A DNA stretch of 34,657 bases from the NCBI GenBank assembly GCA_030539175.1, contig JAUNSN010000010.1, positions 1 to 34,657 of the forward strand. The letters run 5' to 3'. Positions within the stretch are counted from its first letter, which is position 1. Every line of letters begins with the position of its first letter. This DNA is from a bacterium (GTDB lineage Bacteria; Bacillota_I; Bacilli_A; RF39; UBA660). Below are positions 1 to 34,657 of this stretch, one piece after another. The translations under genes were made by a program, and so were the position numbers. The notes below the pieces were generated by a model, which was not told the DNA's origin, searched no databases, and was given only the letters and a program-made list of their open reading frames with translations.

Positions 1-111
1 CGGCTCGCGGGCGTCGGCCTTTGTGGCACCATCGTAATTTTAAGCTGGCGCATATCGACCCCGCCCCATGGGGACATTTGCATCGCCTTTAGACAAAAAG
101 AAAAACTTTAA
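1..111. other. GC-rich contig-edge segment, compositionally foreign
   Basis: The first 90 bases are about 59% G+C (my hand count), while the following sequence is below 30%. The change comes abruptly near base 95. On the + strand, frame 1 is open from base 1 to a TAA at 109-111, about 36 codons in GC-rich codons unlike the neighbours, and it resembles nothing I recognise. The segment contains a short palindrome, ccccatgggg. It may be a chimeric assembly join, or the tail of an acquired gene cut by the window edge. Confidence 0.5.
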
Positions 112-168
112 GGAATATAAAAAGATATAATAAAGGGTGTGATATACACTCTTTTTATAGAATATACT

Positions 169-176
169 AGGAGGTG
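169..176 (+). promoter_or_regulatory. Ribosome binding site that decides a TTG start
   Basis: AGGAGGTG at 169-176 is a near-perfect Shine-Dalgarno. It overlaps the in-frame GTG at 174, so that GTG cannot be the start. The TTG at 183, six bases downstream of the site, has ideal spacing. Confidence 0.75.
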
Positions 177-182
177 AGTACT

Positions 183-995
183 TTGAAGAATAAGATAATA
201 AAAAGTGATATTATATTAATGTTTATGATATGTATAGTTATTACGTTTGTTATTATATTTATTGATTTTAGTAAGAATAGTAATAATTATAATGTAGATG
301 TGTATAAGATATATTATGTATATGATGAGTTAAGTAGTCCGACCACTTTATCATATGATATGTTGGAGGTTGATGTGGGGACTAAAAAAGAAGATGTTGT
401 TAATAGAGTGATAGATAAGTATAAAGAGAAAGGTATTAATATAAGTAGTGTTAGGGTAGAGAATAATATAATATATTTAAATATCGAAAATGAAGAATAT
501 AATCGGGTATTAATAGAGAGTTTAATTGATATTGATGGTATAGATACCATCAATATCAATGGGGTTGATTATGGTAGTAAGATAAGTGAGTATTATGTTA
601 ATTCTCCTATAGTTGATAAGTTGCACACTTTCCTTTATAAGGATGAGAATTACGAGATAGTGTATTTAAATGAATTGGAAAGTGAAGTGTTATTTAGAAT
701 TAAGAGTAGTACAAAAGATGAGATGGTTTATTATTTGGGTGAAAGAGAAATTAAATTAAGTGTTAAAAGAGATGGTTTATACTTAGATGATAAGAAAGTA
801 TTGAGTAAAGATTTTAAAGTTAATAATGATGGTGTTAGTGAAGTGAAGTTAATGGAAGATAATACCTTGATGGTTGTTATAGATAATGATTTAGAGAAGA
901 TTATATTAAAACAGGGTATTGGTATATATTATATGGAAGATAAAGAGAATAAAACGGTGTTAAGTTATAAAGATAAGAGGTTTTATGAGAGATGA
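183..995 (+). CDS. Membrane-anchored extracytoplasmic protein, possibly GerMN-like
   Basis: The protein has 270 residues from the TTG at 183. It has a short basic N-terminus, one hydrophobic helix at about residues 8-26 and an outward-facing remainder, so it is a signal-anchor protein. The first ectodomain (about 35-130) has the rhythm of GerMN-type domains (xxVVNRVIDKYK, VRVENNIIYLNIE), but similarity is weak. The second half (about 140-270) is beta-rich and I do not recognise it. Its stop overlaps the start of the downstream protease gene as ATGA (992-995), so translation is probably coupled and the two products may act together at the cell surface. The gene contains a 17-bp perfect inverted repeat, listed separately. 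Function unknown. Confidence 0.7.
   Translation: MKNKIIKSDIILMFMICIVITFVIIFIDFSKNSNNYNVDVYKIYYVYDELSSPTTLSYDMLEVDVGTKKEDVVNRVIDKYKEKGINISSVRVENNIIYLNIENEEYNRVLIESLIDIDGIDTININGVDYGSKISEYYVNSPIVDKLHTFLYKDENYEIVYLNELESEVLFRIKSSTKDEMVYYLGEREIKLSVKRDGLYLDDKKVLSKDFKVNNDGVSEVKLMEDNTLMVVIDNDLEKIILKQGIGIYYMEDKENKTVLSYKDKRFYER
525..560. repeat. 17-bp perfect inverted repeat inside a coding sequence
   Basis: Bases 525-541 and 544-560 are exact reverse complements separated by two bases. The hairpin lies within the membrane-anchored protein gene and encodes the repetitive stretch IDIDGIDTININ. No T-run follows, so it does not look like a terminator. Confidence 0.85.
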
Positions 996-2224
996 AGAAA
1001 ATAATTGATAAAATAAAGAATTTTAGAATAGTTATTGATAGAGAAAAAGAAACCTATAGTTCAGGGGAATTATTAGTATTAATGTTTGTTTCTATTGCTT
1101 TTGGAATGATGTCTATGTTTGCCATGGTAAAGGCTTTTACCAGTGGCAAAGATTATGTTACTTTAAATCGTGATTTAGGTAAGTTAGTTGATGCTTATAA
1201 TATTGTAGTTGATAATTATGATGGTGATATTGATAAAGAGAAGATGATAGATAATGCGATTAGTGGGATGATGAGTGGAATAGAAGATCCTTATACAACT
1301 TATAGTACTAGTCAAAATGCTAAGAAGTTTTTAGAAAAAGTATCGGGTACTTATGAGGGTATTGGTTGCGAAGTATATACTGATGATGAGGGGAATATAG
1401 TAGTTGGTCACATTGTTGAGGGTGGTCCATCAGAGAAAGCTCATCTTCAAGAAAATGATATTATTATTGAAGTTGATAATGAAAGTTTTGTTGGTAAGAC
1501 TAGCAATGATTTAGCAACTTATATTAAAAATAGTGATAATAAAAAGGTGATGTTGAAAGTAAAAAGAGCCGAAGAGGAAGTATACGTAACTATTAAGAAA
1601 GATGATGTCGAAAGTATTACTGTTGCTAGTTCAACATTTACTAAAAATAATAAAAAAATAGGTTATATTTATATATCAATATTTTCTACGGTTACAACGA
1701 AGCAATTTACCAATGCTTATGATAAATTATTAAGTGAAAATATTGATGGTTTAGTAATTGATGTTAGAGGTAATATAGGTGGTTATTTAGATGTTGTAAC
1801 AGATATTACATCCCTCATCTTACCAAAAGATAAAATAATTTATCATTTGGAAGATGATGGAAATAAGACGACTGTTAAAGATAACAATGATAAATACTTT
1901 GATAAGCCCATTGCTATATTAATCAATGGTACATCCGCATCAGCGTCAGAAATCCTTGCTAGTGCCGTTAAGGAAAGTTATGGTGGAGAAGTGATAGGTA
2001 CTAAGAGTTTTGGTAAAGGAACAGTTCAAAGTACATTAACATTATCAGATGGCAGTATGGTTAAATATACTGCTCAAAAATGGTATACTCCAGAGGGTAA
2101 TAGTGTTATTAATGAGGGAGTTATACCAACTAATATAATCGAATTGTCAGAAGAATATAAGAATAATCCTAGTAATGATACTGACAATCAATTACAAACC
2201 GCCCTCGATTTAGCAAGTAAGTAA
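992..2224 (+). CDS. ctpA: Carboxyl-terminal processing protease (S41 family)
   Basis: A 410-residue serine protease of the CtpA/CtpB/Tsp family, which cleaves exported proteins near their C-termini. Order: cytoplasmic N-terminus, one membrane helix (about 28-48), a helical region, a PDZ domain (about 115-200, with YEGIGCEVYTDDEGNIVV), then the S41 catalytic domain. Aligning by eye with E. coli Tsp, the catalytic serine is S317 in GTSASASEIL, the general-base lysine is K342 in SFGKGTVQ, and Q346 corresponds to Tsp Q459. All are present, so the enzyme should be active. In sporulating Bacilli the related CtpB signals sigma-K activation, but that role here is only a possibility. It starts within the stop codon of the upstream membrane protein (ATGA). 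A strong hairpin terminator follows at 2227-2270. Confidence 0.93.
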   Translation: MKKIIDKIKNFRIVIDREKETYSSGELLVLMFVSIAFGMMSMFAMVKAFTSGKDYVTLNRDLGKLVDAYNIVVDNYDGDIDKEKMIDNAISGMMSGIEDPYTTYSTSQNAKKFLEKVSGTYEGIGCEVYTDDEGNIVVGHIVEGGPSEKAHLQENDIIIEVDNESFVGKTSNDLATYIKNSDNKKVMLKVKRAEEEVYVTIKKDDVESITVASSTFTKNNKKIGYIYISIFSTVTTKQFTNAYDKLLSENIDGLVIDVRGNIGGYLDVVTDITSLILPKDKIIYHLEDDGNKTTVKDNNDKYFDKPIAILINGTSASASEILASAVKESYGGEVIGTKSFGKGTVQSTLTLSDGSMVKYTAQKWYTPEGNSVINEGVIPTNIIELSEEYKNNPSNDTDNQLQTALDLASK

Positions 2225-2226
2225 AA

Positions 2227-2270
2227 TATAAAAAGTTTAAGTTAACAGAGATTAACTTAAACTTTTTATA
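2227..2270. terminator. Bidirectional terminator between ctpA and dgkA
   Basis: Arms at 2227-2245 and 2252-2270 are a perfect 19-bp inverted repeat with a six-base loop (cagaga). A T-run (actttttata) ends the + strand arm and a mirror A-run begins it, so it can terminate both convergent genes. The dgkA stop codon lies inside the right arm. Confidence 0.92.
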
Positions 2271-2625
2271 TAGTAAATATCTTGGGAATAAATATTGTGA
2301 GTCCAATAATAACTGAAGTAATAACCGTTATTAATACTGCCCCAGCAGCAATATCTTTAGCTAGTTTTGCTTTTGGGTTAATATTAGGCATAGCTAAATC
2401 AGTATTAAACTCTATTGCTGTGTTAACCATTTCTGTTGCTATAACCATTCCGAAACATAAGATACAAAGCAACCACTCATAAGTACTTATTTTATAAATA
2501 AATCCAGCAATTATAACTAAAACCATTACACTGTAATGTATCTTGATATTTTTTTCTGCTTTTAAGCAGGAATATATTCCTGCAAAAGCATGCTTAAAAC
2601 TATGAAGAAGATTCTTATTTTTCAT
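2266..2625 (-). CDS. dgkA: Diacylglycerol/undecaprenol kinase family protein
   Basis: A 119-residue small integral membrane kinase of the DgkA family. Gram-positive members mainly phosphorylate undecaprenol, supplying the lipid carrier for peptidoglycan, while some act on diacylglycerol. The sequence shows an amphipathic N-terminus with HAFAGIYSCLKAEKN, three membrane helices and the family signature EMVNTAIE followed by AKDIAAGAV. Length matches the Gram-positive family. The start is ATG 2625. A longer frame from GTG 2634 is possible, but on the minus strand the SD-like gggatgtgat overlaps that GTG. The gene converges with ctpA across a shared terminator. Confidence 0.92.
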   Translation of the reverse strand: MKNKNLLHSFKHAFAGIYSCLKAEKNIKIHYSVMVLVIIAGFIYKISTYEWLLCILCFGMVIATEMVNTAIEFNTDLAMPNINPKAKLAKDIAAGAVLITVITSVIIGLTIFIPKIFTI

Positions 2626-2891
2626 TACTATCACATCCCTTTATTAAAATAACTAACAACATTGTATCAAATTTCTAATGAAAAGTCTTTAAATATTATC
2701 AAAAATTATCAAAAAGAAAGTATTAGGAATAAAATAACTATGGGAAATAATAAAGTATTAGTTTAAAACCTAGAAAAGATCTTATCGGGATAATTTACTT
2801 ATTTATAATGTAGTAATGAATTATATTTATGTATACTTAGAAGTTAGATAAGGTTGTTAAATATAATTTAATTAGATTTGTAATATATTTC

Positions 2892-2920
2892 TTGCTAATT
2901 TAATAAAATGTTGCTATAAT
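2892..2920 (+). promoter_or_regulatory. SigA-type promoter for the 2971 gene
   Basis: TTGCTA at 2892-2897, a 17-base spacer, and a consensus TATAAT at 2915-2920, about 50 bases upstream of the next start codon. It lies in the 345-base gap between dgkA and this gene, which otherwise shows nothing recognisable. Confidence 0.75.
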
Positions 2921-2970
2921 TTGATTATCAATTTTAAACGGTTTATTTATTAAAAAGAAAGGTGATGGTA

Positions 2971-3489
2971 ATGAGTAATCAACTAGAGGAAGATTCTTTA
3001 CAACAAATTAAACAAGATTTTTTAAATAGTTATACTCAAGAAAATCAATTTGATGTTGTTTTAATAAAGTATAATCATATAACTAGAAAATTACTTGATA
3101 TTATATATTATTTTAGAAATAATATTAATTGTTCTATAGATGAATATTTTTCTAATTATTATTCTACTGATTTAGCACGATATTTATATCAGATGAATGA
3201 GTTAGAAAAATATATATTAAGAAAAAAAGAAAAGTTGTTTAACATAAAATTAAGAATGGGATACTCAGCTCATCAACTATTAATTAATAAAATAGAAGAA
3301 ATAATATCTTTGAAAGACGAAGAATTATCTAATATGAAAGAGTTTTATATTGTTTTACAAGAAGCTCAATCTTTATATCAGGAATATCAAGCTTTAAATA
3401 AATGTGGATTAAACCAATATCAAGTTTATCAGAATAATCGGGTAAAAAAGAAAAAAAAGATTAATAATTCTTTTAAAAAAAGAATATAA
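2971..3489 (+). CDS. Small helical cytoplasmic protein of unknown function
   Basis: A 172-residue protein with no signal peptide or membrane segment. It is rich in long amphipathic helices (ELEKYILRKKEKLFNIKL, LINKIEEIISLKDEELSNMK), probably coiled-coil, and ends in a strongly basic tail (VKKKKKINNSFKKRI) that could bind nucleic acid or membrane. The start is ATG 2971, behind aaaggtgat at 2958-2966. An upstream in-frame GTG/ATG pair falls inside that site and is rejected. It has its own promoter at 2892-2920. Its stop and that of the convergent ppa are separated by one base, with no clear terminator between them. I do not recognise the family. Confidence 0.75.
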   Translation: MSNQLEEDSLQQIKQDFLNSYTQENQFDVVLIKYNHITRKLLDIIYYFRNNINCSIDEYFSNYYSTDLARYLYQMNELEKYILRKKEKLFNIKLRMGYSAHQLLINKIEEIISLKDEELSNMKEFYIVLQEAQSLYQEYQALNKCGLNQYQVYQNNRVKKKKKINNSFKKRI

Positions 3490-3490
3490 A

Positions 3491-3991
3491 TCATTTTTTC
3501 TCATTTTCTTTATTATAGAACCTTTTATGACATTCTTCAATTAGTTTTATTGCCTCATCTCTTCCATGATAATCTTTTACAATAACTTCAATCTTTTGTA
3601 AAGTTTTATAGTTAGAAAAGAAATTAATTATTTCATCTTTAACAAAAGAAGATAAATCATCTAGTGTATTAATCTCATTATATCTAGGATCAACATCAAC
3701 AACAGAAATAAGTTTATAATCTTGATAACCATTATCAATAACTTCTAAATAACCAATGACTCTTGCTGGAACAACACAACCAGGAAAAGTGGGTTCTGAG
3801 CTAATTACTAATATATCTAAAGGATCACCATCAAGAGCTAAAGTATTAGCAATATAACCATATTCAGCTGGATAATTCATTGCTGAATATAATACTCTGT
3901 CTAATCTAATTTCGTTAGTTTTTTCACTAATTTCAAACTTATTTTTTGTCTTTAAAGGTATTTCTATAATTGCATCCACGACTGTTTTCAT
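3491..3991 (-). CDS. ppa: Inorganic pyrophosphatase (family I)
   Basis: A 166-residue soluble family I pyrophosphatase that hydrolyses pyrophosphate to phosphate with Mg2+, pulling forward tRNA charging and polymer synthesis. Visible family features are IEIPLKTKNKFEI at the N-terminus, DRVLYSAMNYPAEYGYIANTL, the metal-binding signature DGDPLDILV, and VVDVDPRYNEI. Length fits bacterial enzymes (about 165-180). The start ATG is preceded on the minus strand by ttggtgatatt, a ggtgat-type ribosome site. It is transcribed away from the AI-2E permease gene and converges on the 2971 gene. Confidence 0.95.
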   Translation of the reverse strand: MKTVVDAIIEIPLKTKNKFEISEKTNEIRLDRVLYSAMNYPAEYGYIANTLALDGDPLDILVISSEPTFPGCVVPARVIGYLEVIDNGYQDYKLISVVDVDPRYNEINTLDDLSSFVKDEIINFFSNYKTLQKIEVIVKDYHGRDEAIKLIEECHKRFYNKENEKK

Positions 3992-4065
3992 AATATCACC
4001 AAGATAAGCATAATTAAAAATTAATTATTAGTCAAGTATTTTTAAATAATTGATTAAAAATATGA

Positions 4066-4071
4066 TATAAT
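4066..4071 (+). promoter_or_regulatory. Probable -10 box for the permease-alaS operon
   Basis: TATAAT at 4066-4071 lies 24 bases before the start codon, in the divergent region between ppa and the permease. No convincing -35 box sits 17 bases upstream, so only the -10 is claimed. Confidence 0.5.
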
Positions 4072-4095
4072 CTTAACTGAGGATGTGATATATTT

Positions 4096-5298
4096 ATGTT
4101 TAATTTTCTTAAAAAGAATATTGATGATAAAAAAATAGATATGATAAGTTTAAATGAAATAATAAAACTAACTTGTGCGATTTTAAAAATAGGTTTAATT
4201 CTTGCTATTATTCTTACTATTTTAGTTGCATCACACTTATTACAAACATGGGGAATAATAATATTTATAAAAAGTATAATTAAAATTTTATCACCATTTT
4301 TTATTGGATTAATTATTGCTTGGTTATTAACACCAATAGTTAATTTTTTAAAAACTAAAAAGATTAATCGAATTCTTGGAGCAATTATGACATATACAGT
4401 ATTTTTAGTTGCTATATACTTAGTTATTTATTCAATTGTTCCTCTATTAATAAGAGAAATAAACGACTTTTTCTTAACAGTTCCTAAAGTGTTAACTAGT
4501 ATTTCTACCTTTATTGATAGTATCTTTGCTAATTTTGATTCAGCAGTATACAATGTTGATACGCTAAAGGTAGATTTATATAAGAGTATAGAAACTAGTG
4601 TTACTAACTATACTACTGCTTTACCTAATAATATTATTATTGTAACTAAACAACTATTTAGTTATATCTGGGTATTCTTAATTGGTCTTGTTATTGGTTT
4701 ATATCTTTTATTTGATTTTGATAAATCAGTTAATAATTTAGTTGGTTTTATACCTATAAAGATAAGAAATAATTATAAAGAAGTTGCTAAAAAAATAGAT
4801 GTATCATTAAAAAACTTTGTCTATGGAACTTTAATATTATCATCGATAATTTTCGTTGTATGTGCTTTAAGCTTTTGGATTGCTGGCTTATCTTCCCCAG
4901 TATTGTTTGCCTTATTTTGTGCTATAACTAACTTAATTCCTTATTTTGGTCCTTATATTGGAGCTATTCCAGCAGTTATTGTTGGTTATGCCACTGGGCC
5001 AGTTACTGGAACAATTGTCTTATTAGTTATTTGTGTCTTACAATTCTTTGAAGGAAATATTATTCATCCTTTAGTTATGAGTAAAACTATGAAGTTGCAC
5101 CCAGTAACCATAATAGTTGGTTTGTTAATATTTGGATATTTCTTTGGAATTGTTGGAATGATGTTTGCAACACCAATCATATCAATAATAAAAATATTTT
5201 GGCAATTTTTTAATAAAAAGTATAGCCTAGTTGATATGTATAGTGATAAAATAAATAGGAAAGGTAAAAAAGGTGTAGAAAATGGAAGTAAGTTATAG
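4096..5298 (+). CDS. AI-2E family transporter (PerM/YtvI-like)
   Basis: A 400-residue polytopic membrane protein with about seven or eight hydrophobic segments and the architecture of AI-2 exporter/PerM family permeases: paired N-terminal helices (about 25-50, 55-80), a long loop rich in Thr and Ser (about 125-180), then a conserved C-terminal block with AITNLIPYFGPYIGAIPAVIVG and FFEGNIIHPLVMSKTMKLHP. These motifs are family-typical. Substrates differ within the family (autoinducer, ions, polyamines), so none is assigned. RBS gaggatgtgat precedes the ATG. Its last 17 bases overlap the next gene, so it heads an operon with the dNMP-kinase-like gene and alaS. Confidence 0.9.
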   Translation: MFNFLKKNIDDKKIDMISLNEIIKLTCAILKIGLILAIILTILVASHLLQTWGIIIFIKSIIKILSPFFIGLIIAWLLTPIVNFLKTKKINRILGAIMTYTVFLVAIYLVIYSIVPLLIREINDFFLTVPKVLTSISTFIDSIFANFDSAVYNVDTLKVDLYKSIETSVTNYTTALPNNIIIVTKQLFSYIWVFLIGLVIGLYLLFDFDKSVNNLVGFIPIKIRNNYKEVAKKIDVSLKNFVYGTLILSSIIFVVCALSFWIAGLSSPVLFALFCAITNLIPYFGPYIGAIPAVIVGYATGPVTGTIVLLVICVLQFFEGNIIHPLVMSKTMKLHPVTIIVGLLIFGYFFGIVGMMFATPIISIIKIFWQFFNKKYSLVDMYSDKINRKGKKGVENGSKL

Positions 5299-5854
5299 AA
5301 ATTCAATAATTATTGGTATATATGGTAAAGCAAGACATGGTAAAGATACTGTTGCTAGTATTATAAGTAAGTATGCTAAAGAACAAGGTAAACAAGTAAT
5401 TACCACGCAAATTAGTAGCTATATTAAATATTATGCTATGCATTTAACTGATTGGGATGGATCAGAAGAAAATAAACCAAGAGACTTTTTACAACAATTT
5501 GCCACTGAAGTGGTTCGAGAAAAACTAAATATGCCTAATCATTTTATTAATCGAACTCTTGAAGATTTGAAAATATTTTCTTACTTTTATGATGTTATTA
5601 TTATATCTGATATTAGATTATTAAATGAAATTGAAAGTTTGCGAAATAGTTTTCCTAATGTTAAGATTATCCAAGTTGTTAGAGAAAACTTTGAAACTGA
5701 GTTAAATAATACGCAACAACAACATAAAACAGAAACAGAATTAGAAAATTATATCGGCTATGATAAAAAGATTATTAATACTTCTTTAGAATTGTTAGAA
5801 AAAGAAGTGAAAATTGTTTGGGAGGGCATATTAAATGAAAAAAATGAACAGTAA
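5282..5854 (+). CDS. dNMP-kinase-like P-loop NTPase
   Basis: A 190-residue soluble P-loop protein. The Walker A motif is GKARHGKDT (about residues 11-19), the GxxGxGKDT form of deoxynucleoside monophosphate kinase-like proteins (phage T4 gene 1 type). A strand and Walker-B-like segment, DVIIISDIRLLNEIESL, follows at about 100-116. A role in dNMP phosphorylation is inferred from the family only. The start overlaps the permease stop by 17 bases, and the 3' end overlaps alaS by 20 bases, so translation is likely coupled. Confidence 0.75.
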   Translation: MEVSYRNSIIIGIYGKARHGKDTVASIISKYAKEQGKQVITTQISSYIKYYAMHLTDWDGSEENKPRDFLQQFATEVVREKLNMPNHFINRTLEDLKIFSYFYDVIIISDIRLLNEIESLRNSFPNVKIIQVVRENFETELNNTQQQHKTETELENYIGYDKKIINTSLELLEKEVKIVWEGILNEKNEQ

Positions 5855-8522
5855 TGAGGTTAGAAGAACATTTTTAAATTTCTTTGCTAGTAAAGGACAT
5901 GAAATAGTCGAAAGTGAATCGTTAATACCAAATAATGATAAGAGTTTATTATGGATTAATGCTGGTGTAACTCCTTTGAAAAAGTTCTTTGATGGAACAA
6001 TAATACCTAATAATAAAAGATTAGTAAGTTGTCAAAAGTGTATAAGAACTAACGATATAGAAGAAGTAGGGGATTCTTATCATCATACATTTTTTGAAAT
6101 GTTAGGTAATTTTTCTATTGGTGATTATTTTAAAGAAGATGCACTTGCTTGGGCTTATGAACTTTTAATTCATCACTTTGAGATGGATAAGGAAAAACTT
6201 TATATGACTGTATATAAAGATGATGATGAGGCCTATAACATCTGGAAGAATCTTGGAGTTGAAGAAAGTCATATTATTAGACTAAAGAGCAATTACTGGT
6301 GTATAGGTGAGGGTCCATCTGGTCCGGATAGTGAGATATTTTATGATCGTGGAGAAAAATACGATAAAGATAACTTAGGTATAAAACTTCTTCAAGAAGA
6401 AATAAACAATGATAGATATATTGAGATATGGAATAACGTTTTTAGTCAATATAATGCAGTAGATGGTGTTTCTCGTGAGGATTATCAAGAATTACCAAGT
6501 AAAAATATTGATACTGGTATGGGATTAGAAAGAATGGTTGCTATATTAAATGAAGTTGAATCCAATTATGATACTGACTTATTTATTCCAATTATTAAAC
6601 ATTTAGAAAATATTAGTCATACTTCATATCAAGATCATTTAGTTGAATATCGTATAATTGTTGATCATATAAAAACTATTGCTATGGCCTTAAGTGATAA
6701 TGCCACATTTGGTAATAGTGGTAGAGAATATGTTCTTAGAAGATTACTCCGTCGTTGTGTTATGATGGGAAGAAAACTAAATATTAATAATAATTTCTTG
6801 TCATTATTAGTTGATGATGTAGCTAATATTATGGAGCATTATTATCCCTTAGTTAGAAGTAATATTGATAATATAAAAAAGATGATAGAAAATGAAGAGC
6901 ATTTATTTAATAAAACATTAACATCTGGAGAAAAAAGATTAGAAAGTATAATTAATAATAATCATACTTCAATTATTACTGCTCATGAAGCATTTGAGTT
7001 ATATGATACATATGGCTTTCCTTTAGAATTAACTATTGAATATGCTAAAGAACATAACTTTACTGTTGATATTGAAGGATTTAATAAACATATGGAATCG
7101 CAAAAGAATTTAGCCCGTGAATCCCGTAAAAATACTGCATCTTTAGCAATTCAAAATAGCCTCTTATTAAATTATCATAAAGAATCTAAGTTCGTTGGTT
7201 ATAAAGTTCTTGGCAATGAAACTAAAGTTATAGATATAATAGTAGATGATGAATTTGTTGATTCAACCACTAGTGAAGCTTATATTGTTTTAGAAGAAAA
7301 TCCATTTTATGCGACTAGCGGAGGTCAAGCTTGTGATTTAGGTTTTATTAAAAATGATCATGTTAGAATTGAAGTAGTAGATGTTATTGTCGCCCCTAAT
7401 AAACAAAATCTTTTAAAGATAAAGATTTTAAAAGGAACTTTATATAAAAATGATACTGTGTTAACTCATGTTCTAAAAGAAAGAAGAGAATACTTATCTA
7501 AAAATCATACTTGTACCCATATTCTTCAATATATCTTACGTAAAGTATTAGGTTCAGCAGTATATCAATTAGGTTCAAATATAGATATTGATAGCTTTCG
7601 ATTTGACTTCAACTATAAAGGACGATTAAGTGATGAGTTAATAATTAAAATAGAACAATTAGTCAATCAAGAACTACAAAAGTCATATTGTACTACTATA
7701 GAAGAAATGTCCTTAGAAGAAGCCAAGAAAAAAGGGGCAATGGCTTTATTTGAAGATAAATACCAAGATACAGTTAGAGTAGTAAGCATTGGTAATTCTG
7801 TTGAACTATGCGGTGGTTGTCATGTAGAAGATACCTCTGTTATTAAACGATTTGCCATAATTAGTGTTAAAAATAAAGGATCAGATACTTTTAGAATTGA
7901 AGCTAGTACTGATAAATATATTGGAAGAAAACTATATGAAGAAATAAAACCATATAATAACGAAATGACTAAATTATTATTAAAAGCTAAAAAAGTTATT
8001 AGTATGGCAAATCGAGAAGGAATTGATATATCGTTTGATTATGAAATAGATAATACTCCTCCTCTTAGTTATAAAGATGTTGTCTTTAATAAAAATGAAT
8101 TACTAGGGTTAAAAGAAAAAGTCAAAGAAATAAGTAAAAAATATATTAAAGAAAAAGAAAAAATCAACACTAATGAACTAGATGCTTATATTAAGGCAAA
8201 AGAAAATATTAATGGTATTGAAACCATAATTGCTATTGTTAAAGATAAAAGTGTTGTCGATTTAAAGAAGTTAGTTGATGCTTTAGTAAATAAATTTGAA
8301 AAAACATTTATTTTATTAGCTAACGTTAGTAATAATAATGTTAACATTATAGCTAAATGTCGTGGTATTAAAATTAATTGTGGTAAAATAGTAAAAGATT
8401 TATCAGTCGCATGTGGTGGTAACGGTGGTGGCAATTTTGTGTTTGCTCAAGGTGGTGGCAATTCATCAACTAATTTAGTTGAACTTCTTGAGACAGTTAA
8501 ATCTAATATTAAAGAAGAATAG
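5835..8522 (+). CDS. alaS: Alanyl-tRNA synthetase
   Basis: An 895-residue class II synthetase, slightly longer than the usual ~875, charging tRNA-Ala. Domains: catalytic core (about 1-240; VRRTFLNFFASKGHEIV, DSYHHTFFEMLGNFSIGDYF, DTGMGLERM), tRNA-recognition region (about 240-450; NSGREYVLRRLLRR), editing domain with the zinc-site residues HTCTH (about 558-562) and CGGCH (about 661-665), then a coiled-coil linker and a C-Ala domain ending in SVACGGNGGG and FAQGGG. Both editing-site motifs are intact, so Ser/Gly mischarging should be corrected. Start ATG 5835 follows ggaggg at 5820-5825. A second ATG three codons on is possible. Unlike many Firmicutes, it is not followed by yrzL/yqgF. Confidence 0.97.
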   Translation: MKKMNSNEVRRTFLNFFASKGHEIVESESLIPNNDKSLLWINAGVTPLKKFFDGTIIPNNKRLVSCQKCIRTNDIEEVGDSYHHTFFEMLGNFSIGDYFKEDALAWAYELLIHHFEMDKEKLYMTVYKDDDEAYNIWKNLGVEESHIIRLKSNYWCIGEGPSGPDSEIFYDRGEKYDKDNLGIKLLQEEINNDRYIEIWNNVFSQYNAVDGVSREDYQELPSKNIDTGMGLERMVAILNEVESNYDTDLFIPIIKHLENISHTSYQDHLVEYRIIVDHIKTIAMALSDNATFGNSGREYVLRRLLRRCVMMGRKLNINNNFLSLLVDDVANIMEHYYPLVRSNIDNIKKMIENEEHLFNKTLTSGEKRLESIINNNHTSIITAHEAFELYDTYGFPLELTIEYAKEHNFTVDIEGFNKHMESQKNLARESRKNTASLAIQNSLLLNYHKESKFVGYKVLGNETKVIDIIVDDEFVDSTTSEAYIVLEENPFYATSGGQACDLGFIKNDHVRIEVVDVIVAPNKQNLLKIKILKGTLYKNDTVLTHVLKERREYLSKNHTCTHILQYILRKVLGSAVYQLGSNIDIDSFRFDFNYKGRLSDELIIKIEQLVNQELQKSYCTTIEEMSLEEAKKKGAMALFEDKYQDTVRVVSIGNSVELCGGCHVEDTSVIKRFAIISVKNKGSDTFRIEASTDKYIGRKLYEEIKPYNNEMTKLLLKAKKVISMANREGIDISFDYEIDNTPPLSYKDVVFNKNELLGLKEKVKEISKKYIKEKEKINTNELDAYIKAKENINGIETIIAIVKDKSVVDLKKLVDALVNKFEKTFILLANVSNNNVNIIAKCRGIKINCGKIVKDLSVACGGNGGGNFVFAQGGGNSSTNLVELLETVKSNIKEE

Positions 8523-8535
8523 TAGGTGATGGATA

Positions 8536-9060
8536 ATGAAGATAAAGAAAAAAATCACTAGTGATAGTCATCCAGGAGGATTATTTGCTATAATTATCTT
8601 AGGAGCAGGTTTATTAATAATTGGCATATTTATTGGTTTGAAGCTTTTATTGGGGAATTCTCAAAGTTATACAATCGATAAATTAATGAAAGTTAAATAT
8701 GATGAAAATAACGAAATATTACTTGATAGCTTAACTAATAAGCTATCATCAAATAAGAAATTTACTGTTAAACCTATTGGAATATCTAATGTATACTACG
8801 ATATTTATTTAGAACCATTACTTCTTCCACATGAAGGTTTAAGAGAGCATATTCATTACAAATTAATTAATTATGATACTAAAAAATTAATTACTGAAAA
8901 TAATTTATCTAATACAACAATTACTGATTTAATACCTATTATTACTAATGTATTGTTAGAAAGTAAAACAACTTATCAATTAATTATTGAAACTTCAGCA
9001 TCTGATGATGTTATTACTTTAGAGGCTAATATAAAATTAAAAGCCTACCAAACTGAATAA
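8536..9060 (+). CDS. Single-pass membrane protein of unknown function
   Basis: A 174-residue protein with a basic N-terminus (MKIKKKITSDSHPGG), one membrane helix at about 16-40 (LFAIIILGAGLLIIGIFIGL) and an extracytoplasmic domain of about 130 residues with alternating beta pattern (SNVYYDIYLEPLLLPHEG). The start is supported by taggtgat just upstream. It is the last gene of the permease-alaS operon, 13 bases after alaS, and is followed by a terminator at 9120-9155. Close spacing to alaS is probably only co-transcription. No family recognised. Confidence 0.75.
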   Translation: MKIKKKITSDSHPGGLFAIIILGAGLLIIGIFIGLKLLLGNSQSYTIDKLMKVKYDENNEILLDSLTNKLSSNKKFTVKPIGISNVYYDIYLEPLLLPHEGLREHIHYKLINYDTKKLITENNLSNTTITDLIPIITNVLLESKTTYQLIIETSASDDVITLEANIKLKAYQTE

Positions 9061-9119
9061 TATATAATCTTTATATCAGTAGGACAAGTTCATAAACTGT
9101 AAATTTAAGTTCTATAATA

Positions 9120-9160
9120 AAAATAACTAATCTAAAGAGGTTAGTTATTTTGTTTATTTA
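9120..9160 (+). terminator. Rho-independent terminator after the alaS operon
   Basis: Stem arms 9120-9133 and 9138-9151 (13-14 bp including one G-U pair) close on a four-base loop, aaag, and are followed by tgtttattta. The 282-base gap 9061-9342 holds this terminator and the likely pfkB promoter, and nothing else recognisable. Confidence 0.85.
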
Positions 9161-9288
9161 TAAATTATCTTACTAAAAGAGATGGAAACTATAATAATTC
9201 TTATTAAAGTTTATATAAATATCCTTTATTATTAATAGTAGTACTAAAAAAGTTGCTAATATCTATAGAAAAAAATCAATCTAAAATA

Positions 9289-9322
9289 TTGCTATTTGTG
9301 TTTCTTTTTGATAATATATAAT
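9289..9322 (+). promoter_or_regulatory. Candidate promoter for the sugar kinase operon
   Basis: TTGCTA at 9289-9294 is followed by an AT-rich stretch with two overlapping -10 candidates, gataat (9310-9315, 15-base spacer) and tataat (9317-9322, 22-base spacer). Neither spacing is ideal, so the exact -10 is uncertain. RBS aaggag follows, then ATG 9343. Confidence 0.4.
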
Positions 9323-9342
9323 ACAGTAAGGAGAGTAGATTA

Positions 9343-10242
9343 ATGAAAGTATTATGTATTGGTAGTATAACTTATGATATGAGTTTTATGACAAATGAAT
9401 ATCCTAAAGAAAATATAAAATATCGTTTTGATAAAAGAGTTGATTGTGGGGGAGGACAGGCCTCTAATGTTGCTTATTTGTTAAGTAAATGGGGAATAGA
9501 TACATATATGGCTGGAGTTGTCGGTAATGATGATTTTGGTAGAAAAATAATATCAGAGTTTACTGATATTGGTGTTGATACAACTAATGTTGAAATAAAT
9601 GACAATACAGATACGAGAATAAGCTTTATTATTATAAATACTTCTAATGGAAAAAGAACAGTGTTTTCATATAGTGAACCAAATTCAACAATGAATAATA
9701 AAAATATAAAACTTGATGTAGATTATGTATTAGTCGATGGACAACACAATGAAACAGCTATTAATTTTTTAAATGATAATATGGGTGTAGTTAGTATAAT
9801 GGATGCTGATCGAGTAACAACAGAAAATATTAAATTAGCTAAAATGGTTGATTATTTAGTTACCTCAAAAGGTTTTGCAGAACAATATACGAACATAACT
9901 ATAGATACATCTGATGTCAATACATTAATTAATGCATATAAGAAGTTAAAAGAAGATTTTGAAGGAGAGATTGTTATAACTTTAGAAGATAAAGGCTGTA
10001 TATATGAGGAAAAAGGTGAAATAAAGATTATGCCTGCTTATTCATGTAAGGCTGTAGATACAACTGGAGCTGGTGATATATTCCATGGAGCTTTTGTATA
10101 TGGATTAATGTGTGGTTATAGTTATGAAGACGTTATTAGAATCTCTAATATTGCTGGTGGTTTGTCAGTTAGAAAAGTTGGTAGTAGATACTCTATTCCC
10201 CATATTAAAGAAGTGTTGAATGTTTATGATAAAACTAAATAA
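9343..10242 (+). CDS. PfkB/ribokinase-family carbohydrate or nucleoside kinase
   Basis: A 299-residue soluble kinase of the PfkB superfamily. The N-terminal signature GGGQASNVAYLLSKWG (about 33-48) matches the substrate-binding GG...N.A...LG pattern. The C-terminal signature DTTGAGDIFHGAFVYG contains the anion hole and catalytic aspartate (the D of GAGD, about 243). Its length is typical. The family includes ribokinase, fructokinase, 1-phosphofructokinase and nucleoside kinases, and I cannot assign the substrate. Its 3' end overlaps the Smr gene by 23 bases, so the two are co-transcribed. RBS aaggag is well placed. Confidence 0.9.
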   Translation: MKVLCIGSITYDMSFMTNEYPKENIKYRFDKRVDCGGGQASNVAYLLSKWGIDTYMAGVVGNDDFGRKIISEFTDIGVDTTNVEINDNTDTRISFIIINTSNGKRTVFSYSEPNSTMNNKNIKLDVDYVLVDGQHNETAINFLNDNMGVVSIMDADRVTTENIKLAKMVDYLVTSKGFAEQYTNITIDTSDVNTLINAYKKLKEDFEGEIVITLEDKGCIYEEKGEIKIMPAYSCKAVDTTGAGDIFHGAFVYGLMCGYSYEDVIRISNIAGGLSVRKVGSRYSIPHIKEVLNVYDKTK

Positions 10243-10501
10243 TATCTTTTTATCGTTGTTACCACAACTTGATTTACATGGCTATGATAGAGAAAGTGCG
10301 ATTGTTTTAGTTAATGATTTTATTGAAGAGAATACCATGTTAGGTAAGAATAAAGTAGTAATAATTCATGGTATAGGAAGTGGAATAATAAAAAATACAG
10401 TACATAGTACTTTATCATCAAATAAACAAGTCATATCCTTTAATCTCGATAGAACTAATTTAGGTTGTACGATAGTAAATTTACAAATAAAAAATATCTG
10501 A
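10220..10501 (+). CDS. Stand-alone Smr-domain protein
   Basis: A 93-residue protein that is essentially one Smr domain, as found at the C-terminus of MutS2. Hallmarks are LDLHGYDRESA (about 16-26) and VVIIHGIGSGIIKNTV (about 46-61), the LDxH and HGxGxGxL motifs that form the nuclease or RNA-binding site. The start lies inside the kinase gene and is uncertain: ATG 10220 or ATG 10226, neither with a strong ribosome site, which suggests coupling to the kinase. Stand-alone Smr proteins act on nucleic acid, and some are RNA endonucleases in ribosome rescue. Confidence 0.85.
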   Translation: MFMIKLNNIFLSLLPQLDLHGYDRESAIVLVNDFIEENTMLGKNKVVIIHGIGSGIIKNTVHSTLSSNKQVISFNLDRTNLGCTIVNLQIKNI

Positions 10502-10552
10502 TAATCAATTATAATTTCTAGTCATTTATAATATTCTAAACTCTAGTTAATT

Positions 10553-10561
10553 CATACCATA
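10553..10561 (+). promoter_or_regulatory. Mother-cell sigma-like -10 element upstream of the coat gene
   Basis: CATAccaTA at 10553-10561 matches the -10 of sigma-K promoters (CATAnnnTA) and is close to that of sigma-E. It lies 22 bases upstream of the coat gene start with RBS aggagg between. I could not place a good -35 (AC 16-17 bases upstream, or ATA), so this is only a suggestion. It fits a gene expressed late in the mother cell. Confidence 0.4.
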
Positions 10562-10583
10562 ATGTAGATAGGAGGAAACTTAT

Positions 10584-10805
10584 ATGTTTTGTAATCAAGG
10601 TATGAGACAAGAAATGCCATTTGGTGGAGGAGAAAATTTTATTGATATAGATATTAATAATGCTGCTACTGCCAGTGCAAATGCTACAGTTATGCCTTCA
10701 ATGATGGCTCAACCACAAATGTCTAGTTGTGCTAGCCCAATTGTTGAAGCTGGACAAGAAAGAGTAATACATAGAAATTTCGTACATGAAGTACCACAAG
10801 ATTGA
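10584..10805 (+). pseudogene. CotD-like spore coat protein, N-terminal half (interrupted)
   Basis: This half has 72 native codons and then a codon and stop supplied by inserted DNA. It is low-complexity (GGGENFIDIDINNAATASANATVMPSMMAQPQM) and then enters ERVIHRNFVHEVPQ, which resembles the conserved V-x-H-x-x-x-HEVPH segment of CotD-like coat proteins, where CPxHTRIxNHH should follow. Instead the frame runs into GAT TGA. The missing continuation is at 19834-19968 in matching phase. RBS aggagg precedes ATG 10584. A mother-cell sigma-like -10 is upstream. If the intervening 9,034 bp excises precisely, a 116-residue protein results. Unexcised, the product is a 73-residue truncation. I regard this as a split gene that may be conditionally restored. 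Confidence 0.8.
10797..10800. repeat. Left attachment-site core (caag)
   Basis: The tetranucleotide caag is the only sequence shared by the left junction (ccacaag/attgat) and the right junction (gggcaag/gacatg) at 19831-19834. It occupies the glutamine codon plus one base in both cotD halves, so recombination there restores the frame. Large serine recombinases exchange at a 2-bp core, which would lie within this tetranucleotide. Confidence 0.65.
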
Positions 10806-10853
10806 TAATTTATGTAAGACTATTAAAATCAAGGTTTAAATAAGTAGAAATTT

Positions 10854-10885
10854 AAGGCATTTTGATGAAGAATGTCTTTTTATGT
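10854..10885 (+). terminator. Hairpin just inside the left end
   Basis: Arms 10854-10861 and 10871-10878 (8 bp, one G-U) with a nine-base loop are followed by tttttat. It would stop transcription entering from the cotD promoter before the restriction genes. Confidence 0.55.
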
Positions 10886-10930
10886 GGTAAAATAGGAAGT
10901 AGTTATAAAACTTGAGTTATGGAGGTATTT

Positions 10931-11128
10931 ATGAAATATAAAATAATAATTGAAGAAACTATTTCTCAAGAATTTGAAGTAGAAGCAAATTCATTGGAAG
11001 AAGCACAATCTAAAGCAATAGATGAATACAATAATGGAAATATAGTTCTTGAACCAGGCGAGTTACAATCAAAACAAATTAAAGTTATTGATGAAAATAA
11101 TAAAGAATTAGAATGGAAAGAGTTTTAA
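10931..11128 (+). CDS. dpnD: DpnD/PcfM-like small protein
   Basis: A 65-residue acidic protein. Its sequence runs MKYKIIIEETISQEFEVEA, then SLEEAQSKAIDEYNNGNIVL and ends in WKEF. This is the pattern of the DpnD-PcfM family, whose founding member accompanies the DpnI restriction gene in pneumococcus. Its molecular role is unknown. The start is ATG 10931, with ggaggt at 10921-10926. An earlier ATG at 10919 lies across that site and is rejected. The dpnI-like gene begins two bases after its stop, so they form an operon. In pneumococcus the order is dpnC-dpnD. Here dpnD comes first. Confidence 0.75.
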   Translation: MKYKIIIEETISQEFEVEANSLEEAQSKAIDEYNNGNIVLEPGELQSKQIKVIDENNKELEWKEF

Positions 11129-11130
11129 TT

Positions 11131-11895
11131 ATGGAGCTATGTTTTAATCAAGGACTGGCTTTAGGATATAAAAATGAGTCACAAAGAGTCAGGGCAATGA
11201 GTGAAGATTGGATTGCTAATAATATTGGTTGTCCATGCTGTGGATATCATAAACTTAACCATTATGAAAATAATAGACCTGTTGCTGATTTTTATTGTGA
11301 GAATTGTGGAGAAACATTTGAATTAAAAAGTAAAAGTGGACCATTGGGAAGAAAAATAGTTGATGGAGCTTATAAAACTGCAATAGAAAGAATTACTAGT
11401 AATACTAATCCTAGTTTATTTGTTTTACAATATAATGAATATAGTGTAGTAAATTTAGAAATAATACCAAAATACTTTTTTACACCTAATATCATTGAAG
11501 CAAGAAAGCCACTTGCAGAAAGTGCTAGAAGGCATGGATGGCAGGGATGTAATATTATATTTGGAGATATACCAGAACAGGGTAGAATTCCTATAATAAA
11601 AGATAAAGAACTAATAGAACAAGAAAAAGTAGTTAATGAATTTGAAAAAACTACCATGTTAAAAGTAAATGATATATCAAAAAGAGGATGGTTATTTGAT
11701 ATATTAAAATGCGTTAATTCTATTAGAAAAGATGAATTTACTTTAAATGATATGTATAAGTTTGAAGAAAAGTTAAAAAAGATTCATCCAGATAATAATA
11801 ATGTAAAGCCAAAAATAAGACAACAATTACAATTATTAAGAGATAAAGGATATATAGAATTTATTGGTAATGGTATTTATAGAAAAATTAGTTAA
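11131..11895 (+). CDS. dpnC: DpnI-type methyl-directed restriction endonuclease
   Basis: A 254-residue protein, the same length as R.DpnI, which cuts Gm6ATC only when the adenine is methylated. From recall of DpnI, similarity covers the whole length. The PD-(D/E)XK catalytic residues fall at the same numbers: D53 in NRPVADFY, E64 and K66 in FELKSK. The structural zinc cysteines are C34/C37 (CPCC) and C56/C59 (CENC). KPLAESARRHGWQGCNI and the C-terminal winged helix (FTLNDMYKFEEKL, KIRQQLQLLRDKGYIEF) also match. Start ATG 11131 corresponds to the DpnI N-terminus MEL. No methylase is present or needed: the host must simply lack GATC adenine methylation. It is followed by a terminator. The inferred role is defence against dam-methylated phage and plasmids. 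Confidence 0.93.
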   Translation: MELCFNQGLALGYKNESQRVRAMSEDWIANNIGCPCCGYHKLNHYENNRPVADFYCENCGETFELKSKSGPLGRKIVDGAYKTAIERITSNTNPSLFVLQYNEYSVVNLEIIPKYFFTPNIIEARKPLAESARRHGWQGCNIIFGDIPEQGRIPIIKDKELIEQEKVVNEFEKTTMLKVNDISKRGWLFDILKCVNSIRKDEFTLNDMYKFEEKLKKIHPDNNNVKPKIRQQLQLLRDKGYIEFIGNGIYRKIS

Positions 11896-11925
11896 GGTAT
11901 CAAATTTGGTACCTCTTTTATTTTA
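11895..11925 (+). terminator. Terminator after dpnD-dpnC
   Basis: Arms aggtatc (11895-11901) and ggtacct (11908-11914) pair with one G-U around aaattt and are followed by cttttatttta. The left arm begins at the dpnC stop. Confidence 0.8.
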
Positions 11926-11985
11926 TAAGGAAAGTTAATGATTGGTGTGCAAGTTTCTTATCCTGCTTTTATTTTAACCTTTAAG

Positions 11986-12032
11986 TAATACTAATTATAA
12001 AGTTATTAATAAAATAACTTTAATTAGTATTA
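11986..12032. repeat. Long AT-rich inverted repeat upstream of the recombinase operon
   Basis: Arms 11986-12007 and 12013-12032 are complementary over 20 bp with a two-base bulge and a five-base loop. No T-run follows. It lies 46 bases before the small ORF that precedes the recombinase, so it may be an operator or a recombinase/accessory binding site rather than a terminator. The rest of 11926-12077 shows nothing else. Confidence 0.6.
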
Positions 12033-12077
12033 AAACAAACTACAAAGAAATAAGTTTAAGTGAGGAGCTTATAACTT

Positions 12078-12245
12078 ATGAATAAATTAAAAATTAATAT
12101 TATTTATGGAGATGAATCTATCAATGAAATAATAATTAAATCATTAATAAATGATATAAAGAACAACTTAAAAAGTATTTGCAATCAACATAAGTATGAG
12201 ATACCATCATCATGTACTTATTTAAATCAAGATAAGGTAAGTTAA
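12078..12245 (+). CDS. Small protein encoded just upstream of the serine recombinase
   Basis: A 55-residue ORF, MNKLKINIIYGDESINEIII through to SCTYLNQDKVS, with a good ribosome site (gaggag at 12062-12067). Its TAA is directly followed by the recombinase ATG with no gap, so the two are translationally linked. Recombinase operons of Firmicutes often carry such small leading ORFs. It is a candidate accessory factor, possibly a recombination directionality factor, but that is inference from position alone. No motif recognised. Confidence 0.7.
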   Translation: MNKLKINIIYGDESINEIIIKSLINDIKNNLKSICNQHKYEIPSSCTYLNQDKVS

Positions 12246-13811
12246 ATGAGTGATTATTTAAATAAGATTTATAATGTCGGTGTATATATAAGATTATCGG
12301 CGAGTGATGATGATAAAACAATGATGAGCGAAAGTATAACTAATCAAAAAAGTTTACTAACTCAATATATATCCGAAAATAATTTAAGAGTATATGATTA
12401 TTATATTGATGATGGTTTTAGTGGAACAAACTTTGATAGACCTGCCTTTAACAGATTATTAAGTGATATAGAAGCAAATAAAATTAATATGGTTATTACT
12501 AAAGATATGTCTAGGCTTGGTAGAGATTATATTGGTACTGGTAATTTAATTGAAAAGTATTTTCCTGAACATAATGTTAGATATATTGCCGTAACTGATA
12601 ATATTGATACTTTTTTAGATAATTCTAATAATGATATTGCCCCATTTAAAGCAATAATGAATGATATGTATGCTAAAGATATATCTAAAAAAATAAAGTC
12701 TAGTTTAACTGCAAAAATGAAAGATGGTAAATATGTAGGAGGTAGATGTCCATTTGGATATAAGAATGATCAAACAGATAAGAATCATTTAATCATAAAT
12801 GAAGAACAAGCGGTTATAGTTAGAAGAATATTTGAGTTATCACTAAAAGGATTAACAAGCTATAAAATTGCAAAGAAACTAACTGAAGAAAATGTTAAAA
12901 CACCTGCTCTTTATTATGAGTTTAATTGGAGAAGTAATTATAATAAAAAAATAGGACAGTGGCATTCTAAAACAATTAAGGATATTTTAACTAATAGAAT
13001 TTATACAGGAGATTTAGTTCAACATAAAAGAATGAAAGTAAATTATAAAGTAAAGAAAGTAATAAAAGTAAATCCAATTAATCAAATAGTAGTAGAAAAT
13101 ACACATGATGCAATTATTGATAAAGAAACATTTAATGAAGTACAAAAAAGGTTACCTAAGAATATAGGAAGAAACGAAAAGAAAGAACACCATTTATTAG
13201 ATGGATTACTTTATTGTGGAGACTGCGGTCATAGAATATCAGTCACACCTAGAAGAAAAAAAGATAATAGGTGTTATACTATATGTAATTATTATAGAAC
13301 ATATATAAATAAAAATTATTGTACAACACACTCAAATAATTATGATACATTAGAAAGTATGATTATAGATACTTTAAAAGATATTTGTTTAAAGTATGTA
13401 GATAACAAAAAAATAAAATCAAAAGTAATTAATAATTTAAATGAAAATAATAAGTATTTATATAAAAAAGAAATAAAAAAATTAGAAAATGAAATTCAAA
13501 ATATAAATGATAATTTAGATAATATATATATTGATAAATTAAATAAAAAAATAACTGAAGAGCAGTTTGTTAGAGTAAAACTTAAATTAGATAATGAATT
13601 AAAATTAAAGCAAAAGAAATATACTGACCTAAATAATAATTTATTAGATACTCAAGATAATGAATCTAAAAGCAAATTAATAGATAATTATATAGATGAA
13701 TGTTTAATTATGAAAAAATTATCAAGAGAGTTAATCGTTAATTTAATAGATAAAATTATTATATATGATGATAAAAGAATAGATTTGAAAGTTTCTTTTA
13801 ATATAGAATAG
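12246..13811 (+). CDS. Large serine recombinase (site-specific integrase/excisionase)
   Basis: A 521-residue large serine recombinase. Domains: resolvase catalytic domain (about 8-155) with the nucleophile S18 in GVYIRLSAS, DDGFSGTNFDRPAF and DMSRLGRDYIGTG, then a recombinase DNA-binding domain (about 165-270; GGRCPFGY), a zinc ribbon (about 320-360; CGDCG, later C and C) and a coiled coil (about 390-480) rich in K, E, N and L that controls synapsis direction. All landmark residues are present and the length is full, so it should be active. It is the only recombinase in the interrupting unit, so the natural enzyme for its integration and excision. It is transcribed toward the right end but located 1.4 kb from the left junction, not right at an end as is usual, which fits a composite element. 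Confidence 0.95.
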   Translation: MSDYLNKIYNVGVYIRLSASDDDKTMMSESITNQKSLLTQYISENNLRVYDYYIDDGFSGTNFDRPAFNRLLSDIEANKINMVITKDMSRLGRDYIGTGNLIEKYFPEHNVRYIAVTDNIDTFLDNSNNDIAPFKAIMNDMYAKDISKKIKSSLTAKMKDGKYVGGRCPFGYKNDQTDKNHLIINEEQAVIVRRIFELSLKGLTSYKIAKKLTEENVKTPALYYEFNWRSNYNKKIGQWHSKTIKDILTNRIYTGDLVQHKRMKVNYKVKKVIKVNPINQIVVENTHDAIIDKETFNEVQKRLPKNIGRNEKKEHHLLDGLLYCGDCGHRISVTPRRKKDNRCYTICNYYRTYINKNYCTTHSNNYDTLESMIIDTLKDICLKYVDNKKIKSKVINNLNENNKYLYKKEIKKLENEIQNINDNLDNIYIDKLNKKITEEQFVRVKLKLDNELKLKQKKYTDLNNNLLDTQDNESKSKLIDNYIDECLIMKKLSRELIVNLIDKIIIYDDKRIDLKVSFNIE

Positions 13812-13824
13812 AAAATAATTGAAC

Positions 13825-13843
13825 TGCACGAAAATGTCGTGCA
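13825..13843. repeat. Short GC-rich hairpin after the recombinase
   Basis: tgcacga and tcgtgca (7 bp, five-base loop) lie 13 bases after the recombinase stop. The following bases are not T-rich, so it could be a weak terminator or an operator for the mazE gene downstream. Confidence 0.5.
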
Positions 13844-13938
13844 ATTAGAATAATAAAATGTAAATAATAATATTAATGATAAATAGCATTAACAAATGTA
13901 TAAACAATGTATATACTATAGATAAAGTAGTTGATATT

Positions 13939-14166
13939 ATGGAAGTAAGATTACAAAAGTGGAGAAATTCTGATGGAATAAGAATTCCTAGTAGTATAAT
14001 TAAAACAAACAATGTTGTTGAATTGCATCAAGAAGATGATAAGATAGTTATTTCAAAACAAAAAAATGATAAAAATTCTTTAAAGGAAAGATTTGCTACA
14101 TACAAAGGTCCAAATTTAGCAAAAGAATTTGAGTGGGATGAGCATAGAGGAAGTGAAATATGGTAG
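13939..14166 (+). CDS. mazE: MazE/AbrB-type antitoxin
   Basis: A 75-residue swapped-hairpin (SpoVT-AbrB) antitoxin. MEVRLQKWRNSDGIRIPSSI is the MazE DNA-binding motif and the acidic tail (FEWDEHRGSEIW) is the toxin-neutralising segment. A longer in-frame start at 13876 is open, but the MazE fold begins at ATG 13939. The ribosome site there is weak (gttgat). Its stop overlaps the start of mazF, as in standard mazEF operons. The partner toxin is broken, so this protein now lacks its cognate. Confidence 0.88.
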   Translation: MEVRLQKWRNSDGIRIPSSIIKTNNVVELHQEDDKIVISKQKNDKNSLKERFATYKGPNLAKEFEWDEHRGSEIW

Positions 14167-14496
14167 AAAAATATATTCCTAAAAGAGGAGATATTGTTTT
14201 TGTTGATTTTGCTCCAACAAAAGGACATGAACAAAAAGGCTATCACTTGTGATAATACTAAGGAATTATGATTTTAATAAGAATACAAAAATGGTTATAG
14301 TGTGTCCAATAACTTCTAATGAAAAAAGTTTTCCAACACATTATTTGTTATAAGATACAAAAAAATACATGTCTCAGTATTATGTGAACATATAATAAGT
14401 ATTGACTTTGAATTTAGAAAGGTAAAGTTTGTTGAAAAAGCATTTACTAATGACTTTGAAGAAGTAATTAGATTGTTTAATGCATGTATTGATTAA
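14160..14496 (+). pseudogene. mazF: MazF toxin, disrupted by two frameshifts
   Basis: Three reading frames together give a MazF/PemK mRNA interferase. Frame 1: MVEKYIPKRGDIVFVDF to GHEQKGYH, then stop at 14250. Frame 2, from about 14246: LVIILRNYDFNKNTKMVIVCPITSNEK, then stop near 14352. Frame 3: VSVLCEHIISIDFEFRKVKFVEKAF to CID and TAA at 14494-14496. The first break removes the expected R-P-x motif after GY and deletes a few codons. The second lies near an A-run. The total length of 337 bases is not a multiple of three. The toxin cannot be made as written, whereas its antitoxin is intact. Confidence 0.88.
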
Positions 14497-14526
14497 TAAT
14501 AAAATATATAATATATTAGTAATATC

Positions 14527-14548
14527 GTACAATTCTTGAATTTTGTAC
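14527..14548. repeat. Inverted repeat downstream of the mazF remnant
   Basis: gtacaa (14527-14532) and ttgtac (14543-14548) flank ttcttgaatt, which can itself pair partly. The T-run is poor. It may be a weak terminator for the mazEF operon. Confidence 0.4.
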
Positions 14549-14591
14549 CTGCTTAGTAGGAGCTTTATTTGATATTCTTTAATATTAATGA

Positions 14592-14620
14592 TTGTAATTT
14601 AACATACAATGTGTTACACT
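14592..14620 (+). promoter_or_regulatory. SigA-type promoter for the lipoprotein
   Basis: TTGTAA at 14592-14597, a 17-base spacer and TACACT at 14615-14620. RBS aaggagga and ATG 14644 follow at normal distance. Confidence 0.65.
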
Positions 14621-14643
14621 AAAACCAGTAAGGAGGAACTGTA

Positions 14644-15081
14644 ATGAAAAAAATTTTATTGGTAATTTGTATATTTACAATGCTATTGACAGGATGCGGA
14701 AACAGTACAACAAGTGAAAAGAAAAATACTAGTGAATCTATTGCCAAAGCAGTTTGTGATGCCCGTTTAGGTAATTTGTCATATGAAGAATATATTGCTT
14801 TATATATTCCCGATGCTCAAGATTATATTCGTAATGAATTAACAAAAGATGACTTTGAAGAACTATTATCAGATGATGCCATAAGCGATTGCACTTATGT
14901 ATACAAGTCTGCTTCACCAGAAGAAGAAGTTCAATGGATCAACGAAGATTTCAGCGAAGAGATGGAAGTTTCTGTTAATTTTAGTGAATGTGAAATATAC
15001 GAAGCAACAGTAGATGGCAGTTATAGTGATATTTATGTTTGTAAATACGAGGATAAATGGTATCTAGGTTATTTTGACTAA
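14644..15081 (+). CDS. Small lipoprotein of unknown function
   Basis: A 145-residue exported lipoprotein. The signal peptide MKKILLVICIFTMLLTGC has a clear lipobox (LLTGC, lipidated cysteine at 18), followed by a Ser/Thr/Lys linker. The mature domain is acidic (SYEEYIALYIPDAQDYI, DDFEELLSDDAI) and ends in YVCKYEDKWYLGYFD, the strand-turn-strand ending typical of small lipoproteins of the DUF4878/NTF2-like kind. That family assignment is tentative. It has its own promoter and ribosome site, and its codon use is slightly less AT-biased than its neighbours. As cargo it may alter the host surface. Confidence 0.85.
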   Translation: MKKILLVICIFTMLLTGCGNSTTSEKKNTSESIAKAVCDARLGNLSYEEYIALYIPDAQDYIRNELTKDDFEELLSDDAISDCTYVYKSASPEEEVQWINEDFSEEMEVSVNFSECEIYEATVDGSYSDIYVCKYEDKWYLGYFD

Positions 15082-15114
15082 ATAATTAAATTTTAAAATA
15101 CTATGTAAATGTTT

Positions 15115-15175
15115 AAAAGACTTTTTATATTTTTAGCTATTTGTGGTTAATTATATAATTAATGTCTTTTTTTTG
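15115..15175 (+). terminator. Terminator after the lipoprotein
   Basis: aaaagac at 15115-15121 can pair with gtctttt at about 15164-15170, enclosing a long AT-rich loop with further partial pairing. It is followed by a run of T residues. Confidence 0.5.
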
Positions 15176-15204
15176 TTTTATTAATCATTATAATTAATAA
15201 AACA
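15174..15204. repeat. 12-bp inverted repeat upstream of the toxin-antitoxin promoter
   Basis: tgttttattaat (15174-15185) and attaataaaaca (15193-15204) are perfect complements with a seven-base loop. It lies just upstream of the 22-bp palindrome at 15213 and may belong to the same regulatory region. Confidence 0.6.
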
Positions 15205-15212
15205 TAAAAAAT

Positions 15213-15234
15213 AAAATTATCAATTGATAATTTT
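15213..15234. promoter_or_regulatory. 22-bp perfect palindrome: likely antitoxin operator
   Basis: Bases 15213-15234 equal their own reverse complement with no loop. The palindrome covers the -35 box (TTGATA, 15224-15229) of the toxin-antitoxin promoter. A perfect palindrome over a -35 is the layout expected for autorepression by a dimeric HTH antitoxin, here the protein at 15603. Confidence 0.75.
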
Positions 15235-15253
15235 GTACAAGACATGCTATAAT
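15224..15253 (+). promoter_or_regulatory. SigA-type promoter for the MqsR-like/Panacea operon
   Basis: TTGATA at 15224-15229, an 18-base spacer and consensus TATAAT at 15248-15253. The toxin ATG follows at 15272, behind ggtgatgtgat. Confidence 0.75.
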
Positions 15254-15271
15254 TCTATTAGGTGATGTGAT

Positions 15272-15592
15272 ATGACTGTTACGCAAATAGTAAACTTATT
15301 ACATAAATCCATTGCCAATAAAACCTATGACTTTGTTCCAACCGAAAAAAACAGGAATTCAAGAAGGAAATATGGCCTTACAATGTTCGATGTTGAAGAA
15401 TTTTTGTTATCAATATCAAAACAAGATTTAGCAAAAGGACCAAGAAGTGATAGAGATGTTCCCGGTGATGAGATATTTATTTTTAAGAAAGAAATTTTAA
15501 ATGATGTAACATTTTATGTAAAAATTAAAAAAGATAAGAAAGTTAGATATAATATAATTAAAATACTTTCTTGCCACGAAGATGAAAATTAG
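15272..15592 (+). CDS. MqsR-like toxin
   Basis: A 106-residue protein placed first in a two-gene operon with an MqsA-type HTH antitoxin. The segments GLTMFDVEEFLLSISKQDLAKG and DVTFYVKIKKDKKVRYNIIKIL match the MqsR-like RNase toxin layout: a helix with 'hxxFhxxLsxxDhxKsxxs', then beta strands carrying conserved Lys and Tyr residues. E. coli MqsR is 98 residues. I base the call on this pattern plus operon context, so it is probable rather than certain. Toxin-first order is also that of mqsRA. The gene has its own promoter with an overlapping palindrome. Expected activity is mRNA cleavage that arrests growth. Confidence 0.7.
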   Translation: MTVTQIVNLLHKSIANKTYDFVPTEKNRNSRRKYGLTMFDVEEFLLSISKQDLAKGPRSDRDVPGDEIFIFKKEILNDVTFYVKIKKDKKVRYNIIKILSCHEDEN

Positions 15593-15602
15593 GAGGGAAA
15601 AC

Positions 15603-16553
15603 ATGGAAAATAGGGAAAACCTAAGAATAAGAAGAACGAGAGTAGAAGTAAAAGGGAAAAATATTGAATATGATGAATATTACTTAGTTGATGAAAAAGG
15701 CCAAGAAATTTTTGATCGCGAAATCGAAGTAGAAAACGATTCTCGTTTATATGATATTTATAAAAAACAAAATAATTTATTAACTAATGGAGAAATCAAA
15801 AAAATAAGACAAAAATATAATTTGACTCAAAAAGATTTTGCGTTAGCAATTGGTGTTGGTGAAATTACAGTTCATCGCTTTGAAAATGGCTCTATACAAA
15901 CAGAAGCTGTAGATTCAATAATGAGATTAGCAAACGATCCAGATAATATGGCATTTTTACTTTTGCAAAATAGGAAAAATATATCTTCTGAGCTTTACGA
16001 AGCATTAGTTAATAAAATTCATGAACTACAGAATTTAAAAAAACATGCTCTAATAGATATTAAAAACATAGACAAATCGCTTCTAAAATGTGAAGAAACC
16101 TCTGCAGTTATAGTTGCTAATAATATAATATCGCAATATAACAATAAAGTTGATAAATTAGTCCAAGAATATGCCATAAAACCAGAATATATAACGCCAT
16201 TAAAATTACAAAAGCTTTTATATTATGTTCAAGGGATTTGTCTGTACTTATTTGGAAAAAAAGCGTTTTCTGAAAAAATATTAGCATGGAATTATGGACC
16301 AGTAGTCAATGAAGTATATCAAAAATATAAAGATAATCGTGCCAATGAATTAACAATAGACGAAAATATAGAAAGAATTTCTTCGGGATTATATAAAATA
16401 ATAGATGAAGTAATTGATGCATATGGTAAAATCGAAGCAAACGAATTAATTGATTTTACTCATGAAGAAGATCCATGGAAAAATACAAATAAGGATGAGG
16501 AAATAACGATTAACAAAATTAAGGAGTATTTTGCTAAGGTTTATAGTAATTAA
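15603..16553 (+). CDS. Panacea-domain antitoxin with MqsA-type HTH
   Basis: 316 residues. The N-terminal part (about 1-55) is beta-rich and resembles the MqsA N-domain but has no zinc-binding cysteines. The HTH at about 62-112 (NGEIKKIRQKYNLTQKDFALAIGVGEITVHRFENGSIQ) is the MqsA/Xre type. A linker follows, then a Panacea/SocA domain (DUF4065) at about 190-285, with LKLQKLLYYVQGICLYLFGK and ILAWNYGPVVNEVYQKY. Panacea proteins neutralise many unrelated toxins, and fusions to HTH domains are known. The start is ATG 15603, with aggaggg at 15591-15597. An in-frame ATG at 15582 lies inside the toxin gene and lacks a ribosome site. It probably represses its own operon through the palindrome at 15213. 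Confidence 0.88.
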   Translation: MENRENLRIRRTRVEVKGKNIEYDEYYLVDEKGQEIFDREIEVENDSRLYDIYKKQNNLLTNGEIKKIRQKYNLTQKDFALAIGVGEITVHRFENGSIQTEAVDSIMRLANDPDNMAFLLLQNRKNISSELYEALVNKIHELQNLKKHALIDIKNIDKSLLKCEETSAVIVANNIISQYNNKVDKLVQEYAIKPEYITPLKLQKLLYYVQGICLYLFGKKAFSEKILAWNYGPVVNEVYQKYKDNRANELTIDENIERISSGLYKIIDEVIDAYGKIEANELIDFTHEEDPWKNTNKDEEITINKIKEYFAKVYSN

Positions 16554-16670
16554 TAAAAAGTCAATATTAAGAATTATACTTGTATATAAATATAAAAAAT
16601 TATTATTTTATTAAATTTAATGCAATAAAACGATAACTTGAAATGTTAATATAATGAGAGGAGTAAATAT

Positions 16671-17192
16671 GTGAAGACAAATGCAAAACTAGAAATACTA
16701 CTGACAGAAATATCAACTGGTAATAAGGATTCTTTAGAAAAACTGTACAATTTAATTAATAAAAATGTATTTGGATATGCTTTTTCTATTTTATCTAATA
16801 TTCATGATGCCGAAGATGTAACTCAAGATACTTTTATAAATATATATAAGCATGCAGTTATTTATAAAAACAACAATAAACCCATGGCATGGATATTAAC
16901 AATAACTAAAAATTTATCTTTAAATAAATTAAAGAAAAAATCACATACATCATTTGCAGAAATAGGTGATATTTCTTTTTCGGAAACTACTGAGGAGAAA
17001 ATAATGGTTGATACTTTATTAAATACATTGAGTGATGAAGAAAGGCAAATTGTTATCTTAAAAGAATTAAACGGTTTAAAATATCACGAAATATCTAGGT
17101 TGTTAAAAATAAATATATCTACTGTACTCTCAAAATATCATAGAGCTATTAAAAAGATTCGCTCAAAATTTGGAAAGGAGATGATATCATGA
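16671..17192 (+). CDS. ECF-type RNA polymerase sigma factor
   Basis: A 173-residue sigma-70 family protein with only regions 2 and 4. Region 2: LEKLYNLINKNVFGYAFSIL, the region 2.2 HDAEDVTQDTFINIYKH and KPMAWILTITKNLSLNKLKK (promoter recognition, about 60-85). Region 4: LSDEERQIVILKELNGLKYHEISRLLKINISTVLSKYHRAIKKIR (about 120-165). The start is GTG 16671, with gagaggag upstream. Its stop overlaps the start of the anti-sigma gene as ATGA (17189-17192). TATAAT at 16650-16655 may be its -10, but no good -35 is seen. It is an element-borne regulator whose target promoters are not evident here. Confidence 0.93.
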   Translation: MKTNAKLEILLTEISTGNKDSLEKLYNLINKNVFGYAFSILSNIHDAEDVTQDTFINIYKHAVIYKNNNKPMAWILTITKNLSLNKLKKKSHTSFAEIGDISFSETTEEKIMVDTLLNTLSDEERQIVILKELNGLKYHEISRLLKINISTVLSKYHRAIKKIRSKFGKEMIS

Positions 17193-18442
17193 AGAGAAGA
17201 GATATAAACAAACATATAAATGAAGCTTTTGATAAAATAACACCAGCAAATTATAATAAAGTCATCTCAAAACTAGAAAACAAAAAAGGAGTTATTTTGG
17301 AAATGGAAAAAAGTCAAGAAAAAAAGCATAATTTATTTTATAAATATGCGATGTGTGCGATGATAGTTGTGTTTATAGGAATAATAAGTACATATTTTAT
17401 TAATACCAAGACAGTTTATTCTAGTCTTACTATTGATGTTAATCCCAGCATAAAATTAAGTGTTAATAAAAATAAAAAAATTGTTAATGCCGAAGCTTTA
17501 AATAATGAAGGAGTAATAATTTTAGATAATATGGAATTATCTGGTTCTTCATTAGATGTTGCAACAAACGCTATTATAGGATCGATGTTAAGAAATGGTT
17601 ATATAAGTGAACTAAAAAATAGTATCTTATTAACTGTTGATGGTAAAAATGCTGAATTTAACGAAACAATAAAACAAGAATTAAGTAATAAAATAGATGA
17701 GTTTTTAAGTGCTTATAAACTTGATGGGTCAGTTATAAGTCAGACTATAGAAAGTAACAATGAAATTGATAATATTGCAAATACATATAATATTTCAACA
17801 GGTAAGGCAAAATTAATAAATGACATATGTAAAAGTAATAATCTCTATTCATTAGAAGAACTTGCAAAGTTATCAATAAATGAATTAAATTTACTTGCAA
17901 GTTCGGCTAAGAATAATGTTACAACTGTTGACATAAATGGGACAGCAAGTGATAAATCTTATATAGGAAGCGAAACGGCAAAAGAAATAGTGGCTAAAAA
18001 AATAGGAACAGAAGTAAATTCTATAACAAGCTGGGAAGTAGAATTAGACTTTGATAATGGGATTATGGTATATGAAGTAGAGTGTTATTATAATAATATA
18101 GAATATGACTATGAATTAAATGCCCAAACAGGAGAAATTATTAAGTATGATGATGATTTAATAGAAATTGATAATTCTATATCTTCATCCCCAAATAACC
18201 CAGAAATTGATAATTCTCCTGCTTCTGAAACTGATAATAACTATATTTCAAAAGAAAAAGTCAAAGAAATAGTATTTTCAGATGCAAAAGTTACAACAGT
18301 CACTGACTTAGAAATTGATTTTGAATATAAAGCTGGTGTTGCAATATACGAAGTTGATTTTGATGTAAACGATATAGAGTATAATTATGAACTAAATGCC
18401 CAAACAGGAGAAATTATTAAGAAAAAAGAAGAAAAAGACTAA
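17189..18442 (+). CDS. RsgI-like anti-sigma factor with two PepSY domains
   Basis: 417 residues. The N-terminal cytoplasmic segment (about 1-50) should bind the sigma factor. One membrane helix follows (about 51-71). The external RsgI-like domain (about 75-175) starts SSLTIDVNPSIKLSVNKNKK, a hallmark of RsgI-type anti-sigmas that sense extracellular signals. Then come two PepSY domains at about 258-322 and 350-413. Both end in ELNAQTGEIIK, encoded by an identical 28-base stretch (18118-18145 and 18394-18421), so they arose by recent duplication or gene conversion. ATGA overlap with the sigma gene indicates coupled synthesis. Sequence after the stop reads as the start of a third PepSY. Confidence 0.9.
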   Translation: MKRRDINKHINEAFDKITPANYNKVISKLENKKGVILEMEKSQEKKHNLFYKYAMCAMIVVFIGIISTYFINTKTVYSSLTIDVNPSIKLSVNKNKKIVNAEALNNEGVIILDNMELSGSSLDVATNAIIGSMLRNGYISELKNSILLTVDGKNAEFNETIKQELSNKIDEFLSAYKLDGSVISQTIESNNEIDNIANTYNISTGKAKLINDICKSNNLYSLEELAKLSINELNLLASSAKNNVTTVDINGTASDKSYIGSETAKEIVAKKIGTEVNSITSWEVELDFDNGIMVYEVECYYNNIEYDYELNAQTGEIIKYDDDLIEIDNSISSSPNNPEIDNSPASETDNNYISKEKVKEIVFSDAKVTTVTDLEIDFEYKAGVAIYEVDFDVNDIEYNYELNAQTGEIIKKKEEKD

Positions 18443-18534
18443 AAACAAGCCAAAGCATCAATCGGTGAAGCTAAAGAAATATTAATTCTAAAAAAGGATT
18501 TGATATGTAAAATTTGTATAATATATTGTAGAAT
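18443..18534 (+). pseudogene. Remnant of a third PepSY repeat after the anti-sigma stop
   Basis: Reading on in the same frame past the TAA at 18440-18442 gives KQAKASIGEAKEILILKKD, close to the PepSY opening (IGEEKAKEIALKKAG). The anti-sigma factor probably once had, or borders, a third PepSY unit that has decayed. The resemblance is short, so confidence is low. Confidence 0.4.
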
Positions 18535-18558
18535 GTCTCAAATTGAGACTTTTTATTT
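18535..18558 (+). terminator. Terminator after the sigma/anti-sigma operon
   Basis: gtctca (18535-18540) and tgagac (18544-18549) form a tight six-base-pair hairpin with a three-base loop, followed by tttttattt. It is a classic intrinsic terminator. Confidence 0.85.
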
Positions 18559-18590
18559 GCCTTAAAATAAGAAAAAAGATAATGTTTTAG

Positions 18591-18785
18591 GATATTGAAA
18601 ATTATGCTTGGCAATTAGAAAATATAATTAAGTATAATTATCCTATTAAAGTAAAAGGAAAGTTAGGATTGTGAAATTATAATAAAGTCTTACCTAAACG
18701 GGCAAGGACAGGAGTGCCAATTTATGTTATACACAATATATGGAATAGATTTACACTTATTAGAATTGCTAATTCTTTTAAATAA
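18591..18785 (+). pseudogene. Decayed ORF crossing the internal att-like repeat
   Basis: Frame from 18591 to TAA 18783-18785, about 64 codons, broken by one TGA at 18672. It reads DIENYAWQLENIIKYNYPIK before the stop, then VLPKRARTGVPIYVIHNIW after it. It looks protein-like, but I cannot name it. The att-like 16-mer at 18695-18710 encodes part of KRARTG. There is no start codon or ribosome site. The 526-base gap 18443-18968 otherwise holds the PepSY remnant, a terminator and the promoter at 18919. Confidence 0.35.
18695..18710. repeat. Internal copy of the right-end att sequence
   Basis: taaacgggcaaggaca here is identical to 19823-19838, the right junction with cotD. A 16-base exact match with half G/C is very unlikely by chance in this AT-rich DNA. 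It suggests a second attachment site and therefore a composite or tandem unit. Confidence 0.75.
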
Positions 18786-18918
18786 TACATTTAGTTTTAA
18801 GAGTAAAATTAATTATTTTTGTGATTAAGAAAAAGTTGTAAACTCTTAAAAAGCATCATTTGGAACACAAAAAACAACATTTTGTGCATTTTTTATCCTG
18901 CCTTAACCTGGCATAAAC

Positions 18919-18946
18919 TTGATTTAAATCCAAAAAATGTTATAAT
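18919..18946 (+). promoter_or_regulatory. SigA-type promoter for the two right-end genes
   Basis: TTGATT at 18919-18924, a 16-base spacer and TATAAT at 18941-18946. RBS gagaggag and ATG 18969 follow. Confidence 0.65.
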
Positions 18947-18968
18947 TTATATTAAGAGAGGAGTTACT

Positions 18969-19253
18969 ATGGAAGAGAAAAAAATTGTTATCGGTTTATT
19001 TAGAAAAATAATATGCTCATTAATTTGTATTAATAAAAAAACGACAAATGAAGAATTAAAAATAAAATCAGATATATATTTAAACGAATATATAACTAAA
19101 TATGACAAATATGTTAACGAAAAAACTTTTACTAATAGTAATTTTATTGATATAATTGATTTTTGTAATGAATGTTATTCTGATTCAATAGTATTTGACT
19201 ATGCAGAAGATGTTGAATATGGAGTAAAAGAATTACAGAAAAAAATTAAGTAA
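18969..19253 (+). CDS. Small protein of unknown function, partner of the CFI-box gene
   Basis: A 94-residue protein: MEEKKIVIGLFRKIICSLIC, then a mainly helical, charged region and a C-terminal KELQKKIK. There is a short hydrophobic stretch near the N-terminus but no clear signal peptide. The start is ATG 18969, behind gagaggag. An upstream in-frame extension lacks a ribosome site and crosses the promoter. It is followed after 12 bases by the CFI-box gene, so both form an operon from the promoter at 18919. No family recognised. Confidence 0.7.
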   Translation: MEEKKIVIGLFRKIICSLICINKKTTNEELKIKSDIYLNEYITKYDKYVNEKTFTNSNFIDIIDFCNECYSDSIVFDYAEDVEYGVKELQKKIK

Positions 19254-19265
19254 GGAGGAAAATAA

Positions 19266-19814
19266 ATGGCAAAGGAAACTAATGGAGGGACTTGGATTAA
19301 TGTTAATAGCAACGATGATAAAGGGCATGTAAACGTTTATGGAAGTGATCCTAGAGAACCACATGATGAATCAATTCATATTAATATTGATTATAATAAA
19401 GGAACATTTAACATTAATGAAAAATCTGGTGGAGATAAGTCATCAACAGATTGTAAATGTTTTTTAACTACAGCATGCATGACATATATGCAAGAAAAAT
19501 TTGATGATAGTTGCTACGAATTAAATGTATTAAGATGGCTTAGAGATAATTTTGTTTCAAGCGAAGATATAAATCACTATTATGAAATAGCGCCAATTAT
19601 TGTTGAATCAATAAATATATCAGAAAAATCGGATATTGTTTATAATTATATTTATGATAATGTTGTTGATTATTGTGTTAAACAAATAGAAAACGAAAAT
19701 TACGAATTAGCGTATAGTAGATATAAGAATAGTATTTTAAGTTTAGAAGAAACTTTTGCTATACCTTTATTGCAAAATAAATTGGTTAAAACTTTAAAAT
19801 TATCAAAGAATTAA
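19266..19814 (+). CDS. CFI-box domain protein
   Basis: 182 residues. The N-terminal part (about 1-60) is glycine- and asparagine-rich with short beta repeats (GTWINVNSNDDKGHVNVYG, HINIDYNKGTFNINEK). The second part starts with CKCFLTTAC (about 63-71), then DDSCYELNVLRWLRDNFV and HYYEIAPIIVESIN. This Cys-rich opening followed by LRxxRD and YYxxAP is the CFI-box pattern found in many uncharacterised bacterial proteins. Its function is unknown to me. A strong aaggagg ribosome site precedes ATG 19266. The gene ends just 8 bases before the right att repeat, so it is the last gene of the interrupting unit. Confidence 0.75.
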   Translation: MAKETNGGTWINVNSNDDKGHVNVYGSDPREPHDESIHINIDYNKGTFNINEKSGGDKSSTDCKCFLTTACMTYMQEKFDDSCYELNVLRWLRDNFVSSEDINHYYEIAPIIVESINISEKSDIVYNYIYDNVVDYCVKQIENENYELAYSRYKNSILSLEETFAIPLLQNKLVKTLKLSKN

Positions 19815-19822
19815 ATCTAACA

Positions 19823-19838
19823 TAAACGGGCAAGGACA
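19823..19838. repeat. Right attachment site (attR-like) at the cotD junction
   Basis: taaacgggcaaggaca: the first part is element DNA and caag (19831-19834) is the presumed core. What follows (gacatgtttgtcc, itself an imperfect inverted repeat ggaca-tgtt-tgtcc) is cotD coding sequence. An identical 16-mer lies at 18695-18710. Confidence 0.7.
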
Positions 19839-19968
19839 TGTTTGTCCATTAAATACTAGAATAGTTAATCATCATGTATATCGTCATACTTATCAACCAA
19901 GATATAGTTGTTGCGAAGAGAATGTAGTAACTAGTGAAAATTGTGGCTCTTGTTGTCAATTTAGATAA
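19831..19968 (+). pseudogene. CotD-like spore coat protein, C-terminal half (detached)
   Basis: An open frame with no start or ribosome site encodes (Q)GHVCPLNTRIVNHHVYRHTY, then QPRYSCCEENVV and a cysteine-rich end CGSCCQFR. NTRIVNHHVYRHTY after HVCP is the histidine-rich core of CotD-like coat proteins. It continues the gene broken at 10797-10800, with phase preserved through the shared caa-g. Its natural terminator follows at 19978-20012. There are no stops or frameshifts in these 45 codons, so this half shows no sign of decay. Confidence 0.8.
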
Positions 19969-19977
19969 TTATTAAAT

Positions 19978-20014
19978 AAATAAGGCTATATACTAATTGT
20001 AGCCTTATTTTTAT
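19978..20014 (+). terminator. Terminator of the cotD-like gene
   Basis: aaataaggcta (19978-19988) and tagccttattt (20000-20010) pair perfectly over 11 bp with an 11-base loop, followed by ttat. Part of this terminator and its flank recur at 23977-24014. Confidence 0.85.
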
Positions 20015-20022
20015 ATAAAAAT
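19986..20022. repeat. 37-38 bp direct repeat, copy 1
   Basis: Bases 19986-20022 match 23977-24014 except at one small indel/substitution site. The copies flank the ligase-kinase cassette. Copy 1 includes the right arm of the cotD terminator. Confidence 0.8.
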
Positions 20023-20123
20023 TTTTCCAGTAACACTTAATGCTGAGGATATTGCCAAAACTTAAAAAATACATAATAACTGGGGGCACTATGAATTATA
20101 AATTATTAAAAAATGATTTAAAA

Positions 20124-20152
20124 TTTCAAAAAATGCAATTCTATGATATAAT
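20124..20152 (+). promoter_or_regulatory. Candidate promoter for the ligase operon
   Basis: TTTCAA at 20124-20129, a 17-base spacer and consensus TATAAT at 20147-20152. It lies upstream of RBS aagagga and ATG 20184, which supports that start rather than upstream in-frame ATGs at 20040 and 20091. Confidence 0.55.
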
Positions 20153-20183
20153 AACAAGTAATATCAGGGAAAAGAGGAATCAT

Positions 20184-22019
20184 ATGAAATATTCAGAAAT
20201 ACAATCACATAGAGATAGCTATCCAAATGGTAGTTATGAAGAAATTGTAAACAATTCTAAACAAAAAGCTTTCGATTATATGAGAGAAAAAGCTAAAGAT
20301 GGATTAGAATACACTTCATTATCATATTTTGGGAATGAAATTAATTATTCAGAAATGTTTAAAAAAATAGAAATGTATGCTAATGCTTTAAAAAATTATG
20401 GGATTGAAAAAGGTGATTTTGTCACATTGTTATTACCTAATATTCCAGAAATTGTATACATTAAATATGCTTTAAATAGAATAGGTGCAATACCAAATTT
20501 AATAGATCCAAGAACAAATCCAGAAAGAATTATGATTTATACAAATGAATCTAAATCGAAATTAATGATTACTTCTTTGGAGGTTGTAAAAAGTAAAGTA
20601 GAACCAATAAAAGATAAATTAAAAGTTGATGATATTATAACTATATCAGCTGCTAATTCAATGAAATTTGGTGATACAACAAGTACAAAAGAGAAAATGA
20701 TGTACTTAGTTTTAATGTATAAAGAATTAGAATTAAGATTAAAAGAAAGTTTTTCTTCTAAAAAAAAGTATTTAGATAATGCTGAATTTTTAAGAAAATA
20801 TAGTAAATATATTTATAGTAGTTTAGATACTTTATATGAAGAAAATGATCCATTTACAGTATATTATACTAGTGGTACAACAGGTATTGGAAAAGGTGTA
20901 TTACAAAGTAACGAGTCTTATAATGCTATGGTAGAGCAAATGACTTTTGGAGCTAATGCTTCAAAATATCAAAAAGGAGAAACTTTTTTAGGATGTATTC
21001 CATTTTTCTTGTCTTATGGATCGTTAAGTGGGATGCACAATTCGTTATGTAGAAATTGGAATATACAAATGGTTCCTAAATTTGATCCAAATCAATTTGA
21101 TTTACTTATAAAGCAATATAAACCAAATAATGTTTTAGGTGTACCAAGATGGTGGGAAACAATAATAAAAAATCATAATGTTGATGATATAGATTTTTCT
21201 TTCCTAAGGCGTCCTGTAACTGGTGGAGGAAAGGTATTGCTAGAATCTGTAACAGAACTTAATAGTTTCTTTAAGGAGCATGGATCAACTGCAATTTTAA
21301 AAATTGGTTATGGTGCTAGTGAATATGGTGGATGTGTTGCTTCAACATTAGAAGATTTTGGAGAATACGTTCCATATTCATCTGGTATATTACTATTAGG
21401 TTGTTTTGGAATGGTAATAGACCATGAAACAGAAGAAGAAAAAGAAATTGGTGAAACAGGAGAACTATGCATCAGTTCACCTTCTATGATGAAAGAATAT
21501 TTAAATCATAAAAAAGAAACAGATGAAATAACTGTATACGATAAAAAAGGTAACAAATACTTTAAAACTGGTGATATGGGATATATTGATGAAAAAGGAA
21601 ATGTTTATGTAATAGATAGATATAAAAGGATAATGATAAGGCCTGATGGACACTCAGTCACATCTAGCCCGATTGAAGAATTGATAATGCAAAATCCTAG
21701 AGTTGATGATTGTGTAGTTGTGGGATTAAGGCAACTTGGTGTATCAAGTACAATTCCAACAGCTTTTATAAAATTAAAAAACAACAATGATAATTTTGAA
21801 ATGGTAGTAGATGAAATAGACGAAGTATCAAAAGTAAAACTTCCAGAAAGAGACAAAGCCCTTGCTTATGTTCAAACAGATGAGATGAAATATAATTTGC
21901 TAGGTAAAGCTGATTATAGACTATATGAAAAAATTCCATTTGAAGAAGCTGAAACTATCATAAAAGATTATACATTTTTCCCAGGAACAAAAGGGAAAGT
22001 ATTAAAATTAAAAAAATAA
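20184..22019 (+). CDS. AMP-binding acyl-CoA ligase-like enzyme
   Basis: 611 residues from ATG 20184, in the acyl-adenylate-forming (ANL) superfamily. These enzymes activate a carboxylate with ATP to an acyl-AMP and pass it to CoA or a carrier thiol. Motifs: A3 YYTSGTTGIGKGV (about 226-238), GYGASEYGG (about 375), A7 KTGDMGYIDEKGN, A8 IDRYKRIMIRPDG and a C-terminal GKVLKLKK carrying the catalytic lysine. The N-terminal LPNIPEIVYIKYALNRIGAIPN is typical of long-chain or aryl acid ligases. The substrate cannot be told. The histidine-kinase-like gene follows after 32 bases, probably in one operon. There is no carrier protein nearby. Confidence 0.88.
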   Translation: MKYSEIQSHRDSYPNGSYEEIVNNSKQKAFDYMREKAKDGLEYTSLSYFGNEINYSEMFKKIEMYANALKNYGIEKGDFVTLLLPNIPEIVYIKYALNRIGAIPNLIDPRTNPERIMIYTNESKSKLMITSLEVVKSKVEPIKDKLKVDDIITISAANSMKFGDTTSTKEKMMYLVLMYKELELRLKESFSSKKKYLDNAEFLRKYSKYIYSSLDTLYEENDPFTVYYTSGTTGIGKGVLQSNESYNAMVEQMTFGANASKYQKGETFLGCIPFFLSYGSLSGMHNSLCRNWNIQMVPKFDPNQFDLLIKQYKPNNVLGVPRWWETIIKNHNVDDIDFSFLRRPVTGGGKVLLESVTELNSFFKEHGSTAILKIGYGASEYGGCVASTLEDFGEYVPYSSGILLLGCFGMVIDHETEEEKEIGETGELCISSPSMMKEYLNHKKETDEITVYDKKGNKYFKTGDMGYIDEKGNVYVIDRYKRIMIRPDGHSVTSSPIEELIMQNPRVDDCVVVGLRQLGVSSTIPTAFIKLKNNNDNFEMVVDEIDEVSKVKLPERDKALAYVQTDEMKYNLLGKADYRLYEKIPFEEAETIIKDYTFFPGTKGKVLKLKK

Positions 22020-22051
22020 AAGAATAAAATAGAATTTGGGTAGGTGATATT

Positions 22052-23842
22052 ATGAATCCGTATGGAATTTGTTCGTTTTTAATTAGTTTATTATTATTGT
22101 GTAGTTATTTTTCTAAAAAAAGATTTCAAAGTCCAGAAAACAAAATATATGATATGATGATAATTAGTTCTTTTTTCAGTTCATTATTTAGTATTTTTGC
22201 GTATTTTACAACAGCACATCATGAAATGTTTCCTGATTATATCTTATTACTGCCAAAAATATTCTTGATATTTTTAATTATTTGGGGAACAAGTTTTTCA
22301 TTATATTTGATATATATTTCAACAAAAGAAAAAGAATTAAATGGTTGGAAAATACTTAAGTTTTTATTTGTAACAATTTCATTAATTGCTTCTATTTTAG
22401 TTTTGTTATTACCTATGGAATATTATAGTGATAATGGAAATGTATATACCAGTGGAAGTAGTGTAAATATTGCTTACATACTAGCTACATTATATTTTGC
22501 TATTACTTTAATATTTATAATTAGAAATGCAAAAAAGCTTTTTGATAAAAGATATGTTCCTGTTTTTTCTTTTGTAATATTATTTATATTAGCAATAACT
22601 ATCCAATATTTAAATCCAGAGTTATTAATTATTACATTTATTATTTCTTTTAATACAATGATAATGTATTTTACAATAGAAAATCCAGATGCTCGTATGC
22701 TAAAGGAATATGAAAATGCAAAAGATATATTGAATAATACAATTGCAGAAAAAGAATTATTTGTATTAAAAGTTTCACAAAACATAAAGAATTATTTAAA
22801 AAAAATTGGTAGGATATGTTATGTAAATCAAAATGAAACTGAAATAAACGAACTTCAACAAGGATATATTGACATAGACAAACAAAAAAACGCTATTGAA
22901 AATACTATAAATAATTATTTAGATATTTCATATCAAGAAAAAAGTATGTTGAATATTTCAAATATAAATTATCTAACTGAAATTTTAATAAATGAAATCA
23001 TGTTATTATTTAAAGGGAAGCTGTCTATATCAAACAAGGATATATCTTTTAATTATAATATATCTAAAAACCTACCTATTTCACTTAAAGGTGATAAACC
23101 AAGAATTAAACAAGTTATTATGACTCTTTTGAATAATGCATTAAAGCATACTGAACAAGGGTATATAAATATGGATATATCATCAGAAGTTAAGGGTAAT
23201 AATTGCGAATTAATCATAACTATAGAAAATTCTGGGAAAGAAATAGATGTTAGTGATTACAATGAACTATTTAATAAGGATAAAATATATGAGTCTGGAA
23301 AAGTTGATTATTTAAAAGAAAATCTTGCTTCAGTTAATTACATAATAAAGTTAATGGGTGGGACAGTAATAGTTAATAGTAACAAAGAAAAAACTGCTGT
23401 CACAATTCATTTAAATCAAGAAATAATAGAAAAACAAAGTGATTTTCATAAAGATTTAAATAAGAAATATAATAAACCTAATATTGCTACAGTTATAAAT
23501 GATGAAAAATTAAAAGAAAAATATGAAAATATTTTTCAAGATAGTAAGTTTGATGTTCATCATTTAAAAAATGTAGGAGAACTTATGAGAATGATTAGAA
23601 AACATCAAATTTTGGATGTAATAATTCTTGAAGAAAATTTACCTATAACAGATGGAGTTGAAACTTTACATAAAATTAAAGATGAGGTTGGGGATGGTAT
23701 ACCTGTTTTTATAATCAAACAGAATAAACACTTTAATACCGATAGTGAATATCTTAAGGAAGGATTTTGTGGAACATTTAACTTAAAAGAAAAAAGTAGT
23801 ATAATATATAACAGGGTAGTAGAATTAATCAATAAGGAATAA
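22052..23842 (+). CDS. Degenerate hybrid histidine kinase (7TM, HATPase, receiver)
   Basis: 596 residues. Seven hydrophobic helices (about 4-21, 34-53, 65-89, 101-121, 138-157, 170-187, 191-208) resemble the 7TM sensor of some kinases. A dimerisation region (about 230-295) then aligns with HisKA, but the phospho-histidine position in SHEIRTPLN reads SQNIKNYLK, giving Q243. The HATPase domain (about 345-457) keeps the N-box LLNNALKHTEQG, but the G1 box is IENSGKEID. The receiver (about 475-590) has E527 (DVIILEENLP) where the phospho-aspartate belongs. It probably cannot autophosphorylate or accept phosphate, so it may be an allosteric sensor. RBS taggtgat. It is coupled to the ligase gene. 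Confidence 0.85.
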   Translation: MNPYGICSFLISLLLLCSYFSKKRFQSPENKIYDMMIISSFFSSLFSIFAYFTTAHHEMFPDYILLLPKIFLIFLIIWGTSFSLYLIYISTKEKELNGWKILKFLFVTISLIASILVLLLPMEYYSDNGNVYTSGSSVNIAYILATLYFAITLIFIIRNAKKLFDKRYVPVFSFVILFILAITIQYLNPELLIITFIISFNTMIMYFTIENPDARMLKEYENAKDILNNTIAEKELFVLKVSQNIKNYLKKIGRICYVNQNETEINELQQGYIDIDKQKNAIENTINNYLDISYQEKSMLNISNINYLTEILINEIMLLFKGKLSISNKDISFNYNISKNLPISLKGDKPRIKQVIMTLLNNALKHTEQGYINMDISSEVKGNNCELIITIENSGKEIDVSDYNELFNKDKIYESGKVDYLKENLASVNYIIKLMGGTVIVNSNKEKTAVTIHLNQEIIEKQSDFHKDLNKKYNKPNIATVINDEKLKEKYENIFQDSKFDVHHLKNVGELMRMIRKHQILDVIILEENLPITDGVETLHKIKDEVGDGIPVFIIKQNKHFNTDSEYLKEGFCGTFNLKEKSSIIYNRVVELINKE

Positions 23843-23868
23843 TTTTATTATTAAAGGAGTGCTCAATA

Positions 23869-23965
23869 ATGGAACTTGATAATTTAAATATCTTTGTAAT
23901 TTATTGCTTTAATCGCATCTTTTACAAAAAGAAGGATATATATACTTGGTAGTATCTTCATTTAA
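23869..23965 (+). pseudogene. Truncated, frameshifted third gene of the ligase operon
   Basis: RBS aaaggag and ATG 23869 start MELDNLNIFVI, which stops at 23950-23952 after 27 codons. Shifting frame near residue 11 gives FIALIASFTKRRIYILGSIFI, a membrane helix followed by a basic turn. This looks like the beginning of a membrane protein whose remainder is missing. It is followed by copy 2 of the flanking repeat. The 323-base gap 23843-24165 contains this remnant, the repeat and the murG promoter. Confidence 0.5.
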
Positions 23966-23976
23966 TATTATTTCAT

Positions 23977-24014
23977 CTATATACTAATTTATAGCCTTAT
24001 TTTTATATAAAAAT
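23977..24014. repeat. 37-38 bp direct repeat, copy 2
   Basis: A near-identical copy of 19986-20022. This copy lacks the left arm of the terminator hairpin, so it is not a functional terminator. Similarity continues weakly beyond it (acttaat, gatattgc). Confidence 0.8.
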
Positions 24015-24134
24015 ACTTAATATTAAAGATATTGCTAATATTAAAAACAAATATCAATTAAGGTATAATTATTGTCAAATTAGGCAGTTATTAAACAAAC
24101 ATCACTGAAATATGGTACAAAAACATAATAAGCA

Positions 24135-24143
24135 TGCTATAAT
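24135..24143 (+). promoter_or_regulatory. Extended -10 promoter for murG
   Basis: TGcTATAAT at 24135-24143 is an extended -10 with consensus hexamer, 22 bases before ATG 24166. The -35 region is poor, as often with extended -10 promoters. Confidence 0.6.
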
Positions 24144-24165
24144 ATTAGTAAAAGAAGGTGTGATA

Positions 24166-25251
24166 ATGAAAGTAATAATAAGTGCTGGTGGTACAGGAGG
24201 TCATATATATCCAGTTCTTGCTATAATGGATAAAATACAAGAAATGGAAAAAGATAGCCAATTTTTATATGTTGGTACTCACAATAGAATGGAAAGTGAA
24301 GTTATACCTAAGATGGGAATTAAGTATGAAACTTTAGTTGTTACTGGCTTTAAAAGAAAAATAACCACTTATAATTTTAAAAGCATTTATTATTTTTTTA
24401 GTGCCATTAAAAAAAGTAAAAAGATAATAAAAGAATTCAAACCAGATATAGTCGTAGGAGCTGGTGGTTATGTTACCGCCCCTATTATATATGCAGCGAA
24501 AAAACTTGGTGTAAAAACTTTTATTCATGAACAAAATAGTGTAGTTGGCTTATCGAACAAATTTTTAAGTAAGTATGCATCTGCTATAGGGGTATCGTTC
24601 AAAAATACTGTTTCTGTTTTCCCCAAAGAAAAAGTTTATTATACCGGCAATCCTTGTAGTGAGAAAGCTCTAAAAATACCATCTGCAAAAAAAAGTGATT
24701 ATGGCTTAAGTAAAAATAAAAAACTAGTTTTAATAGTCATGGGGTCTCTTGGATCTAAAAGTATTAATAAAGTTATGATGGAAACATTACCAAAGTTTGA
24801 CAAGAAAAAATACGAAGTAATATACGTTACTGGTAAAAATTATTATAATGAAGTAAAAAAGGTAAAAATACCTAGTAATGTATTAATATTTCCTTTTATA
24901 CCTAATATTACCTCGCTTATGAAAATAACTGACTTAATGATATCAAGAGCTGGTGCAAGTACTATTAGTGAAATAACTTCGTTAGAAATCCCAACTATCT
25001 TTATACCAAGTCCTTATGTACCATCTAACCATCAATATTTAAATGCCCTAGATTTAGTTAATCAACAAGCTGGTTTCCTATTAGAAGAAAAAGATTTAAC
25101 TAGTGATAAACTAATTAAAGATATAGATAGTATTATTAATGATAATAGTTTATTAGAAACAACAAAAAAGAATTTATCGCAAATATCTATCAAAGATAGC
25201 AGTACTAAAATTTATAAGATAATAAAGGATTTGGTAAACAATGATAAATAA
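24166..25251 (+). CDS. murG: UDP-GlcNAc:lipid I GlcNAc transferase (MurG)
   Basis: 361 residues. The GT-B glycosyltransferase converts lipid I to lipid II on the inner membrane face. The N-terminal glycine-rich loop MKVIISAGGTGGHIYPVLAI, VVGAGGYVTAPIIYAAKKLG and HEQNSVVGLSNKFLSKYA are diagnostic. The UDP-GlcNAc site includes VMGSLGSKSINKVM, ISRAGASTISEI and IPSPYVPSNHQYLNA. The start is ATG 24166 behind aaggtgtgat. An upstream in-frame extension overlaps the promoter. It overlaps murB by 11 bases. The usual dcw neighbours murD and ftsW are absent, so the cluster is split in this genome. Confidence 0.97.
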   Translation: MKVIISAGGTGGHIYPVLAIMDKIQEMEKDSQFLYVGTHNRMESEVIPKMGIKYETLVVTGFKRKITTYNFKSIYYFFSAIKKSKKIIKEFKPDIVVGAGGYVTAPIIYAAKKLGVKTFIHEQNSVVGLSNKFLSKYASAIGVSFKNTVSVFPKEKVYYTGNPCSEKALKIPSAKKSDYGLSKNKKLVLIVMGSLGSKSINKVMMETLPKFDKKKYEVIYVTGKNYYNEVKKVKIPSNVLIFPFIPNITSLMKITDLMISRAGASTISEITSLEIPTIFIPSPYVPSNHQYLNALDLVNQQAGFLLEEKDLTSDKLIKDIDSIINDNSLLETTKKNLSQISIKDSSTKIYKIIKDLVNNDK

Positions 25252-26140
25252 GTTTATAACTTATGTAAAAGATAATAATTTGGGAGTAGTATTAGAAAAT
25301 GTTAACTTAAAAAAATATAATACTTATCGTTTAGAGCATCAAGCAAGAGTTATAGTAAGTCCTAGTAGTATAACTAATTTAAAAGAAATAGTAAAATATT
25401 TATTTAATAATGAATTAGAATATATAATTCTTGGCAATGGTAGTAATGTTATATTTAAAGGGGATTATAACAAGATAATACTAATGTTAGATAAACTAAC
25501 TAACATTAGTATTAATAATGGTATAGTAACAGTTGGAGCAGGATACAAACTCATGAAATTATCTCATAAGTTAGCAAAATTAGGTTATACTAACTTAGAA
25601 TTTGCCTCAGCTATTCCTGGAAGTGTTGGCGGGGCCGTATATATGAATGCTGGTGCTTATAACAAAAGTATTAGTGATGTATTGGTTAGTGCTTTAATAC
25701 TAACAGATGACTTACAGATAAAAGAATTTAGCAATGCTGAATTAGAATTTAGTTATCGTAGTTCTTTACTAAAACAAAAAAAGAAATATATTTGCTTAGA
25801 AGCGTCATTTAAAATTGAATTAAGTAATAGCGAAACCATTCTTAATTCAATTAAAGAAAAACAAGAAAAAAGAAGTAAAACACAACCTTTAGAATTTCCC
25901 TCAGCTGGAAGTGTTTTTAGAAACCCATTAGAGGCTTATGCTGGGGAATTAATAGAAAACTTAGGACTAAAAAATAAAAACATCAATGGAGCAGAAGTAT
26001 CTAGTAAACATGCTAACTTTATTATTAATAAAGGTAATGCTAAAGGAGAAGATATAATATCTTTAATCGAATTAATAAAAAAAGAAGTAAAAAATACATA
26101 TAATATAGAATTATTGTTAGAACAAGAAATTATTCAATAA
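25241..26140 (+). CDS. murB: UDP-N-acetylenolpyruvoylglucosamine reductase (MurB)
   Basis: 299 residues. This FAD enzyme reduces UDP-GlcNAc-enolpyruvate to UDP-MurNAc using NADPH. Motifs: NTYRLEHQARVIVSP (FAD domain start), ILGNGSNVIF, the FAD-binding EFASAIPGSVGGAVYMNAGA, and the catalytic serine in PSAGSVFRNP (about 220-229). ISLIELIKKEVKNTYNIELLLEQEI closes the protein with the final glutamate. It is the short type II form typical of Firmicutes. Co-transcribed with murG (11-base overlap), supplying the same lipid II pathway. Confidence 0.97.
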   Translation: MINKFITYVKDNNLGVVLENVNLKKYNTYRLEHQARVIVSPSSITNLKEIVKYLFNNELEYIILGNGSNVIFKGDYNKIILMLDKLTNISINNGIVTVGAGYKLMKLSHKLAKLGYTNLEFASAIPGSVGGAVYMNAGAYNKSISDVLVSALILTDDLQIKEFSNAELEFSYRSSLLKQKKKYICLEASFKIELSNSETILNSIKEKQEKRSKTQPLEFPSAGSVFRNPLEAYAGELIENLGLKNKNINGAEVSSKHANFIINKGNAKGEDIISLIELIKKEVKNTYNIELLLEQEIIQ

Positions 26141-26220
26141 TATTTAGTTCTAACACTTTTTTTAGGAAAAAACAAACTATTTAAATATTGTTCTTATTTC
26201 TTTGTATCAGTTAATTTTCG

Positions 26221-26249
26221 TTGATAGAATATATAAATTATGGTAAGAT
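26221..26249 (+). promoter_or_regulatory. Promoter for divIB
   Basis: TTGATA at 26221-26226, a 17-base spacer and TAAGAT at 26244-26249, preceded by TG (extended -10). It lies in the 176-base gap after murB. Confidence 0.6.
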
Positions 26250-26316
26250 AATAATATAATTATAGAAAAATATAAACTATACAAAGTAATAAGTTAAGTA
26301 AAGGTTGTGTAATAAT

Positions 26317-27048
26317 ATGTCAGATACAATTAAAGTTAAAGTAAAAAGAAAAAAAGTTAATTTTAAAAGAATTATATTAGTTATTATTATATTATATATA
26401 ATTGTATTTACTACTTATCTTTTTTTGCAACAAAAGATAAAAAATATTTATATTGTTGGTAATAATTATTTAGGTGATAATGAAATTATTGATTTAGGTA
26501 AACTAGAAAATTATCCATCATTTTATTTGACTCTATCTTCTGATATAAAGAAAAATATTTTAGAAAGCATTTACATAAAAGATGTTAAAGTAAAAAAAGA
26601 ATTTTATAATAAGTTGATAATAGAAGTTAGTGAAAGAACTCCTATTTGTATATATGAAGATAAATTATTACTTGACAATATGGAATATGTTGATAATATA
26701 TATAATGTCACTGAAGTGCCATTATTAATAAATGAAATAGATGATGATGTATTAAATAATTTTATTTTAAAAATGCAACTAATAGATAAAGATATATTAT
26801 TAAAAATATCACAAATTAATTATTTGCCAGTAGAGGTTGATAAAGAGAGATTCTTATTTTATATGAATGATGGTAATAGTGTATATATTACTTTATCAAA
26901 AATAGAAGAAATAAATAAATATGATGAAATATATGTTAAGTTAGATGGTAAAAATGGTATTTTATACTTAGATAGTGGAAAATACTTTGAAATAAAAGAT
27001 GGCCCGACCATAGATGAAGCTACGCTAGAAGAACCTCTTAGCGAATAA
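26317..27048 (+). CDS. divIB: Cell division protein DivIB/FtsQ
   Basis: A 243-residue bitopic division protein. A basic cytoplasmic tail (VKVKRKKVNFKR) precedes one membrane helix (about 21-42). The POTRA domain follows at once (IKNIYIVGNNYLGDNEIIDLGKL), then the beta domain with VKVKKEFYNKLIIEVSERTPICIYED, a very typical FtsQ/DivIB segment. The C-terminal tail is acidic and disordered. It belongs to the FtsL/DivIC/DivIB complex at the septum and, in Bacilli, helps spore septum formation. The start is ATG 26317. The ribosome site (aaggttgtgt) is moderate. Confidence 0.92.
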   Translation: MSDTIKVKVKRKKVNFKRIILVIIILYIIVFTTYLFLQQKIKNIYIVGNNYLGDNEIIDLGKLENYPSFYLTLSSDIKKNILESIYIKDVKVKKEFYNKLIIEVSERTPICIYEDKLLLDNMEYVDNIYNVTEVPLLINEIDDDVLNNFILKMQLIDKDILLKISQINYLPVEVDKERFLFYMNDGNSVYITLSKIEEINKYDEIYVKLDGKNGILYLDSGKYFEIKDGPTIDEATLEEPLSE

Positions 27049-27127
27049 ATGATAAAAATCCTTTGTTTTATATAGCATTCGTTACCATTATATTAGACAA
27101 TAATTGAAAGAAAAACAGGTGATAATA

Positions 27128-28306
27128 ATGGAATATAAAGTAACTATTACTGCTTTAGATTATCATGGTCGAGGTATTGCTAGAATTAATAATCAAGTAA
27201 TATTTATTGATAATGTTTGGATAGGAGATGAAGTAATAGTAGATATAATAGATAAAAAAAAGAATTATTTAGTAGGTAAAATAAAAAAATACTACTTAAA
27301 AGATGCTAAGTGTAAATATTACCATGAATGTGGTAGTTGCAACTTACTTCACATGGACTATTCACATCAATTAGATTATAAGAAAAATATGTTGCAAGAA
27401 CTATTAAAACGAAATTGTGATATAGATATTACTGTTTCAGTAATTAAATGTGATAATCCTTTTAATTATCGTAATAAGGTGGTTTTACATGTAAAAGAAG
27501 GGGTAATAGGATATTACCAAAAAAGAAGCAATGATTTAGTTGCTATAGAACAATGTCTTTTAGTATCTAGCGGAATTAATCGATTAATTAAAGAATTAAA
27601 AGAGTTAGATTTAACTAAAGTAACCAGAATAATGATAAGAGAATTAGATAATAATTTAATGTTAGTTATTGATGGTAAACTATTATTAAATAATATAATA
27701 CTAGATATGTGTAATAGTATTATTATTAATAATAAAGTAATAAAAGGCAAAGATTATTTAATGGTTAATATTAATGATCTGTTATTTAAAGTGTCATATA
27801 AGTCATTTTTTCAAGTAAATACATTACAAATGATAAAACTATATGATTGTATAAAAGAATATGCAGGTAAAGGTAAAAAACTAATAGATTTATACTGTGG
27901 TATATCAACTATTGGTATATATTTACACAATAACTTTGAAAATATTTTAGGTATAGAAATAAATGATTCTTGTATAAAAGATGCACTGATTAATAAAAAT
28001 ATTAATCAGATAGACAATATAAGCTTTATTAATAGTGATGTTAGTAAAATAAACATCAAGGAAAATGCTGATGTTGTAATAATAGATCCGCCACGAAGTG
28101 GCTTAGATAATAGAAGTGTCGCATTAATTGAAAGAATTTATCCATCAAAAATTATATATGTATCATGTAATCCAATTACTTTCGTTAGAGACATAAAATT
28201 ATTTACTAAATATAAGCTAGAAAATATTAGCATGTGTGATATGTTTTGTCAAACAAATCATGTCGAGAGTGTAGCTTTATTGCAAAGGAAAAATCAATCG
28301 AAATAA
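27128..28306 (+). CDS. rlmD: RNA m5U methyltransferase (RlmD/RlmCD, TrmA family)
   Basis: 392 residues. An N-terminal TRAM domain (about 1-55; ALDYHGRGIARI, VWIGDEVIVDI) is followed by an iron-sulfur cluster motif CKYYHECGSC (about 62-71) with a distal cysteine near 144 (IEQCLLVS). The SAM-binding fold has DLYCGISTIGIYL and VIIDPPRSGLD. The catalytic cysteine is in YVSCNPITFVRD (about 346). The protein ends CQTNHVESVALL, diagnostic of this family. It methylates U747/U1939-type uridines in 23S rRNA. I cannot separate RlmD from RlmCD specificity. RBS aggtgat precedes ATG 27128. Confidence 0.93.
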   Translation: MEYKVTITALDYHGRGIARINNQVIFIDNVWIGDEVIVDIIDKKKNYLVGKIKKYYLKDAKCKYYHECGSCNLLHMDYSHQLDYKKNMLQELLKRNCDIDITVSVIKCDNPFNYRNKVVLHVKEGVIGYYQKRSNDLVAIEQCLLVSSGINRLIKELKELDLTKVTRIMIRELDNNLMLVIDGKLLLNNIILDMCNSIIINNKVIKGKDYLMVNINDLLFKVSYKSFFQVNTLQMIKLYDCIKEYAGKGKKLIDLYCGISTIGIYLHNNFENILGIEINDSCIKDALINKNINQIDNISFINSDVSKINIKENADVVIIDPPRSGLDNRSVALIERIYPSKIIYVSCNPITFVRDIKLFTKYKLENISMCDMFCQTNHVESVALLQRKNQSK

Positions 28307-28330
28307 TTAGATATTAAGTATTTGAAAATA

Positions 28331-28365
28331 TTATTTTAATAAGTGTATATGTGATATTAAAATAA
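28331..28365. terminator. Possible weak terminator after rlmD
   Basis: ttattttaata (28331-28341) and tattaaaataa (28355-28365) are perfect 11-bp complements with a 13-base loop. It is entirely A/T and has no clear U-tract, so the terminator role is uncertain. Confidence 0.4.
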
Positions 28366-28585
28366 GAAACAATATAAGCTTTATATTCTTTTCGTTAAAC
28401 TACTTAGATAATGAAACATATCCGTTAAAGTTGGCGTTTGCTGACAGTGAATAGATGTCAACGACGTTTACAATTGTTCGTGTAAAAACATCTCTTAAAA
28501 AATTTAATTCCATATTTTTTTAATTAAAATATTTAAGCTTCATTAAAGTTAATCATAACTAATATGATTAATTAAGGTGATAATT

Positions 28586-29680
28586 ATGTTTTTAAAAAAT
28601 ATTCATAAAAGAATCAAGATAATATTTTTAATAATTGTCTTTGGCTTTATCTTAATTATTGCCAAAGTCTTTTATATTCAAGTAATTGATTATAACAAAT
28701 TAAATGATTTAGCCAATGACTTGTGGAGCAGAAATCTCCCTATTGAAGCTGATAGAGGAAGAATATACGATAGTAGTAAAATGCTGTTAGCAGATAATTT
28801 AACTACCACTTCTTTAGTGTTAATACCCAACCAAATTACTAATAAAGAACAAGTGTCTAGTGATTTAGCTGAAATATTAAATGTAAGTGTCGAAGAAATG
28901 GAAAAACACGTCTATAAAAAAACATCTATTGAACGAGTTCATCCAGAAGGAAGAAGATTAAGTTTTGAAGTCGCCGATAAAATCGACAGTTTAAAACATG
29001 ATGGAGTATATTTGGTAAAAGAGTCAAAACGATATTATCCTTATGATACCATGTTATCACACGTTCTTGGATATGTTGGTATTGATAATCAAGGGCTTTC
29101 GGGACTAGAACTTCAATATAATGATTACTTAACTGGCGAAGGTGGAGCAATAAAATATTACTCTGATGCTAAAGGAGAAAGGCTTACTTTGTCAGAAGTG
29201 TATGAAAAACCACAAAACGGTATTGATATAATGCTCACTATTAATTATGATATACAGTCAGTAGTAGAAAGAGAATTAGATAATGTAGTTACTAAGTATA
29301 ATCCCGATAATGCTTTAGCCATTGCTATGAACCCCAATAATGGTGAAATTCTTGCCACGGCGTCAAGACCAACATTTGATTCTAATAACTATCAAAATTA
29401 TACTATTGAAGAAATTAGTCGAAATCTTCCTATTTGGGCGACATATGAACCAGGCTCGACATTTAAAATAATAACGCTTGCTTCCGCATTAGAAGAAAAA
29501 ATAGTTGACTTAGAAAAAGATACTTTTTATGATAGTGGTTCTATTAGTGTTGAGGGAGGAAGAATAAAATGTTGGAAAGCTGGTGGCCATGGGTTACAAA
29601 CTTTTTTACAAGTTGTAGAAAACTCCTGTAATCTTCCAGTCAATACAAGAACATTTTTAGATTTGTTGAAAACCCTTTAA
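28586..29680 (+). pseudogene. SpoVD/PBP2-type class B penicillin-binding protein, truncated
   Basis: 364 residues where about 580-650 are expected. N-terminal membrane helix (about 10-32), the class B motif RGRIYDSSKMLLADN, the PBP-dimer domain (SHVLGYVGIDNQGLSGLELQ) and the start of the transpeptidase domain with active-site serine S291 and K294 in PGSTFKI. The SxN motif S347-C348-N349 is reached (VVENSCN), then the frame becomes LPVNTRTFLDLLKTL and stops. The KTG motif and the rest are absent in all frames. RBS aaggtgat precedes ATG 28586. Homologues include SpoVD (spore cortex) and PBP2B/FtsI (septum). SpoVD is favoured because losing the septal enzyme should be lethal. The break near 29632 is probably the left edge of an insertion. 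Confidence 0.85.
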
Positions 29681-29703
29681 ATTCAATAAAAAAGGAAACT
29701 ATC

Positions 29704-30568
29704 ATGGAAGTTCATACTTCAAATGTTTTTACTCATAAAGGAAAATATTACGAAACTTTCCTCACCGATGATACACCAAACACAACTTCGTATTTTACAT
29801 TTAATTATAAAAAAGAGAGGATGAGAATAAATAACAAAATGTATCATATAAACACTAATGATTATCAAAGTTTGACTGCCAACAAAATGATTCAAGTAAT
29901 AGAATATTATAATAGATTTGAAAAGTATATTTTAGATACAGATAAAAAGATAATAAGAAATTATTTGAAAAAAGGTATTGTGTTTAAATATAATAAAAGA
30001 ATTATAGAAGTTCTTATTAAAGAGAAAGAATTAACAATAGTATTTCTTAATATAGTAAAAAAATATGATTCTGATAATCTTGGTTATATTTAGAAAAAGT
30101 TATGAAAAACATGCTTTATCTTATGCAATCAATGTCAGTGATGAAAAAACTTTACAATATGCTATTATGCTTTTTAAAGCAGAATATGAATTATTAATTG
30201 ATCCTTTTAAAGATAATTTGGTTGTAGATTTACAAAATGAATTATCAAAAAGAATAAAAGGGATTAGTAGTTCTATTGTAAAGAAAAAACTTAATAAAGG
30301 TATTGTATTTAAAACAACGAGAAATTTTGTTATTTTAGAAAAAAGAAAATATGGCATTCGTGTAAGATTATCAAATGTTGAAGATAATGAAAATGTTTTA
30401 AAAGAAGTAGGTAGAGGTAGTTATGATCATTTATGTAAGTATTATAATGTAATTAATTATGCAGATATAGAAAAAATATTACCTTATGTTAGAGAAAGTT
30501 TTGAATTAACTAAATATAACATAAATGATGTCAAGTCAGGTATATATAAAATGTATGCTAATAAATAA
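29704..30568 (+). pseudogene. Tandem DUF5655-like protein, frameshifted
   Basis: Two overlapping frames make one protein. The first (29704-30093, MEVHTSNVFTHKGKYYETFL) holds a domain with RNYLKKGIVFKYNKRIIEVL and ends at TAG 30091. The second continues from about 30083 (FRKSYEKHALSYAINVSDEK) and holds a second domain with VKKKLNKGIVFKTTRNFVIL, RVRLSN and YDHLCKYYNVINYADIEKIL. Both halves follow the pattern of DUF5655-type domains, often found in predicted transport or restriction-linked proteins. Aligning the halves shows the first domain is only complete when the frame shifts by one base near 30085. RBS aaaaagg. A terminator follows. It could be a sequencing error. Confidence 0.65.
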
Positions 30569-30588
30569 GGAAGAATAATCTTCTTTTT
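30565..30588 (+). terminator. Terminator after the DUF5655-like gene
   Basis: aaggaaga (30565-30572) and tcttcttt (30577-30584) pair over 8 bp (one G-U) around ataa and run into a T-tract. Confidence 0.75.
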
Positions 30589-30622
30589 TTATGGTGAAAC
30601 AATATTAAAATATCTTGGGATG

Positions 30623-30631
30623 TGATATAAT
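30623..30631 (+). promoter_or_regulatory. Extended -10 promoter of the nucleotidase-radical SAM cluster
   Basis: TGaTATAAT at 30623-30631 lies 38 bases before ATG 30670. The -35 is poor. It comes directly after a terminator, so the genes from 30670 onward probably form their own operon. Confidence 0.6.
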
Positions 30632-30669
30632 AGTATAAATTTTAAGTATCTTTAAATGCGGAGGTTAAA

Positions 30670-31167
30670 ATGTTTATTATAGAAGAAATAAAAAAGAAAA
30701 CTATCAATTATAATTCAAATGAAATTGCTATATTTATTGATATGGACGGTGTTGTAGCGGATTATAGATTTGGAGAGGGAGATAATATAAAAAATAATAA
30801 GCCTGGTGTATATTTAAATAAAAGACCAATTAATACAACAATTAGTATTGTTAAAGAAATAAAACAAGAATTAAATTGTGAAATTTATATACTAAGTTCT
30901 TGCTTTTATAAAGAACAATCTATAGAAAAAAGCATGTGGATTGATAAGTATATGCCATTTATAAATGAAAAAAACAGGATTTTTACTATTGCTGATAACT
31001 TTGAATCAAGAAAAATGTTAAAAATTGATGCAATAAAATCAAAAATGATTTCTAATAAATTGAAAAAAGCTATATTTATTGACGATACTCATGATATATT
31101 GTTTTTAGCGATTAAAGAATTAGGTGATAAAATAATTCCATTTCATGTTATTACTTTATTAGATTAG
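30670..31167 (+). CDS. HAD-superfamily 5'(3')-nucleotidase-like phosphatase
   Basis: 165 residues. The HAD motif I IFIDMDGVVADY (about 21-32) has nucleophile D24 and acid/base D26, and the DMDGVVAD form is typical of NT5C-type 5'(3')-deoxyribonucleotidases. Motif II is the serine in IYILSSC (about 73-79). Motif III/IV is AIFIDDTHDIL (about 134-144), with a preceding lysine. It has no signal peptide. In this family the substrate is a nucleoside monophosphate, which fits the adjacent kinase-like gene at 34110. RBS ggaggt precedes ATG 30670. The radical SAM gene follows after 14 bases. Confidence 0.8.
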   Translation: MFIIEEIKKKTINYNSNEIAIFIDMDGVVADYRFGEGDNIKNNKPGVYLNKRPINTTISIVKEIKQELNCEIYILSSCFYKEQSIEKSMWIDKYMPFINEKNRIFTIADNFESRKMLKIDAIKSKMISNKLKKAIFIDDTHDILFLAIKELGDKIIPFHVITLLD

Positions 31168-31181
31168 GGAGGTGTATAAAA

Positions 31182-32687
31182 ATGTATGATGTTATTGTTG
31201 GTTGCTATACTGATGAGCCATCTGGATTGGGTGTTCCACCATATTTAAGTGTTCATTCAAGATATATTGCCGGTGCATTAAAAATTAAAAATATTAAATA
31301 TTATTATTTGAATATAGATGATCTAAGATTTGCTAATGGAGAAATAGATGCAAAAGATACTTACAATAAAAGGATTATAAATAGAACTAAAAATTGTAAT
31401 AATGTCAAAAAAATTCTTCAAAATGCAACAAATATTTATGTAGTAATGGGGTGTTTTGTAAAATATGAATATGTTTCAGCTGAGCCACCAAGCTTTTTAG
31501 AAGTAGAAAAACTATTAAATTGCTTTTCCAATATCCAAACAAATAAAGTATTATTTTATTCTTTGGGTGGTAATGAATTGACAAGAGAAAATGTCAGAAA
31601 AACTGTTCCTAATAATTTGTTTAATGAAATTGTTTTTGGAAATACATATAATTATTTTCTTAAAGAAACTAAGAATTTCTTTCAACCAAACTATGATAAA
31701 TTAAGAGAAATATCAATTGCATCTTCCTCAATGTTAGAACAATTAAAAAGACCTCTTGTAATTGAAATAGAAACAGCAACAGGATGTAATAGAAAACCAG
31801 GATGTACTTTTTGTATTGAAGGAATGAGAGGGTTACCTTTACAATTTAGACCTGTTGAAGACATAGTGAACGAAATAAAAAGTTTATATGATGCCGGGGC
31901 TTTATATTTTAGACTTGGTAGACAACCTAACTTTTATGCGTATATGGATTGTAATCCTGATAAGATAGAAACTTTATTTAAAAGGATATGGCAAGAGTGT
32001 CCAAATATTAAAACACTTCATATAGATAATGTTAGTCCTCATAATGTTAATACTCCTGAGGGAAAGAAAATTACTAAAATTGTTGCAAAATATACTACAG
32101 CAGGAAATATCACACCATTTGGTATTGAATCTTTTGATCCTGTTATAAGAGAAAAATGTAATTTAAATGGTTCTATTGAAGATATTCATAAATCTATAGA
32201 AATTATAAACAAATATGGACAACAAAGAGGGGAAAATGGGTTACCAAAGCTATTACCAGGAATTAATATAATTTATGGATTAGATGGGCAAACAAATAAA
32301 ACTTTAGATTATAATTTGAAAAACTTAAAAAAAATATTAGATTCTGGAAATTGGGTAAGAAGAGTTTTTGTAAGAAAACTAACTTCACCTTATGGTGAAC
32401 AGTTTGATAAATATACAGAAGAAGAACTAAATGAATTTTTATATTGGAGTAAGACAATTGAAAAAGAATTTATTATTCCAATGTTAAAAGAAGTATTCCC
32501 TATAGGATTGGAAATAAGTGAACTTAGAATGGAAATGTATAAAGATGGTAATTCTATTTTAAGACAAATGGGTACTTGTCCAGTTCGTGTGATTATTGAA
32601 AATAAAAAATTAAAGCTTGATGAATTTTATAAAGTGAAAGTTGTAGGTCATATAGGAAATAGAACTATTATAGGTGAATTGATATGA
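31182..32687 (+). CDS. Radical SAM enzyme resembling COG1031 (archaeal-type)
   Basis: 501 residues. The N-terminal domain (about 1-190: YDVIVGCYTDEPSGLGVPPYLSVHSRYIAGAL) looks like the conserved opening of COG1031 proteins, known mostly from archaea. The radical SAM core starts with IEIETATGCNRKPGCTFC, where C201, C207 and C210 (C-x5-C-x2-C) bind the 4Fe-4S cluster. This spacing is wider than the classic C-x3-C-x2-C and is that of the archaeal relatives. Later blocks are FRLGRQPNFYAYM, LHIDNVSPHNVNTPEG, PFGIESFDPVIREK, LLPGINIIYGLDGQTN and RRVFVRKLTSPYG. Its reaction is unknown. The stop overlaps the next gene by four bases. RBS gggaggtg. Confidence 0.85.
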   Translation: MYDVIVGCYTDEPSGLGVPPYLSVHSRYIAGALKIKNIKYYYLNIDDLRFANGEIDAKDTYNKRIINRTKNCNNVKKILQNATNIYVVMGCFVKYEYVSAEPPSFLEVEKLLNCFSNIQTNKVLFYSLGGNELTRENVRKTVPNNLFNEIVFGNTYNYFLKETKNFFQPNYDKLREISIASSSMLEQLKRPLVIEIETATGCNRKPGCTFCIEGMRGLPLQFRPVEDIVNEIKSLYDAGALYFRLGRQPNFYAYMDCNPDKIETLFKRIWQECPNIKTLHIDNVSPHNVNTPEGKKITKIVAKYTTAGNITPFGIESFDPVIREKCNLNGSIEDIHKSIEIINKYGQQRGENGLPKLLPGINIIYGLDGQTNKTLDYNLKNLKKILDSGNWVRRVFVRKLTSPYGEQFDKYTEEELNEFLYWSKTIEKEFIIPMLKEVFPIGLEISELRMEMYKDGNSILRQMGTCPVRVIIENKKLKLDEFYKVKVVGHIGNRTIIGELI

Positions 32688-33337
32688 AAAAAATAGGACT
32701 TCTTATTCCTAAAACAAATTTAACTGTAGAATATGAATTGCAATATTTATTTAATAAGGGATTTTATGATTATAACAATATTTGTTTTTATGTTGCTAAA
32801 CTAGATTATAAAACAAGCTATAAAGATAACAAAGAACAGTTTTTAAAAGACTTAGCAAATGATGTTGAACAAAAAATAGAAGATTTAAAGTATTTAAATG
32901 TAGATTCCTTTGCATTTTTTTGTACATCATCAGCAATAAAAAATGAGAAAGTCAGTAAATATTTAACTCCTGCAGAAACGATTATTAAAGTTTCAAAAGA
33001 TAAAAATATTAAAAATTGTTTGCTTATAACTCCTTATAATGATAAAATAGGGCACGATGTTGCAAATTATTTAATGAATAATAATATTGTTGTAAAGAAA
33101 GAAATTAATTTAGATTTATTACATACAAAAGATTATTTCGAATATGGTAAAAATAAATTAGAAAAATTGATTGTTGAAAATTACAAAGATGAATATGAAA
33201 ATGTAATAATTTCCTGTACTAATCTGCCAACATTAGAAGCGATTGAATCAATAAAGAAAAAAATTAATATTAATATTGTGTCTAGCAATTCAAGTATGTT
33301 TGAAATTATAAAAGAAATTGGAGGCAACAATGACTAA
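32684..33337 (+). CDS. Asp/Glu racemase or maleate-isomerase-type enzyme
   Basis: A 217-residue member of the two-cysteine Asp/Glu racemase superfamily, nearest in pattern to maleate cis-trans isomerase and arylmalonate decarboxylase. It begins KIGLLIPKTNLTVEYEL (typical IGxxIPxxNxxxE). C80 in AFFCTSSA and C178 in IISCTNLPT occupy the two catalytic cysteine positions, so it should be able to carry out proton transfer at an alpha-carbon. The start lies in the radical SAM stop (ATGA at 32684-32687), indicating coupled translation. It probably acts on an intermediate made or used by that enzyme. The substrate is unknown. Confidence 0.78.
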   Translation: MKKIGLLIPKTNLTVEYELQYLFNKGFYDYNNICFYVAKLDYKTSYKDNKEQFLKDLANDVEQKIEDLKYLNVDSFAFFCTSSAIKNEKVSKYLTPAETIIKVSKDKNIKNCLLITPYNDKIGHDVANYLMNNNIVVKKEINLDLLHTKDYFEYGKNKLEKLIVENYKDEYENVIISCTNLPTLEAIESIKKKININIVSSNSSMFEIIKEIGGNND

Positions 33338-34088
33338 AGAAGAGTTTAAAGAAGTTATTAGAATTTGTAGTAATCAAGATGAAGTAAGAGATGCTGTAAT
33401 AAAAAATCATGATAATAATTTATGGTGGCCTATAGAAATAGAAGATTATAGGAAACGTTTATTAATTGCTGGATTATCGACTCGTATTTCTTATAATATG
33501 ATAGAAAGTTATAAAAAAGTTATATCAGATATTAATAAATATTCTTATGAAGAACTAAAAGAAATGAAAGAAGAAGAATTAATAAATTTAATTAAAGCTC
33601 TAGGTTTATCAAATTCTAGATATAAATATATTAAATCTATGATTAACTTTATTGAAAATAATGAAAAAGAAATATTAACATTAAATAATGAAGATTTAAT
33701 TTCTTTAATTGCAAATAATGTTAGTGGGGCTTCTTACAAAGTAGCACAATGCTGTGTTTTATATATGAAAGGATATTATTGTGGAATAATGCCTGTTGAT
33801 AGTGGTATGAAAGATGTTGAATTACCTTGTTTAGGATTTGAAAAATATGGGTCAGCTATAGGACATGATATATTGCGAAAAGAATTAGAAAGATTAACTT
33901 ACGATAATAACATGGAGGATATAATAAAAAAAAATGGATATTCAAAATTAAATATTCCTGATTGTAATAATGCTACATGGTGGGTACATCTTGTATTAAT
34001 TTATTATAAAAGAAATTTTTGTAATAAACATAATTCAGAATGTCCGTTGAATAACTACATAAATACTAAAAGATTATGTAAAAAGTAA
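33330..34088 (+). CDS. HhH-GPD DNA-glycosylase-like protein
   Basis: 252 residues from ATG 33330 (RBS ggagg). The middle resembles the endonuclease III/HhH-GPD fold: LLIAGLSTRISYNMI, ELINLIKALGLSNSRYKYIK, then a hairpin LIANNVSGASYKVAQ with K137 at the endonuclease III lysine position, and IMPVDSGMKDVE with D157 at the catalytic aspartate. The hairpin glycines (GVGxKTA) are poorly kept. C-terminal cysteines C231, C238 and C250 with ECPL partly match an iron-sulfur loop, but the fourth position is missing. It may be a base-excision enzyme or a glycosylase-derived enzyme acting on nucleotides. It overlaps the isomerase gene by eight bases. Confidence 0.7.
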   Translation: MTKEEFKEVIRICSNQDEVRDAVIKNHDNNLWWPIEIEDYRKRLLIAGLSTRISYNMIESYKKVISDINKYSYEELKEMKEEELINLIKALGLSNSRYKYIKSMINFIENNEKEILTLNNEDLISLIANNVSGASYKVAQCCVLYMKGYYCGIMPVDSGMKDVELPCLGFEKYGSAIGHDILRKELERLTYDNNMEDIIKKNGYSKLNIPDCNNATWWVHLVLIYYKRNFCNKHNSECPLNNYINTKRLCKK

Positions 34089-34109
34089 CGATTTAAGGGG
34101 GAAATAAAA

Positions 34110-34610
34110 ATGTTAATTATTGAGGGGATTGATGGAGTTGGAAAAACCACTCTTGTTGAACTTTTTCAAAAAGATGGTATGAAAAAATTCCATTTTGATT
34201 ATGATGCCAAAAATATGGATTTATTTAGTAAATACTTAAAAATTTTATCATTAGATGGTTTGAATGACTTAGCATTGGATAGATCTTTTGTTAGCGAAAT
34301 GGTTTATGGTCCAGTTGTTAGAAACAAATGTAAATTATCGTTAGAACAATATATAGAATTGCTAAGACAATATAGTTTATGTGGTGCTTACATTATTTAT
34401 CTAATTGCTCCAAAAGAAGCATTGCTTGCCAGAAGAAAAGATGATCCTAATGATTTAAGAATTATAGAAGAGTATTATGATCAACTTTCTTTACAATATG
34501 ATAGAATAATGCAATTATCATCAAATTACATTGAAGTATTACAATTTGATACATTTAAAAATGATGAAAATCAAATACAGAAGCAAGTAAGGAAGTTGAT
34601 TAAAAAATGA
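34110..34610 (+). CDS. Thymidylate-kinase-like P-loop kinase
   Basis: 166 residues, shorter than Tmk (about 205-215). Walker A is GIDGVGKTTL (about 6-15) in MLIIEGIDGVGKTTLVELF. A DR-S motif (LALDRSFVSEMVYGPVV, about 50-66) matches the Tmk nucleoside-binding Asp-Arg. YLIAPKEALLARRKDDPND carries a LID-type Arg-Arg. Such short proteins occur as nucleoside or deoxynucleotide kinases in phages and accessory loci. RBS aaggggg precedes ATG 34110. The next gene overlaps its stop as ATGA. Confidence 0.8.
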   Translation: MLIIEGIDGVGKTTLVELFQKDGMKKFHFDYDAKNMDLFSKYLKILSLDGLNDLALDRSFVSEMVYGPVVRNKCKLSLEQYIELLRQYSLCGAYIIYLIAPKEALLARRKDDPNDLRIIEEYYDQLSLQYDRIMQLSSNYIEVLQFDTFKNDENQIQKQVRKLIKK

Positions 34611-34657
34611 TTGATTTATGTTTTGCTGGAAATTGCTCAAATGATACAATCATAAAG
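34607..34657 (+). CDS. Start of a further gene, cut by the window edge
   Basis: ATG 34607 overlaps the kinase stop (ATGA, 34607-34610). The 17 visible codons read MIDLCFAGNCSNDTIIK. This opening is compatible with a PfkB/ribokinase-type kinase (xIGNxxxDxI), but it is too short to assign. It continues the operon. Confidence 0.5.
   Translation, partial: MIDLCFAGNCSNDTIIK

Follow-up and report, generated by a model that had tools for sequence, protein, structure and literature searches.

Recurrent cuts in sporulation genes of RF39-type bacteria suggest elements that are removed, and genes that are rejoined, only when spores are made

The spoVD gene of an uncultured RF39-type gut bacterium is carried in three pieces that are separated by two elements. 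The pieces are in phase and undecayed, a large serine recombinase gene stands at the right end of each element, the positions of the cuts recur in relatives, where recombinase clade matches target, and the same arrangement is found in spoVE, dacB, and cotE. The reading that is considered probable is that spoVD is held by two independent, skin-like serine-recombinase elements that are excised in the mother cell during sporulation; the excision is inferred.

The Interrupted Gene and Its Missing Pieces

The window, by which is meant the whole 34,657-nucleotide stretch of DNA that was analyzed, is contig C47 of a draft MAG (G000; 1.29 Mb, 95.8% complete, 79 contigs). Its GC-rich start (positions 1-60, CGGCTCGCGGGCGTCGG...) in a genome of 25% GC is a probable chimeric contig end.

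A class B PBP ORF of the window (28577-29680, best start ATG 28586) matches the PBP_dimer profile and only the first third of the Transpeptidase profile (positions 2-106 of 299). An earlier note, made from the window sequence alone, had read in it S291 and K294 of SxxK and S347-C348-N349, followed by unrelated residues and a stop, and these coordinates and motifs are right: N349 is the last native codon and is followed by 18 unrelated residues and the stop. The note had placed the cut at SxN, and homology does end at N349, with the precise cut falling within the Asn codon; it was also correct that the remainder of the window is without a KTG region. Against the SpoVD equivalog model TIGR02214, the window piece alone gives a partial match of 345.8 bits over model positions 3-346 of 636. 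As judged from these matches and those of the joined product described below, the window gene is spoVD. Upstream of it stands CATA, the -10-type box expected for sigma-E; in 81 orthologues from 81 species, it stands 20-40 bp ahead of the spoVD start far more often than by chance, with 79 seen as compared with 8.4 expected.

The suggestion that the rest of the gene lies beyond the window in matching phase was borne out, as both downstream pieces were found in the same genome, in phase. Besides four full-length PBPs and one weak match, a Transpeptidase search of the genome returned three partial matches, in the window (profile 2-106), on C25 (103-160), and on C43 (152-298). Where the note had envisaged one missing part and one element, the missing part exists in two pieces, so that spoVD holds two elements. 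The orphan KTG frame for which it advised a search is the C-terminal piece, a large serine recombinase gene adjoins the missing part as it had anticipated, and the short repeat it expected near 29626-29640 is present only as a very short shared core in the Asn codon. The same profile search gave no second or intact spoVD in this genome, and the division PBP is intact on C40, beside an rsmH-like ORF; of the finding that would have reduced the window gene to a plain remnant, an intact spoVD and pbpB elsewhere, only the second half is met.

The right end of the window and the left end of C25 share a 16-bp overlap (TGATACAATCATAAAG), across which a PfkB-like ORF is continuous, and the right end of C25 shares an exact 55-bp overlap with C43. 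The order is therefore spoVD-N, element 1 (8.7 kb), spoVD-M, element 2 (46 kb), and spoVD-C. The 55-bp overlap resembles a branch point of the assembly graph and stops at the crossover proposed for element 2, a hint that the sample may have held more than one continuation. When the three pieces are joined in silico, the product has 635 aa, the same length as the intact orthologue in G064, and scores 728.2 bits against TIGR02214 (cut-off 688), aligned over model positions 3-636 of 636; the intact orthologue, at 735.7 bits, is likewise above the cut-off. With the pieces and the cores in phase, removal of both elements would restore an intact frame.

Table 1. Positions of the spoVD pieces, of element 1 and its cargo, and of the sites of interruption in spoVD
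Feature	Position	Strand	Basis or remark
CATA box upstream of spoVD, sigma-E-type -10-like	28554..28557	+	enrichment among orthologues
spoVD 5' piece, residues 1-349 (PBP dimerisation domain, SxxK, SCN)	28586..29632	+	profile matches; joined product passes TIGR02214
Putative attL, left junction of element 1; crossover core AA inside Asn codon of SxN	29630..29632	+	break common to all site-B elements and filled/empty sister pairs
Element 1, left 5.0 kb; further 3.7 kb on C25, right junction C25:3688	29633..34657	+	16-bp contig overlap, continuous ORF
Cargo ORF, no confident family	29704..30093	+	
Cargo, weak DUF5655 match	30065..30568	+	
Cargo, NT5C/HAD-like	30670..31167	+	
Cargo, radical SAM protein	31182..32687	+	
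Cargo, arylmalonate decarboxylase / Asp-Glu racemase-like	32684..33337	+	
Cargo, weak HhH-GPD match, just under cut-off	33318..34088	+	
Cargo, deoxynucleoside kinase-like	34110..34610	+	
PfkB-like ORF, first codons; crosses contig join into C25 (C25:2-1555)	34607..34657	+	
spoVD-M, middle piece, 57 codons	C25:3688-3873		directly after large serine recombinase gene
spoVD-C, C-terminal piece with KTG and PASTA domain	C43:6500-7192		profile search
spoVD site A	between STF and K, the Lys of SxxK		
spoVD site B	between SC and N		element 1 of G000
spoVD site C	between VTPI and QQ		
spoVD site C'	between FGQ and G		element 2 of G000
spoVD site D	near residue 546		distant recombinase

The Two Elements and Their Recombinases

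At the right end of both elements, directly before the next spoVD piece, stands a large serine recombinase gene with Resolvase and Recombinase domains. The two recombinases belong to one subfamily, with about 50% identity to each other, and further members were collected with tblastn. A short conserved ORF without an informative Pfam match lies directly upstream of nearly every recombinase of this subfamily and is proposed as a possible directionality factor. No convincing sigma-E motif was found upstream of the recombinase modules.

Element 1 has cargo for nucleotide metabolism, together with a radical SAM protein. In its recombinase gene a single in-frame TAA, at about codon 55, follows the region of the catalytic Ser; the frame is otherwise intact, and relatives have no stop at that position. 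Unless the stop is an error of sequencing or a different recombinase steps in, self-excision may consequently fail in this genome.

Element 2 encodes a coupling protein (T4SS-DNA_transf, E 4.6e-60), a T4SS ATPase (HerA/VirB4-like, E 2.6e-11), and a weak Relaxase match just under the cut-off (E 3.5e-4, 21.3 bits as compared with 24.6), in addition to an M23 peptidase, a sortase, a helicase, and the serine recombinase. Its predicted gene content (coupling protein, T4SS ATPase, relaxase, recombinase) meets the description of an integrative conjugative element, for which there are no transfer data. Two further features were read from translations only, without a profile search. An EF-G/Tet(M)-like GTPase ORF (C25:7476-9509) lies in element 2 near radical SAM, alanine racemase-like, and LD-carboxypeptidase-like ORFs; and paralogous pairs, each an AMP-dependent ligase-like ORF with a histidine kinase-like ORF after it, occur in the window (20040-23842) and on C25 (16093-19831), the second pair inside element 2.

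Recurrence of the Same Cuts in Relatives

Relatives within the same family are of two sorts. In some, spoVD forms a single ORF of about 635-660 aa; in the others, its frame ends near residue 300, 350-390, or 420-435, and what is missing is encoded elsewhere, often further along the same contig. The recurrent cuts fall within or close to catalytic motifs (Table 1); sites A, B, and C are occupied in other genera with in-phase cores. The cut in the window is not a chance frameshift, since many other genera share this junction. The splits are contiguous on single contigs in G050 (sites B and C), G035, G019 (B), G020 (C), and G044 (A), and in G056 all three of sites A, B, and C appear to be occupied, on more than one contig. 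Of the 150 best matches listed in a scan of the family, about 47 had B- or C-type truncated frames (a manual count, with some at contig ends); about a third of the spoVD genes among the family matches listed are split. The spoVD genes found outside the family are intact.

Comparison of sister species, of which one has a filled and the other an empty site, shows sequences of about 78-94% nucleotide identity that diverge at the core. Across the subfamily, recombinase clade matches target (A; B with C'; C; dacB groups), requiring four changes for five states, which is the minimum. On the host tree, the interrupted or intact state has changed at least 15 times and is patchy between close species. 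One close relative in which spoVD is intact (L159) is Candidatus Coprosoma, placed in GTDB order RF39 (PMC8035907), so that the host, too, probably belongs to RF39. Two loci (L143:6191-6397 and L150:52-267) hold an extra copy of only the spoVD middle piece, bounded by sites B and C. It lies 3.6-6 kb upstream of an intact spoVD, with a B-type right end and a C-type left end on its flanks, and may be left over from a former split copy.

Other Split Sporulation Genes

The window genome contains five elements in four split genes (spoVD, a probable spoVE, dacB, and cotE), with all pieces in phase, and 5 of its 10 large serine recombinases sit in sporulation genes. The two cotE pieces lie 8.3 kb apart on C48, and the C piece comes immediately after a recombinase gene. 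The dacB gene, whose N piece is on C48 and C piece on C13, is split at SxxK, and is also split in three relatives (G025, G028, G060); the two ORFs that follow it are read by us as spmA and spmB, with no NCBIfam match. The SEDS gene that scores best as SpoVE is divided between PVTG and VTLPF, with its N piece on C66 and its C piece on C75. The truncated N piece reaches 401.1 bits against TIGR02615 (SpoVE), under the cut-off of 448.8 but the best among the SEDS models (ftsW 354.6), and the other two SEDS genes of the genome score best as FtsW and RodA. In Bacillus subtilis, spoVD, spoVE, dacB-spmAB, and cotE all belong to the sigma-E regulon of the mother cell (PMC517825).

The earlier note had suggested that, if the missing part lay beyond the window, spoVD would hold a second intervening element within 20 kb. 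A search around the intergenic stretches confirmed no other interrupted gene inside the window; the verified ones, spoVE, dacB, and cotE, are on other contigs. Another large serine recombinase (window 12246-13811) lies near restriction-endonuclease-like and AbrB/MazE-like ORFs, with no interrupted host gene recognized around it.

Several further observations concern possible targets. A partial duplicate of the dacB 5' piece lies on C48 (L221:2569-2760), with the cotE C piece on one side and the full dacB N piece on the other. A contig of the IMG/VR viral collection (L223, 1807-7598) has a dacB gene with two splits, and a recombinase of the subfamily precedes each downstream piece. The spoIVA gene appears to be in two pieces in G002, G046, G009, and G030 (for example, residues 1-122 and 122-492, or 1-127 and 120-492), partly at contig ends, and is possibly a further target. 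A class A beta-lactamase-like serine hydrolase ORF on C75 (6024-6296; L008) stops at 130 aa, soon after SDN, and is possibly another interrupted gene.

Proposed Excision and Alternative Readings

In the proposed mechanism, each recombinase would join attL with attR over the 2-bp core during sporulation, as with skin in sigK, perhaps helped by a directionality factor such as the conserved small protein encoded just upstream. Deletion of the elements from the terminal mother cell would restore the 635-aa SpoVD, and the forespore chromosome would keep them; as the restored gene would be needed only in a dying cell, the germ line would retain the elements. The att recombination, the directionality factor, the mother-cell deletion, and the restoration of SpoVD are inferred for these bacteria from the arrangement of the DNA. 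Excision between attL and attR in the mother cell has been shown experimentally for skin, SPbeta, and gin (PMC5595907, PMC4191935, PMC5025042).

With rather less assurance, we also lean toward a broader proposal, by which RF39-type bacteria would have a DNA-level switch acting on several genes: sigma-E-type genes (spoVD, spoVE, dacB, cotE, and in relatives possibly spoIVA) would be kept split by independent elements, up to three per gene, and spliced in the mother cell at each sporulation.

The alternative that survives best, although it is considered unlikely, is that these are plain mobile elements for which conserved sporulation genes, dispensable in vegetative growth, are safe landing sites. 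There would then be no regulated excision, the carriers would be non-sporulating, and a gene would be repaired only by occasional loss of its element. The patchy presence among very close species, the conjugative gene content of element 2, and the nonsense codon in recombinase 1 are all compatible with this, as is the failure to find an excised circle or rejoined copy, the attP pattern of element 2 being absent from the window genome and attP patterns from IMG/VR. (Three attP-pattern matches among the loci examined are on the minus strand, near a recombinase 3' end.) The state of the sporulation genes speaks against it. Spo0A and SpoIVA genes are intact in the window genome, and SpoIVA is present in all 20 genomes with split spoVD, in 27 of 30 with intact spoVD, and in 2 of 9 without spoVD (split against absent, Fisher p=2e-5). 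The downstream spoVD pieces remain open and show no decay, being as conserved as in intact genes: the ratio of C-piece to N-piece identity is 0.86 in split and 0.84 in intact genes (p=0.45). Retention of SpoIVA and undecayed C pieces argue against simple loss of sporulation, which the earlier note had raised as an alternative and which is not supported. Up to three elements per gene and four split genes in one genome would, moreover, require many losses of sporulation without decay.

It is very improbable that the three fragments are made separately and assemble into an active PBP without DNA rearrangement. All pieces are indeed open and conserved frames, but the middle and C-terminal pieces start within sequence of the catalytic domain, a cut at SxN would divide the transpeptidase fold, and in sister species the gene is a single ORF. 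That the contig is chimeric, or that spoVD has decayed and an intact copy exists elsewhere, is hardly credible even for a draft MAG of 79 contigs with spoVD pieces on three of them and odd GC-rich bases at the left end of the window, given the contiguous splits in five other genomes and the absence of an intact spoVD here. Excision of skin-like elements in the mother cell thus remains the preferred reading.

Relation to Known Systems

Among elements outside sporulation, the fdxN element of heterocyst cyanobacteria, with its recombinase XisF, is a serine recombinase element that leaves its host gene in a cell that has differentiated terminally. Recombinase 2 has XisF among its NCBIfam matches, at 62 bits and below the cut-off; host, gene, and recombinase subfamily are different. 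The best NCBIfam matches of recombinase 2 are CcrC and CcrB of SCCmec, at 114 and 87 bits far below the cut-offs of 900, and SCCmec inserts in rlmH, not in a sporulation gene.

That a conjugative element can land in spoVD is known from a secondary insertion of ICEBs1 in B. subtilis, a laboratory off-target event with undetectable excision (PMC3715440), unlike what is proposed here. It was the only interruption of spoVD found in a literature search that left most subscription papers outside, so that novelty of the target is likely and not certain. A 2024 survey described spoVD as reduced or absent in RF39 (PMC10868615). Escape of a split gene from orthologue calling is a possible explanation, and sporulation in uncultured gut bacteria may be under-predicted for the same reason. 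A further outcome is a collection of large serine recombinases whose target sites have been mapped, and it becomes possible to test whether elements tame themselves through their choice of genes that are used only in a terminal cell.

The sporulation genes listed as interrupted in the literature consulted are sigK, spsM, spoVFB, gerE, and yabG (PMC10747680, PMC5595907), a handful with one per case, as compared with four genes and five elements in one genome here and with one gene, spoVD, as a hotspot across many genera. The likeness is close: skin in sigK (B. subtilis and Clostridioides difficile), SPbeta in spsM, vfbin in spoVFB, gin in gerE, and yin in yabG are likewise large serine recombinase elements in sporulation genes for which precise in-frame restoration is predicted, and gin also has non-phage cargo (PMC5595907, PMC10747680), as do the spoVD elements. 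The recombinase gene, in contrast, is at the downstream (right) end here, whereas yin and the skin element of B. subtilis have it beside the 5' piece (PMC10747680). Different genes are involved (spoVD, spoVE, dacB, cotE), with two to three elements per gene and several genes per genome, in many genera of one family. The kind of element is thus known, while its targets and the presence of two to three elements in one gene appear to be new.

Follow-up and report, generated by a model that had tools for sequence, protein, structure and literature searches.

The window (the whole stretch of 34,657 nt that was analysed, from a bacterium of the Bacilli order RF39) ends in the start of a cassette of seven genes. 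These encode a HAD-type nucleotidase (HAD), a radical SAM enzyme (rSAM), an isomerase-superfamily protein (ISO), a helix-hairpin-helix glycosylase-fold protein (HhH), a P-loop kinase (KIN), a fusion of a PfkB-family kinase with a P-loop kinase domain, and a MazG-like protein. Five of the genes lie in the window, where all five reading frames are intact and open, as in the original prediction, while the remainder of gene 6 and the whole of gene 7 lie on contig G000:C25 (C25) of the same genome. The features are as follows.

29633..29640, forward strand: left end (attL) of the carrier element; the spoVD reading frame breaks here (after codons ..NSCN)
29704..30093, forward strand: accessory ORF D1; partial PADLOC match to the candidate-defence model PDC-S18
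30065..30568, forward strand: accessory ORF D2; DUF5655-like, below the Pfam cut-off; partial PDC-S18 match
30670..31167, forward strand: gene 1, HAD; NT5C-type 5'-nucleotidase-like phosphatase with an intact DMDGVVAD motif; PF06941
31182..32687, forward strand: gene 2, rSAM; radical SAM protein with a CX5CX2C cluster motif and a relative in an archaeal family; PF04055
32684..33337, forward strand: gene 3, ISO; member of the maleate cis-trans isomerase / Asp-Glu racemase superfamily in which the two catalytic-type cysteines (C80 and C178) are both present
33330..34088, forward strand: gene 4, HhH; DNA-glycosylase-fold (HhH-GPD) protein, from AlphaFold and Foldseek
34110..34610, forward strand: gene 5, KIN; P-loop (deoxy)nucleoside/nucleotide kinase-like; PF01712
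34607..34657, forward strand: start of gene 6; PfkB-family kinase and P-loop kinase domain fusion of ~530 aa, remainder at G000:C25:2-1555
C25:1491-1814, after gene 6 on contig G000:C25: gene 7, MazG-like

The tight packing that had been described is borne out, with overlaps of 4 bases (rSAM/ISO), 8 bases (ISO/HhH) and 4 bases (KIN/gene 6), and gaps of 14 bases (HAD to rSAM) and 21 bases (HhH to KIN). The 8-base overlap assumes that HhH starts at ATG 33330, which has GGAGG before it and is preferred over the mechanical start at TTG 33318. The suspected sixth gene at the window's end is real: it resumes at base 2 of C25 and is followed by the MazG-like gene. The idea that the genes stand under one promoter fared less well, as the region contains 34 promoter-like matches versus 45 +/- 6.5 in shuffled sequence, and thus no excess. 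Here, the cassette is carried by a serine-recombinase element of ~8.7 kb inserted in spoVD. The match to intact SpoVD ends at residue 352, the right part of the gene is found at about position 3690 of C25, past the serine recombinase, and the spoVD of relatives runs unbroken through the insertion site (..AACTCCTGTAA(T/C)CCAGGGTTTGT..). D1 is a gene of the element and is not among the cassette genes of other genomes.

A search of about 85,000 species revealed the cassette in 14 further genomes. In twelve of these, the full set of seven is arranged in a single order, and the other two copies are cut by contig ends; the window's own genome has the same seven, spread over two contigs. As this order recurs in 14 other genomes, the gene set is beyond chance, and the genes form a real unit, as originally proposed. 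Outside the cassette, no neighbouring gene is constant among the loci. The hosts are gut and rumen bacteria, with genomes that include sizes of 0.7-1.5 Mb, plus one unrelated, ultra-small bacterium (Dojkabacteria). Carriage is patchy: the cassette is present in 7 of the 385 genomes from the order and in 1 of a sample of 392 from the phylum. A search for more strongly diverged copies found none in about 390 Bacillota or 287 Patescibacteria genomes. The Dojkabacteria copy nests among copies from rumen Bacilli (tree support 96/99) and has a G+C content of 26.9%, versus 34.5% in its flanks. Tree position and composition argue clearly that this copy is foreign and arrived by horizontal transfer.

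A diverged seven-gene operon with six of the cassette's gene families is found on giant linear plasmids of soil Streptomyces, that of NBC_01304 among them (rSAM 4e-80, HhH 6e-58, MazG 1e-31, KIN 1e-20, ISO 5e-19 and PfkB 6e-10). HAD is missing from this version, which has a nucleoside-deoxyribosyltransferase (NDT; Nuc_deoxyrib_tr) in place of the nucleotidase and second kinase. The content of the cassette is common to three phyla, while its gene order is conserved in one lineage. We found no open-access paper describing this gene combination, and none of PADLOC, PHROGs and NCBIfam recognises the core genes as a system.

The family assignments made for the five window genes were upheld, with NT5C, Radical_SAM, Amdase/EutA/maleate-isomerase and dNK matches above their cut-offs and HhH-GPD just below, where the fold is supported by its model. 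HAD scores 27.5 bits to PF06941 (cut-off 24.8), and its DMDGVVAD motif is kept in 11/11 homologues checked. rSAM matches PF04055 above the cut-off, with a radical SAM core and a three-cysteine cluster motif whose CX5CX2C cysteines are invariant across all aligned cassette rows. Its identity is 75-82% in the 14 genomes and 31% to the Streptomyces counterpart. The archaeal connection suspected for this enzyme (COG1031) is strengthened by a full-length relative in Natronorubrum (WP_006067939; about 30% identity, tblastn). Unlike rSAM, the archaeal protein has no cassette around it, carries a C-terminal HhH domain and has the canonical CX3CX2C motif; it weakly matches NCBIfam TIGR03916 (E=0.037). 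The AlphaFold model of rSAM (pLDDT 58) is too poor for comparison.

ISO belongs to the superfamily of maleate cis-trans isomerase, EutA and arylmalonate decarboxylase (above cut-off; PDB 4fq7, E=2.7e-15), of which it has both cysteines and the conserved asparagine. C80, C178 and N12 are invariant, Streptomyces included, and the paired half-site cysteines C80 and C178 occur in 9/9 rows, although identity is only 21% even between the two cassette lineages. KIN matches PF01712 (dNK) above the cut-off, with a P-loop of the dTMP-kinase type, a match to the thymidylate kinases of phrog_761 (2e-14) and a PDB match to YorR (2axp); its best PADLOC match in both lineages is VakA, at a weak 25-29 bits. 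MazG matches PF12643 and PF03819 above their cut-offs, and both the homologues checked and the copy belonging to the window's genome carry the metal-binding motif ExxE ... ExxD (E-x-x-EA ... EELAD).

HhH, with a sequence match to PF00730 just below the cut-off, is predicted to adopt the HhH-GPD fold with the catalytic Asp and Lys positions. Its AlphaFold model (pLDDT 82.7) matches the DNA glycosylases MagIII and EndoIII in Foldseek with probability 1.0, and K137 and D157 fall at the positions of EndoIII K120 and D138 (in a forced-global hhalign of poor score; in a direct hhalign with E. coli Nth, the local match is too weak). Sequence matches to these enzymes are marginal, however; GASYK stands for GVGRK, and the EndoIII-type Fe-S cysteines are only partly kept. 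The invariant motifs are GAS-K and PVDSG, and no relatives outside the cassette were found in the collections searched.

The original prediction had drawn a speculative link to thymidine hypermodification in phages. The phage gene sets include a 5hmdU DNA kinase, an aG/PT-PPlase or amino acid:DNA transferase, and a radical SAM enzyme (PMC6449724, PMC9599517), so that a P-loop kinase, a glycosylase-fold protein and a radical SAM enzyme occur in both. In this reading, the cassette would hypermodify thymidine in host DNA in a manner related to the systems of phages M6, ViI and phi W-14. Yet protein searches of 50,697 phage records with rSAM, HhH and gene 6, and two scans of 2.9 million viral contigs, yielded no relative, only one short 28% match to the PfkB half, and a phage or viral origin of the cassette was rejected. 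None of the seven genes at any locus encodes a thymidylate-synthase-like dUMP hydroxymethylase or other 5hmdU source, and 5hmdU DNA kinase, amino acid:DNA transferase and aG/PT-PPlase domains gave no Pfam match at E<=1. KIN resembles nucleotide kinases, and although an amino acid:DNA transferase does appear in the viral Foldseek list for HhH, its probability is 0.23 versus 0.87 for a glycosylase; ordinary base-excision glycosylases fit the model better than amino acid:DNA transferases do. The proposed link did not survive these comparisons, and we consider this role very improbable. Much the same can be said of queuosine or 7-deazaguanine salvage, with rSAM as an analogue of the queuine lyase and HhH as a Qng1-like nucleosidase. 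Qng1 has a glycosylase-like fold. The idea came from QueL, a radical SAM enzyme. One precedent is the radical-based conversion of queuine back to preQ1 by QueL (PMC10723273), and another is Qng1 itself, a characterised salvage hydrolase (PMC11130926). Against this, the cassette contains none of the queuosine genes (TGT/QueT/QueK set), Qng1 is not among the 50 PDB matches listed by Foldseek for HhH, and the route has no step for MazG or for three kinases. TGT was found in 10/11 genomes tested, the exception being the cassette bearer G567, and in 14/14 control genomes, so its presence does not discriminate; we regard such salvage as highly unlikely.

Two other readings carry more weight, though each is unlikely. 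One is sanitation or repair, protecting against a toxic nucleoside or phage-modified DNA. HhH would excise a particular base, modified or damaged, from DNA, with MazG and HAD or NDT removing that same base from the nucleotide pool; rSAM and ISO would repair it or break it down, and the kinases would salvage the remainder. The Lys and Asp positions and hairpin of HhH are those of true base-excision glycosylases, MazG, NT5C and deoxyribosyltransferase-like hydrolases are house-cleaning families, and TIGR03916 offers a precedent for pairing a radical SAM with a DNA-glycosylase-like protein. But a route of degradation alone hardly explains three separate kinase domains, the second hairpin glycine of HhH is replaced (GVG to GAS), and the cassette is without an exo- or endonuclease. 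The other, comparably doubtful, is a diffusible small molecule or cofactor made from a nucleotide via phosphorylated intermediates, in the style of nucleoside antibiotics, whose clusters combine radical SAM enzymes, NDT-type hydrolases, kinases and phosphatases. Carriage on giant linear plasmids in Streptomyces would suit this, whereas the lack of any conserved transporter, resistance, ligase or regulatory gene, or of any constant gene outside the cassette, would not, and secondary metabolism is rare in genomes as small as those of some hosts.

Metabolism of a modified nucleotide is the best reading, given that nucleotides or nucleobases are substrates for most of these families. HAD, KIN, PfkB/P-loop, MazG and NDT are predicted to act on nucleotides or nucleosides, but family names may mislead as to substrate (PfkB enzymes also act on sugars, and ISO relatives on small acids). 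The PfkB/P-loop kinase, MazG and the Streptomyces NDT thus strengthen the nucleotide handling that was originally proposed, while we still infer the modified nucleotide as product. Our tentative view, held at somewhat short of even confidence, is that the seven genes form a transferable pathway for making or remaking an intracellular modified (deoxy)nucleotide, probably from a pyrimidine. MazG would convert a nucleoside triphosphate to the monophosphate, and HAD (in Bacilli) or the deoxyribosyltransferase-like enzyme (in Streptomyces), together with HhH, would open phosphate and base-sugar bonds. The unusual chemistry would fall to rSAM and ISO, with the base or an attached small acid as substrate, and the PfkB, P-loop and dTMP-kinase-like kinases would phosphorylate the product again.

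As to its use, a protective trait (e.g. phage defence) seems most likely, since no transporter, regulator or DNA-sequence-recognition gene co-travels with the cassette and carriage is patchy. This is a guess, by the logic of viperin (SAND), which yields a modified nucleoside triphosphate (PMC10732462), and its nucleotide kinase (CMPK2 or an associated kinase). Like the cassette, viperins, including the prokaryotic ones, patchily combine a radical SAM enzyme with a nucleotide kinase; the cassette differs in its radical SAM subfamily and in five further enzymes, including MazG, the isomerase and HhH, and gene 2 has no PADLOC match to the viperin/pVip model in either lineage. When 64 proteins flanking the cassettes were pooled and scanned with PADLOC, no established defence system emerged; the matches were mainly to candidate-defence models, which housekeeping proteins may also match.

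A compact, conserved set that joins a radical SAM enzyme to a nucleotide-processing suite strongly signals one defined chemical product. That radical chemistry here yields a new modified pyrimidine nucleotide, in a mobile pathway of Bacilli, Dojkabacteria and Streptomyces that acts as a new anti-phage chemical defence, is a bolder and rather unlikely proposal. The question is directly testable, because Streptomyces is a cultivable genus in which orthologues are available. Should the product prove to be a modified nucleotide, the few natural nucleotide analogues (viperin products, hypermodified bases) would gain a member, and new enzymes and a new defence chemistry might come to light.

The five closely spaced open reading frames (ORFs) of the original prediction lie where it placed them in the window (30670-34657), and its family assignments were correct; only the start of the HhH (glycosylase-fold) gene is better placed, at the ATG at 33330. 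A single shared promoter was not borne out, as the density of promoter-like matches is not above that of shuffled sequence. The set itself proved larger. Scanning ~85,000 species (one genome each) for relatives of the radical SAM (rSAM) protein revealed 14 other contigs encoding one, at 75-82% identity. In 12 of these, seven genes follow in constant order: HAD (NT5C-type nucleotidase), rSAM, ISO (maleate-isomerase-like), HhH, KIN (dTMP-kinase/dNK-like), a PfkB/P-loop fusion of 516-537 aa and a MazG-like protein of ~100 aa; the remaining two loci are interrupted by contig ends. The window is the entire contig C47 of its genome (1.29 Mb, 96% complete), and its final bases overlap a second contig, C25 (L035), by 16 bases; here, gene 6 resumes at base 2 and is followed by the MazG-like gene. 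What lies on either side of the cassette varies among the loci, so we regard the seven genes as the unit. No HhH family member was found outside such cassettes in the collections searched, and no published description of the gene set was found in the open-access literature (subscription papers apart); as far as could be checked, it is undescribed.

Few genomes carry the cassette, and its distribution is patchy: it occurs in 7/385 genomes of the order, 1/392 in a sample of the phylum and 1/287 in the other phylum. The bearers include a Candidatus Dojkabacteria genome, in which the cassette is internal to a 143-kb contig. Its rSAM protein clusters with rumen-type Bacilli copies (tree support 96/99) and the cassette has a G+C content of 26.9% versus 34.5% in its flanks; this copy was therefore acquired.

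The window's cassette is carried on an element. Upstream, SpoVD homology ends after the codons for NSCN (~base 29633), and the following stretch (PGFVELG...) lies on C25, directly after a large serine recombinase gene (identity assigned by eye from its sequence). Since these halves flank the cassette, two small ORFs (D1 and D2) and the recombinase, and NSCNPGF is unbroken at the matching point in relatives, together they make up an ~8.7 kb element inserted in spoVD. From its position, a member of the serine-recombinase family would have moved the cassette. In a related genome (G002), the same site is occupied, with a similar left end, and at locus L013 a 68% identical recombinase adjoins a fragment of spoVD. 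This gene therefore seems to be a favored site of integration in the family, although the remaining cassette loci have no such recombinase nearby. The split gene covers window 28577-29680 and L035 2301-3873, breaking at a conserved SCN motif, and its 3′ fragment terminates early, at FGQGI. An in-frame TAA early in the recombinase frame (L035 about 2070-2310) may mean that this copy is inactive, or may be an assembly (MAG) error. D1 and D2 partially match candidate-defence models: they overlap (window 29704-30568), each matches the C-terminal part of PDC-S18 (a PADLOC model), D2 is also DUF5655-like, and they are possibly remnants of one larger gene. About 4 kb past the element, L035 7476-9509 encodes an EF-G-like translational GTPase, by eye resembling tetracycline ribosomal-protection proteins.

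Other loci have their own neighbors. Directly upstream of the L010 cassette (2603-6992) lie a PnuC-type transporter, a nucleoside 2-deoxyribosyltransferase (NDT)-like protein, a GTDAVGKS P-loop protein, endonuclease V, two unknowns and Ham1 (ITPase), making this another nucleotide-handling neighborhood. At L013 (3715-4470), a gene for a fusion of ASCH and cytidine-deaminase-like domains separates the cassette from the spoVD fragment. An HD-domain hydrolase, which may be an optional eighth gene, comes first after the cassette in four loci:

HD-domain hydrolases following the cassette
L010 13339-14022
L017 6980-7639, nearly identical to that of L018
L018 13410-14069, nearly identical to that of L017
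L020 13759-14526, weakly YfbR-like

A diverged version occurs on Streptomyces giant plasmids (three examined, a fourth listed), in the operon order rSAM-ISO-HhH-PfkB-NDT-KIN-MazG. Six families are common to both versions; the Streptomyces operons lack HAD and the second P-loop domain and encode an NDT-domain protein instead.

Streptomyces versus Bacilli proteins (identity, E-value)
rSAM: 31%, 4e-80
HhH: 38%, 6e-58
MazG: 47%, 1e-31
KIN: 29%, 1e-20
ISO: 21%, 5e-19
PfkB: 21%, 6e-10

The rSAM cysteines are arranged as CX5CX2C in both lineages (a Natronorubrum relative has CX3CX2C instead). ISO, whose nearest solved relatives are maleate isomerases, has two cysteines, both invariant. The AlphaFold model of HhH (pLDDT 82.7) has MagIII, EndoIII, OGG1 and MutY as top Foldseek matches (probability ~1.0, TM 0.4-0.5, E ~0.02), and K137/D157 align to EndoIII K120/D138 in a forced, weakly scoring global alignment. 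KIN combines a dTMP-kinase-type P-loop with a dNK-like DRS motif, its closest solved structure being YorR of SPbeta. Gene 6 carries the PfkB-kinase motif GAGD[ST] and GNSC[AS]GKTT, and the MazG-like protein retains ExxE and ExxD motifs.

The proposed role in nucleotide metabolism is plausible, and better supported than before. Families that handle nucleotides or nucleosides account for HAD, KIN, PfkB/P-loop, MazG and the NDT of the Streptomyces operons; the HhH fold is one that handles base-sugar bonds. The NT5C, dTMP kinase and EndoIII families favor pyrimidine deoxynucleotides. On these grounds, we propose a pathway, its order of steps left unassigned, in which a triphosphate would be trimmed, the molecule opened at its phosphate and glycosidic bonds, the base or an acid attached to it altered by radical and isomerase chemistry, and the product phosphorylated again.

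The phage link suggested earlier found no support: thymidine hypermodification was rejected, with no match to a hydroxymethylase, 5hmdU kinase or transferase family and no relative among viruses. A role in queuosine salvage is unlikely; one Streptomyces operon has a VUT/queuosine-precursor transporter gene ~9.5 kb upstream of it, on the other strand (L024 1-468), probably by coincidence. In its working, the cassette would most resemble viperin with its nucleotide kinase; it was rejected as a viperin itself, as its rSAM protein is not of the viperin radical SAM subfamily. The kinase weakly matches the PADLOC model VakA (presumably the viperin-associated kinase). Together with mobility, patchiness and the lack of transporters, this match leads us to guess at a protective role for the cassette, a gene set that the Streptomyces operons make open to experiment.
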